NCBI GenBank assembly: GCA_009711805.1
Contig: VEMX01000015.1
Coordinates: 1-56,225 of the forward strand
Reading direction: 5' to 3'
DNA from: Balneolaceae bacterium
GTDB taxonomy: Bacteria > Bacteroidota > Rhodothermia > Balneolales > Balneolaceae
DNA length: 56,225 nt
This document shows, piece by piece, positions 1 through 56,225 of this stretch (position 1 is the first letter of the stretch; each line of letters begins with the position of its first letter). The position numbers and the translations under genes were made by a program. The notes beneath the pieces were generated by a model that worked only from the letters and a program-made list of their open reading frames with translations, did not search any database and had not been told where the DNA came from.

Positions 1-1
1 C

Positions 2-32
2 AAAAAAAGATAGCCCTGCCCGAAGGCAAGGC
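2..32 (-). terminator. Rho-independent terminator, minus strand
   Basis: Read on the minus strand, a 9-bp stem (AGCCTTGCC / GGCAGGGCT, one G-U pair) closes on a TTCG tetraloop and is followed by a run of T. It must end a minus-strand transcript coming from beyond base 40. Because adk already has its own terminator at 306-338, something between them may be transcribed. Confidence 0.75.
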
Positions 33-35
33 TAC

Positions 36-304
36 AGAAGATACATCAGCTGCAAAAGCATCCTGATGTTCTTTGAAGCAATAACATAGGAATTTATCTT
101 GATTTTTAACACAGTACCTGATCGATGAATAGGGCTACACTTTCTGAATTAGGGTAAAGATAAAGGCTGGGTTGTCTGGGTCAGGCAATCGGTCAAACCG
201 TGTCACGAAGTGATGACAGAAAATAATCCTGGAATTTATTTTTGGGGAGCACATGGACAAACACCTCTGAATCCCGGATAGGACGGCACAAACCAACGAG
301 CGCC
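36..304 (-). other. Gene-free stretch between two minus-strand terminators
   Basis: No convincing reading frame on either strand. It lies downstream of the adk terminator and upstream of a second strong minus-strand terminator, which would fit a small RNA gene of up to about 270 nt. Short self-complementary pieces are visible (for example TGTCA / TGACA around 203-218), but I do not recognise tmRNA, RNase P RNA or another known RNA. Possible sRNA only. Confidence 0.25.
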
Positions 305-305
305 C

Positions 306-338
306 AAAAAAGCCATTCCGATCAATTTCAGAATGGCT
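306..338 (-). terminator. adk terminator
   Basis: The 8-bp stem AGCCATTC / GAATGGCT (311-318 with 331-338) is followed on the minus strand by five T residues. It lies 7 bases past the adk stop codon. Confidence 0.75.
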
Positions 339-344
339 TTGGTG

Positions 345-914
345 TTAAACGGTTTTATGGACGCTTAGAGCAGAAGTGATGCGTTCGAAGATTTCTTCGA
401 TGCTTCCCAGTCCGTCAATTTCCTGAACTTTACCCTGTTGGTCGTAATAATTCTTAACAGGTTCAGTTTCATCGCGGTATACCTGTAGACGGGTTTTCAC
501 CTTTTCTTCGGTATCATCGCTTCGGTCTTCACCACGGGAGAGAATGCGCTTGATGAGTTCCTCTTCGGGTACCGAAAGCAGGATGAAGGCATCCAGGGCA
601 TCATTGTTCTTTTCCAGGAAAGCATCAAAAGCCTCTGCCTGGGGAACAGTTCTGGGAAATCCGTCGAGGATGTAGCCGTCTTTGTATTTGTCTTTCGTTA
701 GTTCATCAGCCACAAGATCTACCACCGTTTCATCGGGTACAAGCTGGCCAGAATCCAAAATGGACTTAACCTTTACGCCAAGGGGCGTTTTGTTTTTAAT
801 GGCCGACCGGAAAATGTTCCCTGTCGAAAGGTGAGGAATACTGTACTTATCTTGCAATAACTTAGCCTGGGTTCCTTTACCCGCACCCGGAGGGCCAAAC
901 AGGATAATATTCAT
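345..914 (-). CDS. adk: Adenylate kinase
   Basis: Cytoplasmic enzyme interconverting ATP + AMP and 2 ADP. The 189-residue protein has the P-loop GPPGAGKGT at residues 7-15, the AMP-site region around STGNIFRSA, the DGFPRT motif in the middle and a short LID (RGEDRSDDT) with no zinc-binding cysteines. This is the short-lid form common in Bacteroidota and relatives. It is the last gene of the minus-strand block that starts with ffh, but a 165-bp gap separates it from rplS, so it may have its own promoter. A terminator follows directly. Confidence 0.97.
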   Translation of the reverse strand: MNIILFGPPGAGKGTQAKLLQDKYSIPHLSTGNIFRSAIKNKTPLGVKVKSILDSGQLVPDETVVDLVADELTKDKYKDGYILDGFPRTVPQAEAFDAFLEKNNDALDAFILLSVPEEELIKRILSRGEDRSDDTEEKVKTRLQVYRDETEPVKNYYDQQGKVQEIDGLGSIEEIFERITSALSVHKTV

Positions 915-1079
915 GGTGTGTTATGTTGATTTATCGCTTGAAAATGAAGATCTGCCTGTCCGTTAACAAACAGGCAGTAGACTTAAAATCTGACAGCAGC
1001 TATCACTTTACCCGGCATATGCGGGTACCCCCGAAATCAATTATTGAGCGGGTAAGTAACAGCGATAAAGAGAACACCT

Positions 1080-1430
1080 TTACTTGCGGCTATCCTTTTC
1101 CTGGATACGAGCTGCTTTACCTCTTAATTCTCTCAGATAAAAAAGTTTGGAGCGTCTAACCTTACCCTTCTTCTTCACATCAATTTTAGCGATGAAAGGA
1201 GAGTTTAGCGGAAAAATACGCTCAACACCAACGTTGCTACTGATTTTTCTTACGGTAAAGGTTTTGTTAGAGCTGTTTCCACGCTCAGATATAACCACAC
1301 CTTCGTATTGCTGAATACGTTCTTTATCGCCTTCACGCACACGATAATGTACATTTACTGTATCTCCAGCGGTAAAGTGAGGAACATCCTCATTAACCAG
1401 GCTTTGTTCTACAAGTTTTAACTTATCCAT
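1080..1430 (-). CDS. rplS: 50S ribosomal protein L19
   Basis: Large-subunit protein at the 30S/50S interface. I place the start at the internal ATG giving MDKLKLVEQ (116 residues), which matches the usual L19 N-terminus; the frame stays open for seven more codons upstream (to 1451). Family features visible: [20 protein letters not shown] near the start, then EGVVISERG and [12 protein letters not shown], and a basic C-terminus. It ends the classical rpsP-rimM-trmD-rplS order, 50-odd bases after trmD. Confidence 0.95.
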
Positions 1431-1479
1431 GGTTCTTATTTTTATTTCCATTCAAAAATTTAATGAATGGAAGCGTTAA

Positions 1480-2172
1480 TTAATGTTCTTTCTTAAATTT
1501 GTCGTACAAATCTTTTCTACGTTCTTTGGTTCGCTTCTCGGCTTGTTCTTGTTTCCATTCTTCCACTTTTTTGTGGTTGCCGGAAAGCAATACACCGGGA
1601 ACTTTTAACCCTTTGAATTCAGAAGGCCGCGTATACACCGGGCCTTCCAGTAATCCTCCCTGGAACGAATCATTTAATGCGCTGCCTGCATCTCCCAATA
1701 CACCGGGCAGCAGGCGTACAATAGCATCAGAGATCACCATTGCCGGAAGCTCTCCTCCCGATAGCACAAAATCACCAATCGAAATTTCTTTGGTGATTAA
1801 CTCATCCCTTATCCGCTGATCTACTCCTTTATAATGCCCGCAGAGAATAATAATATTCTTTTTGAGTGAGAGTCCGTTAGCTGTGGGTTGATTAAAAACC
1901 TCACCATCAGGCGCAGTGAAGATTACTTCATCATACCTGCGTTCTTTTTTCAGTGCTTCAATACAGCTGAATATAGGTTGAGGGGTCAACACCATGCCGG
2001 CTTCTCCACCATAAGGATAGTCATCTATTTTATTGTGTTTGTCTTCGGTATAATCCCGAAGGTCGTGCACATGAAACTCAACCAGGTTATGGTCGATAGC
2101 CCGCTTCACTATACTGTGATTAAGGGGGCCATCCAATAAAGCCGGAACAGCTGAAATGATATCAATTCTCAT
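1480..2172 (-). CDS. trmD: tRNA (guanine-N1)-methyltransferase TrmD
   Basis: SAM-dependent SPOUT enzyme that makes m1G37 in tRNAs with a G at position 36, preventing +1 frameshifting. The 230 residues show the trefoil-knot signatures [33 protein letters not shown] and [10 protein letters not shown], then [12 protein letters not shown]. Length is normal. Its ATG overlaps the rimM stop by one base (TAATG), so translation is probably coupled. Confidence 0.96.
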
Positions 2173-2696
2173 TATAAGTCCTCCAGCAGGTCAAGGTTTT
2201 GGCAATAGATGATCTGATCGCCTACATCTGTTACAAAGTGATCGACACAGGGAATAAGCATACGTCCGGATGTGGTGGCTACCACCAATATGGGGTGGGC
2301 CGGATTATCCATGATTTCAGTAACCATTCCTATATAAGTGTCTTCTTCATTTCGGATTTCACAGTCGATGAGAGAATCATCATCTCCCAACCCACTGCTT
2401 TTGATGAAAGCCTCTGCATTTTTGGTTTCAAGGTATAAGCCCCGACTTTTTAATGCATCAGCTGCTGAGCGATCAGCGATATGGTCAAATTGTACAAAGA
2501 ACGTAAGTGAATTTCGTTTTTCTTCCAGTCTTACATTGGTGATGCGAGCCGGATAAAAGTCGCCACGGTCGTTACGCAGGTACACAAGCTTCAGCTGTTT
2601 AACAGCATCGGGGAGTTGGGTTTCAAAAGAAACGTTAAGTTCCCCATTCAATCCATGAGACTGAACAATATATCCAATTTGGGTGAAGCCTTGCAT
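2172..2696 (-). CDS. rimM: Ribosome maturation factor RimM
   Basis: Assists 30S maturation by binding S19 near the head. The 174 residues show the N-terminal barrel start ([18 protein letters not shown]) and a C-terminal PRC-barrel-like half with NPAHPILVV and LIPCVDHFV. It lies between rpsP and trmD as in most bacteria, which supports the call more than any single motif. It overlaps trmD by one base. Confidence 0.93.
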
Positions 2697-2732
2697 ACGG
2701 GCGTACCTATTCGCAGACGCGGGATAAATGAA

Positions 2733-3677
2733 TTATCCTTCTTCCTGTTTGTTTTCCCAGGCACGCTGAACCGTTACACGATCTTCGTCTTCTGGTACAA
2801 AACCTTCAAGGTCTGCAAGATCGGTATCATTAATATGATCGATTGCATCTTTGGCAGTCATGTCGGTTGAAAGCTCGCCGTCAGAATCGGATTCGGATGA
2901 AGATTCATCGTCCTCAGTGTCATCCTCAGCTTCTTCTTCTTTAGATTCTGTTTCAGCTTCAACTTCTTCTGTTTTGTCTTCGTCGGCCTCAGCTCCAACT
3001 TCTTCAACAGCTTCTGCTTCTTTTTTAGCATCGGCTTCTTCAGGCTGTGCTTCTTCCTCTTTCTCAGTTTCTGGCTGAGTTTCGGCTTCAGCTGCAGGTG
3101 TTTCAGTAGCTTCTTCCTGTGTTTCTTCAACAGCGGCATCTTCAGCTTGTGCTGTTTCTTCTACTGCTTCTTCAGCTGTATCTTCTTTAGTCTCTTCTTC
3201 GGCAGCAGCTTCTTCCTGCTCGCGGGCAGCTTTTTCAGCTTCTACTTCAGCAGCAGCTTTAGCGGCGGCTTCCTGAACTTTCTTTTTGTATTCTCTTTCT
3301 TCGGCTGCAAGCGTTTCCTGGTACTGTTCTTTGCGGGAAGGCTTATCGTCTTCTTTCGATTCACGATATTCTCTCCATTCGCTCAGTGCCTTTTCAATTT
3401 CTTCTTCACTCTTTCCCCAGTTGATGAGGTGGCGTTTATAGAGGAGTCCTTCGCGGCGCAAAATTTTGCGAACCGTATCTGAAGGTTGAGCGCCGGTGTC
3501 TAACCAATAAAAAATGCGGTCTTCATTCAGAAGCACCTCTTTTCTCTCGGTTACGTTATCGTAACGTCCTACCTGTTCGATGATGCGGCCATCTCTTGGT
3601 GAGCGGCTGTCGGCAACAACGATGTGCCAGATGGGACGCTTTTTTCGTCCTTTACGTTGAAGTCTGATTCTTAACAA
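2733..3677 (-). CDS. rpsP: 30S ribosomal protein S16 with long acidic C-terminal extension
   Basis: Residues 1 to about 85 are ordinary S16 (MLRIRLQRKGRKKRPIW, then SRSPRDGRIIEQVGRYD and IFYWLDTGAQPSDTV). The family is normally 80-100 residues; this one has 314. Residues about 100-265 are low-complexity and rich in Glu and Ala, probably helical or disordered and strongly acidic. The last 45 residues look folded again (TAKDAIDHINDTDLADLEGF, then DEDRVTVQRAWENK). No frameshift is needed: the frame is open throughout and rimM follows normally. Whether the tail stays on the ribosome or is clipped cannot be seen. Confidence 0.95.
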   Translation of the reverse strand: MLRIRLQRKGRKKRPIWHIVVADSRSPRDGRIIEQVGRYDNVTERKEVLLNEDRIFYWLDTGAQPSDTVRKILRREGLLYKRHLINWGKSEEEIEKALSEWREYRESKEDDKPSRKEQYQETLAAEEREYKKKVQEAAAKAAAEVEAEKAAREQEEAAAEEETKEDTAEEAVEETAQAEDAAVEETQEEATETPAAEAETQPETEKEEEAQPEEADAKKEAEAVEEVGAEADEDKTEEVEAETESKEEEAEDDTEDDESSSESDSDGELSTDMTAKDAIDHINDTDLADLEGFVPEDEDRVTVQRAWENKQEEG

Positions 3678-3732
3678 TGATGTTCTCCAGTGTGTTTTTC
3701 CGAAGGAATCCCTTCGGTTGATTTATAATTTC

Positions 3733-5073
3733 CTATCGGCCTATTGGCAGATTTTTCAATCCTTGAAGAGCACGTCCCATTTTTCCCATTTTGGACATGG
3801 TCTTCATCATTTTTTTCATTTGATTGAACTGTTTTATGAGATCATTAATCTCACGAACAGTGGTGCCAGAACCCTTCGCAATACGTCGTCTCCGACTTCC
3901 ATTGAGAATATCAGGATCCTGACGCTCCTCCGGCGTCATTGATAAGATTATAGCTTCAATCGGTTTGAACGAGTCATCATCGATATCTGTATCATCTAAT
4001 GCTTTGCTGGCGCCGGGGATCATAGATACAAGGTCTGAGAAATCTCCCATCTTCTTGATCTTTTGAATTTGATCGAGGAAGTCGTTCAGATCAAATTTAT
4101 CTGAACGGATTTTCTTTTGAAGCTTTTCGGCTTCTTCCTCATCAAATTCTTTTTGAGCTTTTTCAACAAGCGAAACCACATCACCCATACCCAGAATACG
4201 CTGGGCCATTCGGTCAGGATAGAAGGGTGAGAGGGCTTCCAGCTTTTCGCCGGTACCCACAAACTTGATAGGTTTGTTTACAACCGTTTTAATGGAGAGG
4301 GCGGCACCGCCTCGGGTGTCACCATCCAGCTTGGTTAAAACCACGCCATCAAAGTTGATACGCTCGTTAAATTCTTTGGCTGTGTTAACGGCGTCCTGAC
4401 CGGTCATCGCGTCAACAACAAACAAAGTCTCATGAGGGTTAACCGCTTCCTTAATTTCGGCAACCTCATTCATCATTTTCTCATCTACATGTAAACGACC
4501 CGCGGTATCAATAATAACGGTATCGAGTGCCAAACTTTTAGCCATGGAAACGGCTTCTTTGGCAACACGGACCGCATCTTTCTGTTCGATGGAATACACC
4601 GGAACATCAATTTGGGAAGCGAGTGTCTTAAGCTGGTCTACAGCGGCAGGGCGATAAACATCGGCGGCAGCAAGAAGAGGATTCCTTTTATGCTCCTGCT
4701 TTAAGTGTCGGGCTAACTTTCCGGTAAAGGTCGTTTTACCCGAACCCTGAAGGCCGGCTATAAGAATTACAGTAGGAGGGTTTTGAGCTTTGGCAATATC
4801 GGCGCGTTCGCCACCAAATGTTTCAACCAGCTTGTCGTGCACAATTTTTGTGAACTGCTGGCCGGGATTAACACTGGTGAGGACATCGGAACCGAGAACC
4901 TGCTCTTTAATATCTGCAGTAAACTGGCGGGCTACTTCGTAGTTAACATCGGCATCAAGTAAAGCACGGCGTATTTCACGGACAGTCTCCGCAATATTCA
5001 CTTCCGTGATTCTTGATTCCCCTTTCAGTGATTGAAAGGCTTGGTCTAATTTTGATGATAAATCTTCAAACAT
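3733..5073 (-). CDS. ffh: Signal recognition particle GTPase Ffh
   Basis: Targets nascent membrane proteins to FtsY and the translocon. From the internal ATG (MFEDLSSKLDQAF) it is 446 residues; eight more codons are open upstream. Domains in order: N helical bundle, G domain with GLQGSGKTT, DTAGR, TKLDGDTRGG and GTGEK, then the Met-rich M domain ending in MKKMMKTMSKMGKMGRALQG. It leads the ribosomal block and is separated from rpsP by 55 bases. No 4.5S RNA gene was recognised nearby. Confidence 0.97.
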   Translation of the reverse strand: MFEDLSSKLDQAFQSLKGESRITEVNIAETVREIRRALLDADVNYEVARQFTADIKEQVLGSDVLTSVNPGQQFTKIVHDKLVETFGGERADIAKAQNPPTVILIAGLQGSGKTTFTGKLARHLKQEHKRNPLLAAADVYRPAAVDQLKTLASQIDVPVYSIEQKDAVRVAKEAVSMAKSLALDTVIIDTAGRLHVDEKMMNEVAEIKEAVNPHETLFVVDAMTGQDAVNTAKEFNERINFDGVVLTKLDGDTRGGAALSIKTVVNKPIKFVGTGEKLEALSPFYPDRMAQRILGMGDVVSLVEKAQKEFDEEEAEKLQKKIRSDKFDLNDFLDQIQKIKKMGDFSDLVSMIPGASKALDDTDIDDDSFKPIEAIILSMTPEERQDPDILNGSRRRRIAKGSGTTVREINDLIKQFNQMKKMMKTMSKMGKMGRALQGLKNLPIGR

Positions 5074-5100
5074 AAGTACGTTGTATTTCTCCGCCAATTA

Positions 5101-5679
5101 CAGAGCCTGTAAAAATACGGTTTCTTATCTGGCTTATCAACATCAATGTGGATAATTATTTGGATTATCGATTTATGATTATTGGATGGATGATTTGAAG
5201 AGAGGAAGGGGAGGAAATTTTTGTATGGTGTCTGAAGTTCATCGGATAAATGGAGCCACCTTTTATGGGTTTAAATCACGGATTAAACGGATTTGCGGAT
5301 TACGTAGATTTTTTTGATGCCCACTGATCTTTTCAGTCTTGAGCGAAGCGGTGATTGTCCCCAAGGGATGACTTTGTCTAAAATTTCGGCCCAGGAAGCC
5401 TCCGATTTCGGGCGAAATCCCCAAGGGATCACTTTGTGACATGGCTTTGGCGCATTAAGGACAATCCATTCTATTCCGGCTCGGAGCTTTTGAAGCGGGA
5501 TAAAAAATCCACTACTGATAAGATGTATCCTAAAAATCCATCAGACGGGCTTTAGCCGTCAGATGGGTAATGAAGCGATAGAGTGCTATCGAAGAAAAGT
5601 ATTGAAGCAAATATGAGAAAAGGGAAAAGCGCTCAGGAAGAGTCATTAATTTTTATAACATCATCACTCTTCGGTCTTC
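5101..5679. other. Gene-free, repeat-bearing intergenic region
   Basis: No gene seen. It holds one DnaA-box-like nonamer (TGTGGATAA, 5147-5155), a 20-bp direct repeat with one mismatch (TCCCCAAGGGATNACTTTGT at 5358-5377 and 5418-5437, exactly 60 bp apart), flanking inverted octamers GATTGTCC / GGACAATC (5353-5360, 5459-5466), a hairpin CATCAGACGG / CCGTCAGATG at 5539-5565, and a 20-base motif at 5583-5602 that recurs with one mismatch at 30385-30404. Confidence 0.6.
5539..5565. repeat. Intergenic hairpin
   Basis: CATC-A-GACGG pairs with CCGTC-A-GATG around the loop GCTTTAG. There is no T-run, so it is not a convincing terminator. Confidence 0.5.
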
Positions 5680-6078
5680 TCAACTATCATCTGGTTCATT
5701 ATCAGATCCCGGAGTATTTATAAAAATAGGTTTTCGCCAGTCGTTGATAGTGCTTTTCAGGAGGGTATAGTAAATTACTAACAGCACAAGTGGTGAATAC
5801 GTCAGAAATAATCTTAACACCACATTCTCAACTAAAAAGTAATTGAGGAGATATGGAAGGATGATGAATGCAAGCAGCGTACCCATCCAGCCATACCGTT
5901 TTAACTTATAGAGGCACCACGCTACAACGGGTGTTGCTAATATAGCTAATGCCACACCGGTATAACTTAGCTGGTCCGGAAAGAGGAAGGTACCCGCAGG
6001 AGCTTTATCACTCAAATCAAAGTTGAGGATCTTTTCCAGTCGATCTATGTATGAGTTTGGATGGTACAGAATCTTCAT
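5680..6078 (-). CDS. Small membrane protein of unknown function
   Basis: 132 residues, not recognised. A soluble N-terminus of about 35 residues (MKILYHPNSYIDRLEKI) is followed by three hydrophobic stretches consistent with membrane helices (around LSYTGVALAILATPVVAWCL, then GTLLAFIILPYLLNYFLV, then LTYSPLVLLVIYYTLL) and a polar acidic tail. It stands alone between the ffh block and divergent fabI. Coding status rests on the clean frame and coherent membrane pattern. Confidence 0.65.
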   Translation of the reverse strand: MKILYHPNSYIDRLEKILNFDLSDKAPAGTFLFPDQLSYTGVALAILATPVVAWCLYKLKRYGWMGTLLAFIILPYLLNYFLVENVVLRLFLTYSPLVLLVIYYTLLKSTINDWRKPIFINTPGSDNEPDDS

Positions 6079-6279
6079 AGGCGTAAATAACTATTAGCTT
6101 TCAAGTGATGCAAGGGGAAATGTGTGAACTCTGAGAGTCAGGATTTTTCCTTCTGATTTCTGTTTTGTTGATGGATCATCTATTCACTCAATAACTAATT
6201 CCCAACTATCATTTTATCTTAATAATCGTGAATTTCCACCGTCGATTTTAACAACAAGATATTATAAGTATATAGAACT

Positions 6280-7119
6280 ATGAGCGAAGGCTACGGACTG
6301 TTAAAAGGAAAAAAAGGAATAATCTTTGGTGCGCTGGATGAGCGCAGTATCGCATGGAGAATAGCACTGGCATGTAAACGGGAAGGGGCAGAGTTTGTAC
6401 TGTCTAATGCTCCGGTTGCATTGCGTTTGGGAGCGTTGGATGCACTGGGAGAAGAGACGGGCGCACCTATCATTGGCTGCGATGTTACCAAGGATGATGA
6501 GATTGAAGAGCTGATGAACAAAACCAAAGAGCATTTTGGCGGAGGCGTGGATTTTGTTCTTCATGCAATCGGGATGTCTCCTAATGTGCGCAAGAAAAAA
6601 AATTACACTGACCTGAATTATAAATGGATGCAAAAAACGCTGGATATTTCAGCGATTTCATTGCACCGGGTGCTGCAACATGCCGAGGAAAAAGGAATAC
6701 TCAATGACGGAGGAAGCGTGGTGGCTCTTTCTTATATAGGTGCACAGCGTGTTTTTTCGAAGTATTCGGATATGAATGACGCCAAAGCTCTGCTCGAAAG
6801 TATTGCCCGAAACTACGGAAGCCGGCTGGCAGAACGGGGTATCCGTGTAAACACGGTTTCACAGGCACCCACTAAAACATCAGCAGGTACAGGTATTAAA
6901 GGCTTTGACGGAATGTATACCTTTGCCGATATGATTGCTCCTATGGGAAATCCTTCTGCAGATGAATGCGCGGATTACTGTGTGACGTTATTCTCGGATC
7001 TTACCCGCAAAGTAACCATGCAAAACCTTTACCATGATGGTGGTTTTGTGACTTCCGGTATCTCAGAAGAAATGATCAACGATTTAGCGGAATTGTACTC
7101 TCAGAAAGAAGAAGCCTAA
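6280..7119 (+). CDS. fabI: Enoyl-[acyl-carrier-protein] reductase (NADH), FabI type
   Basis: Last reductive step of the type II fatty-acid elongation cycle. The 279-residue SDR-fold protein has the FabI-style nucleotide start (KKGIIFGALDERSIAWRIAL), a Tyr at 152 (SYIGAQRV) and the Tyr-x6-Lys pair Tyr162/Lys169. The stretch usually reading SAGPIKT is SQAPTKT here, a mild divergence. ruvC follows after 9 bases, so they are probably co-transcribed. Susceptibility to FabI-directed inhibitors cannot be judged from sequence alone. Confidence 0.93.
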   Translation: MSEGYGLLKGKKGIIFGALDERSIAWRIALACKREGAEFVLSNAPVALRLGALDALGEETGAPIIGCDVTKDDEIEELMNKTKEHFGGGVDFVLHAIGMSPNVRKKKNYTDLNYKWMQKTLDISAISLHRVLQHAEEKGILNDGGSVVALSYIGAQRVFSKYSDMNDAKALLESIARNYGSRLAERGIRVNTVSQAPTKTSAGTGIKGFDGMYTFADMIAPMGNPSADECADYCVTLFSDLTRKVTMQNLYHDGGFVTSGISEEMINDLAELYSQKEEA

Positions 7120-7128
7120 CACAACCTT

Positions 7129-7707
7129 ATGCCAGAAGTAATCCTCGGCATTGATCCCGGCTCGCGAAACACCGGTTATGCCCTGCTGACAGAAGAGCAG
7201 GGCAAACTCATCGCTTTGCGATGTGATGTGATTCGCTTGGCTGATATTGACGATCATGCCGAGCGGCTACAGGTAATTTTTGATAAGGTTTCTGCCATTA
7301 TTAAATCGAACTCCCCAACGGCCTGCGCGGTAGAAACACCGATTTATGGGGTAGATCCCATGGCCATGCTGAAACTGGGGCGGGCACAGGCGGCGGCCAT
7401 GCTGGCTATTACTAACAATGGCCTGCCGGCAGTAGAGTACTTTCCTAAAGTGGTAAAAAAATCCATTACCGGAAATGGAAATGCCAATAAGAAGCAGGTG
7501 GAGTTTATGCTTCGGAAAATGGTAACCCTGCCGGATGAAAAACTTTCGAACGATGCTACCGATGCCCTGGCTGTGGCCTGGTGCCATATGATGAAAGGAA
7601 AGAGAGGTATCCCCTCATCCTCCGGGAAAACTCATCAGAATAACAAAAAAGGAGATTGGGCCAGCTTTGTTGCTGATAACCCGGACCGGGTAAAAGGGGA
7701 ATTATAA
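7129..7707 (+). CDS. ruvC: Crossover junction endodeoxyribonuclease RuvC
   Basis: Cuts Holliday junctions symmetrically in the RuvABC resolvasome. The 192 residues begin with the RNase H-like motif ILGIDPGSRNTGYA (catalytic Asp near residue 7), carry VETPIYG (acidic residue near 66) and the C-terminal SNDATDALAVAWCH. There is a polar tail of about 35 residues beyond the core. It sits directly behind fabI; ruvA follows after about 110 bases. Confidence 0.95.
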   Translation: MPEVILGIDPGSRNTGYALLTEEQGKLIALRCDVIRLADIDDHAERLQVIFDKVSAIIKSNSPTACAVETPIYGVDPMAMLKLGRAQAAAMLAITNNGLPAVEYFPKVVKKSITGNGNANKKQVEFMLRKMVTLPDEKLSNDATDALAVAWCHMMKGKRGIPSSSGKTHQNNKKGDWASFVADNPDRVKGEL

Positions 7708-7818
7708 ACGTTGTACAATGAATTTTAAATGGTAGGCCGAGGATAATTCAACATTTAGCACTTAAAAATTTAAAATCACACCAGCTGATTTTTTAGAATT
7801 AAAGCAGGAAGTTAAAAC

Positions 7819-8415
7819 ATGATCGCATTTTTGAAGGGATATATTGAGGAGAAAAGAGAAGGAGAAGTATTTCTGGATGTGAATGGAGTGGGCTACCGTG
7901 TTGAAGTATCTTCGATCACCATGCAGCAGCTGGAGAAAGCGGGTTCTCAGGTTAAGATGCTTACCTATCATCATATCACTGATAATGATCAGCGGTTGTT
8001 TGGATTTTTTACCTCGGATGAGAAGACGCTCTTCGAAAAACTCATAACCGTAAAAGGAGTGGGGCCTAAACTGGGATTAACTATTCTTTCGGGATTACCG
8101 GCTAATCAACTCATCACCGCTATTACCAATCAGGATAATGCTACCCTTTCCACAGTTCCGGGTATAGGTAAAAAGACGGCAGGCCGGATTATCCTGGAGC
8201 TTAAAGAGAAGCTGGCGGATTATGTAACAGACACAGACATGAGTACAGCTAAAGCTTCTTCAGGCGGATTAGCGGACGAAGCTGTTTCAGCACTGGAAGC
8301 ATTGGGCTTTAAGAAGAAAGAATCGGAGCAGGCTGTTTTGAAGGCCATGAAGGATGTGGATAGCCAAAATTCTTCGAAAATTATTAAAAAAGCACTGGCC
8401 AGTCTTAATAGGTGA
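7819..8415 (+). CDS. ruvA: Holliday junction branch migration protein RuvA
   Basis: DNA-binding tetramer that loads RuvB on Holliday junctions. The 198 residues show the three RuvA domains: N-terminal OB fold (MIAFLKGYIEEKREGEVFLD, NGVGYRVEVS), the paired helix-hairpin-helix motifs (VKGVGPKLGLTILSG and VPGIGKKTAGRIILELK) and the C-terminal RuvB-contacting three-helix domain (ADEAVSALEALGFKKKES). It is near ruvC but no ruvB is present in the window. Confidence 0.96.
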   Translation: MIAFLKGYIEEKREGEVFLDVNGVGYRVEVSSITMQQLEKAGSQVKMLTYHHITDNDQRLFGFFTSDEKTLFEKLITVKGVGPKLGLTILSGLPANQLITAITNQDNATLSTVPGIGKKTAGRIILELKEKLADYVTDTDMSTAKASSGGLADEAVSALEALGFKKKESEQAVLKAMKDVDSQNSSKIIKKALASLNR

Positions 8416-8557
8416 GAAGGCAAAAGTGAAAGGTTTTTTGAGCCTTAACTCAAGCTTTCAGCTTTATCAATGAATGAGATCCAGGCATTCGCCGGGATGA
8501 CGATCGAGTGCTATTTAGGGAAAACCCATCTTGATCGGTGATACAGCCAATTCTTAC

Positions 8558-9643
8558 TCAAAGAAACTTCTTAAACTCTTCTTTTTCTTTTAGCTGTTGA
8601 ACAATGTCTTTAACGCCCTGGGCTTTGTCGAGCCTGCAGACAAGAATAGCCTCATCCGTTTCTACAACGGCCACACCATCCAGGCCAACAACCGAGACCA
8701 TCTTTCCGCTGGAAGAAACCACTAAGTTGTTTTTTGCTTCACTGAATGTGGCATGGTCGGCATTAATGATATTTCCGTCTTCGTTTTTCTCATCCAGTTC
8801 ATAGATGGCGGTCCAGCTGCCTACGTCATTCCACCCAAAGTCTCCGGGAACTACAAATACTTCAGAGGCTTTTTCCATAATGCCATAATCAATGGAGATG
8901 GATTCACAGGCATGATAGAAGTCGTTTATGCTTTCGTCATGATGGTCTCCATAAACCCCTTCACCTGCGGCTTCAACCAGTTGATGCATTTCAGGAAGAT
9001 GCTGCCGGAACTGATCCAGAATGGTTTTTGCTTTCCAGATGAACATCCCGCTGTTCCAGTAGTAATCACCGGAGGCCAGGAATTCTTTTGCCGTTTCAGC
9101 ATCTGGTTTCTCCTTAAAAGCCCGGACAGGATGAATCGATTTATTTTCCCGGCTTTCTTCCACCGTGTTGTTGGCGTGTATATATCCATAGCCTGTTTCC
9201 GGGCGGTTGGGTTCAATACCAATGGTTACCAGGTTATCTCCGGTATCTGCTTTGGCAATAGCTGCTTTCAGAATCTGGTTGAATTCTTTCGGCTTTTTGA
9301 TATGATGATCAGCAGGCAATACAACCATAACTGCTTCCGGATCTTTTTTAGATAGCATTTCGGCAGCAATGGCTACACAGGGGGCCGTATTTTTGGCAAC
9401 AGCTTCACCTACAATATTTTGGCGGGGTACTTCCGGGAGTTGCTCTTCCACAATGTTCACATAACGGTCGTTGGTGACAACCATAATTCGTTCTTGAGGG
9501 ATGAGTTCCTCAATACGTTTAGCGGTGTTTTGGATCATGGTGCCTTCACCGAAGAGGTTCAGAAATTGTTTGGGAAGTTGTTTGGTGCTTTTAGGCCAGA
9601 AGCGGGTTCCCGAACCTCCCGCCATAATTACTGCATGTACCAT
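8558..9643 (-). CDS. manC: Mannose-1-phosphate guanylyltransferase
   Basis: Makes GDP-mannose from GTP and mannose-1-phosphate for polysaccharide or glycoconjugate synthesis. The 361 residues contain the nucleotidyltransferase signature MAGGSGTRFWPKST (about 7-20), VLPADHHI, the FKEKPDAETA motif and the WNSGMFIWKA region; the GWNDVGSW motif sits in the C-terminal half. The phosphomannose isomerase cupin domain of long ManC proteins is absent, so this is the short monofunctional form. No other polysaccharide genes are adjacent. Confidence 0.92.
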   Translation of the reverse strand: MVHAVIMAGGSGTRFWPKSTKQLPKQFLNLFGEGTMIQNTAKRIEELIPQERIMVVTNDRYVNIVEEQLPEVPRQNIVGEAVAKNTAPCVAIAAEMLSKKDPEAVMVVLPADHHIKKPKEFNQILKAAIAKADTGDNLVTIGIEPNRPETGYGYIHANNTVEESRENKSIHPVRAFKEKPDAETAKEFLASGDYYWNSGMFIWKAKTILDQFRQHLPEMHQLVEAAGEGVYGDHHDESINDFYHACESISIDYGIMEKASEVFVVPGDFGWNDVGSWTAIYELDEKNEDGNIINADHATFSEAKNNLVVSSSGKMVSVVGLDGVAVVETDEAILVCRLDKAQGVKDIVQQLKEKEEFKKFL

Positions 9644-9690
9644 AGGTATAGATTTAATTCTTTTTGAAAGGAAGGTAGGGATTTTAGAGA

Positions 9691-10782
9691 CTATTGAGTA
9701 ACCGGATGCGCTCTTCGCAGACTGATGGTGACTGTTGTTCCCTGGTTGGGTTCACTCTCAATATTGAAGCTTTCTCCGTGAGCTTCCATAATATGTTTAA
9801 CAATGGCGAGTCCAAGGCCGGTTCCTCCTTTTTCTCTCGATCTTGATTTGTCGACCCGGAAAAAACGCTCTGAAACACGGGGTATGTCTTTCTCATCAAT
9901 CCCGATGCCGGTATCCTTCACATAGATAAAGAGTTTTTCAGGGTTTTCGTGAGAAACGGTTACTCCCACTTCAACTCTGCCATTAGGCACATTATACTTA
10001 ATGCCGTTTTCAATGAGGTTGATGAGCACTTGCTTAAGCTGATTTTTGTCAGCCTTAACCTGCATGTTTTTATCAATGTCATTAATGATAAGCTGTATTT
10101 GTTCTTTCTCAGCTTTATAGTTCAGGCTTTCATAAATATCATAGAGCACCTCATAGAGGTATATTTTTTCAATTTCAGACTTTAGTTCACCGGTTTCCAG
10201 TTTGGATATTTCCATGAGATCTTTGGTAAGGTAGATAAGCCGGTTGACATTACGCATAGCTTTACGCAAAAAATCCCGATTCACTTCATCATCATCGATA
10301 GCGCCATTAAGCAAGGTTTCAATAAAGCCCTGAATGGCAAAAATAGGGGTTTTAAGTTCGTGGGAAATGTCACCTATAAACTCTTTTCGGTAGTTTTCAA
10401 TACGATTAAGCCGCTGAATTTCCCGCTCAATAGTCCGGCTCGATTTTACCCCTTGTTTAATGAGATAGTCTACCTCATCATTATAAGTCGTTGTAACATC
10501 TTCATACTCCATGAAGCGTTTGCGCGAAATATTTTTAGAGATGCGCTCCAGGGTCTCCAATCGTTTGTATTCAAGAGCAAAGGAGATGGCATAGGTAAAA
10601 AAGCAAATAATAGCAGCCGAGAGGAGAGCAGCTGTTCCCGCTTCTTTGGCCTCAAATTCGTATCCCAACCACAGTAAACAAAAAATTACCAGCGAGGATA
10701 AAATGGCAGTGTATATCGCCATCCTGATTCCCAGTTTATATACCTGGCGACGTTTCTTCTTCTTTCTGCGAGTTGCACTCAT
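9691..10782 (-). CDS. Membrane sensor histidine kinase, PhoR-like
   Basis: 363 residues: basic N-terminus, two membrane helices (about 18-40 and 50-70) with almost no periplasmic loop, a linker, a HisKA domain with phosphoacceptor His141 in FIGDISHELKTP, then HATPase motifs (NLIENGIKYN, DTGIGI, GGTGLGLAIVKHIMEAHGE). It overlaps the response-regulator gene by 4 bases, so the pair is certainly one operon. With so small an extracytoplasmic part it may sense through its membrane segment or a partner protein. Phosphate is a guess based on family resemblance only. Confidence 0.92.
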   Translation of the reverse strand: MSATRRKKKKRRQVYKLGIRMAIYTAILSSLVIFCLLWLGYEFEAKEAGTAALLSAAIICFFTYAISFALEYKRLETLERISKNISRKRFMEYEDVTTTYNDEVDYLIKQGVKSSRTIEREIQRLNRIENYRKEFIGDISHELKTPIFAIQGFIETLLNGAIDDDEVNRDFLRKAMRNVNRLIYLTKDLMEISKLETGELKSEIEKIYLYEVLYDIYESLNYKAEKEQIQLIINDIDKNMQVKADKNQLKQVLINLIENGIKYNVPNGRVEVGVTVSHENPEKLFIYVKDTGIGIDEKDIPRVSERFFRVDKSRSREKGGTGLGLAIVKHIMEAHGESFNIESEPNQGTTVTISLRRAHPVTQ

Positions 10783-11456
10783 TCTTTAAAACGGTAACCA
10801 ACCCCTTTTACAGTCTCTATATAATGATCCCCTAACTTTTCGCGAATTTTTCGAACATGAACATCCACCGTGCGATCTACTACATAGATATTATCACCCC
10901 ATACTTTGTTTAAGAGTGTCTGGCGATCCAGAACCTTCCCTTTTCTGCTGGCAAGATAATACAGCAACTCAAATTCTTTTCGGGGGAGATGAAATTCTTC
11001 TTCTCCTTTGGTAACAATGTATCGGTCTTTATCTACAACAATATCGTGTACTGCTATGCGGTTGACTGATTCTTCAGTTTCATCGAAACGCCGCATAACA
11101 GCTTTAATACGGGAAATGAGTTTGGTTGTGCTAATGGGTTTGGTGATATAATCATCTCCTCCCTTGTCAAGTCCTTCAATCTCAGTTTTTTCGTCACTTC
11201 GGGCAGTTAAAAATATGATCGGGATTGATTTTAAGTCATCATCATTTCTCATGATTTCTACTGCTTTCAACCCATCCATTTTTGGCATCATAATATCCAG
11301 TAGTACCAGGTCTGGTTTATGTTTGCGGGCCACTTTGATGCCTTCCTCCCCGTTTTCGGCTTTTAGAACGCCGAATCCCTCTTTTTTTAAATTATATTCT
11401 ATGAGATCTAACAGATCTTTTTCATCATCAACAACAAGGATCGTTTGTTCAGCCAC
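10779..11456 (-). CDS. OmpR/PhoB-family response regulator
   Basis: 225 residues: receiver domain with acidic pocket (VVDDEKD), phosphoacceptor Asp54 in LVLLDIMMPKMDG, the conserved Thr in IFLTARSDEKTE and Lys in DDYITKPIS, then a winged-helix DNA-binding domain (FELLYYLASRKGKVLDRQTL, VDVHVRKIREKLG, TVKGVGYRF). First gene of the two-gene operon with the adjacent kinase. Confidence 0.95.
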   Translation of the reverse strand: MAEQTILVVDDEKDLLDLIEYNLKKEGFGVLKAENGEEGIKVARKHKPDLVLLDIMMPKMDGLKAVEIMRNDDDLKSIPIIFLTARSDEKTEIEGLDKGGDDYITKPISTTKLISRIKAVMRRFDETEESVNRIAVHDIVVDKDRYIVTKGEEEFHLPRKEFELLYYLASRKGKVLDRQTLLNKVWGDNIYVVDRTVDVHVRKIREKLGDHYIETVKGVGYRFKE

Positions 11457-11835
11457 AACTCAATTTGGTTAATTTGCAGTTTAGTTATGCAATGGTACTA
11501 ATGTACGGCATTAATATAAAACGTTTGGCGGTTAAGAAATTGTTATGAGTTTTCGGTAGGGCAATTATAACTATTTTTCCCTCCGGTTAATTTTTTTGAA
11601 TAAAACAGATACATTAGTGACTAACGTGTTTACCGGTTGGAGATTAGCTTAAAACAGTATTGAAAGGGAGTAACCTCGCAGCGTCCGCAAGTCCTGCGAG
11701 CGTTACGGGATTCTCGCTGGAAAGCCGAACGCTACGAGGACCTGCGGACGCTCGTAGGTTCTCTAAATGGTACTTATAACCGGTAAACGGGTTAATGACT
11801 AACATAAATTATGCGGACTATAATTTCTGAGTTTA
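11457..11835. other. Intergenic region with inverted-repeat element
   Basis: No gene seen between the divergent response regulator and the YdeI-like gene. About half of it is the structured repeat at 11618-11803, described separately. Confidence 0.7.
11618..11803. repeat. Inverted-repeat element with paired hairpins, flanked by TGACTAAC repeats
   Basis: The octamer TGACTAAC occurs at both ends (11618-11625 and 11796-11803). Just inside are inverted sequences GTTTACCGGTT and AACCGGTAAAC. Further in are two inverted 33-nt arms (11672-11704 and 11728-11760, 26 of 33 matching). Each arm is also a hairpin on its own: CTCGCAG...CTGCGAG on the left and CTACGAG...CTCGTAG on the right, with 12-nt loops that are near-exact reverse complements. 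This looks like a small non-autonomous element or a REP-type double hairpin. It encodes nothing. Confidence 0.7.
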
Positions 11836-12414
11836 ATGAATGAGAAACCGTTGTTTTTTGAATCGCCCTCTGATTTTAGAGATTGGTTGGAGGAGAATCA
11901 CAATACAAAAGAAGTGCAATGGGTGGGTTATTATAAAGTAGTCACCGGTAAGCCAAGTATGAGATGGGAAGGATCGGTTCGGGAGGCCTTGTGCTATGGG
12001 TGGATTGATGGATTGCGGAAATCGATAGACGAAGAAAGGTACAAAATTCGGTTTACCCCCCGAAGGGCCGGCAGTCATTGGAGTGCAAAAAATATCCAAA
12101 TGGTTGAAGAATTAACGGAAGAGGGCCGGATGAAAGAAGCAGGGATTGAAGCGTTTGGAAAAAGGAGCGCAAAGAATTCCCGAAAGGCTTCTTACGAGAG
12201 TAAAGTGAAAGAGCTTAGCGAAGAATTTCAGGAACAACTAAAAGCTAATGCCAGGGCCTGGGAGTATTTCGAAAACGATTTAGCGCCGGGATATAAGCGA
12301 AGGTCCATTTATTGGGTGATGAGTGCCAAAAGGGAGGATACCAGGAATCGAAGATTTAAGGTGTTGTTAGAATCGTGCGAAGAGAGCAAAAAAATCCCAA
12401 TGCTAAGGAGGTAA
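11836..12414 (+). CDS. YdeI/OmpD-associated family protein
   Basis: 192 residues in the family often annotated as bacteriocin-protection YdeI-like. Features: N-terminal FESPSDFRDWLEENH, the central EALCYGWIDGLRKSID, RFTPRRAGSHWSAKNI, and a C-terminal helical part rich in Lys and Arg (WEYFENDLAPGYKRRSIYWV). Probably cytoplasmic; biochemical function is not established. Single gene, convergent with the hydrolase gene that ends two bases later. Confidence 0.85.
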   Translation: MNEKPLFFESPSDFRDWLEENHNTKEVQWVGYYKVVTGKPSMRWEGSVREALCYGWIDGLRKSIDEERYKIRFTPRRAGSHWSAKNIQMVEELTEEGRMKEAGIEAFGKRSAKNSRKASYESKVKELSEEFQEQLKANARAWEYFENDLAPGYKRRSIYWVMSAKREDTRNRRFKVLLESCEESKKIPMLRR

Positions 12415-12416
12415 GG

Positions 12417-13175
12417 TTAAATAGTCAGACTTAGCTGATCGTAGGCTAAACGGATATGCGGAGGCAACTTTTGGTTGGTTGGTTCATGATCCACATAACT
12501 GTTCATGTGAACGAGATACGCTTTAGGTACTTCCAGTTCATTCAGAATGTCTACAGCTTCAGGAATAGTGAGGTGGGTAGGATGGCTGGGATCCCAACGA
12601 AGGGCGCTTAATACCACAACTTCGCTTCCCCGTATTTTTTTGAGTGTTTCCCCGGGGATATGTTTCACATCTGTCAGGTACGAAAAATTATTAAGCCGGT
12701 ATCCCAGGATATCGAGTTTACCGTGTGTTACCGGAAGAGGGGTAATTTTAATTCTATCGGCTGTAAACGGGGTTTTCACTTCTATAAGTTTAAGCGAGGT
12801 AGATCCAGGGTATTTGTTCTCACCAAACATATAATCAAAACGTTTGCGGATGGATCCGAGGCAACTTTCCGTTCCATATACGGGTATAGGGGATTTCCTT
12901 TTAAAGTTATAGACTCTAAGATCATCTAAACCGGCAATGTGATCCATATGTTCATGGGTGAGAAGGACATGATCTACAGTTTTGATTTCTGAGCGAATAC
13001 TTTGGATTCTGAATTCCGGGCCGGTATCAATAACAATAGAAGTGTCATTATCTTGAATCCAGACCGAACACCGGCTTCGTTCATTCCTGGGATCATGCGA
13101 GAGTTCTTTTCTGCGAAACCCGCCGGCTACGGGTACGCCCATTGAAGTTCCGGTACCAAGGAAGGTGATTTTCAT
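12417..13175 (-). CDS. MBL-fold metal-dependent hydrolase, PhnP-like
   Basis: 252 residues with the metallo-beta-lactamase core: GTGTSMGVP at the start, the metal ligands HEHMDH, a histidine in LPVTHGKLD, an Asp in YLTDVKHIP and a C-terminal VHMNSYVDHE. It most resembles the PhnP / phosphoribosyl cyclic phosphodiesterase group, but its substrate here is unknown. It overlaps the upstream 99-residue gene by 4 bases; three genes read as a coupled operon. Confidence 0.88.
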   Translation of the reverse strand: MKITFLGTGTSMGVPVAGGFRRKELSHDPRNERSRCSVWIQDNDTSIVIDTGPEFRIQSIRSEIKTVDHVLLTHEHMDHIAGLDDLRVYNFKRKSPIPVYGTESCLGSIRKRFDYMFGENKYPGSTSLKLIEVKTPFTADRIKITPLPVTHGKLDILGYRLNNFSYLTDVKHIPGETLKKIRGSEVVVLSALRWDPSHPTHLTIPEAVDILNELEVPKAYLVHMNSYVDHEPTNQKLPPHIRLAYDQLSLTI

Positions 13176-13471
13176 TCTAAGCCGAATTCTTCTTCATCTT
13201 CAATGGGAGTAATAGAGAGACGGCTCCAAAGTTCATCCAGCTCTTTTCTTACTACCGGCTTAATGTACACTCCGGTTATATCAATTTGTCCCAATACTCT
13301 TCCCATGGTTCCTATTTGAAGTGCAACAGGTTTATTTTTGTTTACAACCACAAGCTTTTTACCCTCTATGATACATTCATCCCCCCTGAAGGAGCCGCGT
13401 TCTTTGCGCAGGGTGTAGCCGGCCTGCTCGAGCACTTGTTCTAATTCAAGAAGTAATTTTTCTGGTTTCAC
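13172..13471 (-). CDS. Conserved small protein of unknown function
   Basis: 99 residues, not assigned. An acidic N-terminal helix (KLLLELEQVLEQAGYTLRKE) is followed by beta-rich sequence (CIIEGKKLVVVNKNKPVALQ) and an acidic tail. No signal peptide, so probably cytoplasmic. It overlaps both neighbours by 4 bases (ATGA-type), indicating tight coupling with the outer-membrane protein before it and the hydrolase after it. Confidence 0.75.
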   Translation of the reverse strand: MKPEKLLLELEQVLEQAGYTLRKERGSFRGDECIIEGKKLVVVNKNKPVALQIGTMGRVLGQIDITGVYIKPVVRKELDELWSRLSITPIEDEEEFGLE

Positions 13472-14190
13472 AGAGACACACCAATTGTAAATGTTAGCTT
13501 TTCCAGATCGTAATCCAGCGTTTCCCCATCAATATCATAAGAATTAAACTTATAATCGAAACCAAAACTGATGTTTTTACTGAATAAAAGATTATAGAAA
13601 TTTAAACGAGCCTTACCATTAACCCCAAATACAGATCCACCAAAAAACCCTCCACTCGATGAACTAAATCCATAGGTTGGTATTACATGAGAAGTGAAAC
13701 TCAGGACCTCGGCCGCTCTAATCTGAACCAGGCCTCCAACTCCGGCACTTAAACCAGTTTGGGAAAATTCATCATTTGAGTTTTCATTTCTTACTGAAGT
13801 TATCTCTGTACCCAGCTGTAAGGGTAAGGCTAAAGTAAACGTTTTACGTCTTACAAGAGGCAGGGGATTGTTAAACCGGAGGCCCATTTGCAATAAACTG
13901 CTGTTGTCTTGGCCGGTGAGTTTATTAACGAGGGTAATATCAGCGTTCAACCCATTAGACTCGAAACCAAGGTAAATTCCAGTACCACTCATCGAAAGGC
14001 GATTTCGTAGGGCAATTTGTTGTGGGTCTCCTTCGTAGCTAAAATCAACGGTGCTTATACCGGCTCGTAGGTAGGGAGTAAAGGGATTAAAGTTATTTGC
14101 ATCAGAATTGCCCACAGAAAACATTTGGGCATTAGCGAAAGGAGTGATAGCAAGAGTGAACAGGGCGACTAAAAAAAATAATTGTTTCAT
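13468..14190 (-). CDS. Predicted outer-membrane beta-barrel protein
   Basis: 240 residues with a clear signal peptide (MKQLFFLVALFTLAITPFANA, cleavage after about 21). The rest alternates polar and hydrophobic residues in short strands and ends in a beta-strand finishing FTIGVSL, as expected for an outer-membrane barrel. I do not recognise a functional family. First gene of a three-gene overlapping operon with a small cytoplasmic protein and a PhnP-like hydrolase, an odd mixture of compartments. Confidence 0.8.
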   Translation of the reverse strand: MKQLFFLVALFTLAITPFANAQMFSVGNSDANNFNPFTPYLRAGISTVDFSYEGDPQQIALRNRLSMSGTGIYLGFESNGLNADITLVNKLTGQDNSSLLQMGLRFNNPLPLVRRKTFTLALPLQLGTEITSVRNENSNDEFSQTGLSAGVGGLVQIRAAEVLSFTSHVIPTYGFSSSSGGFFGGSVFGVNGKARLNFYNLLFSKNISFGFDYKFNSYDIDGETLDYDLEKLTFTIGVSL

Positions 14191-14251
14191 GGGAATGATT
14201 TGGTATGTTCAACAAGTTTAACCACTAACGTAACAAGAAAAAAATATTTCA

Positions 14252-14794
14252 ATGAAAATACTCTTAATTCTTATGTCCGGCTTAATAACCGCAGGTTTAT
14301 CTGTGATAGACGATGATACTATATATCAGTTTAACATGAAAAATATTGATGGGAAAGAAGTTTCATTAGAAGCTTATGAGGGCAAAGTGGTCTTGGTAGT
14401 CAATGTGGCTTCCAAATGTGGTTATACCCCTCAGTATGAAGGGCTGCAGGCATTGTATGAGGAATATAATGATGAAGGCCTGGTAATATTGGGTTTCCCT
14501 GCTAATAATTTTAATGGGCAAGAACCTGGATCTGATAAGGAGATAAAGAAATTTTGCACACTTGAGTATGGTGTTGAGTTTCCTATGTTCTCTAAAGTTT
14601 CTGTGAAGGGGGAAGATCAATCGCCTTTGTTCGAACATCTGACAAAGCAACCTAATCCTGATTTTGAGGGAGAGATAAAATGGAACTTCGAAAAGTTTCT
14701 CATAGATCGGAACGGAAAGCTTCTGAGAAGGTTTAGGAGTAATGTAACACCACTAAGCGAAGAACTCGTAAGTGCTGTTACTGAGACACTATAA
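14252..14794 (+). CDS. Glutathione-peroxidase-family thiol peroxidase, exported
   Basis: Reduces hydroperoxides; enzymes of this Cys type usually use thioredoxin rather than glutathione. The 180 residues start with a hydrophobic export signal (MKILLILMSGLITAGLSV), so the protein is probably periplasmic or membrane-tethered. The catalytic set is visible: Cys56 in NVASKCGYTP, Gln90 in NFNGQEPG, Trp144-Asn145 in IKWNFEKFL. The family position often holding a Cys in FPCNQF is Ala here (FPANNF). A strong terminator follows. Confidence 0.93.
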   Translation: MKILLILMSGLITAGLSVIDDDTIYQFNMKNIDGKEVSLEAYEGKVVLVVNVASKCGYTPQYEGLQALYEEYNDEGLVILGFPANNFNGQEPGSDKEIKKFCTLEYGVEFPMFSKVSVKGEDQSPLFEHLTKQPNPDFEGEIKWNFEKFLIDRNGKLLRRFRSNVTPLSEELVSAVTETL

Positions 14795-14830
14795 GGTGAT
14801 TGTATTTATATCCGATCACCATCCCGATAA

Positions 14831-14866
14831 GAGGATTACGATTGATTTCGTAATCCTCATTTTTTA
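14831..14866 (+). terminator. Terminator of the peroxidase gene
   Basis: Perfect 11-bp stem GAGGATTACGA / TCGTAATCCTC, loop TTGATT, followed by ATTTTTTATT. Confidence 0.9.
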
Positions 14867-14887
14867 TTCAAACTTTTTAAAAATAAG

Positions 14888-14920
14888 TTTGACTTCGAAG
14901 CGGTTTCTGCCTTATCTTTG
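14888..14920 (+). promoter_or_regulatory. Promoter of tRNA-Asp, Bacteroidota type
   Basis: TTTG at 14888-14891 and TATCTTTG at 14913-14920 match the TTTG / TANNTTTG consensus of the Bacteroidota vegetative sigma factor, with 21 bases between them. The tRNA begins 13 bases further on. Confidence 0.75.
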
Positions 14921-14932
14921 ATGCTCTCAACT

Positions 14933-15006
14933 GGTCCGGTAGTTCAGTTGGTTAGAACGCCTGCCTGTCACGCAGGAGGTCGAGGGTTCGAGTCCCTTCC
15001 GGATCG
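14933..15006 (+). tRNA. tRNA-Asp (anticodon GTC)
   Basis: Complete cloverleaf. Acceptor stem GGTCCGG / CCGGATC with one G-U pair, D arm containing AGTTCAGTTGGTTAGAA, anticodon stem CCTGC / GCAGG with anticodon GTC at 14967-14969, T arm with GGTTCGAGTCC, discriminator G at 15006. CCA is not encoded. It has its own promoter and terminator. Confidence 0.97.
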
Positions 15007-15014
15007 CAGAATTT

Positions 15015-15048
15015 AAAGCCTGAGCAGTTTACTGTTTGGGCTTTTTTT
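15015..15048 (+). terminator. tRNA-Asp terminator
   Basis: Stem AAAGCC with internal TGAGCAG / CTGTTTG pairing (several G-U) and closing GGCTTT, then a run of T. Confidence 0.7.
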
Positions 15049-15137
15049 ATCTATTTGTAAATCTAGGTGTGAATTTACTTTGAAAGAACCTCGTACAGGT
15101 TACAAGGTTAAACCCAGGCAAGGTATTGTGTGGGTGT

Positions 15138-16199
15138 TTATTGGCCCACAAACCGGTAACCTATAAAAGCTATTCTTTTTCCTTCTCCCTCCATCAGATC
15201 TGCGTAGAAATCGACTGGAATGTAGATGAGATCTTTTTTTGTGAAGGAAATAACGTTTGGAGCTTGGACAGCGGAGTGGATTTTTTTGCCTTCTGTACTC
15301 CATATCTCAAGCATCACTTTTTGTTTGGCTCCTTCCAGGTAATTATCAGGTTCAAATTGTTGAATGATCAGGTTGGGCTCCGCATGGAATAAGCCGGTAA
15401 CCCTGCTTATGGCATAGGCATACCTGATTTCATCCATAGCTGATGTATTGGAATTTATAAGCCTTAGTTCAGTTGAATCCGAACCTGTATAATAGGATGG
15501 CTTATGATTGAGGGTGGTAACACTATCGCTATGTGAATCCCACTTCCATACTTTATGACTTCCAAGATAGGAATAGTAAATGCTTCCTTTGTTATCAGTT
15601 GTAATGCCACCACTCCCAATGATATAAGATTGTAAGCTGGCTGCATAAGGGATGCTTCCAGCTTCATTTATTTTGTCCCCAGTATTGGTGTACCCAGTTA
15701 TAGCAGAGAGGCCGGTTCTTTTTAGGGGATTTTCATTTAATGTAAAAAAAGCATTTTGGGTATAGGCAAATTTTCTTGCTCCGTGGAGTGGGAATTTAAA
15801 TTCATGACTTAACTCGTACCTTTTTTCTTCTGGGTTATAGTTAAATGAAATTATTTTTGATCCAGCTGTGTCCAAAATGAGTAGAGAGTCTGAAGGACCG
15901 CAAATGTAATGTGTAGCTCCGGAAAATTTCCCCGGGCCACGCCCTTTATGTTCCTGAAAATTTATATACTTCCCATCATCTGATGAAAAAGTCACAAAAG
16001 ACTCTCTTGAACCCCACACTAAGTTTTGTTCACCTAAACACAAATCTATAGGAGAGTCAAACACTATATCTTCACCAAGAGTTATATATAATGTATCAGC
16101 TTTTTCAAAAAGGAGGTCAAATTTTGTGTTTTGTGCAACTAAATCAGTTACATATAAGTGAAAAAGGATTAGTAGATATATGTTAATGCGTTTTTTCAT
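15138..16199 (-). CDS. 6-bladed beta-propeller protein, exported
   Basis: 353 residues. A signal peptide (MKKRINIYLLILFHLYVTDLVAQ) is followed by repeated beta-sheet units with the KGRGPGKFSGATH motif near residue 80, typical of the 6-bladed propeller group that contains BF3164-like proteins. No lipobox Cys is evident, so it is periplasmic or secreted. It lies 63 bases downstream of a small Cys-containing secreted peptide gene on the same strand, with a perfect palindrome in the gap. Such propellers are often found beside small peptide genes in Bacteroidota. Function unknown. Confidence 0.82.
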   Translation of the reverse strand: MKKRINIYLLILFHLYVTDLVAQNTKFDLLFEKADTLYITLGEDIVFDSPIDLCLGEQNLVWGSRESFVTFSSDDGKYINFQEHKGRGPGKFSGATHYICGPSDSLLILDTAGSKIISFNYNPEEKRYELSHEFKFPLHGARKFAYTQNAFFTLNENPLKRTGLSAITGYTNTGDKINEAGSIPYAASLQSYIIGSGGITTDNKGSIYYSYLGSHKVWKWDSHSDSVTTLNHKPSYYTGSDSTELRLINSNTSAMDEIRYAYAISRVTGLFHAEPNLIIQQFEPDNYLEGAKQKVMLEIWSTEGKKIHSAVQAPNVISFTKKDLIYIPVDFYADLMEGEGKRIAFIGYRFVGQ

Positions 16200-16210
16200 T
16201 TTTTTATAAT

Positions 16211-16242
16211 AAAACCAAGTCTAATGCATTAGACTTGGTTTT
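16211..16242. terminator. 32-bp perfect palindrome between peptide and propeller genes
   Basis: AAAACCAAGTCTAATG and its exact reverse complement abut. On the minus strand it ends in GGTTTTATT, so it can act as a terminator or attenuator for the small peptide gene. It ends only 11 bases before the propeller start codon, so it could also control expression of that gene. Confidence 0.7.
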
Positions 16243-16262
16243 TAACTTTGTTTTATGTGAGG

Positions 16263-16499
16263 TCAATTAAATGGGCAATCTTTATTTCCGCCATGTGTAC
16301 ATGTTGTTGTAATAACATATACGCCATCCTTCCACTCGCCCGATGTTTCCACAATCCAGTTTCCCATTGAAGTAGAACATGTTTTTTGTTCAAATACTTT
16401 GGCAGGCGGGTCATTGGTAACGATCTCAGAATTGGTTCCATCAAAAGTATTGAAAAACAGAATTATTGAAATCAGAGTCAATTTTATTGATATGATCAT
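16263..16499 (-). CDS. Small secreted Cys-containing peptide, unknown function
   Basis: 78 residues from the ATG at 16499; an upstream TTG at 16553 is possible but would bury the signal sequence. Residues 1-20 are a hydrophobic export signal (MIISIKLTLISIILFFNTFD). The mature part has three Cys (41, 67, 75) and ends TCTHGGNKDCPFN. Its size, signal, Cys- and Gly-containing tail, and position before a 6-bladed propeller gene recall the NVEALA-type small exported proteins of Bacteroidetes, but no NVEALA motif is present. Lower AT-rich composition than neighbours; coding status is likely, not certain. Confidence 0.6.
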   Translation of the reverse strand: MIISIKLTLISIILFFNTFDGTNSEIVTNDPPAKVFEQKTCSTSMGNWIVETSGEWKDGVYVITTTCTHGGNKDCPFN

Positions 16500-16671
16500 A
16501 ATAAGATTATTAGTTAATGTGAATATGAATATCGTTTTTTTTAATAGTTTCAAGACAAGTTCTAATTTATAATCTGTTGCAATAGGAAATGTTAAAGAGC
16601 TTTTTTATTTCTTATCTTTAAGATTCGAGATCCTTCTTTAAATGTAATAAATATATATAAAACAGAGAGTA

Positions 16672-18558
16672 ATGCCAATAACTGATCCTGAATATGATGT
16701 TATAGTAGTAGGTGGAGGCCATGCCGGTAGCGAAGCTGCGGGGGCTGCAGCTCAGCTTGGGGCCCGAACACTTCTTATAACAATGAACCTGGAAGCTATA
16801 GCCAAAATGTCTTGCAATCCTGCAATGGGCGGGGTAGCCAAAGGTCAACTGGTGAGAGAGATAGATGCACTTGGCGGATTGTCCGGTATTGTAAGTGATG
16901 AGACGGGCGTTCAGTTTCGCATGTTGAACCTAAGCAAAGGCCCGGCAATGTGGAGTCCCCGTTGCCAGAGTGACCGTATGATGTATGCACAGAAGATGAG
17001 GGAGCTTCTCGAAGAAAAAGAGAATTTATTCTTCCGCCAGGATAATGTAGTGGACTTGATTTCGGAAGAGGGAAACCAGGTTAATGGGGTTATTACACAA
17101 ACAGGGCAAAAATTTTATTCGAAAGCCGTGATCCTTACCAGTGGTACATTTCTTAATGGATTGATACATATCGGAGAAACACAGTTTGGCGGAGGGCGTT
17201 CCGGGGAAAGGGCCTCTGTTGGTATTTCCGCAGCTCTTGAAAAATTAGGATTTGAAGTAGGACGGCTAAAAACAGGAACCCCACCAAGAGTAGATGGACG
17301 GACTGTTGATTATTCCCAATTGGAGGAACAGTTTGGGGATGAAGATCCCACGCCATTTTCTTTTATGACAGAGGAACTGCCCTCAAAAGAAGAACAGCTT
17401 TCATGCTGGATTGGTTATACTAATGAGCACGTTCATGAGGAATTAAAAAAAGGCTTTGACCGAAGTCCAATGTTTAATGGGCGCATCAAGTCTATAGGGC
17501 CAAGGTACTGCCCAAGCATTGAAGATAAAATTGATCGTTTTGCTGATAAAGACCGCCATCAGTTATTCTTGGAGCCAGAAGGCTGGAATACCTACGAAAT
17601 GTATTTGAATGGTTTTTCCACCTCGTTACCTGAAGACATACAATATCAGTCACTTAAGACAATACCTGGCTTTGAAAATGTTGTTATGATTCGACCGGGA
17701 TATGCTATTGAGTATGACTATTTCCCTCCTCACCAAATAAGAAGGAGCTTAGAAACAAAAAGTGTAGGCGGACTTTATTTTGCCGGACAAATCAATGGCA
17801 CTACCGGCTACGAAGAAGCGGCATGCCAGGGGTTGATGGCGGGAATTAATGCGGCTTTAAAGGTGCAGGAAAAAGAACCTTTAATCCTTAAAAGATCAGA
17901 GGCTTATATAGGAGTTCTTATTGATGACTTGATCAATAAGGGGACTGAAGAGCCCTACCGAATGTTTACTTCCAGAGCCGAACACCGAATACTATTGCGT
18001 CAGGATAATGCTGATTTAAGGTTAACAGAGATTGGTTATACAATAGGTCTTGCAAGCGAAGATCGCTATGAGGCTATGGTAGAAAAAAAAGAAGCGATTG
18101 ATGGGGTTTATGATATTTTTCAAGATCAAACGGTACGTCCCTCCTCAATGGATCCTATGCTTAAAGCAAATAATAGTTCAACCCTTCGCCAACCGGTTAA
18201 GGCGCATTCAGTCCTGGCACGTCCTGAAATCTCTATACATGACATGATTGAATATGATAGCGATCTGAGGAATGAAGTTGAGGGAGTGACTTCTGACCGA
18301 ACAGTTCTTGAGCAAGTTGAAATACAGATTAAGTATGCAGGATATATTGAAAAAGAATTTGAGATGGTAGAAGAGCTCAATCGTAAAGAAGGGGTGCTCA
18401 TTCCGGAAAAAATCGACTACAAAAAAATAAGAAGCCTTTCTACAGAAGGAACCCAAAAGCTTGCAAAAATTCGCCCCGAGACTATTGGGCAGGCCAGCAG
18501 GATAAGTGGTGTTTCCGCAAGTGATCTCTCGGTACTCATGGTTTACTTAAAGAATTAA
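16672..18558 (+). CDS. mnmG: tRNA uridine-5-carboxymethylaminomethyl modification enzyme MnmG
   Basis: FAD-binding subunit that with MnmE modifies U34 of several tRNAs. The 628 residues show the FAD motif [39 protein letters not shown], the RLKTGTPPR motif, [11 protein letters not shown], and the C-terminal MnmE-interacting helical domain ([20 protein letters not shown]). Full length. A TATCTTTA element at 16613-16620 could be its -7 box. rsmG begins two bases after the stop, the order commonly seen near replication origins. Confidence 0.97.
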
Positions 18559-18560
18559 GC

Positions 18561-19223
18561 GTGTTCCACGTGAAACATACCATTGAAGAGGTGCCGTTTG
18601 ATGAGGATATGCGGAAATTTGTTTCGGATATCTATAATAAGAGGCAAAAGTTGTTTGAGGAGTATTTATCTCAATTACTGTGGTGGAATAAAAGAATGAA
18701 CCTGATGAGTAGGGGTGTTTCACGTGAAACAGTGCGGGATCACATAAAGCATTCTCTTTTAATAACAGCTCTGAAGGAGTTCCAGCAAAATGAAATAATA
18801 ATAGATACGGGAACCGGGGGTGGTTTGCCGGGTATTCCTTTATCAATTTCTTGCCCTGAAAAAGAGGTGATGCTTAATGATGTTGTTTCCAAAAAAATCG
18901 TTGCCGTAAAGCAAATGGCTCATAAACTGAAGCTAAAGAAGGTGTCATTTTCACCAAAAAGTATTGAGAAGGTGAAGGTGAGTGAGGGGGCTTTGATCGT
19001 TACCAAACATGCTTTTAAGGTGAATGGGTTGTTGAATATGATTGGGGCTGAGCCGTGGAAGAGCATTGTAATGCTTAAGGGATATCAGAAGGTGAAGGAA
19101 GAGTTGTCAGGGGTAGATACTGCTCTTAGTATTGGTGTATACCATTTGGATAAAGTATATAAAACTGATTTTTATTCCGGTAAAGGATTAATCGTTATTA
19201 AAAAGAAAGCAGAAATAGAATGA
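18561..19223 (+). CDS. rsmG: 16S rRNA (guanine-N7)-methyltransferase RsmG
   Basis: Methylates G527 of 16S rRNA. The 220 residues carry the SAM motif IIDTGTGGGLPGIPLSI and the upstream KRMNLMSRG / DHIKHSLL region. The start used is a GTG two bases after mnmG; an ATG at 18609 is an alternative. The first codons (FHVKH) are dictated by a parS site lying over the start, and a second parS site is read as SRET inside the gene. The stop overlaps the WYL regulator start by 4 bases. Confidence 0.94.
   Translation: MFHVKHTIEEVPFDEDMRKFVSDIYNKRQKLFEEYLSQLLWWNKRMNLMSRGVSRETVRDHIKHSLLITALKEFQQNEIIIDTGTGGGLPGIPLSISCPEKEVMLNDVVSKKIVAVKQMAHKLKLKKVSFSPKSIEKVKVSEGALIVTKHAFKVNGLLNMIGAEPWKSIVMLKGYQKVKEELSGVDTALSIGVYHLDKVYKTDFYSGKGLIVIKKKAEIE
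18562..18577. promoter_or_regulatory. parS site (ParB-binding), first copy
   Basis: TGTTCCACGTGAAACA matches the ParB consensus TGTTNCACGTGAAACA at all specified positions. It overlaps the rsmG start. Confidence 0.85.
18716..18731. promoter_or_regulatory. parS site (ParB-binding), second copy
   Basis: TGTTTCACGTGAAACA is a perfect 16-bp palindromic parS sequence inside rsmG, 154 bp from the first. Confidence 0.92.
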
Positions 19224-20167
19224 AGAGCTCTGAGCGGCGAATAAAGCTAATGCTTCTGTTACAGCAACCGGGCAAAAGACTAACGGTTGATGAGCTGGCA
19301 GATAAATTTGATGTTAGCAGGCGGACTATCTTTAGAGATTTTAATGCTTTACAAGAAATAAATGTACCTATAACATGGGATCGCTATTCGGGGTATGGAG
19401 TTATGCCGGGGTACAAGATTCCTCCATTAATGTTTTCTTCGAAAGAGCTGGCCACGATACTTGTGGGACTCAATTTTGTAAAATCGCAAGTTGACCAACA
19501 GTTGGTAGAGGATGCAAAAGGGGTAGAGATAAAAATAAAAAATGTACTTCCGGATGAGTTAAGGGATTTTATGAATTCCCTGGAAGGTAATACTGTGGTT
19601 GACCCATATCTCAAATTCGGTGGAGAAAAAAAGAAGGGGGGGAGTTGGTATCTGATTAGTAGCGCCATCGCTCAACGAAAACGATTACAGTTTGATTACA
19701 TTTCGAAATCCGGTGAATCCAAAAGGCGTAAAGTCGATCCTTATATTTTAGTTTTTTATCAGGATCATTGGAATATAATTGGTCGCTCTCATTTGCGGGG
19801 AGGAATTCGGAACTTTATCCTGGAAAACATCTCAGAGGTCAAAATTTTGGATGAAAATTTCGACCGAAAAGAGGATATGGACATAGAGGGGTTAATTTTC
19901 CGCGTAGACGAACGATCTCACTTGGTAGAGGTAAGCATCGAAGAAAAGGCATTACGCCGATTTGAAGCCAACCTGCCGGCTAAAATAATTAAGAAAAAGG
20001 CTGGTAATTCAAAAAAAATTAAGTTGTCATTCCGCTTCGACAATTTGGATTATGTTAACCAATGGTTACTTCAATTTGGAAATTCGGTAAAAGTGGAGGA
20101 GCCCAAAGAGTTAATCCAAAAGAGAAAAGAGTTGCTTAAGAAAATGATGGATTGCTTGGACGGATAG
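19220..20167 (+). CDS. WYL-domain helix-turn-helix transcriptional regulator
   Basis: 315 residues. An N-terminal HTH domain (RLTVDELADKFDVSRRTIFR, about residues 18-40) is followed by a linker and a WYL domain (IAQRKRLQFDYISKSGESKR, then VDPYILVFYQDHWNIIGRSH) and a C-terminal WCX-like extension. WYL proteins usually respond to small ligands or nucleic-acid signals. It overlaps rsmG by 4 bases and so is probably co-transcribed with mnmG-rsmG. Targets unknown. Confidence 0.92.
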   Translation: MKSSERRIKLMLLLQQPGKRLTVDELADKFDVSRRTIFRDFNALQEINVPITWDRYSGYGVMPGYKIPPLMFSSKELATILVGLNFVKSQVDQQLVEDAKGVEIKIKNVLPDELRDFMNSLEGNTVVDPYLKFGGEKKKGGSWYLISSAIAQRKRLQFDYISKSGESKRRKVDPYILVFYQDHWNIIGRSHLRGGIRNFILENISEVKILDENFDRKEDMDIEGLIFRVDERSHLVEVSIEEKALRRFEANLPAKIIKKKAGNSKKIKLSFRFDNLDYVNQWLLQFGNSVKVEEPKELIQKRKELLKKMMDCLDG

Positions 20168-20585
20168 TTTAGATACTATAGAAAAATGAAAAAGAAAATT
20201 CTCTTTTGACACTGAATACCTAATCTGAATTTTTTACGAAACATACACAATGAGGCGTGTTAGATTTTAAATGAACTGCCAACCTTTCTTTCAATCTGAT
20301 TGTCCCAATGTTCAATACAAGTATTATCACAGAGTATAATTTCAACAGAAAAGAGAACCCCCAGGTTTAGATGAGTTTATGATATAACAGAAGTGGAAAG
20401 AGGAGAGGAAAAGGGGTTTTAAGAAGAGGATGTGAAACGGTTATTATGTGGAAAAAAGAGATAAGAATATGCAAAGAGAAATAGCATATTTATCTTATGT
20501 TATATCAATATTTTAATACAGGTATAAGTTGCCCTCAAAAAGGCCGAAAATAATTACAAACTATTGGATAAAGAACAGAGAATAA
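20168..20585. other. Gene-free stretch between WYL regulator and gyrA
   Basis: AT-rich, no reading frame of note, no repeat shared with the rest of the window that I could find. The two flanking genes converge here; only the terminator at its right end is recognisable. Confidence 0.6.
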
Positions 20586-20614
20586 AAAAAGCCTCTCGAA
20601 GTGAGAGGCTTTTT
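20586..20614 (-). terminator. gyrA terminator, possibly bidirectional
   Basis: Stem GCCTCTC / GAGAGGC with loop GAAGT, extended by A-T pairs and flanked by A-run and T-run, so it can work in both directions between the convergent genes. Confidence 0.88.
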
Positions 20615-20643
20615 AAATAATCTAAGAAAAAGAGGATAAGAGA

Positions 20644-23103
20644 TTAATCGTCATCCTCATCTTCCTCTTCATTTACAACCCGGGTTACAGCAGCAATAGC
20701 GCCGTCGCTGTCGAGACGCATAATACGAACGCCCTGGGTATTTCTTCCCATGGTACGAATTCCATCGCAACTCATTCGAATTACTTTACCATTTTCAGTA
20801 ATAATCATGAGATCATCCTGGTCGGTAACTTCTTTAAGAGCTATCAGGTCGCCTGTTTTGGGTGTTACCTTTAATGTTATCACTCCTTTACCGCCGCGAG
20901 ATTGTTCTCTGTAATCATCTACAAGAGAGCGTTTACCATATCCATTTTCGGAAATGGCCAATACCGTGGCTTCATGAGTATTTCGAATAACAACCATATC
21001 TACAATCACATCATCTTTGTCAAGAGTCATTCCTTTTACGCCAGAAGTATTTCGTCCCATATTGCGGACATCATTTTCATGGAATCGAATTGCACGACCT
21101 CTTTTGTTGGCCAGGATGATATTACTGTCGCCGTCAGTTAGTTCGGCAGCAAGCAGGCTGTCATCATCTTTAATATTAATGGCGATAATGCCATCTCGGC
21201 GAGGGCGGCTATAGGCTTCAAGGGTTGTTTTCTTAACCTGCCCTTCTTTAGTTGTCATGATGATAGAGTGGTTGTTGATATACTCTTCATCATCAAGTGT
21301 TTTTACAGGGACAAAAGCTTTTATGGCGTCATCTTTATCCAGCTCGATAAGATTCACAATAGCCCGGCCTCTGGCTAATCGGCCTCCCTCAGGGATTTCA
21401 TATACTTTGAGCCAATAACACTTGCCTTTTTCAGTAAAGAAAAGAATATAATTGTGGTTTGTAGCCACGAATAAATGTTCTACATATTCCTCATCCCGGG
21501 TAGTGGTACCCTTCATGCCTTTTCCTCCACGTCGTTGACGTCGATAACCACTAACGGCCATACGCTTTATAAAGCCTTTATTAGATATGGTAACAACCAC
21601 ATCTTCGTCGGCGATCATGTCTTCAACATTGAAGTCATCAGCTGAATAAACAATCTGAGTTCTTCGTTCGTCACCATAGCGTTCTTTTACTTCCAAAAGT
21701 TCATCTTTGATAATACCCATTTGTCTGGACCGGTCAGCAAGAATTCCTCTATAGGTGCTTATGTCTTCTACAATTCCTGCATACTCCGTATCAATTTTAT
21801 CTCGTTCGAGTCCGGTTAGCTTTTGCAGACGCATATCCAGAATAGCTTTAGCCTGGATATCAGTCAGGGCAAATTGCTTTCGCAATGCAAGATTTGCTTC
21901 TTTTGGATTCTTTGAGGCCCGGATGGTTTTAATGACCTCATCCAGATTGTCGAGGGCTATTTTTAAACCTTCAAGTATATGGGCCCGGGCTTCAGCCTGA
22001 TCCAGATCGTAGATAGTGCGGCGAATAATGATGTCCACGCGATGCTCTACATAATGATAAATGAGCTCTTTGAGGGACATCACCTTAGGCCGACCTTTCA
22101 CAAGAGCCAGGCTAATGACTCCAAAGGTGGTCTGCATCTGGGTGTATTTGTACAATTGATTTAATACAACCCCTGCATTCGCAGAACGCTTGAGCACAAT
22201 AACCATGCGGATACCCTCTCGGTCCGACTCGTCCCGAACTTCGCTGATATCCGTAATTTTTTCATCGTTAACAAGCTTCGCAATTTTTTGTATTAGCGTA
22301 CTCTTGTTTACCTGATAAGGTATCTCGGTAATTACAATCTGTTCTCTGTTACCGCGAAGCTCTTCCGTACTTGCACGTGCACGGAGGGTGATTTTGCCTC
22401 TTCCTGTTTCATAAGCTTCTTTTACACCATCGTATCCATAGATGATACCTGCGGTAGGAAAGTCGGGAGCAGTAATGTGCTCCATGAGTTCTTTCACTTC
22501 GATATCAGTATTATCGATATAGGCTATGACGCCGTCAATAACCTCACTTAGGTTATGAGGTGCCATGTTGGTTGCCATACCCACCGCAATTCCGGAGGCT
22601 CCATTAAGCAATAAGTTAGGCAGCTGGCTTGGCAGTACCGTTGGTTCTTGGAGGGTATCATCAAAGTTATCCTGGAAGTCGACAGTTTCTTTCTTGATGT
22701 CTGTAAGAAGTTCTTCTGCCAAACGATCCATACGAACTTCTGTATAACGCATAGCCGCTGCAGAGTCACCATCAATAGAACCGAAGTTACCCTGTCCATC
22801 CACAAGGGGATATCTCAGGGAAAAATCCTGCACCATACGAACAATAGAATCATATACGGCAGTGTCACCGTGGGGGTGATACTTACCTAATACTTCACCA
22901 ACAATACGGGCGCTTTTCTTATAACCCCGGTTGTGAAGCATTCCCAGGTCACTCATTCCATATAACACACGCCGGTGAACAGGTTTTAAGCCATCGCGAA
23001 CATCCGGGAGAGCCCGGGATACAATAACCGACATCGAATAATCGATGTAGGAAGACTGCATTTCATCTTCAATGGTAATTGGTATAATTTTTTCTCTGGC
23101 CAT
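20644..23103 (-). CDS. gyrA: DNA gyrase subunit A
   Basis: Breakage-reunion subunit of the type II topoisomerase that introduces negative supercoils. 819 residues: winged-helix region with [15 protein letters not shown] and the active-site Tyr in [12 protein letters not shown], coiled-coil domain, then a six-bladed C-terminal pinwheel with the GyrA box QRRGGKG, which identifies gyrase rather than topoisomerase IV. The C-terminus is acidic (NEEEDEDDD). It follows gyrB by 37 bases on the same strand. Confidence 0.97.
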
Positions 23104-23140
23104 AAATCAGTAGGTATAAACTTTATATAAATATCTGAAA

Positions 23141-25108
<1,968 letters not shown>

Positions 25109-25227
25109 TTATTAACGCCTGAAAATAGAGCTTACAGAGGCAAAATCAAAAAAGGGGAGGGGTTTTATTCATTTTTTGTGAGATAAGTTATCTGGAGGGA
25201 AATTTGAGAAGTTGAAAGAGTCGATTA

Positions 25228-25256
25228 TGTGGATAATTCTGAGAAAATGTGAATAA
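25228..25256. promoter_or_regulatory. Pair of DnaA boxes in the gyrB-rpmB gap
   Basis: TGTGGATAA (25228-25236) and TGTGAATAA (25248-25256) are reverse complements of TTATCCACA and TTATTCACA. They point the same way and start 20 bp apart, two helical turns. They could regulate gyrB or belong to an origin; two boxes alone do not define oriC. Confidence 0.6.
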
Positions 25257-25279
25257 ATGGAAATTTCATAGCTAAATTC

Positions 25280-25311
25280 GTTGATCTTTGCGGATTATAC
25301 ATTTATCTTTG
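25280..25311 (+). promoter_or_regulatory. Promoter of rpmB operon
   Basis: TATCTTTG at 25304-25311 is a perfect TANNTTTG -7 element; GTTG at 25280-25283, 20 bases upstream, is the likely -33 element. The start codon of rpmB is 38 bases further on. Confidence 0.65.
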
Positions 25312-25348
25312 GAGTCTATTTTTATTCAGAAATAATAATTTATACGCG

Positions 25349-25594
25349 ATGTCTCGAAAAGACGATATTACAGGCAAGAAAGCATTAAACGGTTATCGGT
25401 CTTCGAAGTCTAACAACAAGACGAAACACCGGTTCCAGTTGAATTTACAGAAACGCCGTTTCTACGTACCTGAAGAAGACAAGTGGGTAACACTAAAAGT
25501 GTCTGCTAAGACGCTCAGAACTATTAACAAGAAAGGTATTTCTGCGGTACTTAAAGACGCGCGTAAAAAAGGAACTCTTTTAAAAGAAGTATAA
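25349..25594 (+). CDS. rpmB: 50S ribosomal protein L28
   Basis: 81 residues with the L28 pattern: DITGKKALNGYRSSKSNNKT, KHRFQLNLQKRRFYVPEEDK and VSAKTLRTINKKGI. Strongly basic. First gene of a small ribosomal operon with rpmG (3 bases further) and the DUF4295 gene, the arrangement typical of Bacteroidota and relatives. Confidence 0.96.
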   Translation: MSRKDDITGKKALNGYRSSKSNNKTKHRFQLNLQKRRFYVPEEDKWVTLKVSAKTLRTINKKGISAVLKDARKKGTLLKEV

Positions 25595-25597
25595 GTC

Positions 25598-25762
25598 ATG
25601 GCTAAAGGAAACAGAGTTCAGGTAATTTTAGAGTGTACTGAAAAACCGGGTTCATCACGCTATGTGACTACTAAGAACCGACGTACCACCACTGAGAGAC
25701 TTGAACTAAAAAAATACAATCCTGTTCTCAAGAAACACACAATTCATAAAGAAATTAAGTAG
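25598..25762 (+). CDS. rpmG: 50S ribosomal protein L33
   Basis: 54 residues starting [15 protein letters not shown] and ending [12 protein letters not shown], with [19 protein letters not shown] in the middle. It has a single Cys and therefore belongs to the L33 form lacking the zinc ribbon. The gene lies 3 bases after rpmB and 8 bases before the next small gene. Confidence 0.96.
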
Positions 25763-25770
25763 GTAGAACA

Positions 25771-25941
25771 ATGGCTAAGAAGCAAGCATTTGGAGAAGAA
25801 GCATTACAAGCGAAAGCTGCTCACCGCCGTATGGCAAAAGTAGTTATTGCCTCTAAGAATGATAAAGGCAAGTATGCTTACAAAGAGGCTATTATTGAGC
25901 AGGATGATGTGAAAGAATACATTCAGCAGAACAAGGCTTGA
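25771..25941 (+). CDS. DUF4295 family protein
   Basis: 56 residues, MAKKQAFGEE at the start and EQDDVKEYIQQNKA at the end, with MAKVVIASKNDKGKYAYKEA in the middle. Small basic proteins of this family sit directly after rpmG in Bacteroidota and are thought to be ribosome-associated, although function is not proven. Third gene of the rpmB operon; a strong terminator follows. Confidence 0.88.
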   Translation: MAKKQAFGEEALQAKAAHRRMAKVVIASKNDKGKYAYKEAIIEQDDVKEYIQQNKA

Positions 25942-25959
25942 TAACTAAGAAATTCTGTT

Positions 25960-25997
25960 AAAGGTTACGCAAGTTGATTGTGTAACCTTTTTTTTTG
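25960..25997 (+). terminator. Terminator of the rpmB-rpmG-DUF4295 operon
   Basis: Stem AAAGGTTACGCAA / TTGTGTAACCTTT (one G-U) with loop GTTGA, then a long T-run. Confidence 0.92.
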
Positions 25998-26023
25998 CTT
26001 ATTTTTTATTTGAGGAACATATC

Positions 26024-26482
26024 ATGAATATACAAGAACAGATTATAGCAGACATAACAAAGGCAATGAAAGCCAAAGATCAGGACACACTCCGTGTACT
26101 GAGATCGCTGAAGGCTAAGCTGATGGAAAAAGAAATCAGCGAAAGAAAAGGCGGCGATGCTAAACTTTCGGACGAACAAGCCGTGCAAGTTCTTATGAAA
26201 GCAGCTAAACAACGCAACGAATCTATTACCCAGTTCGAAGAAGGTGGCCGAGGTGATCTTGCTGACAATGAACGTGCTGAACTTGAAATCATCGATAAGT
26301 ATCTTCCGGAGATGATGAGCGAGGAAGACGTACGGGAAATGGTTCAAAAGAAGATAGCAGATCTTGGAGCTACCGGCATGCAGGATATGGGTAAGGTAAT
26401 GGGCCCGCTCATGGGGCAGTTGAAAGGAAAAGCAGACGGCTCGCTGGTTAGCAAAATTGTAAAAGAAGAACTCAACGGATAA
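26024..26482 (+). CDS. GatB/YqeY domain-containing protein
   Basis: 152 residues of the YqeY family: helical N-terminal half (MKAKDQDTLRVLRSLKAKLM), central QVLMKAAKQRNESITQFEEG, then the tRNA-binding-like C-terminal domain shared with GatB (MQDMGKVMGPLMGQLKGKAD, ending in VKEELNG). It is a free-standing relative of the GatB tail; exact role unknown. The stop codon is directly followed by the cvpA start. Confidence 0.93.
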   Translation: MNIQEQIIADITKAMKAKDQDTLRVLRSLKAKLMEKEISERKGGDAKLSDEQAVQVLMKAAKQRNESITQFEEGGRGDLADNERAELEIIDKYLPEMMSEEDVREMVQKKIADLGATGMQDMGKVMGPLMGQLKGKADGSLVSKIVKEELNG

Positions 26483-27043
26483 ATGCTGATTCTGGATCTG
26501 ATTATTGTAGTACCCATTCTATACTTTGCATATAAAGGTGCTGTAAATGGTCTGGTCACGGAAATATTAAATATTGTTGCCTTGGTGCTGGGTGTCTTTA
26601 TTACCTTCAATTACCTGAATGCCTTTACAGACATTATTGCCCCGCTCTTTGAAGAAGGCGCCTCGTATGTGCCGTTTGTATCGGGAGCTATTCTGTTTTT
26701 GGGTACACTGCTGATGGTGGCCCTGGTTGCCTATGGAACAAAAGAATTATTAGAAGCAGCAAATCTTGGCTTACTCAATCGCTCTACAGGGGCACTTTTT
26801 GGCGCTCTCAAAAGCGGGATAGTAGTAAGTGTTATACTGTTGATTCTGGCAGGTTTCAACTTCCCGGCAAAGGAAGCACGAAATCAGTCCTATACATATG
26901 CTTATGTAATTTACCTCGCTCCCTGGACCTACAATGCAGTAGCTTTTATATATCCCGGGGCAGAAGATTATACAAAGACTCTTCAGGAAAATCTTAAGGA
27001 GCATAACCCAATTGAAAACCTTCCATTTTTAAACGATAACTAA
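26483..27043 (+). CDS. CvpA family membrane protein
   Basis: 186 residues with about four membrane helices (LDLIIVVPILYFAYKGAVNG, ILNIVALVLGVFITFNYL, FVSGAILFLGTLLMVALVAY, LKSGIVVSVILLILAGF). The N-terminal LDxIIxxPxxxxAYKG signature and GxLFGALKSGI motif fit the CvpA/colicin V production family, inner-membrane proteins of unclear function. Its ATG abuts the stop of the YqeY gene and tyrS follows 7 bases on, so they form an operon. Confidence 0.88.
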   Translation: MLILDLIIVVPILYFAYKGAVNGLVTEILNIVALVLGVFITFNYLNAFTDIIAPLFEEGASYVPFVSGAILFLGTLLMVALVAYGTKELLEAANLGLLNRSTGALFGALKSGIVVSVILLILAGFNFPAKEARNQSYTYAYVIYLAPWTYNAVAFIYPGAEDYTKTLQENLKEHNPIENLPFLNDN

Positions 27044-27050
27044 ACGAACA

Positions 27051-28265
27051 ATGTCATTTTTACCCGTTGAAGAACAACTGGAAGTCATAAAACGAGGGAC
27101 GGTTGAAATTGTACCCGAAGATGAGCTGGTTGAAAAGCTCAAAAAATCGAAAAAAGAGAATAAGCCGCTTAAGATTAAACTGGGGGTAGATCCGACCCGG
27201 CCAGATCTTCACTTAGGGCATTCGGTTATTCTGCGAAAAATGAGACAGTTTCAGGATCTGGGACACGAGGCTATTTTGATTATCGGCGGTTTTACAGCCA
27301 TGATTGGAGATCCCACCGGACAAAATAAAACACGTCCGCCTCTTTCTATGGAAGAAGTGAAAGAAAATGCCCAAACCTATATCGATCAGGCCAAAAACAT
27401 TCTGGACCCTGAAAAACTCACTCTCACCAACAATTACGACTGGTTGGGCGAGATGGACTTTATGGATGTGATAAAGCTGACTTCAAAGCTCACCGTAGCC
27501 CGAATGATAGAACGCGATGATTTCTCTAAACGGTTTCATAATAACGAGTCTATTTCGCTGCACGAGTTTTTATACCCACTTGCACAGGGTCAGGATTCCG
27601 TTCACCTGAAATCGGATGTGGAGCTTGGGGGAACAGACCAAAAATTTAATTTATTGGTAGGCCGCCAACTTCAAAAAGAAGATGGTCAGGATCCCCAGGT
27701 GTGCCTGATGATGCCATTATTGGTAGGAACCGATGGCTCCAGGAAAATGTCCAAATCGTACGATAACTACATTGGTATTAATGAGGAGCCTAATAATATG
27801 TACGGAAAGGCTCTTTCCATACCAGATAATCTGATTTACGAATACTTTGAGCTCGTTACCGATATTCCCCTGGATGAATTGCCGGCAATGAAAGAAAAGG
27901 CAGAAAAAGACCCGCGGAATGCCAAGCATGATTTAGCGTTGGCTATTGTGAAGTTATATCATGGAGAAGAGGCCGCTAAAGGGGCTAAAAAGCATTTCGA
28001 GCAAACGGTAATTAAAAAAGAAATACCGGATGATGCCCCGGAGTTTTTTGTTGATGTCGGCGAAGAAACACGCTTGCTGGATATTATTGCGGAAACGGGA
28101 TTTTCCCAGAGTAACGGCCAAACGAAACGAATGATAAAGCAAGGCGGTGTAAGTATTAATGACAAAAAAGTCACCAATAAAAATCATACAGTAACCCTTT
28201 CGGAAGGCGAAGAATTTACTCTTAAGGTTGGAAAACGGAATTTTGGAATCGTTAAAGCCAGGTAA
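27051..28265 (+). CDS. tyrS: Tyrosyl-tRNA synthetase
   Basis: Charges tRNA-Tyr. The 404-residue class I synthetase has GVDPTRPDLHLGHSVILRKM (HIGH-type motif HLGH), GFTAMIGDPTGQNKTRP, the amino-acid site region LGGTDQKFNLLVGRQLQ, KMSKSYDN (KMSKS motif) and a C-terminal S4 RNA-binding domain (TKRMIKQGGVSINDKKV). The length and architecture fit the TyrZ-like bacterial subgroup. Third gene in the yqeY-cvpA-tyrS run; xth begins 6 bases later. Confidence 0.96.
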   Translation: MSFLPVEEQLEVIKRGTVEIVPEDELVEKLKKSKKENKPLKIKLGVDPTRPDLHLGHSVILRKMRQFQDLGHEAILIIGGFTAMIGDPTGQNKTRPPLSMEEVKENAQTYIDQAKNILDPEKLTLTNNYDWLGEMDFMDVIKLTSKLTVARMIERDDFSKRFHNNESISLHEFLYPLAQGQDSVHLKSDVELGGTDQKFNLLVGRQLQKEDGQDPQVCLMMPLLVGTDGSRKMSKSYDNYIGINEEPNNMYGKALSIPDNLIYEYFELVTDIPLDELPAMKEKAEKDPRNAKHDLALAIVKLYHGEEAAKGAKKHFEQTVIKKEIPDDAPEFFVDVGEETRLLDIIAETGFSQSNGQTKRMIKQGGVSINDKKVTNKNHTVTLSEGEEFTLKVGKRNFGIVKAR

Positions 28266-28271
28266 TCCATT

Positions 28272-29042
28272 TTGCTCAAAATAAGCTCTTATAATGTAAA
28301 TGGAATTCGGGCGGCACACAGGAAGGGGTTCACGGACTGGGTGGCTGAAAGCAATCCTGATATAATTTGTATCCAGGAATTGAGAGCTACTGAAGAACAG
28401 ATACCCAGGGAGATTAAAGATCTGGGTTATCATGAATTCTACCATGATGCAGAGAAAAAGGGTTATTCGGGGGTTGCTATCCTGAGCAGAATAGAACCCC
28501 AAAAAATTGTTAGAGGGATGGGGGTTGAATGGGTAGACAACGAAGGCCGGATTATAATGGCAGAGTATGATAAATTCCGCCTTTTTTCGGTTTATGCCCC
28601 CAGTGGAACGACAGGAGATGTTCGGCAAGATATGAAAATGAGTTTTTTGGATGATTTTATCCGGCTTGGTCAGGATTTGGTAGCAGACGAAAAACCAACT
28701 CTTTTTTGTGGCGATATCAATATCTGCCATAAAGCCATTGATATTCATAATCCCAAACGAAATAAGAATACCTCCGGTTTCTTGCCTGAAGAACGAGAGT
28801 GGGTTTCATCTTTCTTAGACAAGGGATATCGTGATGTGTTTAGGGAACTACATCCAGACAAAACGGACTTATACAGCTGGTGGAGTTACCGGGCAGCTTC
28901 AAAAGAAAGGAATAAAGGTTGGCGAATTGATTATCATCTTGCTACAGATGATCTAATGGCCAAAGCAAACCACGCCGAGATAGAACGGAAATGGGATTTA
29001 TCCGACCATGCCCCTGTAAGCGTGAGTTACAATATTGATTAG
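28272..29042 (+). CDS. xth: Exodeoxyribonuclease III
   Basis: AP endonuclease and 3'-5' exonuclease of base-excision repair. The 256 residues show SSYNVNGIRAAHRKGF, CIQELRATEEQIP (catalytic Glu), the SVYAPSG motif, GDINICHKAIDIHNPK, GWRIDYHLAT and LSDHAPVSV. The start is a TTG six bases after tyrS; no in-frame ATG is available nearby, and the N-terminus aligns well from there. Last gene of the operon. Confidence 0.94.
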   Translation: MLKISSYNVNGIRAAHRKGFTDWVAESNPDIICIQELRATEEQIPREIKDLGYHEFYHDAEKKGYSGVAILSRIEPQKIVRGMGVEWVDNEGRIIMAEYDKFRLFSVYAPSGTTGDVRQDMKMSFLDDFIRLGQDLVADEKPTLFCGDINICHKAIDIHNPKRNKNTSGFLPEEREWVSSFLDKGYRDVFRELHPDKTDLYSWWSYRAASKERNKGWRIDYHLATDDLMAKANHAEIERKWDLSDHAPVSVSYNID

Positions 29043-29088
29043 CAGAGGATAAAGTGGTTCATTAAGGCTAAAAAAGGTTAGGCAATAT

Positions 29089-29535
29089 ATGGGAACGCAT
29101 TACCCAGGTACAGAAAAAGAGAAAAACACACTGAATGCATTTATAAAATTAATGCGTGCATCTGAAAGTGTTTCGGGCCGTCTCAGCAGGCACCTTGCAG
29201 AAGCAAATCTTACAACCAGTCAATTTGGTATTCTCGAGGCTTTACTACACCTGGGGCCTCTTAACCAGAGAGAGTTGGGACAAAAAATATTAAAGAGTGG
29301 TGGTAATATTACGTTTGTAATAGATAACCTCGAAAAAAGTGGACTGGTAAATAAAAGCAGGGACCCCAACGACCGAAGGGCGGTTATTATTAAGCTCAGT
29401 TCCAGGGGAAAAGCATTTATTGAAGACTTCTTTCCACAACATCTTGAAAAAATAATGGAAGAGTTATCAGTGTTGTCCGAAAAAGAAAAAAAATCATTGG
29501 CAGAAATATGTAAGAAACTCGGCCTGGAAAAATAA
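29089..29535 (+). CDS. MarR-family transcriptional regulator
   Basis: 148 residues of winged-helix MarR type: LTTSQFGILEALLHLGPLNQ, recognition region KILKSGGNITFVIDNLEKSG, and the wing with RDPNDRRAVIIKLSSRGK. It probably represses its own or a nearby gene in response to a small ligand; none is evident, since the downstream side is repeat-rich DNA. It starts 47 bases after xth. Confidence 0.93.
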   Translation: MGTHYPGTEKEKNTLNAFIKLMRASESVSGRLSRHLAEANLTTSQFGILEALLHLGPLNQRELGQKILKSGGNITFVIDNLEKSGLVNKSRDPNDRRAVIIKLSSRGKAFIEDFFPQHLEKIMEELSVLSEKEKKSLAEICKKLGLEK

Positions 29536-29611
29536 TATTTTGATGTTGAATTAGTTTACAAAATAGGTTCAATGATATTGGACTTATTATTGTGACTCCA
29601 TTAAATCCTAC

Positions 29612-29648
29612 AAGGGGTAAGCCTGATTAGCTTGCCCCTTATTTTATA
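29612..29648 (+). terminator. Terminator after the MarR gene
   Basis: Stem AAGGGGTAAGC / GCTTGCCCCTT with one T-G pair, loop CTGATTA, then ATTTTATAT. Confidence 0.85.
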
Positions 29649-29740
29649 TATCAAGCTCATCTCGTTTTTTACCCCATCCCAATATGATATATTTCTGTAA
29701 GATCTAATATATACTTATACATATGTAGGTTAAATGCGTG

Positions 29741-29801
29741 TGGGTACTTCCCAGAAAAGTGTGTCTTCCGGTAGCATAAAAAAGTCTTCTTGTGTAGGTT
29801 T
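29741..29801 (+). repeat. Left arm of an imperfect inverted repeat about 0.8 kb across
   Basis: Shares GGTACTT-CCCA, AGTGTGTCT and TCTTNCTTGTGTAGGTT, in the same order with small gaps, with the reverse complement of 30475-30535. The ends may mark a decayed mobile element. Confidence 0.5.
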
Positions 29802-30021
29802 GGCGGCGCTGGCAGGGGTCTGTGAGAAATGGCGGGGAAAATACCGGCGATTTGCCCCCTTAAACAATGAACCAAGATATCGGGCGGGGTTCACCTATCT
29901 AAACTACGGGGGTATTAAAGAAGGAGTCATCGCGGGCGAAGTGTATACGAAGACCCGCGATCTCCCTGGTACGGGCAAGGTGGTTAACAAGGAGGCCGTG
30001 GCAGGTGCAACCCATGTGGCG

Positions 30022-30116
30022 GGAGATCCCGGATCGGCGACTTCACTTCGTTACGCCTTGTCCGGGATGACGGGGGTTTCCCGCACGCATCCCGATTTGA
30101 TCGGGAGAAGATGCGG
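30022..30116. repeat. REP-like palindromes
   Basis: ATCCCGGA (30026-30033) pairs with TCCGGGAT (30061-30068). Next to it a nested hairpin has outer stem CCGCA / TGCGG (30081-30085, 30112-30116) and inner stem TCCCGAT / ATCGGGA (30090-30096, 30100-30106). Related outer sequence (CCCGCACGCA ... GAAGATGCGG) occurs at 48515-48545. Confidence 0.6.
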
Positions 30117-30126
30117 AATCACCTTG

Positions 30127-30362
30127 TTAGCCCGAATTATTCACGAATGGATGCAAAATGGCGATCTATATACTTGAATATATTACCGTTGAATTGCTTT
30201 ATGTAATAGCCCAATTTTAAGGTACGGATTAGGCGGCGAAATTTCCCCGTACGCTGCGTTCAAGTGAAAATTGGGGTACTCAGGGTACCACAGTACCCTT
30301 CCGTTCCCATTTCCACTTCGCCTTGCGTACGATTAAATTTCTTGGTGAATAATCCGGGTTAG
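30127..30362. mobile_element. 228-bp MITE-like element, copy A, with TTAG target duplication
   Basis: The element proper is 30131-30358. Terminal inverted repeats are CCCGAATTATTCAC (left) and GTGAATAATCCGGG (right), 13 of 14 complementary. The flanks are an exact 4-bp direct repeat TTAG (30127-30130, 30359-30362). Inside are CCCAATTTT / AAAATTGGG and a strong hairpin GGGTACT / AGTACCC (30274-30280, 30292-30298). It carries no gene. It matches copy B at 223 of 228 positions, all five differences being transitions. Confidence 0.88.
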
Positions 30363-30474
30363 GGCATGTAGCCATGGACAAGCGGTGCTACCGAAGAAAA
30401 GTATCCAATTAAATACGACACGAATCTTTTTCCACCTGAGCCAGCTACCAACTAACTCAAAAAATAAGTACGTT

Positions 30475-30535
30475 GTTAACCTACACAAGCAAGACCTCCA
30501 GACACACTAATTGGGTAAGTACCTGCGTGTGATTT
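30475..30535 (-). repeat. Right arm of the imperfect inverted repeat
   Basis: Reverse complement counterpart of 29741-29801, about 0.7 kb away. The sequence between contains the REP-like hairpins and element copy A. Confidence 0.5.
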
Positions 30536-30635
30536 GGGCAGGTCTAATATTCAAGAGCTTAAAGTGTACAGCAGTACAGGAGGATTAAAGCAAAAATGAT
30601 TAAGCAGTGCTATTAGAATTTAAAAAATAATAGCA

Positions 30636-31202
30636 CTATCCAGCTTTCTTAACCGCCTCATATATAAAATAGGGTGGGATGTTCTTCCAGCAGAAAGTAG
30701 TATCGTAATTCTGAAAAACCGTCATTAAAGGTTTTTTCAGGTGCCCGGTTGTTTGGTAGGCCAGGAACGAACCGTCATGCTTTAAAGTGGAAATAGTTTT
30801 ATCCAGAATACTGATTTTAAGATCCCAGTTAAAAAAGGAAAAAGGGATGCCCGAGATGATATGATCTACATTACCAACGGTATCATTTGGAAGTAAATCC
30901 ATCATTTCCTCCACACTCTTGTGAAACACCGTGAGCCGCGGATCATTAATAGAGCTGAGCTTCTTATAAAAATTATCATTGGTCTCAAATACATAGAGTT
31001 GGGCATCATCCCTCATTCTGCCCAGCAGGTATTTGGTAAATACGCCGGTACCTCCCCCATATTCAACAATGGTCTTTGTTTCATCGAAATCGATTAACGA
31101 ACAAAGCTTGCGGACACAGTATTGAGATGATGGGGTTATAGATGCCACATCCTTATCTGTGGCAAATGATTTTAAAAAAGTAATGGTACCTTTTAACGAC
31201 AT
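30636..31202 (-). CDS. SAM-dependent methyltransferase, phospholipid N-methyltransferase-like
   Basis: 188 residues. The start FLKSFATDKDVASITPSSQY resembles the phospholipid N-methyltransferase (PmtA) and rRNA dimethylase-like group. SAM motif I is VEYGGGTGVFTKYLLGRM; the later ISGIPFSFF takes the position of motif IV. The substrate cannot be fixed from sequence: phosphatidylethanolamine is the leading candidate, a different lipid or RNA is possible. Downstream of uvrB, with only one base between stop and start, so probably co-transcribed with it. Confidence 0.8.
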   Translation of the reverse strand: MSLKGTITFLKSFATDKDVASITPSSQYCVRKLCSLIDFDETKTIVEYGGGTGVFTKYLLGRMRDDAQLYVFETNDNFYKKLSSINDPRLTVFHKSVEEMMDLLPNDTVGNVDHIISGIPFSFFNWDLKISILDKTISTLKHDGSFLAYQTTGHLKKPLMTVFQNYDTTFCWKNIPPYFIYEAVKKAG

Positions 31203-31203
31203 A

Positions 31204-33255
31204 TTATATCTGTTCTTCTAATTGTGCAATTTGATCCCGAATACGCGCGGCTTCTTCGAATTCCATATTTTTTGCAGCATGATACATGGTATCCCGAAGA
31301 TGTTCAATAAGTTTGTCTTTACTTTCGAATGTAACTTCGTTCATGGCCGGACTGGCTTTATATTTTACACCTTCATCGGCCACTTTTATTACTTCAAGAT
31401 AATCTTCTTCGCTTTTATCCTTCTGTTCACCAAAATCAAAGCTCTGATTGGATATCAAAGCAGGATCAACTAATGGTTTAAGTTCTTTTTTAATGGTCTG
31501 TGGCGTAATACCGTGTTCCTTATTATACTCTATCTGAATTTTTCGCCGACGCTTGGTTTCGTCAATAACCTTACGCATGCTCTTGGTGATTTTATCAGCG
31601 TACAGGATGGCTTTTCCTCCCACATTCCGTGCGGCGCGCCCCACAATCTGGAAAAGGGAAGTCTCAGACCTCAGAAAGCCTTCTTTATCAGCATCCATAA
31701 TAGCCACAAGGCTTAATTCAGGAATATCGATCCCCTCTCGCAGCAGGTTAATGCCAACCAATACGTCATAATCTCCGCGGCGGAATTTATATAAAACTTC
31801 GATTCTTTCAAGGGCATTTAACTCACTATGCATATAAGCGGCACTAATGCCCAGGTTTTTTAAATACTCGCTGAGTTCTTCGCTTAATCGCTTGGTTAAA
31901 GTGATAACCAATACCCGCTCTTTATTCTGAACTTTTTCTCTGATTTCATCCAACAAGTCATCTACCTGGCTCCCCAGCGGGCGGACTTCAATTTCAGGTT
32001 CCATCAGTCCGGTAGGACGAATAATCTGCTCGGTATAAACACCACCGCTTTGTTCCAGTTCATAGTCGGAAGGGGTTGCACTCACAAAAATAGCCTGGTT
32101 AATGAGACTTTCCCACTCTTCGAATGTAAGAGGGCGGTTATCCATGGCCGAGGGTAGTCGGAATCCGTGTTCAACCAGCTCAACTTTTCGGGAACGATCC
32201 CCTCCGTACATAGCTGAAACCTGGGGGACCGTCTGGTGACTCTCATCAATAACCAGCAAAAAATCATCGGGGAAATAATCGATAAGGCAATAGGGGCGCT
32301 CACCGGGCTTACGGGCACTCAAATAGCGGGAGTAGTTCTCAATGCCCGAGCAATAGCCTATTTCCTGGATCATTTCAATATCAAAAAGAGTGCGTTGCTC
32401 CAGGCGCTTGGCTTCCAAAAATTTTTCCTCATCAATTAACACCTTTGTCCTCCACTGCAGCTCCTCACGGATTTGTTCGATGGAAGATTCAAGGCGTGAC
32501 TTGGTGGTTACATAGTGGGAAGCGGGGTACACCCTGAATTCATCAACAGATTCAATAATATCGCCGGTGTCGGTATTAAACAGCTGCAGGGTTTCAATTT
32601 CATCTCCCCACATGGAAATTCGCAGCCCTTCATCGGAATAAGCAGGGTAAATATCTACCACATCGCCACGAACCCGGAAAGTGCCGCGTTTAAAATCAAT
32701 ATCATTTCGATTGTAATGCAGATCCACCAGATCGTACAGCAGTTTATTTCGGGGGATATTCATCCCGGTCTCCAGGTTGACAATCAGCTTCTCATACTCT
32801 GAAGGAGATCCGATACCGTAAATACAGCTGACCGAAGAAACAATAATCACATCGCGTCGGCCCGATAGCAGCGAACTGGTAGCACGAAGTCGCAAACGTT
32901 GGATTTCTTCATTTATAGAAAGGTCCTTCTCAATATACTTATCCTGGGTCGACATATACGCTTCAGGCTGATAGTAGTCGTAGTAGGAAATAAAGAACTC
33001 CACCCTGTTGTCAGGGTAAAAATCACTGAGTTCACGGTACAGCTGTGCGGCCAGAGTTTTATTATGGCTCATGACCAGGGTAGGCTTTTGCACATTTTCG
33101 ATTACATTGGCAACCGTGCGCGTTTTCCCGGAACCGGTTATACCCAGCAGAGTCTGAAACTGATCTCCGGCCTCAATACCTTCTGTAAGCTCTTCAATAG
33201 CTTTAGGCTGGTCGCCGGCGGGTTTAAATGGAGAATGAAGTTCGAATTGGGACAT
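31204..33255 (-). CDS. uvrB: UvrABC system protein B
   Basis: Damage-verifying helicase-like subunit of nucleotide excision repair. The 683 residues show SPFKPAGDQPKAIEEL, Walker A GITGSGKT, the beta-hairpin region YYDYYQPEAYMSTQDKYIEK, SVSCIYGIGSP, DESHQTVPQ, helicase motif VI QIVGRAARN, and the C-terminal UVR domain (NMEFEEAARIRDQIAQLEEQ). Full length. No uvrA or uvrC is in the window. Confidence 0.97.
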   Translation of the reverse strand: MSQFELHSPFKPAGDQPKAIEELTEGIEAGDQFQTLLGITGSGKTRTVANVIENVQKPTLVMSHNKTLAAQLYRELSDFYPDNRVEFFISYYDYYQPEAYMSTQDKYIEKDLSINEEIQRLRLRATSSLLSGRRDVIIVSSVSCIYGIGSPSEYEKLIVNLETGMNIPRNKLLYDLVDLHYNRNDIDFKRGTFRVRGDVVDIYPAYSDEGLRISMWGDEIETLQLFNTDTGDIIESVDEFRVYPASHYVTTKSRLESSIEQIREELQWRTKVLIDEEKFLEAKRLEQRTLFDIEMIQEIGYCSGIENYSRYLSARKPGERPYCLIDYFPDDFLLVIDESHQTVPQVSAMYGGDRSRKVELVEHGFRLPSAMDNRPLTFEEWESLINQAIFVSATPSDYELEQSGGVYTEQIIRPTGLMEPEIEVRPLGSQVDDLLDEIREKVQNKERVLVITLTKRLSEELSEYLKNLGISAAYMHSELNALERIEVLYKFRRGDYDVLVGINLLREGIDIPELSLVAIMDADKEGFLRSETSLFQIVGRAARNVGGKAILYADKITKSMRKVIDETKRRRKIQIEYNKEHGITPQTIKKELKPLVDPALISNQSFDFGEQKDKSEEDYLEVIKVADEGVKYKASPAMNEVTFESKDKLIEHLRDTMYHAAKNMEFEEAARIRDQIAQLEEQI

Positions 33256-33614
33256 ATAAAATTAGGCTATAAATACAGCCGCTGATGAAATAGGTTTTGC
33301 CTGATGATGTTATCCTAATAAAAAAGTTAAACGGTGGCAGAATCACAAAACAGAATATAAGAATAATCATTCTATAGTGATTTGATTATTTGTTGATTAG
33401 ATAGAAGGGAAATAGTCGTTCTTTTTGTAGTAAGTAGTTGGGTGTGCTTGGAATACATGTACCCTTCTTCTGCAAATACACCGGGTTGATTGGTGTTGCG
33501 ATTAGTAGTTGTAGATCCTCTATAGGAGAATTATGCCTGGATTAGTTTATTTGTGTCATCTGGATTATTCTGTCAATCCTGCAATCTATTATTTTGGGAG
33601 CGTTTTAAACATAA
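33256..33614. other. Intergenic region upstream of uvrB
   Basis: Divergent promoters for uvrB and the disrupted hydrolase gene are expected here. No gene, repeat or clear regulatory site stands out. Confidence 0.5.
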
Positions 33615-34659
33615 ATGATGATGCAAAACAATATTGGACAACCTAAGATATGTATAGCCTGTGGGACACAGTATCCTTCAAAAGTAGTACCGGAATATTG
33701 CACTATTTGTAAGGAAGACCGGCAGTATATTCCGCCGGAAGAGGGGCAAAAATGGGCCACTCACAATCAACTGTTAAAAGCCCACAGCAACCGTATCCTA
33801 AAGGTGAAAGACCGGATATATGAATTAAAGATGGTTCCTTCTTTCGCCATCGGCTAGCGGGCTTTGTTCATTCTGTCTGATCAGGGCAATATCCTGTGGG
33901 ATTGTATACCCTTGCTTAACCCGAATTATTCACGAATGGATGCAAAATAGCGATCTATATACTTGAATATATTATCGTTGAATTGCTTTATGTAATAGCC
34001 CAATTTTAAGGTACGAATTAGGCGGCGAAATTTCCCCGTACGCTGCGTTCAAGTGAAAATTGGGGTACTCAGGGTGCCACAGTACCCTTCCATTCCCATT
34101 TCCACTTCGCCTTGCGTACGATTAAATTTCTTGGTGAATAATCCGGGTTAATGAAGCCACTATAGCGTTTATCAAATCCAAAGGGGGGTTGGATGCCATT
34201 GCTTTCTCCCATCCCCATTATTACAGTAATATGAATGACTGGGCTAAAGTTTTCGAATGCCCCATCTATATTCATCAAAAAGATGAACAATGGATAATGG
34301 ATAAGGGCAAGCAGATCATTCTTTGGCGTGGAGATGAACAAACTCTCTGGAATGGCATGCAACTCATTAATATTGGTGGACACTTTTCAGGAAGCAGTGT
34401 TCTTCATGTTTTCTCTCTTTCTCCGGAGGGCTGTATATTCTGCGGAGATACTCTTTTCATAGCACCAAGCAAAAAACATATTTCTGTGATGTACAGCTAT
34501 CCCAACAGAATACCGTTGCCCCGTCAGGAAGTGAAACGGATTAAGGAGCGATTCGAATCTCTCTCATTTGACACCCTCTATGGATTTTGGAGCTGCCAAA
34601 ACCTTTCAACGAAGGTGAAGGAAATTATGAAGCAATCAATGGAGCGACACTTGCGATGA
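33615..34659 (+). pseudogene. MBL-fold hydrolase gene broken by a stop codon and a 228-bp insertion
   Basis: Two fragments belong to one gene. The first (33615-33857) has the CIACGTQYP / CTICKEDRQYIPPEEG zinc-ribbon-like N-terminus and ends at a TAG after VPSFAIG. Past that TAG the same frame continues RALFILSDQGNILWDCIPLL up to the TTAA at 33916. After the inserted element the frame resumes NEATIAFIKSKGGLDAIAFS, then HPHYYSNMNDW and NIGGHFSGSSVLH, GDTLF and YSYPNRIPLP. Removing the element and one TTAA restores IPLLNEAT. So a C-to-T change (probably CAG to TAG) and a transposition both disable it. The second part could still be translated alone from TTG 34189, but lacks the substrate-side half. 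Confidence 0.88.
33916..34151. mobile_element. 228-bp MITE-like element, copy B, with TTAA target duplication
   Basis: The element proper is 33920-34147, the same length as copy A. TIRs CCCGAATTATTCAC (33920-33933) and GTGAATAATCCGGG (34134-34147); exact flanking duplication TTAA (33916-33919, 34148-34151). It sits inside the MBL-fold gene, and deletion of element plus one TTAA restores the protein sequence exactly, which proves the boundaries. It encodes no transposase, so it must have been moved in trans. Confidence 0.92.
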
Positions 34660-34893
34660 CATCGACCCGAAGATGAACACATTATTTGAATGATATACAA
34701 AATGGTGTGCTGAGAGAGAACTTTGTGATGAAAAAAAGAAATACAGGTATATAAACCTCAGTTTATAACGAAATATTGAGTCATAAGTAAAAAAGGCCAC
34801 GCATTACAAAGCAGGAAGAAAATATTGTGATGGTGTTAGTCCAAATATTAACTTTGGTGTGTTTGCTATACGATAAACCACTGAACACGCCAA

Positions 34894-36027
34894 ATGCCAC
34901 ACCAAAACAGAGAATTAGCTTCTCCCCGAAAGAGAATTGATGAAATAGACGAACAAATCCTTGATTTACTTTCGGAGCGGGGAGATATAGTACGCGATGT
35001 CATAAAACGAAAGGTCAAAAACAAATTGCCTGTTTTTGTACCAAAGCGGGAAGAAGAGAAGTCGGAAGCTTTTAAGAAAATGGCTGCCCAAAAAGGCATA
35101 GACCCGGTTTGGGCCGAAGATTTTTTGCGAATGATTATGACAGCATCGCGGCATACCCAATCCCAGGAAAAATTTCCTATTGCCACGGAAGAACCCAGGC
35201 ACATTCTTTTTATAGGAGGTGAAGGGGGCATGGGTAAATTATATAAAGGTATAGCTGAGCAAACAGGGCACCACGCATATTCCATCGATAAATCAAATTG
35301 GTACGAACTGGAGGAACTGGCTCCCAAGCTGGATATGGTTATTGTAACCGTGCCCATTAATGTAACACAGGCTGTTATTGAACGCCTTTCAGGGCGGTTA
35401 CACGAAGATACCATACTGGCCGATTTCACCAGTAACAAAACCGAACCCATGCTGGCTATGTTAAATTCTCATACAGGTCCTGTGGTTGGTCTTCACCCTA
35501 TGCATGGCCCGGATGTTCAAAATCTTTCTAAACAATTAATGGTAGTATGCCCGGCGCGGGATGGAGACAAAGCCCGGTGGTTTGCCAAACAATGTGAGCT
35601 TTGGGGGATGCGCGTTATTGAGGCCGACCCCGAAAATCATGACCATGTAATGCACCTGGTACAGGGGTTGCGGCACTTTGTAGCTTTACTGCACGGCTCT
35701 TTCATGGAACATTACGACCTGAACCCCAACGATATGCTGGATTATTCTTCTCCAATATACCGCGCAGAATTAATGATGACCGGCCGAATATTTGCTCAGA
35801 GTGCAGAGCTCTATGCCGATATCGTATTTGCCAATGAAGAACGACGGGAGCTGTTACTCCGTTTCTTTAAGCATCACCAAAAGCTGGCACAAATGGTTGA
35901 AGAAAATGACCGGGAAGGATTTATACGGGAATTTGAGGGAGTTACAGATTTTTTCGGAAAGTTTGCCACGCAAGCTCTTCAGGAAAGTGAATACTTAATT
36001 AATCGCCTGGCCGACAGATTTTCATAA
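34894..36027 (+). CDS. tyrA: Bifunctional chorismate mutase / prephenate dehydrogenase
   Basis: Converts chorismate to prephenate and then to 4-hydroxyphenylpyruvate in tyrosine synthesis. The 377 residues comprise an AroQ-type chorismate mutase domain (RKRIDEIDEQILDLLSERGD, about 7-90) and an NAD-dependent dehydrogenase (ILFIGGEGGMGKLYKGIAEQ, then VVGLHPMHGPD, then HLVQGLRHFVALLHGSFM). The length equals that of the enterobacterial T-protein. It stands alone, with no aromatic biosynthesis neighbours. Confidence 0.94.
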   Translation: MPHQNRELASPRKRIDEIDEQILDLLSERGDIVRDVIKRKVKNKLPVFVPKREEEKSEAFKKMAAQKGIDPVWAEDFLRMIMTASRHTQSQEKFPIATEEPRHILFIGGEGGMGKLYKGIAEQTGHHAYSIDKSNWYELEELAPKLDMVIVTVPINVTQAVIERLSGRLHEDTILADFTSNKTEPMLAMLNSHTGPVVGLHPMHGPDVQNLSKQLMVVCPARDGDKARWFAKQCELWGMRVIEADPENHDHVMHLVQGLRHFVALLHGSFMEHYDLNPNDMLDYSSPIYRAELMMTGRIFAQSAELYADIVFANEERRELLLRFFKHHQKLAQMVEENDREGFIREFEGVTDFFGKFATQALQESEYLINRLADRFS

Positions 36028-36096
36028 GCAGGTGTTTCTTAATAATAGTTTTATCATATTGTTTTTATCGATCTCAATGAATAAATAAATGATTCC

Positions 36097-38793
36097 ATGT
36101 TTAATAAATTTTTAAAAGTATTAGCTCTTCTTTTTATTCCAATTGTAGCTTATGGGCAGCAAGGCAAAAGTATTATTTTAAACGAATTGGTAGACCCGTC
36201 CCCAAATGGCATACAGGCAAATAAAACAACTGCCGGTAATGCACGCAGTTATTATACCTTCAATGAAGAAATAATTCGAAAGGGAGAACTTAAAAAAGGA
36301 GACCGTTTTTACTTTAGAATGGATAACGAAGATATAAAAGAGTTTGAGATATCCAGAAAAAGCCACTTCCTTCCGGGAACTATTTCATATAGTGCCAGGG
36401 AAGCAGGAAGCAAAGAAAACATATTTTTATTTACCTATAAAGAGGGACGGATAAACGGACAATATCATCAGTCTCACAACCAAAGTGTATTCCTCTCTTA
36501 TGACAATGAGCTAAGCCATAACTATGTGACAAAAGAAGCTCCTATTGGAACCGAAGAGTTAAGCTGTAGCGTACATGAGGGGGATTTTAGAACGCCTTCT
36601 TTTACCCCTTCAACCGGAAACCAACTTAGAAAGAATAAACAGGCATCAGCAAACACATTTCGTGGAGCACCGCTCAATGAAGCTGATGATGACAGTGTGA
36701 CCATTGATATTCTAATTGCCTATACCGATTCAGCGGTAACCTGGGCCAACAGCTCAAGTTTTGGAAGTATTGAAGGGGTATTAGCTCAGGCAATGAACTT
36801 TTCCCAAACAGCAATGGATAACAGTGGTCTTAGAATAGAGTTAAGAGTGGCACATTCCTATAAAAATGATTATACCGACGACAATTCGGATACGGAAGCC
36901 GGTACTCATTTACGGAGGTTTACTCAAAACCCAGCTAACCCGATCTTTCAAACAACCACCTATAACGGATATATGGAGGAAGTGCATGAGCTCAGAAATG
37001 AATATGGAGCCGATCTTGTAGCCTTAGTTATGAGCGAGCCCAATACCGGGGGTATTGCCTGGATGCTAACGGATACCGGAGGGGAGCCGGCTTGGGGGTT
37101 TTCGGTAAACAGAGTGCAGCAAATAGCTTTTGGCTATACCCTGGTGCACGAATTAGGTCACAATATGGGGAATGCCCATTCAAAAACACAAACCTCTTCG
37201 GCTTCAGATAACGGTGGGGGGTTGTTTCAGTACTCAGCGGGTTACCAGGACTTTACGGGAGGTTTTCACACCGTGATGGCTTACTCAGATGGTTTAAACC
37301 GTGTTCCACTTTTCTCCAGTCCGGATTTAACATATGAAGGCCGGTCGGCGGGAACGGATGACAACAGGAAAGCGACAGACAATGTGCGGAGCATGAAAAT
37401 CTCAAAACGCACAATTGCATCTTATCGATCTACAATGGTTGATTCTCCTGATCCGGAAGTGTCTACCAATGAGTTGACCGTACAAATGAACAGAGAAGAT
37501 GAAGAAGCGGTCAGTATTGATCTTTCGAATGTGGCAGAAGAAGGCAACAGCCTTATGTGGTATGTGGATTTTAAAGCCGATAATATCTCCAATAAGAATT
37601 CACAGGCAAAAAAAGCAGACCGTAAAGAAATAAAACCCCTTCAGTTAATGGAGGAAGCCCAAAGAGTGGCAAACTATTCAGGAGCCCCTGCGCGAAGCAA
37701 AACGGTGAATAACGAAGAGGTTATATACAGCACCTCATTTGAGAGTGCTGAAGGGTTTTTCACGGGTGGCGACTACGATGGAATGTCGGAATGGAGAATA
37801 CAATCCGGAGCCGGTTTTACAATCTCCAGTCAAAATCCATTATCAGGGAGCCAGCATATGCGGCTGGAATCGGATGGTGGATCCACACAATTTTTAGCTT
37901 CTCCGTTTTTAGGATACCAGTTATTTGGGGAATACGAATTTAGTGTAGATTTTATGGTATCTGATACGTCAGAGGTGTATGACTTCTATATATATGATGG
38001 AAGAAACGGAGAGTTTTCAAGTGGTGTAATAATTAGCCGGGGTGTTATATATGCTACTGATTTAACGGAACTGGATGAAGTGTCTTTCTTTTCTACTTCT
38101 GGCCAGGTGGAGGAAAATGAGAAGGCAACGCTTCGCATTGTGTATAACAACACCAATCAAACCATCGACTATTATCTTGATGGAACACTGTTGACACAAA
38201 ACTCATACTTAAAAGGATCGACCCCGGGACTGGTGAAAATGTTAAACCGGAATCAATCTACCGGTTCTTTATTTGATATAGATAATCTGGAAATAAAGAA
38301 AAATGCAGCTCCTTATAAGTGGCTCAATGTAGAAACTCAGAGTGGAACGGTATTCGAAGGAGATAGTGACACCATAGACCTGGTGTTTAATACTGAAGGC
38401 ATTTCTGCGGGAACTTATGAGACAACTATGGTAATAACTACCAACTCTCCCACTGAACCAGAGATTGAAGTGCCAATAACATTCACAGTAAATGAAACGG
38501 TTTCCAATGAAGAGTCGCCAGGGGTTCCCAGTCGTATTAGCCTGGAACAAAATTATCCAAACCCCTTTAATCCAACTACTACGATCAGCTATTCGTTAGC
38601 GCAGGCAGAAAAAGTAGAAATTGATGTTTTCAATATTCAGGGACAAAAAATTTCTACTTTGTATAATGGTTTGCAGCAGGCTGGTGAGCACAAGATCACA
38701 TTTGATGCTTCAGCCCTTTCAAGCGGAGTGTATCTCTATCGTCTCCGTTCCGGTTCTCAGGTTATCACAAAACAAATGGTCTTAATTAAATAA
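36097..38793 (+). CDS. Secreted reprolysin-like metzincin protease with C-terminal sorting domain
   Basis: 898 residues: signal peptide (about 1-20), a propeptide region about 60-150 (LKKGDRFYFRMDNED, FLPGTISYSAREAG), the catalytic domain with zinc motif HELGHNMGNAH at 351-361 and Met-turn VMAYS near 394, a lectin-like beta-sandwich region about 545-740, and the sorting domain NYPNPFNPTTTISYSLAQAE from about 816 to a C-terminus of VLIK. It is exported, probably through the type IX system. A lipoprotein gene begins two bases after the stop and resembles the propeptide. Confidence 0.92.
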   Translation: MFNKFLKVLALLFIPIVAYGQQGKSIILNELVDPSPNGIQANKTTAGNARSYYTFNEEIIRKGELKKGDRFYFRMDNEDIKEFEISRKSHFLPGTISYSAREAGSKENIFLFTYKEGRINGQYHQSHNQSVFLSYDNELSHNYVTKEAPIGTEELSCSVHEGDFRTPSFTPSTGNQLRKNKQASANTFRGAPLNEADDDSVTIDILIAYTDSAVTWANSSSFGSIEGVLAQAMNFSQTAMDNSGLRIELRVAHSYKNDYTDDNSDTEAGTHLRRFTQNPANPIFQTTTYNGYMEEVHELRNEYGADLVALVMSEPNTGGIAWMLTDTGGEPAWGFSVNRVQQIAFGYTLVHELGHNMGNAHSKTQTSSASDNGGGLFQYSAGYQDFTGGFHTVMAYSDGLNRVPLFSSPDLTYEGRSAGTDDNRKATDNVRSMKISKRTIASYRSTMVDSPDPEVSTNELTVQMNREDEEAVSIDLSNVAEEGNSLMWYVDFKADNISNKNSQAKKADRKEIKPLQLMEEAQRVANYSGAPARSKTVNNEEVIYSTSFESAEGFFTGGDYDGMSEWRIQSGAGFTISSQNPLSGSQHMRLESDGGSTQFLASPFLGYQLFGEYEFSVDFMVSDTSEVYDFYIYDGRNGEFSSGVIISRGVIYATDLTELDEVSFFSTSGQVEENEKATLRIVYNNTNQTIDYYLDGTLLTQNSYLKGSTPGLVKMLNRNQSTGSLFDIDNLEIKKNAAPYKWLNVETQSGTVFEGDSDTIDLVFNTEGISAGTYETTMVITTNSPTEPEIEVPITFTVNETVSNEESPGVPSRISLEQNYPNPFNPTTTISYSLAQAEKVEIDVFNIQGQKISTLYNGLQQAGEHKITFDASALSSGVYLYRLRSGSQVITKQMVLIK

Positions 38794-38795
38794 TT

Positions 38796-39245
38796 ATGCG
38801 TATTTGTACTTCACTATTTATATTGATGATTTTTTTGGTAAGCGGTATGTGGGCTTGTTCTTCTGAGAAAAAAGAGAAGGAAAAAGCTGCTCCGAAAATA
38901 TATGTAGACTTATCCTTCGAGGAGGTGTCTGCTTTAAGTCAGGGAGATGAATTCAACTTGTCCCTGGGCGATTCCGGAGTAGTACACCTTAAAGTTCGTA
39001 CCGTACGAAGCCAGATTCCGGGAACAACTTCGATAGCAGCTGATGTGGAAGACAAGGAAACGGGCCTGGCTTCTTTAATTCTTCGAGATAATAAAATTTC
39101 AGGTACAGTGAATATCTACAGCAAAGATTATATGTACTACATAAAACATGACGGGGATGAAAAAGGGTACTACCTGGAAGAAGTAAAAAAAGAAGATCAA
39201 GATATTCTGGAAGGCTCCAAGCCGCTGAACACAAATCAGCAATAG
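38796..39245 (+). CDS. Lipoprotein resembling the neighbouring protease propeptide
   Basis: 149 residues with a lipoprotein signal (lipid-bearing Cys21 in SGMWACSSEKKE). Residues about 45-130 align by eye with the protease propeptide: GDEF against GDRF, IPGTTS against LPGTIS, KETG and ENIF-type spacing, NKISG against GRING, then Tyr-rich sequence. Two bases separate it from the protease gene, so they are co-transcribed. It could act as an inhibitor, chaperone or tether of the protease. No family name is claimed. Confidence 0.72.
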   Translation: MRICTSLFILMIFLVSGMWACSSEKKEKEKAAPKIYVDLSFEEVSALSQGDEFNLSLGDSGVVHLKVRTVRSQIPGTTSIAADVEDKETGLASLILRDNKISGTVNIYSKDYMYYIKHDGDEKGYYLEEVKKEDQDILEGSKPLNTNQQ

Positions 39246-39347
39246 CATTTTGGGTGGGGCAATTAACGTACTGTTAAAATTTATTTAAGAGGAGTTATTC
39301 TCTTTAAATTATCCCCATATTTGTAGTAGCTAACCACTTATTCAGCT

Positions 39348-42300
39348 ATGCAAACAGTTAGAGGGTTTATAATATCGCTTATTCTGGTTTTATCAGCAGG
39401 GCAGGGATATGCACAGCCCCACTCATTTACTTTCACAGAGTACACTGTACATAACACCGAACTATCTCACAACACCGTAACCAGTCTGTTCATGGATAGC
39501 AGAGGCTTTCTTTGGGTGGGTACCATCAATGGGTTAAACCGCTTCGATGGCAAACACATAAAGGTGTACCGACATAATTCTACCGATTCTACCTCCTTAT
39601 CCAACGATTTCATACATGGAATCTCAGAAGATAAAGAAGGTTTTTTGTGGATCACTACCCGGGATGGAGGAATAAACCGTTTTGATCCTGTCTCGGAAAC
39701 GTTTGTGCACTTCAAGTATTCAGAAACGGCAGATAATGGCATCCCAAACAGCCCGGTATACCTGAGCCATACTGATCAGCAAAATACTTTTTGGGTGTCT
39801 TTTGGAAGAGAGACACTGGGTATTTTGAACAAAGAAACCGGAAAGTTCAAGAAAGGTGAGATTCTAAATAAGAAAAGTGGAGAGCGGTTGGCCTCTCCCA
39901 ATGCAGTAACAGAATTCAATAACGGAGGATGGCTTGCAGTTTCCTTCGATGGCTTGTATTTCCTTCCCGATTCTACATTACAGGCATTTATAAAGACACC
40001 ATCAAGAGAAAAATTATATGCCAGGCAGCTTAACCATCCTGCAATTCAGAAGAGCAAAAACCTGGTACAGATATATACCATAAAAGACAAAGGGAGTTGG
40101 ATAAGAGGGGGAGGCTCCCCGGTTGTCGGCATTAGTGAAGAAGATTATCCGGATTACTTAAGAGATGTGGCAGATGAGGGTGTTTATAAAAACAGCGCCG
40201 AAGACTGGTTTGCACAAAGGGAACAGTATTTATATACGGGTGCCGGGGAACCGGGAATAGCCGTAATAAACACAGAAACGAACAAGATCAGTTACCATAA
40301 ACCCGTAGATGAAACCTCAGAAATAGGAGTTAATACGCTTTATGAAGATAAGCATGGAGGCCTTTGGGGATTTTCATGGGGAAATGGATTCGCCCGGCTA
40401 AAAGAACAGAAGCTATTTCGCTTAATCAATGCTATGAACTATCCACAACTGCCAACAGAGTTTATGCTGGCTTTTGAAGAAGAACCAGGCAAAGGCGTAT
40501 GGCTGGGTACAGCAGCAGGCGTTGGGTTTTGGGATATAAGCAGAAATCGGCTAACCAACGTTAATCGTTATTTACCAGGTGAAGAGCTTACTTCTGTATG
40601 GTCGATGGACCGAGATGAAAATGGATTATGGATTGTTACCCTAAACCGTGGACTTTGGTATCTGCCCATTGTAGACGGGAAGCCTCAGTTTGACAATCTG
40701 CAAACATTTAAACCAGCTAACAGCTTTGTGAAATCCTATAACTTACACCAGGTAAAAAGAGATAGCAGAGGCTGGCTATGGGTTGGGTATGAAGGTGAGG
40801 GTATACAACTGATAAAAGACCCCGACAGGCTTTTAAATGGGAATCCGGTGCATGCCATAGAATTTAATAATCCCGAAACAAGTCAGCATATAAAAGGAAA
40901 TCAGATAAGAGAAATATACGAAGATAAAGAGGGCAATATATGGCTGGCTATGATGCAAAGCGGGTTCAACAAAATCACAATAGGTAAAAATGAGATTGTG
41001 GAAATAACCAATTTAAGTCACAATGCAGGCAACACAAATTCGATCTCCTTCAATGATGGAAGGAGCATTTTTCAACAAAATGATTCTACTTATTGGTTTG
41101 CAACCTACGGAGGGGGCATAAACCGGTGGAATAAGTATACCGGAAAGATTCTTCAGTTGGATGAAAAGGATGGCCTGGCCAATAATAGCACCTATGGTAT
41201 TCTTCCGGATGCCAACCCAGATTACATCTGGATTAGCACCAATAACGGCTTGAGCCGCTTAAATACAAGAACTCTACGGTTCACTAATTATACCGAGAAT
41301 GACGGTTTGCAGAACCGGGAATTTAATACCGGCGCTTTTTATAAAATGAGTGACGGTAAGTTGATATATGGAGGTATTGGAGGGCTTAATGTAGTGTACA
41401 CTGAGAAACTGGAGCCGTCCGATACCGCCTCTCCGGTGTACATTACCCAGGTAAACTTGTTTAACGAGCCGCTGCCATCCGACACCAGTCATCTGTTTCT
41501 CGATAAGCTGACATTGCCATATAACAAGAATTTCCTCTCTTTCGAATATGTGTCGCTGGAATACGACAACCCCTCGGAAGTAGAATATGCCTACAAGATG
41601 GATCAGGTTGACGAAGCCTGGGTGACTGCCGGAAACCGAACCTATGCTGGTTACCCCGGCCTGGAACCAGGCGAGTATATCTTCCGGGTAAAATCAGCAG
41701 ATGGCGATGGCGTGTGGAATGAAAAAGCCAGCACTATCCAGGTGGTTATCACCCCACCTTGGTGGCAAACCATATGGTTTAGGTTAACAATGGGCGTTTT
41801 GCTTGTAGTGAGTTTTGCTTCCGGTATCCGATATTTATCGCAGCGCCGGCTTCGGAAACAAATACGGCAGATGGAGATGGAGAATAAGTTGCGGAATGAA
41901 AGGGAACGTATTTCCCGGGATCTGCACGACCATGTAGGGGCACAACTGGCTAATATTATATCCGGGCTTTCTCTGGCGGATAAATACAACCAGGTAGAAG
42001 AAAAAGGGAAAAGCTCAAAGTTAATGAACTCTCTAAAAAGTGATGCCCAGGTGACTATCAAACAGCTGAGGGAAACCATTTGGGCACTCAACCAGAACAA
42101 GATTAGCCTGGAAGGGTTCATTCAGCACCTGAAAACGTATTTCGGCAACCAAAGTACACTGCATGAAAGCCTGAATATAAATTACGAACTACAGGCCGAT
42201 GAGGATATAGAGCTTTCTGCCACTCAGGCCCTCAATATTTTTCGGGTTATCCAGGAGGCATCACAAAACACACTGAAATATGCGGATGCTGAAAACCTAA

Positions 42301-42494
42301 AGATTTCTCTAATTAAGGAAAACGGGCAGCTGAATGTAGCCATTAAAGATGACGGCACCTTTAAAGAAAAGAACAACCAACAAAATGGAGGTTACGGCTT
42401 AGGAAATATGAAGAAAAGAGCGGAAGAATTGGACGGCACTTTAGATATAGCAACAGGTAATGGAACAAAAATAACACTGACAATAAAAGTATAA
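39348..42494 (+). CDS. Two-component propeller sensor histidine kinase (HisKA_3 type)
   Basis: 1048 residues. After a signal peptide come about 14 two-component propeller repeats (pattern SRGFLWVGTINGLNRFDG, EDKEGNIWLAM), a Y_Y_Y domain (about 720-800: FEYVSLEYDNPSEVEYAYKM), one membrane helix near residue 810, a HisKA_3 domain with H-box ERISRDLHDHVGAQL (near 855), and an HATPase domain (RVIQEASQNTLKYA, DDGTF, GGYGLGNMKKRAEELDG). No receiver domain is fused. The partner is presumably the NarL-type regulator 330 bases downstream. The sensor faces the periplasm, and its ligand is not predictable. Confidence 0.93.
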   Translation: MQTVRGFIISLILVLSAGQGYAQPHSFTFTEYTVHNTELSHNTVTSLFMDSRGFLWVGTINGLNRFDGKHIKVYRHNSTDSTSLSNDFIHGISEDKEGFLWITTRDGGINRFDPVSETFVHFKYSETADNGIPNSPVYLSHTDQQNTFWVSFGRETLGILNKETGKFKKGEILNKKSGERLASPNAVTEFNNGGWLAVSFDGLYFLPDSTLQAFIKTPSREKLYARQLNHPAIQKSKNLVQIYTIKDKGSWIRGGGSPVVGISEEDYPDYLRDVADEGVYKNSAEDWFAQREQYLYTGAGEPGIAVINTETNKISYHKPVDETSEIGVNTLYEDKHGGLWGFSWGNGFARLKEQKLFRLINAMNYPQLPTEFMLAFEEEPGKGVWLGTAAGVGFWDISRNRLTNVNRYLPGEELTSVWSMDRDENGLWIVTLNRGLWYLPIVDGKPQFDNLQTFKPANSFVKSYNLHQVKRDSRGWLWVGYEGEGIQLIKDPDRLLNGNPVHAIEFNNPETSQHIKGNQIREIYEDKEGNIWLAMMQSGFNKITIGKNEIVEITNLSHNAGNTNSISFNDGRSIFQQNDSTYWFATYGGGINRWNKYTGKILQLDEKDGLANNSTYGILPDANPDYIWISTNNGLSRLNTRTLRFTNYTENDGLQNREFNTGAFYKMSDGKLIYGGIGGLNVVYTEKLEPSDTASPVYITQVNLFNEPLPSDTSHLFLDKLTLPYNKNFLSFEYVSLEYDNPSEVEYAYKMDQVDEAWVTAGNRTYAGYPGLEPGEYIFRVKSADGDGVWNEKASTIQVVITPPWWQTIWFRLTMGVLLVVSFASGIRYLSQRRLRKQIRQMEMENKLRNERERISRDLHDHVGAQLANIISGLSLADKYNQVEEKGKSSKLMNSLKSDAQVTIKQLRETIWALNQNKISLEGFIQHLKTYFGNQSTLHESLNINYELQADEDIELSATQALNIFRVIQEASQNTLKYADAENLKISLIKENGQLNVAIKDDGTFKEKNNQQNGGYGLGNMKKRAEELDGTLDIATGNGTKITLTIKV

Positions 42495-42823
42495 GAAAGC
42501 TATGCAAAGTCGGTCTTTTGCCCTATGTATGTGTTACCCGCCGGTTGAAATCCTCGAATATAGGGTATATGCTGCGGCTTCAGCCTCTTTCAGGTCTTGA
42601 TATTTAAATCCCTGGTTTTTCAAAGCCCTCTATAAATACCAATTTCGGAGTATTGGTTAAGAAGTAAATTCAGATCATTTTATAGAAACGATAACACTGG
42701 CTGCCAGTGAAAAGGGCGAAGACACAACTTTTAGAGACCAGGAATGAGCGGTTAGCTAATGAAAGCAGAAAATGAGTGGGTACATTTGTTAGTGTTAGGG
42801 AGTCTTTATAAAAAAGGAGTATT
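42495..42823. other. Intergenic region between the sensor kinase and its regulator
   Basis: About 330 bases with no gene, no strong hairpin and no repeat found; it may hold the regulator's promoter. Confidence 0.5.
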
Positions 42824-43510
42824 ATGAGTGGAAAAACAGTTACTGAAAAAATACATGTAGCAATTGTCGAGGATCACGGAATCTTCAGGAAAAGGATATC
42901 GGAGTTGCTTTCTTTTTATGAGGAAATTGAATTGGGTTTTGCTGTAGAGAGTGCCGAATTATGCCTGAAGTACCTTAAGAAGACAGAACGTCTTCCGGAT
43001 GTGATACTTATGGATATTGAGCTTCCTGGTTTATCCGGGATAGAAGCTGCATTCAAAATAAAAGAACACTATGAGGGAATAGATATCATCATGTTTACAG
43101 TGTTTGAGGATGATGACCGTATTTTTGAATCTATTAAAGTAGGAGCCTCGGGATATCTGCTTAAAGATGAACCGATTGACCAGGTGGTTACATCCATCCT
43201 TGAGACGCAGAGAGGTGGTTCTCCTATTTCACCGTCTATTGCACGTAAAGTAATGAGTATGGTGCAGGACATGGATCGTAAAAACAAAAAACCGGCTACA
43301 GAAAAAGAAGTGCGACCCTTTAACCTAAGTCCGGCAGAACTTCGGATTCTGGATCATGTAATTGAAGGAAAAACCAATAAAGAGATTGCCGGTGATATTC
43401 ATTTGAGTCCCTGGACGGTTAAAACCCACATTCGAAATATTTATAAAAAAATGCAGGTTAGTTCACGGGCAGCCGCCGTCCGAAAGGCATTAAAAAGAGA
43501 TATAGGCTAA
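42824..43510 (+). CDS. NarL/FixJ-family response regulator
   Basis: 228 residues: receiver domain with VAIVEDHGIFRKRI, phosphoacceptor Asp64 in ILMDIELPGLSG, Thr in IMFTVFEDD and Lys in GYLLKDEP, then a LuxR-type HTH (LSPAELRILDHVIEGKTNKE, HLSPWTVKTHIRNIYKKMQV). It lies behind the giant propeller kinase and before two sorted surface-protein genes, which it may regulate. This is inference from context. Confidence 0.94.
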   Translation: MSGKTVTEKIHVAIVEDHGIFRKRISELLSFYEEIELGFAVESAELCLKYLKKTERLPDVILMDIELPGLSGIEAAFKIKEHYEGIDIIMFTVFEDDDRIFESIKVGASGYLLKDEPIDQVVTSILETQRGGSPISPSIARKVMSMVQDMDRKNKKPATEKEVRPFNLSPAELRILDHVIEGKTNKEIAGDIHLSPWTVKTHIRNIYKKMQVSSRAAAVRKALKRDIG

Positions 43511-43621
43511 AATATACCTCGTTAGGGTGATACCTAAAGGGCTGTAAAATCACAAGATTAAGAACGAGTAATAAGTTCAATTTTGTGCCTTTAGCTGCAC
43601 ACAGCCTAAATCCTTAATGAG

Positions 43622-45697
43622 ATGAGAAAGTTACTATTAGTATTAAGCGCAATTTTTTTACTGCAATCGACCCACATTCTGGCTCAGTCAACCCTTCAAC
43701 TGAAAATAGACCGCCAGTATACCAATCAGCTGTATAAAAATTATATCTATCAGGTATCCCCAAAAACAAAACAGCTGAATAGATATCACCTGCAGGTGTT
43801 AGAACAGCAATACCTTGATACAAGGGCTGGCCTTAACACTGCAATCAACGATACATCCTGGCGATATAATGAGTCAAAAGTAGGTGAAGACTCTGTGTGG
43901 CACCCCGATAATGTATACTATCTGTTTTCCGAGGAGCTGGAAGGGGAGACAAGTCTCTCTTACTATCACGAGTATAAATTTGAAGATGACACCACCATGT
44001 ACCTTGCCCAGGAACAGCTCACCCGGCGTACGGGCGACCATACAGATACCACAACCAGTTTGTACTATCATTATGGAGAAGACCTGCCCTATAACGGCAG
44101 CCGATTTAGTTATCCGGAAACCCCTTCGGAAGGAGCCGACAGAGAATCTATTTGGGATGCCTATAACGGACAGACAAACGAATGGGAACGGCAAGAGCGG
44201 ACCCTATACTACAAAGGAGAAGTGTATGACACCCTTACCGTCAAATACAGTATTGATTCCCAAACCCAGGAAGAATACAAATCAAGCGTGAGGCGTTATA
44301 TTCGCGAAGATAATTATTGGCTTCAGGAAAACAGATGGTACCTCAACTCAGGCGATGATATCCAAAAATATAACAGCTGGAGTTATCAGTATACCAAGCT
44401 TGGGGAGGATCAGAGAATTATCTATGCTATATCTAAAACCCTTAATAATGAACAAACAGGGCTGGTGCCTCAGGACAGCCTGGTATATGACTATAGCGTA
44501 GATGGAGTAGTAGGTGGAGATCAGTATAAGTGGGAGGACAGTTTGTATGTTCTTGATGGCATATATGACACCTATTACAGTATGGTTAATGAAGAACAGT
44601 TGACAGATTCCGTAATCTATTATTACGTGGAACTCAATGAGGAAACCAATACCTATGAAGAAGGAGAAGCCCGCCTGAAGTCTGAATTTGAATATGACAG
44701 CGAGGGAAATCAAATTCGAAGTACCAATTACAGCGATTATGGAAATGGTTTGGTGCTGACCAATGAAACAATAAACGAATATGACAACGAGGGGCGAGTC
44801 ATCAAAACCATAGGATATAATGCAAATCAGGGCAGTTTGGTTAAAAGCTATGAGTTGGTGTATAAGTATGATGAAACCGGCTGGAGAATACTAAGCCAGC
44901 GGCTGTACTTTGACGGAGAAGGAAATATTACAAATGGAAGGCGTGATGAAACCGCTACACTGGAACATGACGGTTACGATGGGTATAAATATTTTAGCTG
45001 GGATACCGAAACAGGTGATTGGCTGTTAATCAGGTATTATGCCAATAGTTTGGATGCAGGAGAATCCATTTCGCAGGTATCCAACTATACAGTAACCGAG
45101 GGGGGGTATAAAACAAGGGGCATCAACTCCGGTGTTTCAGGAAAAAAAGTAGCTGTCCTAAATGATGGACCCCAGTATATTAACAGCGGCGATACCCTCC
45201 TGTTTTATATTAGCGCCCGCACTATGGAGATGGGCCGGCCAACGGTGGAAATTGAAAACCTTCCCGCAGGGGCTTCTTTTGATGCTGAAACAAATCGTTT
45301 TTATTGGCCTGTTGATGAAGCCGTTAATACAACCATGACAGTAAAAGCGTATGATCACAGAGACACATCCAGAACAACAGTAGATTTTATAGCAGGTGAA
45401 ATAACCGTGGATAAAGAGCCCACGGATAAGCCCTTGCACTATACCCTGGATCAAAACTATCCCAACCCTTTTAACCCCACAACCACTATCTCATTTAACC
45501 TTCCGGAGGCTGGTTTGGTGAGCCTTAAAGTGTATAACATGCTGGGACAAGAAGTGGTTCAGCTTGTGAATGAACGAATGGGGGCCGGCCTCAAAACAGT
45601 TCAGTTTAATGCTTCTGGATTATCCAGCGGAATGTATATCTATCGACTGAAGGCCGGCAGCTATCTCGAAACCCGAAAAATGACCCTGATTAAATAA
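43622..45697 (+). CDS. Large secreted protein with sorting domain
   Basis: 691 residues with a signal peptide (MRKLLLVLSAIFLLQSTHILAQ), a Tyr- and Asp-rich body of repeated strands of the form YDSEGNQIRSTNYSDYG / YDNEGRVIKTIGYN, recalling RHS/YD-like repeats without the complete motif, an Ig-like segment about 525-590, and the sorting domain NYPNPFNPTTTISFNLPEAG to the C-terminus. Probably cell-surface or secreted; ligand unknown. A terminator follows. Part of the sorting-domain DNA is identical to that of the next gene. Confidence 0.88.
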   Translation: MRKLLLVLSAIFLLQSTHILAQSTLQLKIDRQYTNQLYKNYIYQVSPKTKQLNRYHLQVLEQQYLDTRAGLNTAINDTSWRYNESKVGEDSVWHPDNVYYLFSEELEGETSLSYYHEYKFEDDTTMYLAQEQLTRRTGDHTDTTTSLYYHYGEDLPYNGSRFSYPETPSEGADRESIWDAYNGQTNEWERQERTLYYKGEVYDTLTVKYSIDSQTQEEYKSSVRRYIREDNYWLQENRWYLNSGDDIQKYNSWSYQYTKLGEDQRIIYAISKTLNNEQTGLVPQDSLVYDYSVDGVVGGDQYKWEDSLYVLDGIYDTYYSMVNEEQLTDSVIYYYVELNEETNTYEEGEARLKSEFEYDSEGNQIRSTNYSDYGNGLVLTNETINEYDNEGRVIKTIGYNANQGSLVKSYELVYKYDETGWRILSQRLYFDGEGNITNGRRDETATLEHDGYDGYKYFSWDTETGDWLLIRYYANSLDAGESISQVSNYTVTEGGYKTRGINSGVSGKKVAVLNDGPQYINSGDTLLFYISARTMEMGRPTVEIENLPAGASFDAETNRFYWPVDEAVNTTMTVKAYDHRDTSRTTVDFIAGEITVDKEPTDKPLHYTLDQNYPNPFNPTTTISFNLPEAGLVSLKVYNMLGQEVVQLVNERMGAGLKTVQFNASGLSSGMYIYRLKAGSYLETRKMTLIK

Positions 45698-45730
45698 TCA
45701 GATTATTGAACAAAAAAACATCAAAACAGA

Positions 45731-45756
45731 GGGCGCAATATAATGCGCCCTTTTTA
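45731..45756 (+). terminator. Terminator after the 691-residue surface protein
   Basis: Stem GGGCGCA / TGCGCCC, loop ATATAA, then TTTTT. Confidence 0.92.
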
Positions 45757-45883
45757 ATTGAAAAAGGGGTCTAAAACCCAATCCAGGGCTAATCTACCCA
45801 AAATATACCCTGATGCGGGTATTGAAGACTGTACACACACCTTTTATCTATTAATGTAATTCAAAACTAAAAAAGAGGTGTGT

Positions 45884-48070
45884 ATGAAAAAACTTCTACC
45901 GTGGGGTGTGATAGCATTATTATTTATGGTGGCTCAGCCAGAAGTGAGCAGTCAAAATATTACCTGGGATCAGCTTCAGGTTCCGGGTGAACCAAGTACC
46001 GTTATTGCTGCTTCTGCAACCAGTGACGGAACGTTATATGTAATAGCCAATGACAACCACAATGTTGGAATTGTGGGCTTTTACAAATCTGTGGATTTTG
46101 GAACTACCTGGGAATTTGTGAGTTCTGATCCGCAACCGGGAACAAATTATATCAGCAAAGACATCGATGTAGATAGCAATGGGAATGTATATCATGTAGA
46201 CCGGAATGTGCTTAAAAGTGAAGATGGGGGTGCCAGCTGGCAAGAGCTGAACACAGGACGGGGCCTGTTCGACAATGAGGTAGAAATTGAAATTGATTCC
46301 CAGGATCGACTATACCTGAGAAGAGACAGTGACAAGGGGCTTTTCTTAAGTGAAGATGCCGGCGCCAACTGGACAAAAGTACTATCCCCGCCAGATAATA
46401 TAGACGGTATGTTTATTGATTCTTCAGACAATGTGTATGTATACGGAGACTTCGGAGTACAAAGTACCACAGATCAGGGAGGTAGCTGGACCAGCATACT
46501 GAATACCAAAATAGAGCATTTTACAACAGCAGCCGATGGCCGCCTGATTGCCGTAAACGATAAAAAAATTAGCTATTCTGATGATGGAGGAGAGTCTTGG
46601 ACAGTAGTTGAACAGGACTTTTTCTTTAACGCCATAAGCTACGACGGCAATTCAAGGCTGTATAGTATTGGGGCCAATATAGGGGTGCTTATTTCCACCG
46701 ACGGCGGAGAGAGTTGGACAGAAAAAAGCGAGGGAGTATATAAGCCTCAATTTGGAGCTATAAGCGGAATGTTTGTTACTGATGGAGCCGGGAAAGTATT
46801 GCTGGTCAACCAATCGGGACCGGCGAAGGCCTCTGCTGCTTCCACATTCTATCAATATGATTCTGATGCCGGTATATGGAGCGGACTTAGCTCCTCGGGA
46901 TTATATGGACATGTAAGCCGAAAGATAGTTGAAACCGATTCTGGATTGTATGGGCTTTTTGGGCACCGACTGTATATGTCTTCTGATGCCGGCGCCAGCT
47001 GGACAGAAATAGAGAGCCGGCCAAATGAGTCGTTTGTAGCGATGAATGTAAGTGCTGACGGAGATATCTTTTTAGGATCAAATACTTCCATTTACCGGTC
47101 TCAAGATGGCGGCACAAGCTGGCAGGAGCTTCCGGAATCATCAGAGGTATCCAGCACCTCCATTCGGGCATCTCATATTTATACTACTTCAACCAACATA
47201 GTATATACCCGTTACCTGGATATCTTGCTTCGATGGGATAATGATGCAGAAACATGGACAAAGGTTGGAGATCTGCTCGATAATTCGATCAAAAAGTTGT
47301 GGTTTAACCCACATAACGACCAGTTGTATGTGAAAGCATCGGGTTTATATGCCTTGCCAGCGGATGCCGATGCCTGGAATCAACTTGGAGATGTGAGCAA
47401 TTTACTGGAGGTGGCTTTTACAGCTGAGGGAACCATGTATGCCATAGGAACTCAGGAGTTGAGCAAATCAGAAAATGGAGGAGCATCATGGACTGAGCTC
47501 CAAAGTGATTTTAATGGCAGAATGTTTATCAATATTGATCCATCTGGTTTTGTATCGGTAAATGGATCGTTATTACTGAATGTGACTTCAGCAGATTCCA
47601 ATGATCCGGTAAACAATCCAGCAGGCATGTATATATCAACAGATGAAGGGGCAAGCTGGACCCTGACCGGAGAAGGGAATCTACCCGCCGGCGCTATTTC
47701 CGATATGCAGGTATCTGGAGATAAGGTGTATGTAGGAACAGCCGGTAAAGGTATCTACACAACCAGCATGGAAACAACAACAGCTAAGGAAGAAGAGGAT
47801 TTGGCGGAAGGATATAGGTTGAATCAAAACTATCCCAATCCTTTTAATCCATCCACTTCTATTTCATTTAATCTTCCGGAGGCTGGTTTGGTGAGCCTTA
47901 AAGTGTATAACATGCTGGGACAGCAAGTGGCTCAACTTATACATGAACGAATGGGAGCCGGCTCAAAAACGATTCGCTTTGATGCTTCCGAATTATCCAG
48001 CGGAATGTATATCTACCGGCTGCAGGCAGGTGGTTTTACACAAACCCGCAAAATGACGCTGATTAAATAG
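45884..48070 (+). CDS. Secreted Asp-box (BNR-like) beta-propeller protein with sorting domain
   Basis: 728 residues from ATG 45884, which has the strong RBS AGAGG seven bases upstream; GTG 45878 is two codons earlier. Signal peptide, then repeated propeller blades carrying Asp boxes of the form SxDxGxxW (nine or so: SEDGGASW, SEDAGANW, STDQGGSW, SDDGGESW, SSDAGASW, SQDGGTSW, SENGGASW). This is the fold of sialidases and sortilin-like domains; no sialidase catalytic residues could be assigned. It ends in the sorting domain NYPNPFNPSTSISFNLPEAG. Presumably surface-exposed. Confidence 0.88.
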   Translation: MKKLLPWGVIALLFMVAQPEVSSQNITWDQLQVPGEPSTVIAASATSDGTLYVIANDNHNVGIVGFYKSVDFGTTWEFVSSDPQPGTNYISKDIDVDSNGNVYHVDRNVLKSEDGGASWQELNTGRGLFDNEVEIEIDSQDRLYLRRDSDKGLFLSEDAGANWTKVLSPPDNIDGMFIDSSDNVYVYGDFGVQSTTDQGGSWTSILNTKIEHFTTAADGRLIAVNDKKISYSDDGGESWTVVEQDFFFNAISYDGNSRLYSIGANIGVLISTDGGESWTEKSEGVYKPQFGAISGMFVTDGAGKVLLVNQSGPAKASAASTFYQYDSDAGIWSGLSSSGLYGHVSRKIVETDSGLYGLFGHRLYMSSDAGASWTEIESRPNESFVAMNVSADGDIFLGSNTSIYRSQDGGTSWQELPESSEVSSTSIRASHIYTTSTNIVYTRYLDILLRWDNDAETWTKVGDLLDNSIKKLWFNPHNDQLYVKASGLYALPADADAWNQLGDVSNLLEVAFTAEGTMYAIGTQELSKSENGGASWTELQSDFNGRMFINIDPSGFVSVNGSLLLNVTSADSNDPVNNPAGMYISTDEGASWTLTGEGNLPAGAISDMQVSGDKVYVGTAGKGIYTTSMETTTAKEEEDLAEGYRLNQNYPNPFNPSTSISFNLPEAGLVSLKVYNMLGQQVAQLIHERMGAGSKTIRFDASELSSGMYIYRLQAGGFTQTRKMTLIK

Positions 48071-48103
48071 TCCTGGTTATACAAGGATACAGGTGATACA
48101 AAG

Positions 48104-48149
48104 ATGAAGGGGTGAGGTTCTGCCTTATGCAGGGCTTTTGCCCCTTCAT
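48104..48149 (+). terminator. Possible terminator of the Asp-box protein gene
   Basis: Nine-bp outer stem ATGAAGGGG / CCCCTTCAT with a 28-base loop; there is no good T-run, so this is tentative. Confidence 0.35.
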
Positions 48150-48483
48150 TGTTTATGGGTTCATTTTTGTTCTCGTTATGAAGGTCCGCCTTCGCCCGGG
48201 TGACTGTAGAACCCGTGGTTGTTTCTGAAGGTTGGTTTATGGGTAGTTTTGAGGCTGGATACCGACAAACGGTGTAGGAGCAGATCATAAGGAGACGCAT
48301 CTCCCAAAGGTATTATAAAAAAGAGGACGCCCTGAAAGCTCAAAAAGCTTCTCGGGAACGTCATGGGAAACCGATATCCTTGACTTTCTATTTTATATAA
48401 GGGACCCGGCATTGGCTATTGCCGCCTTGTTCACCCACATTACCCCAACCAGGGAGATCGCGGGTCTGGGCCCTCGATGGCTT

Positions 48484-48546
48484 GTTGTTTAAATTTAAAC
48501 AACCAGGGCAGTCATCCCGCACGCAGCGAAGCCGAAGATGCGGGAT
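48484..48546. repeat. 20-bp palindrome and REP-like hairpin
   Basis: GTTGTTTAAATTTAAACAAC is a perfect palindrome. Ten bases later ATCCCGCA (48514-48521) pairs with TGCGGGAT (48539-48546). Outer inverted decamers CAGGGAGATC / GATCTCCCTG enclose the whole at about 48449 and 48544. Confidence 0.6.
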
Positions 48547-48853
48547 CTCCCTGATTCAACATCCCAAACCGCTTCGGAAGATACTTGGCCTGGGCCGGGG
48601 ATGACCGGGTTTTTAATGCATTGGTTTATGTAAGTGACGAGACCTCAGGAGAGGATTCAGGTGAGGTAGAGGATAAAGGCTATTATTCTATTACAGCTTT
48701 GAAGCAGATTCTTGGTACAACCCTTTCAGGATGCAAATCTGAATAACCATCATGTATGAAATGAGGGTGTATGAGAAGCCGATACTTTGATTAAAGGATA
48801 TGCATTACAGCAAAAGCAGAAGCCAGATTTCTATTCCTCCATCACTTCATGTT

Positions 48854-50134
48854 TTAAGAACGGAACCGGTTCATCAACGCAGAAAAAGCTTTAGCCAATA
48901 GATACGGAATACCAAAAACAGCAGCTGTGATCAATAAAAAGACCGGCCAGTTAGCAATTTCAACACTGGAAACCTCAGGCTCCCTGGTAAATATATAGAT
49001 ATTAATGCCTGCCCAAAGAGCCAGAAATACCAAACCGGTTTTAGCTGCAGCCGAAAGCCCGCCGGTTTTATCCGGATCTTTCATTCGGTTTAATCCCAGC
49101 CCGTGAATAACCAGATTGGGGAGATTCTTCCTGGGGTCCCGCTTGGTCATATCAATATACCAGCCGATTTTTTGCATGATGGGCACTTTATGGGTTTCCA
49201 CAAACTCGATAAGCGTACCATCAGGATCCTCTATATAGGTAAACCGCCCGGCAGCCTCTCCCATATCAAAACTCTCGGCACTGTCTACAGTAAAAGGAAA
49301 GCCATCAGCTTCCAGGTCCTTTTTCAGAGCATCCATTCCCTGCACATCAAAACAAAGATGAATGAAGCCTAAATCACCCCAGTAGCGGTCTTCGAATAAC
49401 TTGCGGGGCTTGCGGGCCTTTACTTCAACAAGTTCAATTTCTGTGGGACCAAATAGCCGGCTGAATCCCCCAACCCTGGGTTTACTATGACGAAGTAAAA
49501 TACGCCGGAATGTGCGGTTTCCCCCGGAGAGTCCTTTAAAATCCTTAAAGCCATCGGTCTCATCATACACTACTTCATTATAACCGAGGATGTCTCTGTA
49601 TAACTTCAGCGAGTTATCAATATCAGAAGAGCCGATTACAGCTCCTGCAATTCCCCCTGTTAGTGCAGCCGTGTTTTCTTTAAAGAAATCGAGTCCTTTT
49701 ACCACATGGAAGATGTTCCCATACAAATCTTTGACGAAGAAGTTATACTGACCCGCCGGGTTCTTTTCCAGCGGAGTGAGAATGTTGAGTCCTGATTCTG
49801 TCATTTCATCAAATGTAGCGGGAACATCGATGGATTTTATTTTAGCACAGTTGATGCCAAGGTCTCCCATCATGAAATCAAAGTCGGCCGGCTGGGGGGT
49901 ACGGCTGGTATACTGCCAAATTTCAAAACCGCCGCCACCTTTCATATTCATAGACAGTATAGCGGTTCGGTCGTGGGCTTGGCCTCCGGTATAAGGGGTC
50001 ATAAGTTCTGCAGTAGCCGAATCCTCAAATACTTTAATATCCATCCCGAAATGCCGCCGATACCATTCAGTGGCTTTATGTACATCCGGGATCCCGATCC
50101 CGATTTGCTGAATACCCGAAATAATTTTTTCCAT
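48854..50134 (-). CDS. Double VOC-domain protein with C-terminal membrane anchor
   Basis: 426 residues. Two vicinal-oxygen-chelate (glyoxalase/dioxygenase-like) modules are visible, about 5-145 (IGIGIPDVHKATEWYRRHFG) and 165-315 (IGSSDIDNSLKLYRDILGYN, ending EDPDGTLIEFVE). Possible metal ligands include the His in FIHLCFDV and Glu in IEFVE. Residues about 360-420 hold two hydrophobic helices (GLVFLALWAGINIYIF and WPVFLLITAAVFGIPYLLAK), which VOC proteins usually lack. Substrate unknown. No obvious operon partners. Confidence 0.85.
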   Translation of the reverse strand: MEKIISGIQQIGIGIPDVHKATEWYRRHFGMDIKVFEDSATAELMTPYTGGQAHDRTAILSMNMKGGGGFEIWQYTSRTPQPADFDFMMGDLGINCAKIKSIDVPATFDEMTESGLNILTPLEKNPAGQYNFFVKDLYGNIFHVVKGLDFFKENTAALTGGIAGAVIGSSDIDNSLKLYRDILGYNEVVYDETDGFKDFKGLSGGNRTFRRILLRHSKPRVGGFSRLFGPTEIELVEVKARKPRKLFEDRYWGDLGFIHLCFDVQGMDALKKDLEADGFPFTVDSAESFDMGEAAGRFTYIEDPDGTLIEFVETHKVPIMQKIGWYIDMTKRDPRKNLPNLVIHGLGLNRMKDPDKTGGLSAAAKTGLVFLALWAGINIYIFTREPEVSSVEIANWPVFLLITAAVFGIPYLLAKAFSALMNRFRS

Positions 50135-50343
50135 GAAAAACCCTGTTTTATGTGAGTTTTGTAAAATCTAAAATAGCTGATATAGGAAATTTTCAAAATG
50201 AGTTCTTCTCAAAAAATCTCCTGAGAAGCCGGCCTTTCTTTTGTTTTAAAAGGGCTTCTGATTCAACACATAGTTAGTTAAAAAACCAATCAAAGGTACA
50301 TGTTTTTGGAGGGAAGGCACAATAGAAAGAAAAGGAAGAATGG

Positions 50344-50958
50344 CTATTCAGATGAAATATTATGCAGGAAGGTCCGGAACTCCCGGCTGTCGTAATTAGC
50401 CATGCCCTGGTGTTTCAGCATTATGCTGCCATCCGGTGATATAACATAAGTGGTGGGTACAACCTCGCTGTTATAGGCAATGGGTCTTCTTCCATCCAGG
50501 GAATACACCGGAAAAGTAAAGTCTTTACGGGCAATAAAATCCCGGGCTTTCTGGGGGTCTTTATCCAGTGAAAGCATTACAAAAACGATGTCTTCCGAGG
50601 CTATATCTTCATACAGGCTTTGGATGTTGGGCATTTCGGCTATACACGGAGGACACCAGGTGGCCCAAAAATTCAGAAAGATGGTTTTACCTTCAAAAGC
50701 TTCTAAAGTGGTGCGTTCTCCATCCAAAGAAAGAAGGGGCATGTCATAATCGGCCGGGCTAGCCGGTGCTTCGGCTAATTCTGTATCAGGACTGATGAGG
50801 CCGGTATAGAGGAATACACTTTGCAGCTTTCCTATTACCTCGGTATGCAAGCCGGTAAAGTAGAGTATGCCAAATATACCCAGGATGACACCCCACTCAA
50901 TAGCTTCTCTTTTAAATGAAAATGTGCTCTTTTTCTTTTTTTGGTCTTTCTTTGCCAA
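50344..50958 (-). CDS. TlpA-like thioredoxin-fold protein, membrane-anchored
   Basis: 204 residues: basic N-terminus, one membrane helix (about 22-40), then a thioredoxin fold facing the periplasm with active site WCPPC (Cys102/Cys105) in FLNFWATWCPPCIAEMPN and the cis-Pro region EVVPTTYVISPDG. The CPPC site suggests a reductant or maturation role, for example in cytochrome c biogenesis, but no such genes are adjacent. It stands between the VOC and OmpA genes on the same strand with its own spacing. Confidence 0.92.
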   Translation of the reverse strand: MAKKDQKKKKSTFSFKREAIEWGVILGIFGILYFTGLHTEVIGKLQSVFLYTGLISPDTELAEAPASPADYDMPLLSLDGERTTLEAFEGKTIFLNFWATWCPPCIAEMPNIQSLYEDIASEDIVFVMLSLDKDPQKARDFIARKDFTFPVYSLDGRRPIAYNSEVVPTTYVISPDGSIMLKHQGMANYDSREFRTFLHNISSE

Positions 50959-51025
50959 GGATTCTGTAATTAAGGGGTGTATAGAATATGTGGTTTGGTA
51001 AAAGTACTGAATCCCTTGTCACAAT

Positions 51026-51058
51026 AAAAAAAGCCTCCTGGATTTCAGGAGACTTTTA
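51026..51058 (-). terminator. Terminator of the OmpA-type genes
   Basis: Stem AAAAG-C-CTCCTG / CAGGAG-A-CTTTT with one mismatch; on the minus strand it is followed by a T-run. Confidence 0.8.
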
Positions 51059-51079
51059 AGGTATGAGATTACTTATTCT

Positions 51080-51403
51080 TTAATTTTCGTAGCTGATTTT
51101 GAGCTCTACCCTGCGGTTCCGGTTTTGGCCATCGGAAGTATCGTTGGAGGCTATAGGCCTGCTTTCGCCATAACCAATGGCAGTAATCCGTGTACCGTTG
51201 ATACCGGCTTTAACAAGATATTGCTTTACAGCTTTAGCCCGATCTTCCGAAAGTCTCTGATTGTATACTTCTGCTCCCCGGCTGTCGGTGTGTCCTTCTA
51301 CTCTCAACTGAAGGCCGGGATGTTCTTCCATGAGTTTAACCAGCTGATCCATCTCATCATAAGATGATTCGTGGATATGAGCTTTATCAGTAGCAAAAAT
51401 CAA
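51080..51403 (-). pseudogene. OmpA C-terminal peptidoglycan-binding domain, split from its gene
   Basis: 107 residues forming only an OmpA C-terminal domain: IFATDKAHIHESSYDEM, LRVEGHTDSRGAEVYNQRLS and ITAIGYGESRPIASN, then NRRVELKI. No signal peptide, so alone it would remain in the cytoplasm. The start would be a TTG one base past the upstream stop. Dropping one T at 51407 (CAGTAATTTG to CAGAATTTG) joins it in frame to the 386-residue barrel protein as QNLIFATDKA, the sequence expected of an intact OmpA-family porin. Confidence 0.8.
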
Positions 51404-51404
51404 A

Positions 51405-52565
51405 TTACTGAAAAATCAGGTTAATGGTGTCTTTCATTTCCTGTGTAACTACAGGGCAACCATTATTGTCTTTAACTCCTGCCAATTGCGGGCATTCGTC
51501 CGATGCATCCAGCACGCCATCAGAATCTGCATCCGGCGGACAGCCGTTGTTGACTTTGTCTCCAACTTTATCAGGACAGTTATCTGCCTTATTCATAACT
51601 CCATCACGGTCATTATCGGGGCAACCATCCGTTTTTTCGGTTCCGGCAAGCTTAGGGCATGCATCTGTATTGTCTGCAATGCCGTCCGAATCTGTATCTT
51701 TACACCCATCAAATTCACGGCTTCCGGCAATTGAGGGGCATTCATCTTCATAATCCGCAATACCATCCGCATCAGTGTCGGGACAGCCGTTAAATTTGGC
51801 CATTCCCGCCCGGTTGGGGCATCGGTCTTCCGAATCTATAACAAGGTCTCCGTCGCGGTCAGGGCAGCCGTTGGTTTTAGCTTCTCCAATCACATTAGGG
51901 CACTCATCCTTACTATCCGCAATACCATCCTGATCGGTATCCTGGGCAGCCCCCAATCGAAACTTCAATCCGACGGTGTGCACCAGGAAGTCATCGTGAT
52001 CTGAATTATCTCCCTGAAAGCTTCCGTCAACATTATGATCGCTGAAGGTGCGGTTATAGGTAGCCTGATAAGTAAACCCTACATTTTCACTAATGGGGAT
52101 ATCGAATCCTGCACCTGCGGGAAGTTGAAAAGCACTGGCATCAGGTTCTGTTCCTCTTACAAAAAAGGAATACCCTGCTCCGGTCGCTATAAAAGGCTGC
52201 ACTTTGGAATACTCTTTAAAGATGTAGCCATTGGCAAGTTTATAATTCAGCATCAGGTTGGTATTAATCATATACATGCTGAAGTGATTTGGGGCATACT
52301 CATCGTCCAGCCGGCCGAGTGTAACAGACAGGTCGGCATCAAAAGAGGGGGACAAATATTGCTGTACCCCTGCTCCGCCTGCAACATCATGGCCCACCCC
52401 AAATTGAAGCATTTCATTTACATAATCACCATCATATTCCTGGTGGCCAATAAATAATCTCATCCAGGTTTTATTCTCAACTGTTTGTGCATTTGTTTGT
52501 AGAGGCATAGCAAACATCATGCAAGTCAATGCGAGTAATATGCCTGTTATGTTAGCAGTTTTCAT
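51405..52565 (-). CDS. OmpA-family outer-membrane barrel with thrombospondin type 3 repeats (N-terminal part)
   Basis: 386 residues: signal peptide cleaved near 26, an eight-stranded-type barrel (about 27-205), then about six calcium-binding type 3 repeats of the form DTDxDGIADxxDECPxxxG (about 210-375), ending VVTQEMKDTINLIFQ. In intact relatives the OmpA peptidoglycan-binding domain follows directly; here a stop intervenes and the domain continues in the +1 frame at 51403. It starts behind a good RBS (AGGAGAG). If the frameshift is real, the barrel would lose its cell-wall anchor. Confidence 0.9.
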   Translation of the reverse strand: MKTANITGILLALTCMMFAMPLQTNAQTVENKTWMRLFIGHQEYDGDYVNEMLQFGVGHDVAGGAGVQQYLSPSFDADLSVTLGRLDDEYAPNHFSMYMINTNLMLNYKLANGYIFKEYSKVQPFIATGAGYSFFVRGTEPDASAFQLPAGAGFDIPISENVGFTYQATYNRTFSDHNVDGSFQGDNSDHDDFLVHTVGLKFRLGAAQDTDQDGIADSKDECPNVIGEAKTNGCPDRDGDLVIDSEDRCPNRAGMAKFNGCPDTDADGIADYEDECPSIAGSREFDGCKDTDSDGIADNTDACPKLAGTEKTDGCPDNDRDGVMNKADNCPDKVGDKVNNGCPPDADSDGVLDASDECPQLAGVKDNNGCPVVTQEMKDTINLIFQ

Positions 52566-52834
52566 TTCTCTCCTGTTTAGTTAGTATTTAATTTTTAACC
52601 AGATACACAAACTTAAATACAGGACAAGGGTGTTTGTTCCGGGATGAGGGTGGGGCAAAAGAATTTCTTCCCCGCTTTTTTTTCGTGCTCAGCCAGTTTA
52701 TACTTTTAAGAAAAAAGGCTGTAAATAAGGAGCAGCTTCCCGAAAAAGCAGGATTTCATACAACTATAATCCAATTCATTTTTGTACTTAAGCGGTGATT
52801 TTATTAGCCTGAGCACAAACCAAGCAGGTAATTA

Positions 52835-55800
52835 ATGATACAACTACAGACGAAGACGGTTCGGCAGGGGATTAATAAAGCTTATCTGAAAGTAAATGTG
52901 AAGCGGGCCGATCTTGATGGGTTTAAAGAGGAAGCCACGGCTTATCTGAATAACCTGGACCAGGCTAAGGGCAAGGATGAAGAACATCACAAAGCCTACC
53001 TGCGGGACTTTTTAAAAAACACTTTTTATGCAAAAGAAGAGCGGTTAGTTAATACCAGCCGGAATGTGGATTTGGGCATCTATTCCGGCAAGACCACCTC
53101 TTCTACCTTAGAAGTGGTTATTGAGGCTAAAAAGCCAGATAATCTGCGTGGAATGATTACTACGGACAACCCAAACGGGAAGGCCCTCCATGAAGCACTG
53201 CTCTATTATTTCGAAAAACGGGAGTCTGGTAATGATGATCTAAAGCAGGTCGTTATTACCAATTACAACGAGTTCTTTTTGTTTGATGCCCAGGAAATTG
53301 AACGAAATTTCTATTCTAAAAAATCATTGGTTAAAACCTTCCGAAATTGGAAGGACGACCAGAAAGTGTCTTCGAATACCAAGTTCATGTATTCCAAGTT
53401 TGAGGAGTTTATTAAGAACTCAGATGCCAACTTGAATGCGGTGCATATAGATCTGTCAAAGTTCAGGAAGAAGCTGGCCGCACCGCCTTCTGAGGACGAC
53501 GACAAAAAACTGATTCCACTGTACAAGTTATTCTCTCCAGAACATTTGGTGAAAAAGCCTTTTGCCAATGATAGCAACTCGCTCGACAAACGATTTTATA
53601 ATGAGTTCCTGCACATCCTTGGCCTTCAGGAAGTGAAAGAAAAAGGAAACCGGCTCATACAACGTTTGCCGGAAAAAGAGCGCCAGCGTGGATCTCTGAT
53701 TGAGATTACCATTGATACCCTGCGCTACGATCAACACATGAATGAGGTGCGCGAAGCCAAGGTGCAATATGGGACCAATGAAGATGATCAATTATTTGGA
53801 GTAGCCCTGGAACTGGTCATTACCTGGATGAATCGGGTACTATTCCTGAAGCTTATGGAAGCGCAATTGGGCGCCTATCACAACCATGATGAGAAATTCA
53901 ATTTTCTTAGCTATGATTCTATAGATGAATATGATGAGCTGAATAAACTGTTCTTTCGCGTGCTGGCCCGCAGGAATGAAGAACGCCCGCCCAAATTGCA
54001 GGAGCGGTATGGCCATATTCCCTACCTGAATTCTTCGCTGTTTGATTCCACCAAGCTGGAAAAGCAGACCACACAAATCTCGGGTCTGGATGATAAATCC
54101 ACGATGGACCTGTATGCCCGAAGCGTACTCAAGAAAGGAGCCAATCCCCCGGATGGGCCGCTGAATACACTGGATTACCTGCTCCGGTTCCTGGAGGCCT
54201 ACAATTTCAGTGCGGAAAGTTCAGGTGGTATTCAAACCGAGGACAAAGCGTTGATTAATGCTTCGGTACTGGGACTCATTTTCGAGAAGATCAACGGCTA
54301 CAAAGATGGCTCCTTCTTTACGCCCGGCTTTATCACCGAATATATGGCCAGGGAAACGTTGCGGAAGTCCGTGCTGGATAAATTCAACGAATCGTTTGAT
54401 TGGAGCTGTTCCGATTTTGATGAGCTGAAGCGTAAGCTGGAAACGGTGGATCTGAAGAAAGCCAATGAAGTGGTGAACTCCATCACTATTTGCGACCCGG
54501 CTGTGGGATCGGGACACTTTTTGGTGTCTTGCCTGAATGAGCTGATCGCCATTAAGTCGGAGTTGAAGATCTTATGTGACCACGAAGGTAAGCGCATTCC
54601 GTACCTGGATATCGCCGTGGAAAACGATGAGCTGGCCATTGAGCACGAAGGAGAGTTGTTTGAGTATAAGCTGAATCATGAGTGGAAGAATGATAAGGTG
54701 ATCCGAAAACCGGCCGGGAGTGACCGACAACGGGTACAAGTTGCCCTTTTCCACGAAAAGAAATTCCTGATCGAAAACTGTCTGTTTGGGGTAGATATCA
54801 ATCCCAACTCGGTGAAGATCTGCCGGTTGCGGCTGTGGATTGAGCTGCTGAAAAATGCATACTATAAAGAATCTCCAACACCTCCCTCCACGCTTGCGGG
54901 AGCGAGACCGATTTCTCGCTTTAGCGATGAAATCAGAGGGCGGGTTAGTGAAGACAGCGAGGAGCATTATGAGGCGTATTCGGAGCTGGAGGTATTGCCG
55001 AATATTGATATAAATATTAAACAAGGGAATTCGCTGGTGAGCCGGTTTGGGTTGGATGAAGACCTCAGCTCCATCTTTAAGAAAAGCGACCACTCGCTGG
55101 AAGATTACAAACAGGCCGTCCGCAGCTACCGAGAAACGCGCGACCGCAGCGAGAAACAGCGCCTACAAACCCTCATTGATGATATTAAAGCCGAATACAG
55201 CGAAAGCCTGCTCAACAACAAGCCCATTAATAAAAAGCTGAGTAAAGCCCGTGGTAAGCTGGAGCTGATGCAGAACGAGGATCTGTTTGGGGAAGGCAAG
55301 GCCACCAAAAAGGAATTAAAGAAACAGGAGAAAAAAGTAGCCAAGCTGGAAGAACAGAAAGCCGAAGAAGAAGCCGGAGCCTTTTACCGGGAAGCCTTTG
55401 AGTGGCGCTTCGAGTTCCCGGAAGTGTTGGATGAGGAGGGGAAGTATATTGGTTTTGATGTGGTGATTGGGAATCCGCCTTATATATTTGGTCGAGATTG
55501 GAAAAGACTAGGACTTCCAGAGTCATTGAAAGACTATTATAACCAAAAATACGATCTAGCCTCTTATCAGTTGGACCTATATATACTATTTATAGAACGA
55601 TCTTTTCAATTAACTAAGAAGATAGGTCTGGTTTCATTGATTGTACCTAATACTTGGCTAAATAATACGTATGCAAGTGTAGTCAGGAAATACATCTTAG
55701 AAAATTCCCCTGAAATAAATTTGATAGAGACACCTCCTAATACATTTGATGATGTTAATGTTGACACTATTTTATTCGTGATTAGTAAATCAGATTTACG

Positions 55801-56116
55801 TCATTCAGATAATTTACACTTAAAAGGTATAGACAATGAACAACAATTGAATTATGCCTTTTTTCATGATAAAAAGTATTACCTGAGTGGAGATACTCCA
55901 ATATCAATGAAAGTTTCCGAAGATCAAGCTAATCTATTGCGAAAAATTAAAGACTCAGGTACAGCTCTTGGAAATCTATGTGATATTACGAGAGGGATAC
56001 ACCCATATAGAACTGGAGGATATGGAAAATCTGTTTTTCAAGAAGGTCCACAAATACAAAAAGACGTTGAAGAAAGACCTTACAATTCGGATAAAAAGCC
56101 CGAGTTCAAGTCATAA
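52835..56116 (+). CDS. Type IIG restriction-modification protein, C-terminus lost
   Basis: 1093 residues: PD-(D/E)xK nuclease at the N-terminus (Asp79, Glu97-x-Lys99 in LEVVIEAKK), helical connector, and adenine-N6 methyltransferase core with motif I DPAVGSGHFLVSCLNEL (about 552), FGVDINPNSVKICRLRLWIE, and catalytic NPPY (about 879-882). The target recognition domain begins after this but breaks off at RPYNSDKKPEFKS, where the family normally continues for well over a hundred residues. About 35 bases on, an IS30-like transposase starts. Base composition drops from about 50% to about 33% G+C at 55.45-55.5 kb, right behind the NPPY motif. Confidence 0.88.
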   Translation: MIQLQTKTVRQGINKAYLKVNVKRADLDGFKEEATAYLNNLDQAKGKDEEHHKAYLRDFLKNTFYAKEERLVNTSRNVDLGIYSGKTTSSTLEVVIEAKKPDNLRGMITTDNPNGKALHEALLYYFEKRESGNDDLKQVVITNYNEFFLFDAQEIERNFYSKKSLVKTFRNWKDDQKVSSNTKFMYSKFEEFIKNSDANLNAVHIDLSKFRKKLAAPPSEDDDKKLIPLYKLFSPEHLVKKPFANDSNSLDKRFYNEFLHILGLQEVKEKGNRLIQRLPEKERQRGSLIEITIDTLRYDQHMNEVREAKVQYGTNEDDQLFGVALELVITWMNRVLFLKLMEAQLGAYHNHDEKFNFLSYDSIDEYDELNKLFFRVLARRNEERPPKLQERYGHIPYLNSSLFDSTKLEKQTTQISGLDDKSTMDLYARSVLKKGANPPDGPLNTLDYLLRFLEAYNFSAESSGGIQTEDKALINASVLGLIFEKINGYKDGSFFTPGFITEYMARETLRKSVLDKFNESFDWSCSDFDELKRKLETVDLKKANEVVNSITICDPAVGSGHFLVSCLNELIAIKSELKILCDHEGKRIPYLDIAVENDELAIEHEGELFEYKLNHEWKNDKVIRKPAGSDRQRVQVALFHEKKFLIENCLFGVDINPNSVKICRLRLWIELLKNAYYKESPTPPSTLAGARPISRFSDEIRGRVSEDSEEHYEAYSELEVLPNIDINIKQGNSLVSRFGLDEDLSSIFKKSDHSLEDYKQAVRSYRETRDRSEKQRLQTLIDDIKAEYSESLLNNKPINKKLSKARGKLELMQNEDLFGEGKATKKELKKQEKKVAKLEEQKAEEEAGAFYREAFEWRFEFPEVLDEEGKYIGFDVVIGNPPYIFGRDWKRLGLPESLKDYYNQKYDLASYQLDLYILFIERSFQLTKKIGLVSLIVPNTWLNNTYASVVRKYILENSPEINLIETPPNTFDDVNVDTILFVISKSDLRHSDNLHLKGIDNEQQLNYAFFHDKKYYLSGDTPISMKVSEDQANLLRKIKDSGTALGNLCDITRGIHPYRTGGYGKSVFQEGPQIQKDVEERPYNSDKKPEFKS

Positions 56117-56133
56117 GTGCAACACGAAAAAAT

Positions 56134-56160
56134 AACCCTGAGGGGATCCCCCCAGGGTTT
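56134..56160 (+). terminator. Hairpin at the probable IS end
   Basis: AACCCTG with GGGG pairs with CCCC and CAGGGTT around GGATCC, then TTTT. It may insulate the insertion element from transcription coming from the left. Confidence 0.6.
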
Positions 56161-56189
56161 TCGGCCAAGCGTGGTATATTCGTGTTATC

Positions 56190-56225
56190 ATGCAAAAATA
56201 CAACCAACTTGACCTACAAGATCGT
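56190..56225 (+). CDS. Start of a probable IS30-family transposase, cut by the window edge
   Basis: Twelve codons, MQKYNQLDLQDR, resemble the N-terminus of IS30-family transposases (pattern KxYxxLxLxxR before the first helix-turn-helix). Too short for a firm call, but its position just past an interrupted gene agrees. Confidence 0.45.
   Translation, partial: MQKYNQLDLQDR

Follow-up and report, generated by a model that had tools for sequence, protein, structure and literature searches.

The window analysed here is a stretch of 56,225 nucleotides from Balneolaceae bacterium (assembly GCA_009711805.1, contig VEMX01000015.1, positions 1-56,225), and the feature of interest comprises two adjacent genes at positions 36097-39245; both genes, and all the features described within them, lie on the forward strand. 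The first gene (36097..38793) encodes a secreted metzincin protease of 898 amino acids, which its Pfam and NCBIfam domains identify as M12B/Mep72-like and as cargo of the T9SS. The protein consists of a signal peptide, a propeptide extending to approximately residue 201, a metzincin domain and a T9SS type A tail (residues 820-895). No Pfam model matches the N-terminal propeptide (residues 21-201; 36157..36699) in a Pfam search, and it is recognised instead through the HMM and hhalign homology to the product of the second gene that is described below. The catalytic domain (36700..37434) shares 52-60% identity with its closest relatives, matches Pfam Reprolysin_5 across residues 202-403 (E 3.7e-13) and contains the zinc-binding motif HELGHNMGNAH (37147..37179, from the sequence); the nearest NCBIfam model is Mep72 (E 7.5e-30, residues 202-493), with a score far below the cut-off of that model. 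The C-terminal sorting domain (Por_Secre_tail; 38554..38781) matches TIGR04183 with E 7.1e-13, and a gene for the SprA translocon is found in the same genome. Relatives of this protease occur in 69 of 128 Balneolales genomes.

The second gene (38796..39245) encodes a lipoprotein of 149 amino acids and starts 2 bp beyond the protease stop codon, an interval that the first-pass annotation of this DNA had given correctly. Cys21 of its lipobox (38856..38858) is the predicted site of the lipid anchor, and an N-terminal lipobox is present in nearly all Balneolales homologues. Behind the anchor, AlphaFold predicts an eight-stranded beta domain (38895..39188; pLDDT 89.4, pTM 0.76), followed by the C-terminal tail motif DILEGSKPL (39201..39227), which is an instance of a conserved pattern, D-x-L-x-G-x-x-P-L (D in 23, G in 23 and P in 22 of 27 aligned lipoproteins). 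Pfam and NCBIfam searches with the lipoprotein yield chance-level matches only. Just after the lipoprotein, at 39348-43510, the window contains a sensor kinase with Reg_prop repeats (Y_Y_Y, HisKA_3) and then a response regulator; the start of a similar kinase also follows at three other loci (L010, L011 and L014), and so the kinase may be tied to regulation. A second metzincin in this genome (L152, contig C34 of G000), of 666 amino acids and with a T9SS-like tail, has an unrelated lipoprotein-like open reading frame of 228 amino acids directly behind it.

The lipoprotein is a true homologue of the protease propeptide, and the resemblance is far beyond chance. Pairwise BLASTP aligns the two over 57 residues without gaps (E 0.001), with 19% identity over that stretch, and pairs GDRFYF with GDEFNL, PGTISYSA with PGTTSIAA and RINGQY with KISGTV, which vindicates the alignment that the first-pass annotation had made by eye. 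With the lipoprotein as query, a search of 128 Balneolales genomes returns N-terminal parts of metzincins as well as small lipoproteins, giving homologous places in 30 of the 128, although some of these matches are propeptides. An HMM trained solely on free copies, 34 in number, picked out over 60 metzincin propeptides from 927 open reading frames, among them that of the window (E 2.5e-12), and scarcely anything besides. A profile-profile comparison, one of the checks proposed at the outset, agrees with these searches: hhalign aligned 27 lipoproteins with 45 propeptides at 99.6% probability (E 1.8e-23, score 148.6), where the maximum score among 60 column-shuffled controls was 14. Sequence searches of the PDB with lipoproteins or propeptides gave no convincing direct match.

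The lipoprotein had originally been described as looking like a free copy of the propeptide of its neighbour, and this is right as far as homology is concerned but not if a recent copy is meant, given the 19% identity over the BLASTP stretch. The Balneolales lipoproteins form one clade in the tree, which is kept across several families. Because this clade stands apart from the propeptides, a recent duplication of the window protease's own propeptide is not favoured; an older duplication within Balneolales, with lipoproteins and propeptides together forming one clade, is not rejected (AU p 0.665).

Structural models agree with the homology. In AlphaFold models the lipoprotein and propeptide domains (the latter with pLDDT 78.9) have the same order and spacing of strands and helices; the alignment behind the lipoprotein model also contained propeptides, and that behind the propeptide model contained zero lipoproteins. 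For both models the best match in the PDB is CpaB (6O38), with a VIA-align Z of 12.9 for the lipoprotein (106 residues, rmsd 5.2) and 12.2 for the propeptide, so that the structural similarity expected of the two domains is borne out by strand order and by best match alike. The ADAM17 prodomain comes next (Z 7.9 for the lipoprotein model, 7.4-8.3 for the propeptide model) and the profragilysin prodomain after it (Z about 6; 5.5-6.1 with the window propeptide), while no potempin is recognised among the structure matches listed. Foldseek returned nothing at E 0.001 or better with the lipoprotein model and CpaB at E 2.6e-4 with the propeptide model; our claim about the fold is based on the VIA-align Z, where CpaB is well above the remaining rows, and on the propeptide model. 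The prodomains of ADAM17 and profragilysin have a similar fold, but they belong to the same chain as the protease and give no separate tethered product. One study examined recombinant TACE prodomain as an inhibitor in trans (PMC2802003).

The two domains are set apart by a cysteine. Balneolales propeptides carry a Cys before the catalytic domain, often within D-x-L-x-C-G, in all 45 aligned sequences and in 73 of the 76 propeptide-bearing metzincins; in the window this is Cys157 (36565..36567), which by the cysteine-switch principle would be a ligand of the zinc. None of 31 lipoproteins has a switch-like Cys, the position being occupied by Gly in 23 of 27 aligned sequences, and hhalign pairs LEGS of the lipoprotein tail with LSCS; the apparent exceptions (L070 and L106) have over-extended reading-frame starts that place the lipobox Cys past residue 41. 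Without this conserved residue the lipoprotein is not just a second copy of a lock of the cysteine-switch type. Cys loss as proof of lost inhibition was considered and dropped, since propeptides of other phyla are often Cys-less and carry a similar, GPPL-like tail, and the missing residue therefore need not signify that inhibition has been lost. Being near-invariant in Balneolales and not in all phyla, the Cys is not strictly a defining feature of the prodomain superfamily.

The survey of gene pairs, another of the checks first proposed, found the lipoprotein paired with the protease in many Balneolales genomes. Among 76 Balneolales metzincins with a propeptide of their own, a free copy is recognised next to approximately 27, on the downstream side in 23 cases and often 1-2 bp away, in an operon-like pairing; the other 49, some of which lie at contig ends, have no recognised adjacent free copy, and so the lipoprotein is not obligatory. 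The reverse situation also exists. Two orphan lipoproteins (L149 and L150) occupy the same locus, with no protease, behind a gene for chorismate mutase/prephenate dehydrogenase, and in G029 the lipoprotein is kept beside a protease remnant that has no catalytic domain. A search for metzincins of this family recovered none in G070, which has an intact lipoprotein, or in G029 (94% and 96% complete, respectively), and only a trace of one in G074 (71% complete). Between two orphan lipoproteins dN is 0.42 and dS about 2.1 (near saturation), indicating purifying selection, although the orphan cases are few and all come from draft genomes.

Other arrangements were seen within the phylum. At L135 and L140 the protease lacks a propeptide, and immediately upstream of it is encoded a secreted propeptide that is not a lipoprotein and in which the Cys is kept; these are true splits, in which the propeptide has been lost from the protease. 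Another split candidate (L143 in G030, 2991-4865) was rejected, as prodomain and catalytic domain share one frame there, apparently with an in-frame stop between them. In the phylum sample, free lipoproteins are confined to Balneolales, and a single secreted, Cys-bearing copy occurs elsewhere: this free propeptide (L168/L183 in G131, from another family of the phylum) keeps its Cys in the sequence DSLQCAPPL and lies near a contig end, and its genome yielded no related metzincin. Separately, a different lipoprotein of 230-250 amino acids is found upstream of another metzincin subfamily at four or more loci (at least L143, L145, L146 and L147), two of these proteins containing a 'LEVGNYWVYEQWYLDP'-like stretch, and this may constitute a second protease-lipoprotein pairing.

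Freed prodomains are not peculiar to Balneolales; similar ones occur in several bacterial phyla. When GTDB genomes were scanned by catalytic domain, 81 metzincins spanning many phyla were examined and 76 of them had the propeptide domain, a count obtained with a model partly trained on those metzincins. At 14 loci (12 Nitrospira, one Nitrospiraceae and one Nitrosospira) a secreted free copy that is not a lipoprotein lies directly downstream of a metzincin, and all 14 are matched by an HMM of the Balneolales free copies alone (E approximately 1e-5 to 2e-8). The Nitrospira free copy stops just short of the DHHP stretch that its cognate propeptide contains. In the tree, Nitrospira free copies group with Nitrospira propeptides and not with Balneolales lipoproteins, and a single origin of both kinds of free copy was rejected (AU p 0.009, for a group named after the first tree had been seen). 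The soluble free prodomain of Nitrospira arose independently of the Balneolales lipoproteins.

The first-pass annotation knew of no description of such an arrangement, but precedents do exist, in the CpaA-CpaB and Mep72-BamI pairs. Full-length Mep72 genes of Pseudomonadales (those above the NCBIfam cut-off) encode no propeptide; their upstream neighbour is identified as BamI by NCBIfam NF052435. Of 17 aligned proteins from this upstream position, 16 match the BamI model and 13 also match the CpaB model. By hhalign, a BamI profile matches the Balneolales lipoproteins (E 4.5e-9), the Balneolales propeptides (E 2.6e-6) and the multi-phylum propeptides (E 4.2e-9), and it finds chain G of PDB 6O38, which is CpaB, with E 2.8e-5; searched directly, the 27 lipoproteins have zero matches at E 0.1 to either the CpaB model (NF033512) or the BamI model. 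BamI, CpaB, the Balneolales lipoproteins and the propeptides belong to the same prodomain superfamily, and CpaB and BamI supply an experimental precedent for a metzincin with a tethered prodomain at its side. Mep72 is toxic in E. coli, and BamI, which binds it, relieves this toxicity (PMC4334185). The tail of CpaB blocks the active site of CpaA in a zymogen-like manner (PMC7542363), and CpaB is membrane-anchored and required for the stability of CpaA and its secretion by the T2SS (PMC7542363, PMC4713064). In the literature searched, to which the CpaAB structure paper did not belong, no statement unites CpaB, BamI and the bacterial metzincin propeptides.

Both precedents depart from the Balneolales pair in some respects. 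CpaB of Acinetobacter is likewise a single small, membrane-tethered domain of the same fold, and its gene closely follows that of an M72 metzincin (at 22 bp, PMC4713064, as against 2 bp for the lipoprotein), but it is held by a transmembrane helix and its client uses the T2SS, whereas the window lipoprotein has a lipid anchor and a T9SS-type client. BamI of Pseudomonas resembles the lipoprotein in adjoining a Mep72-type metzincin, in its N-terminal hydrophobic, anchor-like segment and in its Cys-less tail; it differs in that its gene lies upstream and its client lacks a propeptide, whereas the window protease has one of some 180 amino acids. We know of no link between metzincin prodomains and the inhibitors Spi, Bfi and Bti. 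These are small, co-transcribed inhibitors, some of them lipoproteins, encoded beside SpeB (Spi) and beside Bacteroides C10 proteases (Bfi and Bti), but their targets are cysteine proteases and Bfi and Bti are described as staphostatin-like (PMC3462683).

In proposing a function, we consider it very probable that the lipoprotein is a tethered inhibitor or chaperone. Our own preference leans towards a membrane-tethered prodomain that acts in trans and caps the mature protease, for self-protection and perhaps also for folding or export. By analogy with CpaB, the eight-stranded domain would dock on the neighbouring catalytic domain at the prodomain site, and the C-terminal tail would lie in the active-site cleft as the CpaB tail does in CpaA. 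The propeptide in cis, with its cysteine-switch-like Cys, would serve the folding and latency of the protease; as the enzyme is thus already provided for, the most likely target of the lipoprotein is enzyme that has been freed of its propeptide. It would in this way shield the periplasm or the cell surface, and it may also assist export. Against such a role speak the missing Cys, the 49 relatives next to which a free copy is not recognised, and the fact that the client, in contrast to Mep72, has a propeptide itself. The first-pass annotation had envisaged a tethered, propeptide-like partner that holds the enzyme inactive, aids its folding before export or protects the cell. This reading is supported in part, by the pairing of the genes and by CpaB, a tethered metzincin-binding partner, being the closest solved structure; help with export and nothing else does not explain a lipoprotein that is sometimes kept after the protease has been lost.

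A possible, if less probable, alternative that overlaps with this capping role is that the lipoprotein is a surface immunity protein, an exposed inhibitor that would protect the cell from protease released by itself and by its siblings. The orphan lipoproteins that persist at the same locus without a protease, with low dN/dS between two of them, would be expected of such a protein, subject to the small number of these cases and their draft genomes. Potempins of Tannerella forsythia, whose genes immediately precede those of KLIKK proteases and which are reported as inhibitors of these enzymes (PMC7296668), offer a parallel: they too are small lipoproteins beside a secreted T9SS-type protease, although with the reverse gene order, and they may be regarded as functional analogues. 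Somewhat less probable again, though it too may overlap with capping, is that the lipoprotein is a dedicated secretion chaperone in the strict CpaB role, which would fold or hold the protease in the periplasm and hand it over to the T9SS with any inhibition incidental. The anchoring of CpaB, the need of CpaA for it and the common fold are in keeping with this, as are the T9SS tail of the protease and the SprA gene; however, folding is usually aided by a propeptide, which this protease possesses, a free copy is not recognised beside 49 of its relatives, and lipoproteins persist without any protease to export.

The absence of the Cys from every Balneolales lipoprotein, and the ending of the Nitrospira free copies ahead of the DHHP stretch, could also be read as signs of an activator or competitor that takes the place of the propeptide after cleavage, or drives it off, and so helps to free active enzyme. 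This is improbable, as propeptides of other phyla are also Cys-less with a similar GPPL tail and CpaB blocks the active site rather than opening it. That the lipoprotein is a functionless leftover of a duplicated propeptide, as its low identity to the propeptide might suggest, is scarcely credible for a single clade spanning several families with an intact lipobox, a conserved tail motif, low dN/dS between orphans and an independent counterpart in Nitrospira.

We would give an even chance to a broader proposal: that metzincin prodomains have repeatedly been freed in bacteria, as CpaB and BamI and, independently, as the soluble form in Nitrospira, and that Balneolales operate a two-prodomain system, in which one prodomain in cis bears a cysteine-switch-like lock and a second, lipid-tethered and Cys-less, acts in trans to restrain the mature T9SS-exported enzyme and can persist as an immunity factor once the protease gene has been lost. 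The finding joins families that have been annotated separately, namely the Balneolales lipoproteins, CpaB, BamI and a bacterial metzincin propeptide that has neither a name nor a Pfam model, and it groups them with the prodomain fold of ADAM17 and fragilysin. A rule that can be tested follows from it: a small gene standing alone next to a metzincin may encode a freed prodomain. Nature also offers here a comparison of prodomains that carry the switch Cys with others that lack it. The finding further yields a prediction of how bacteria with a T9SS may guard against their own secreted metalloproteases.
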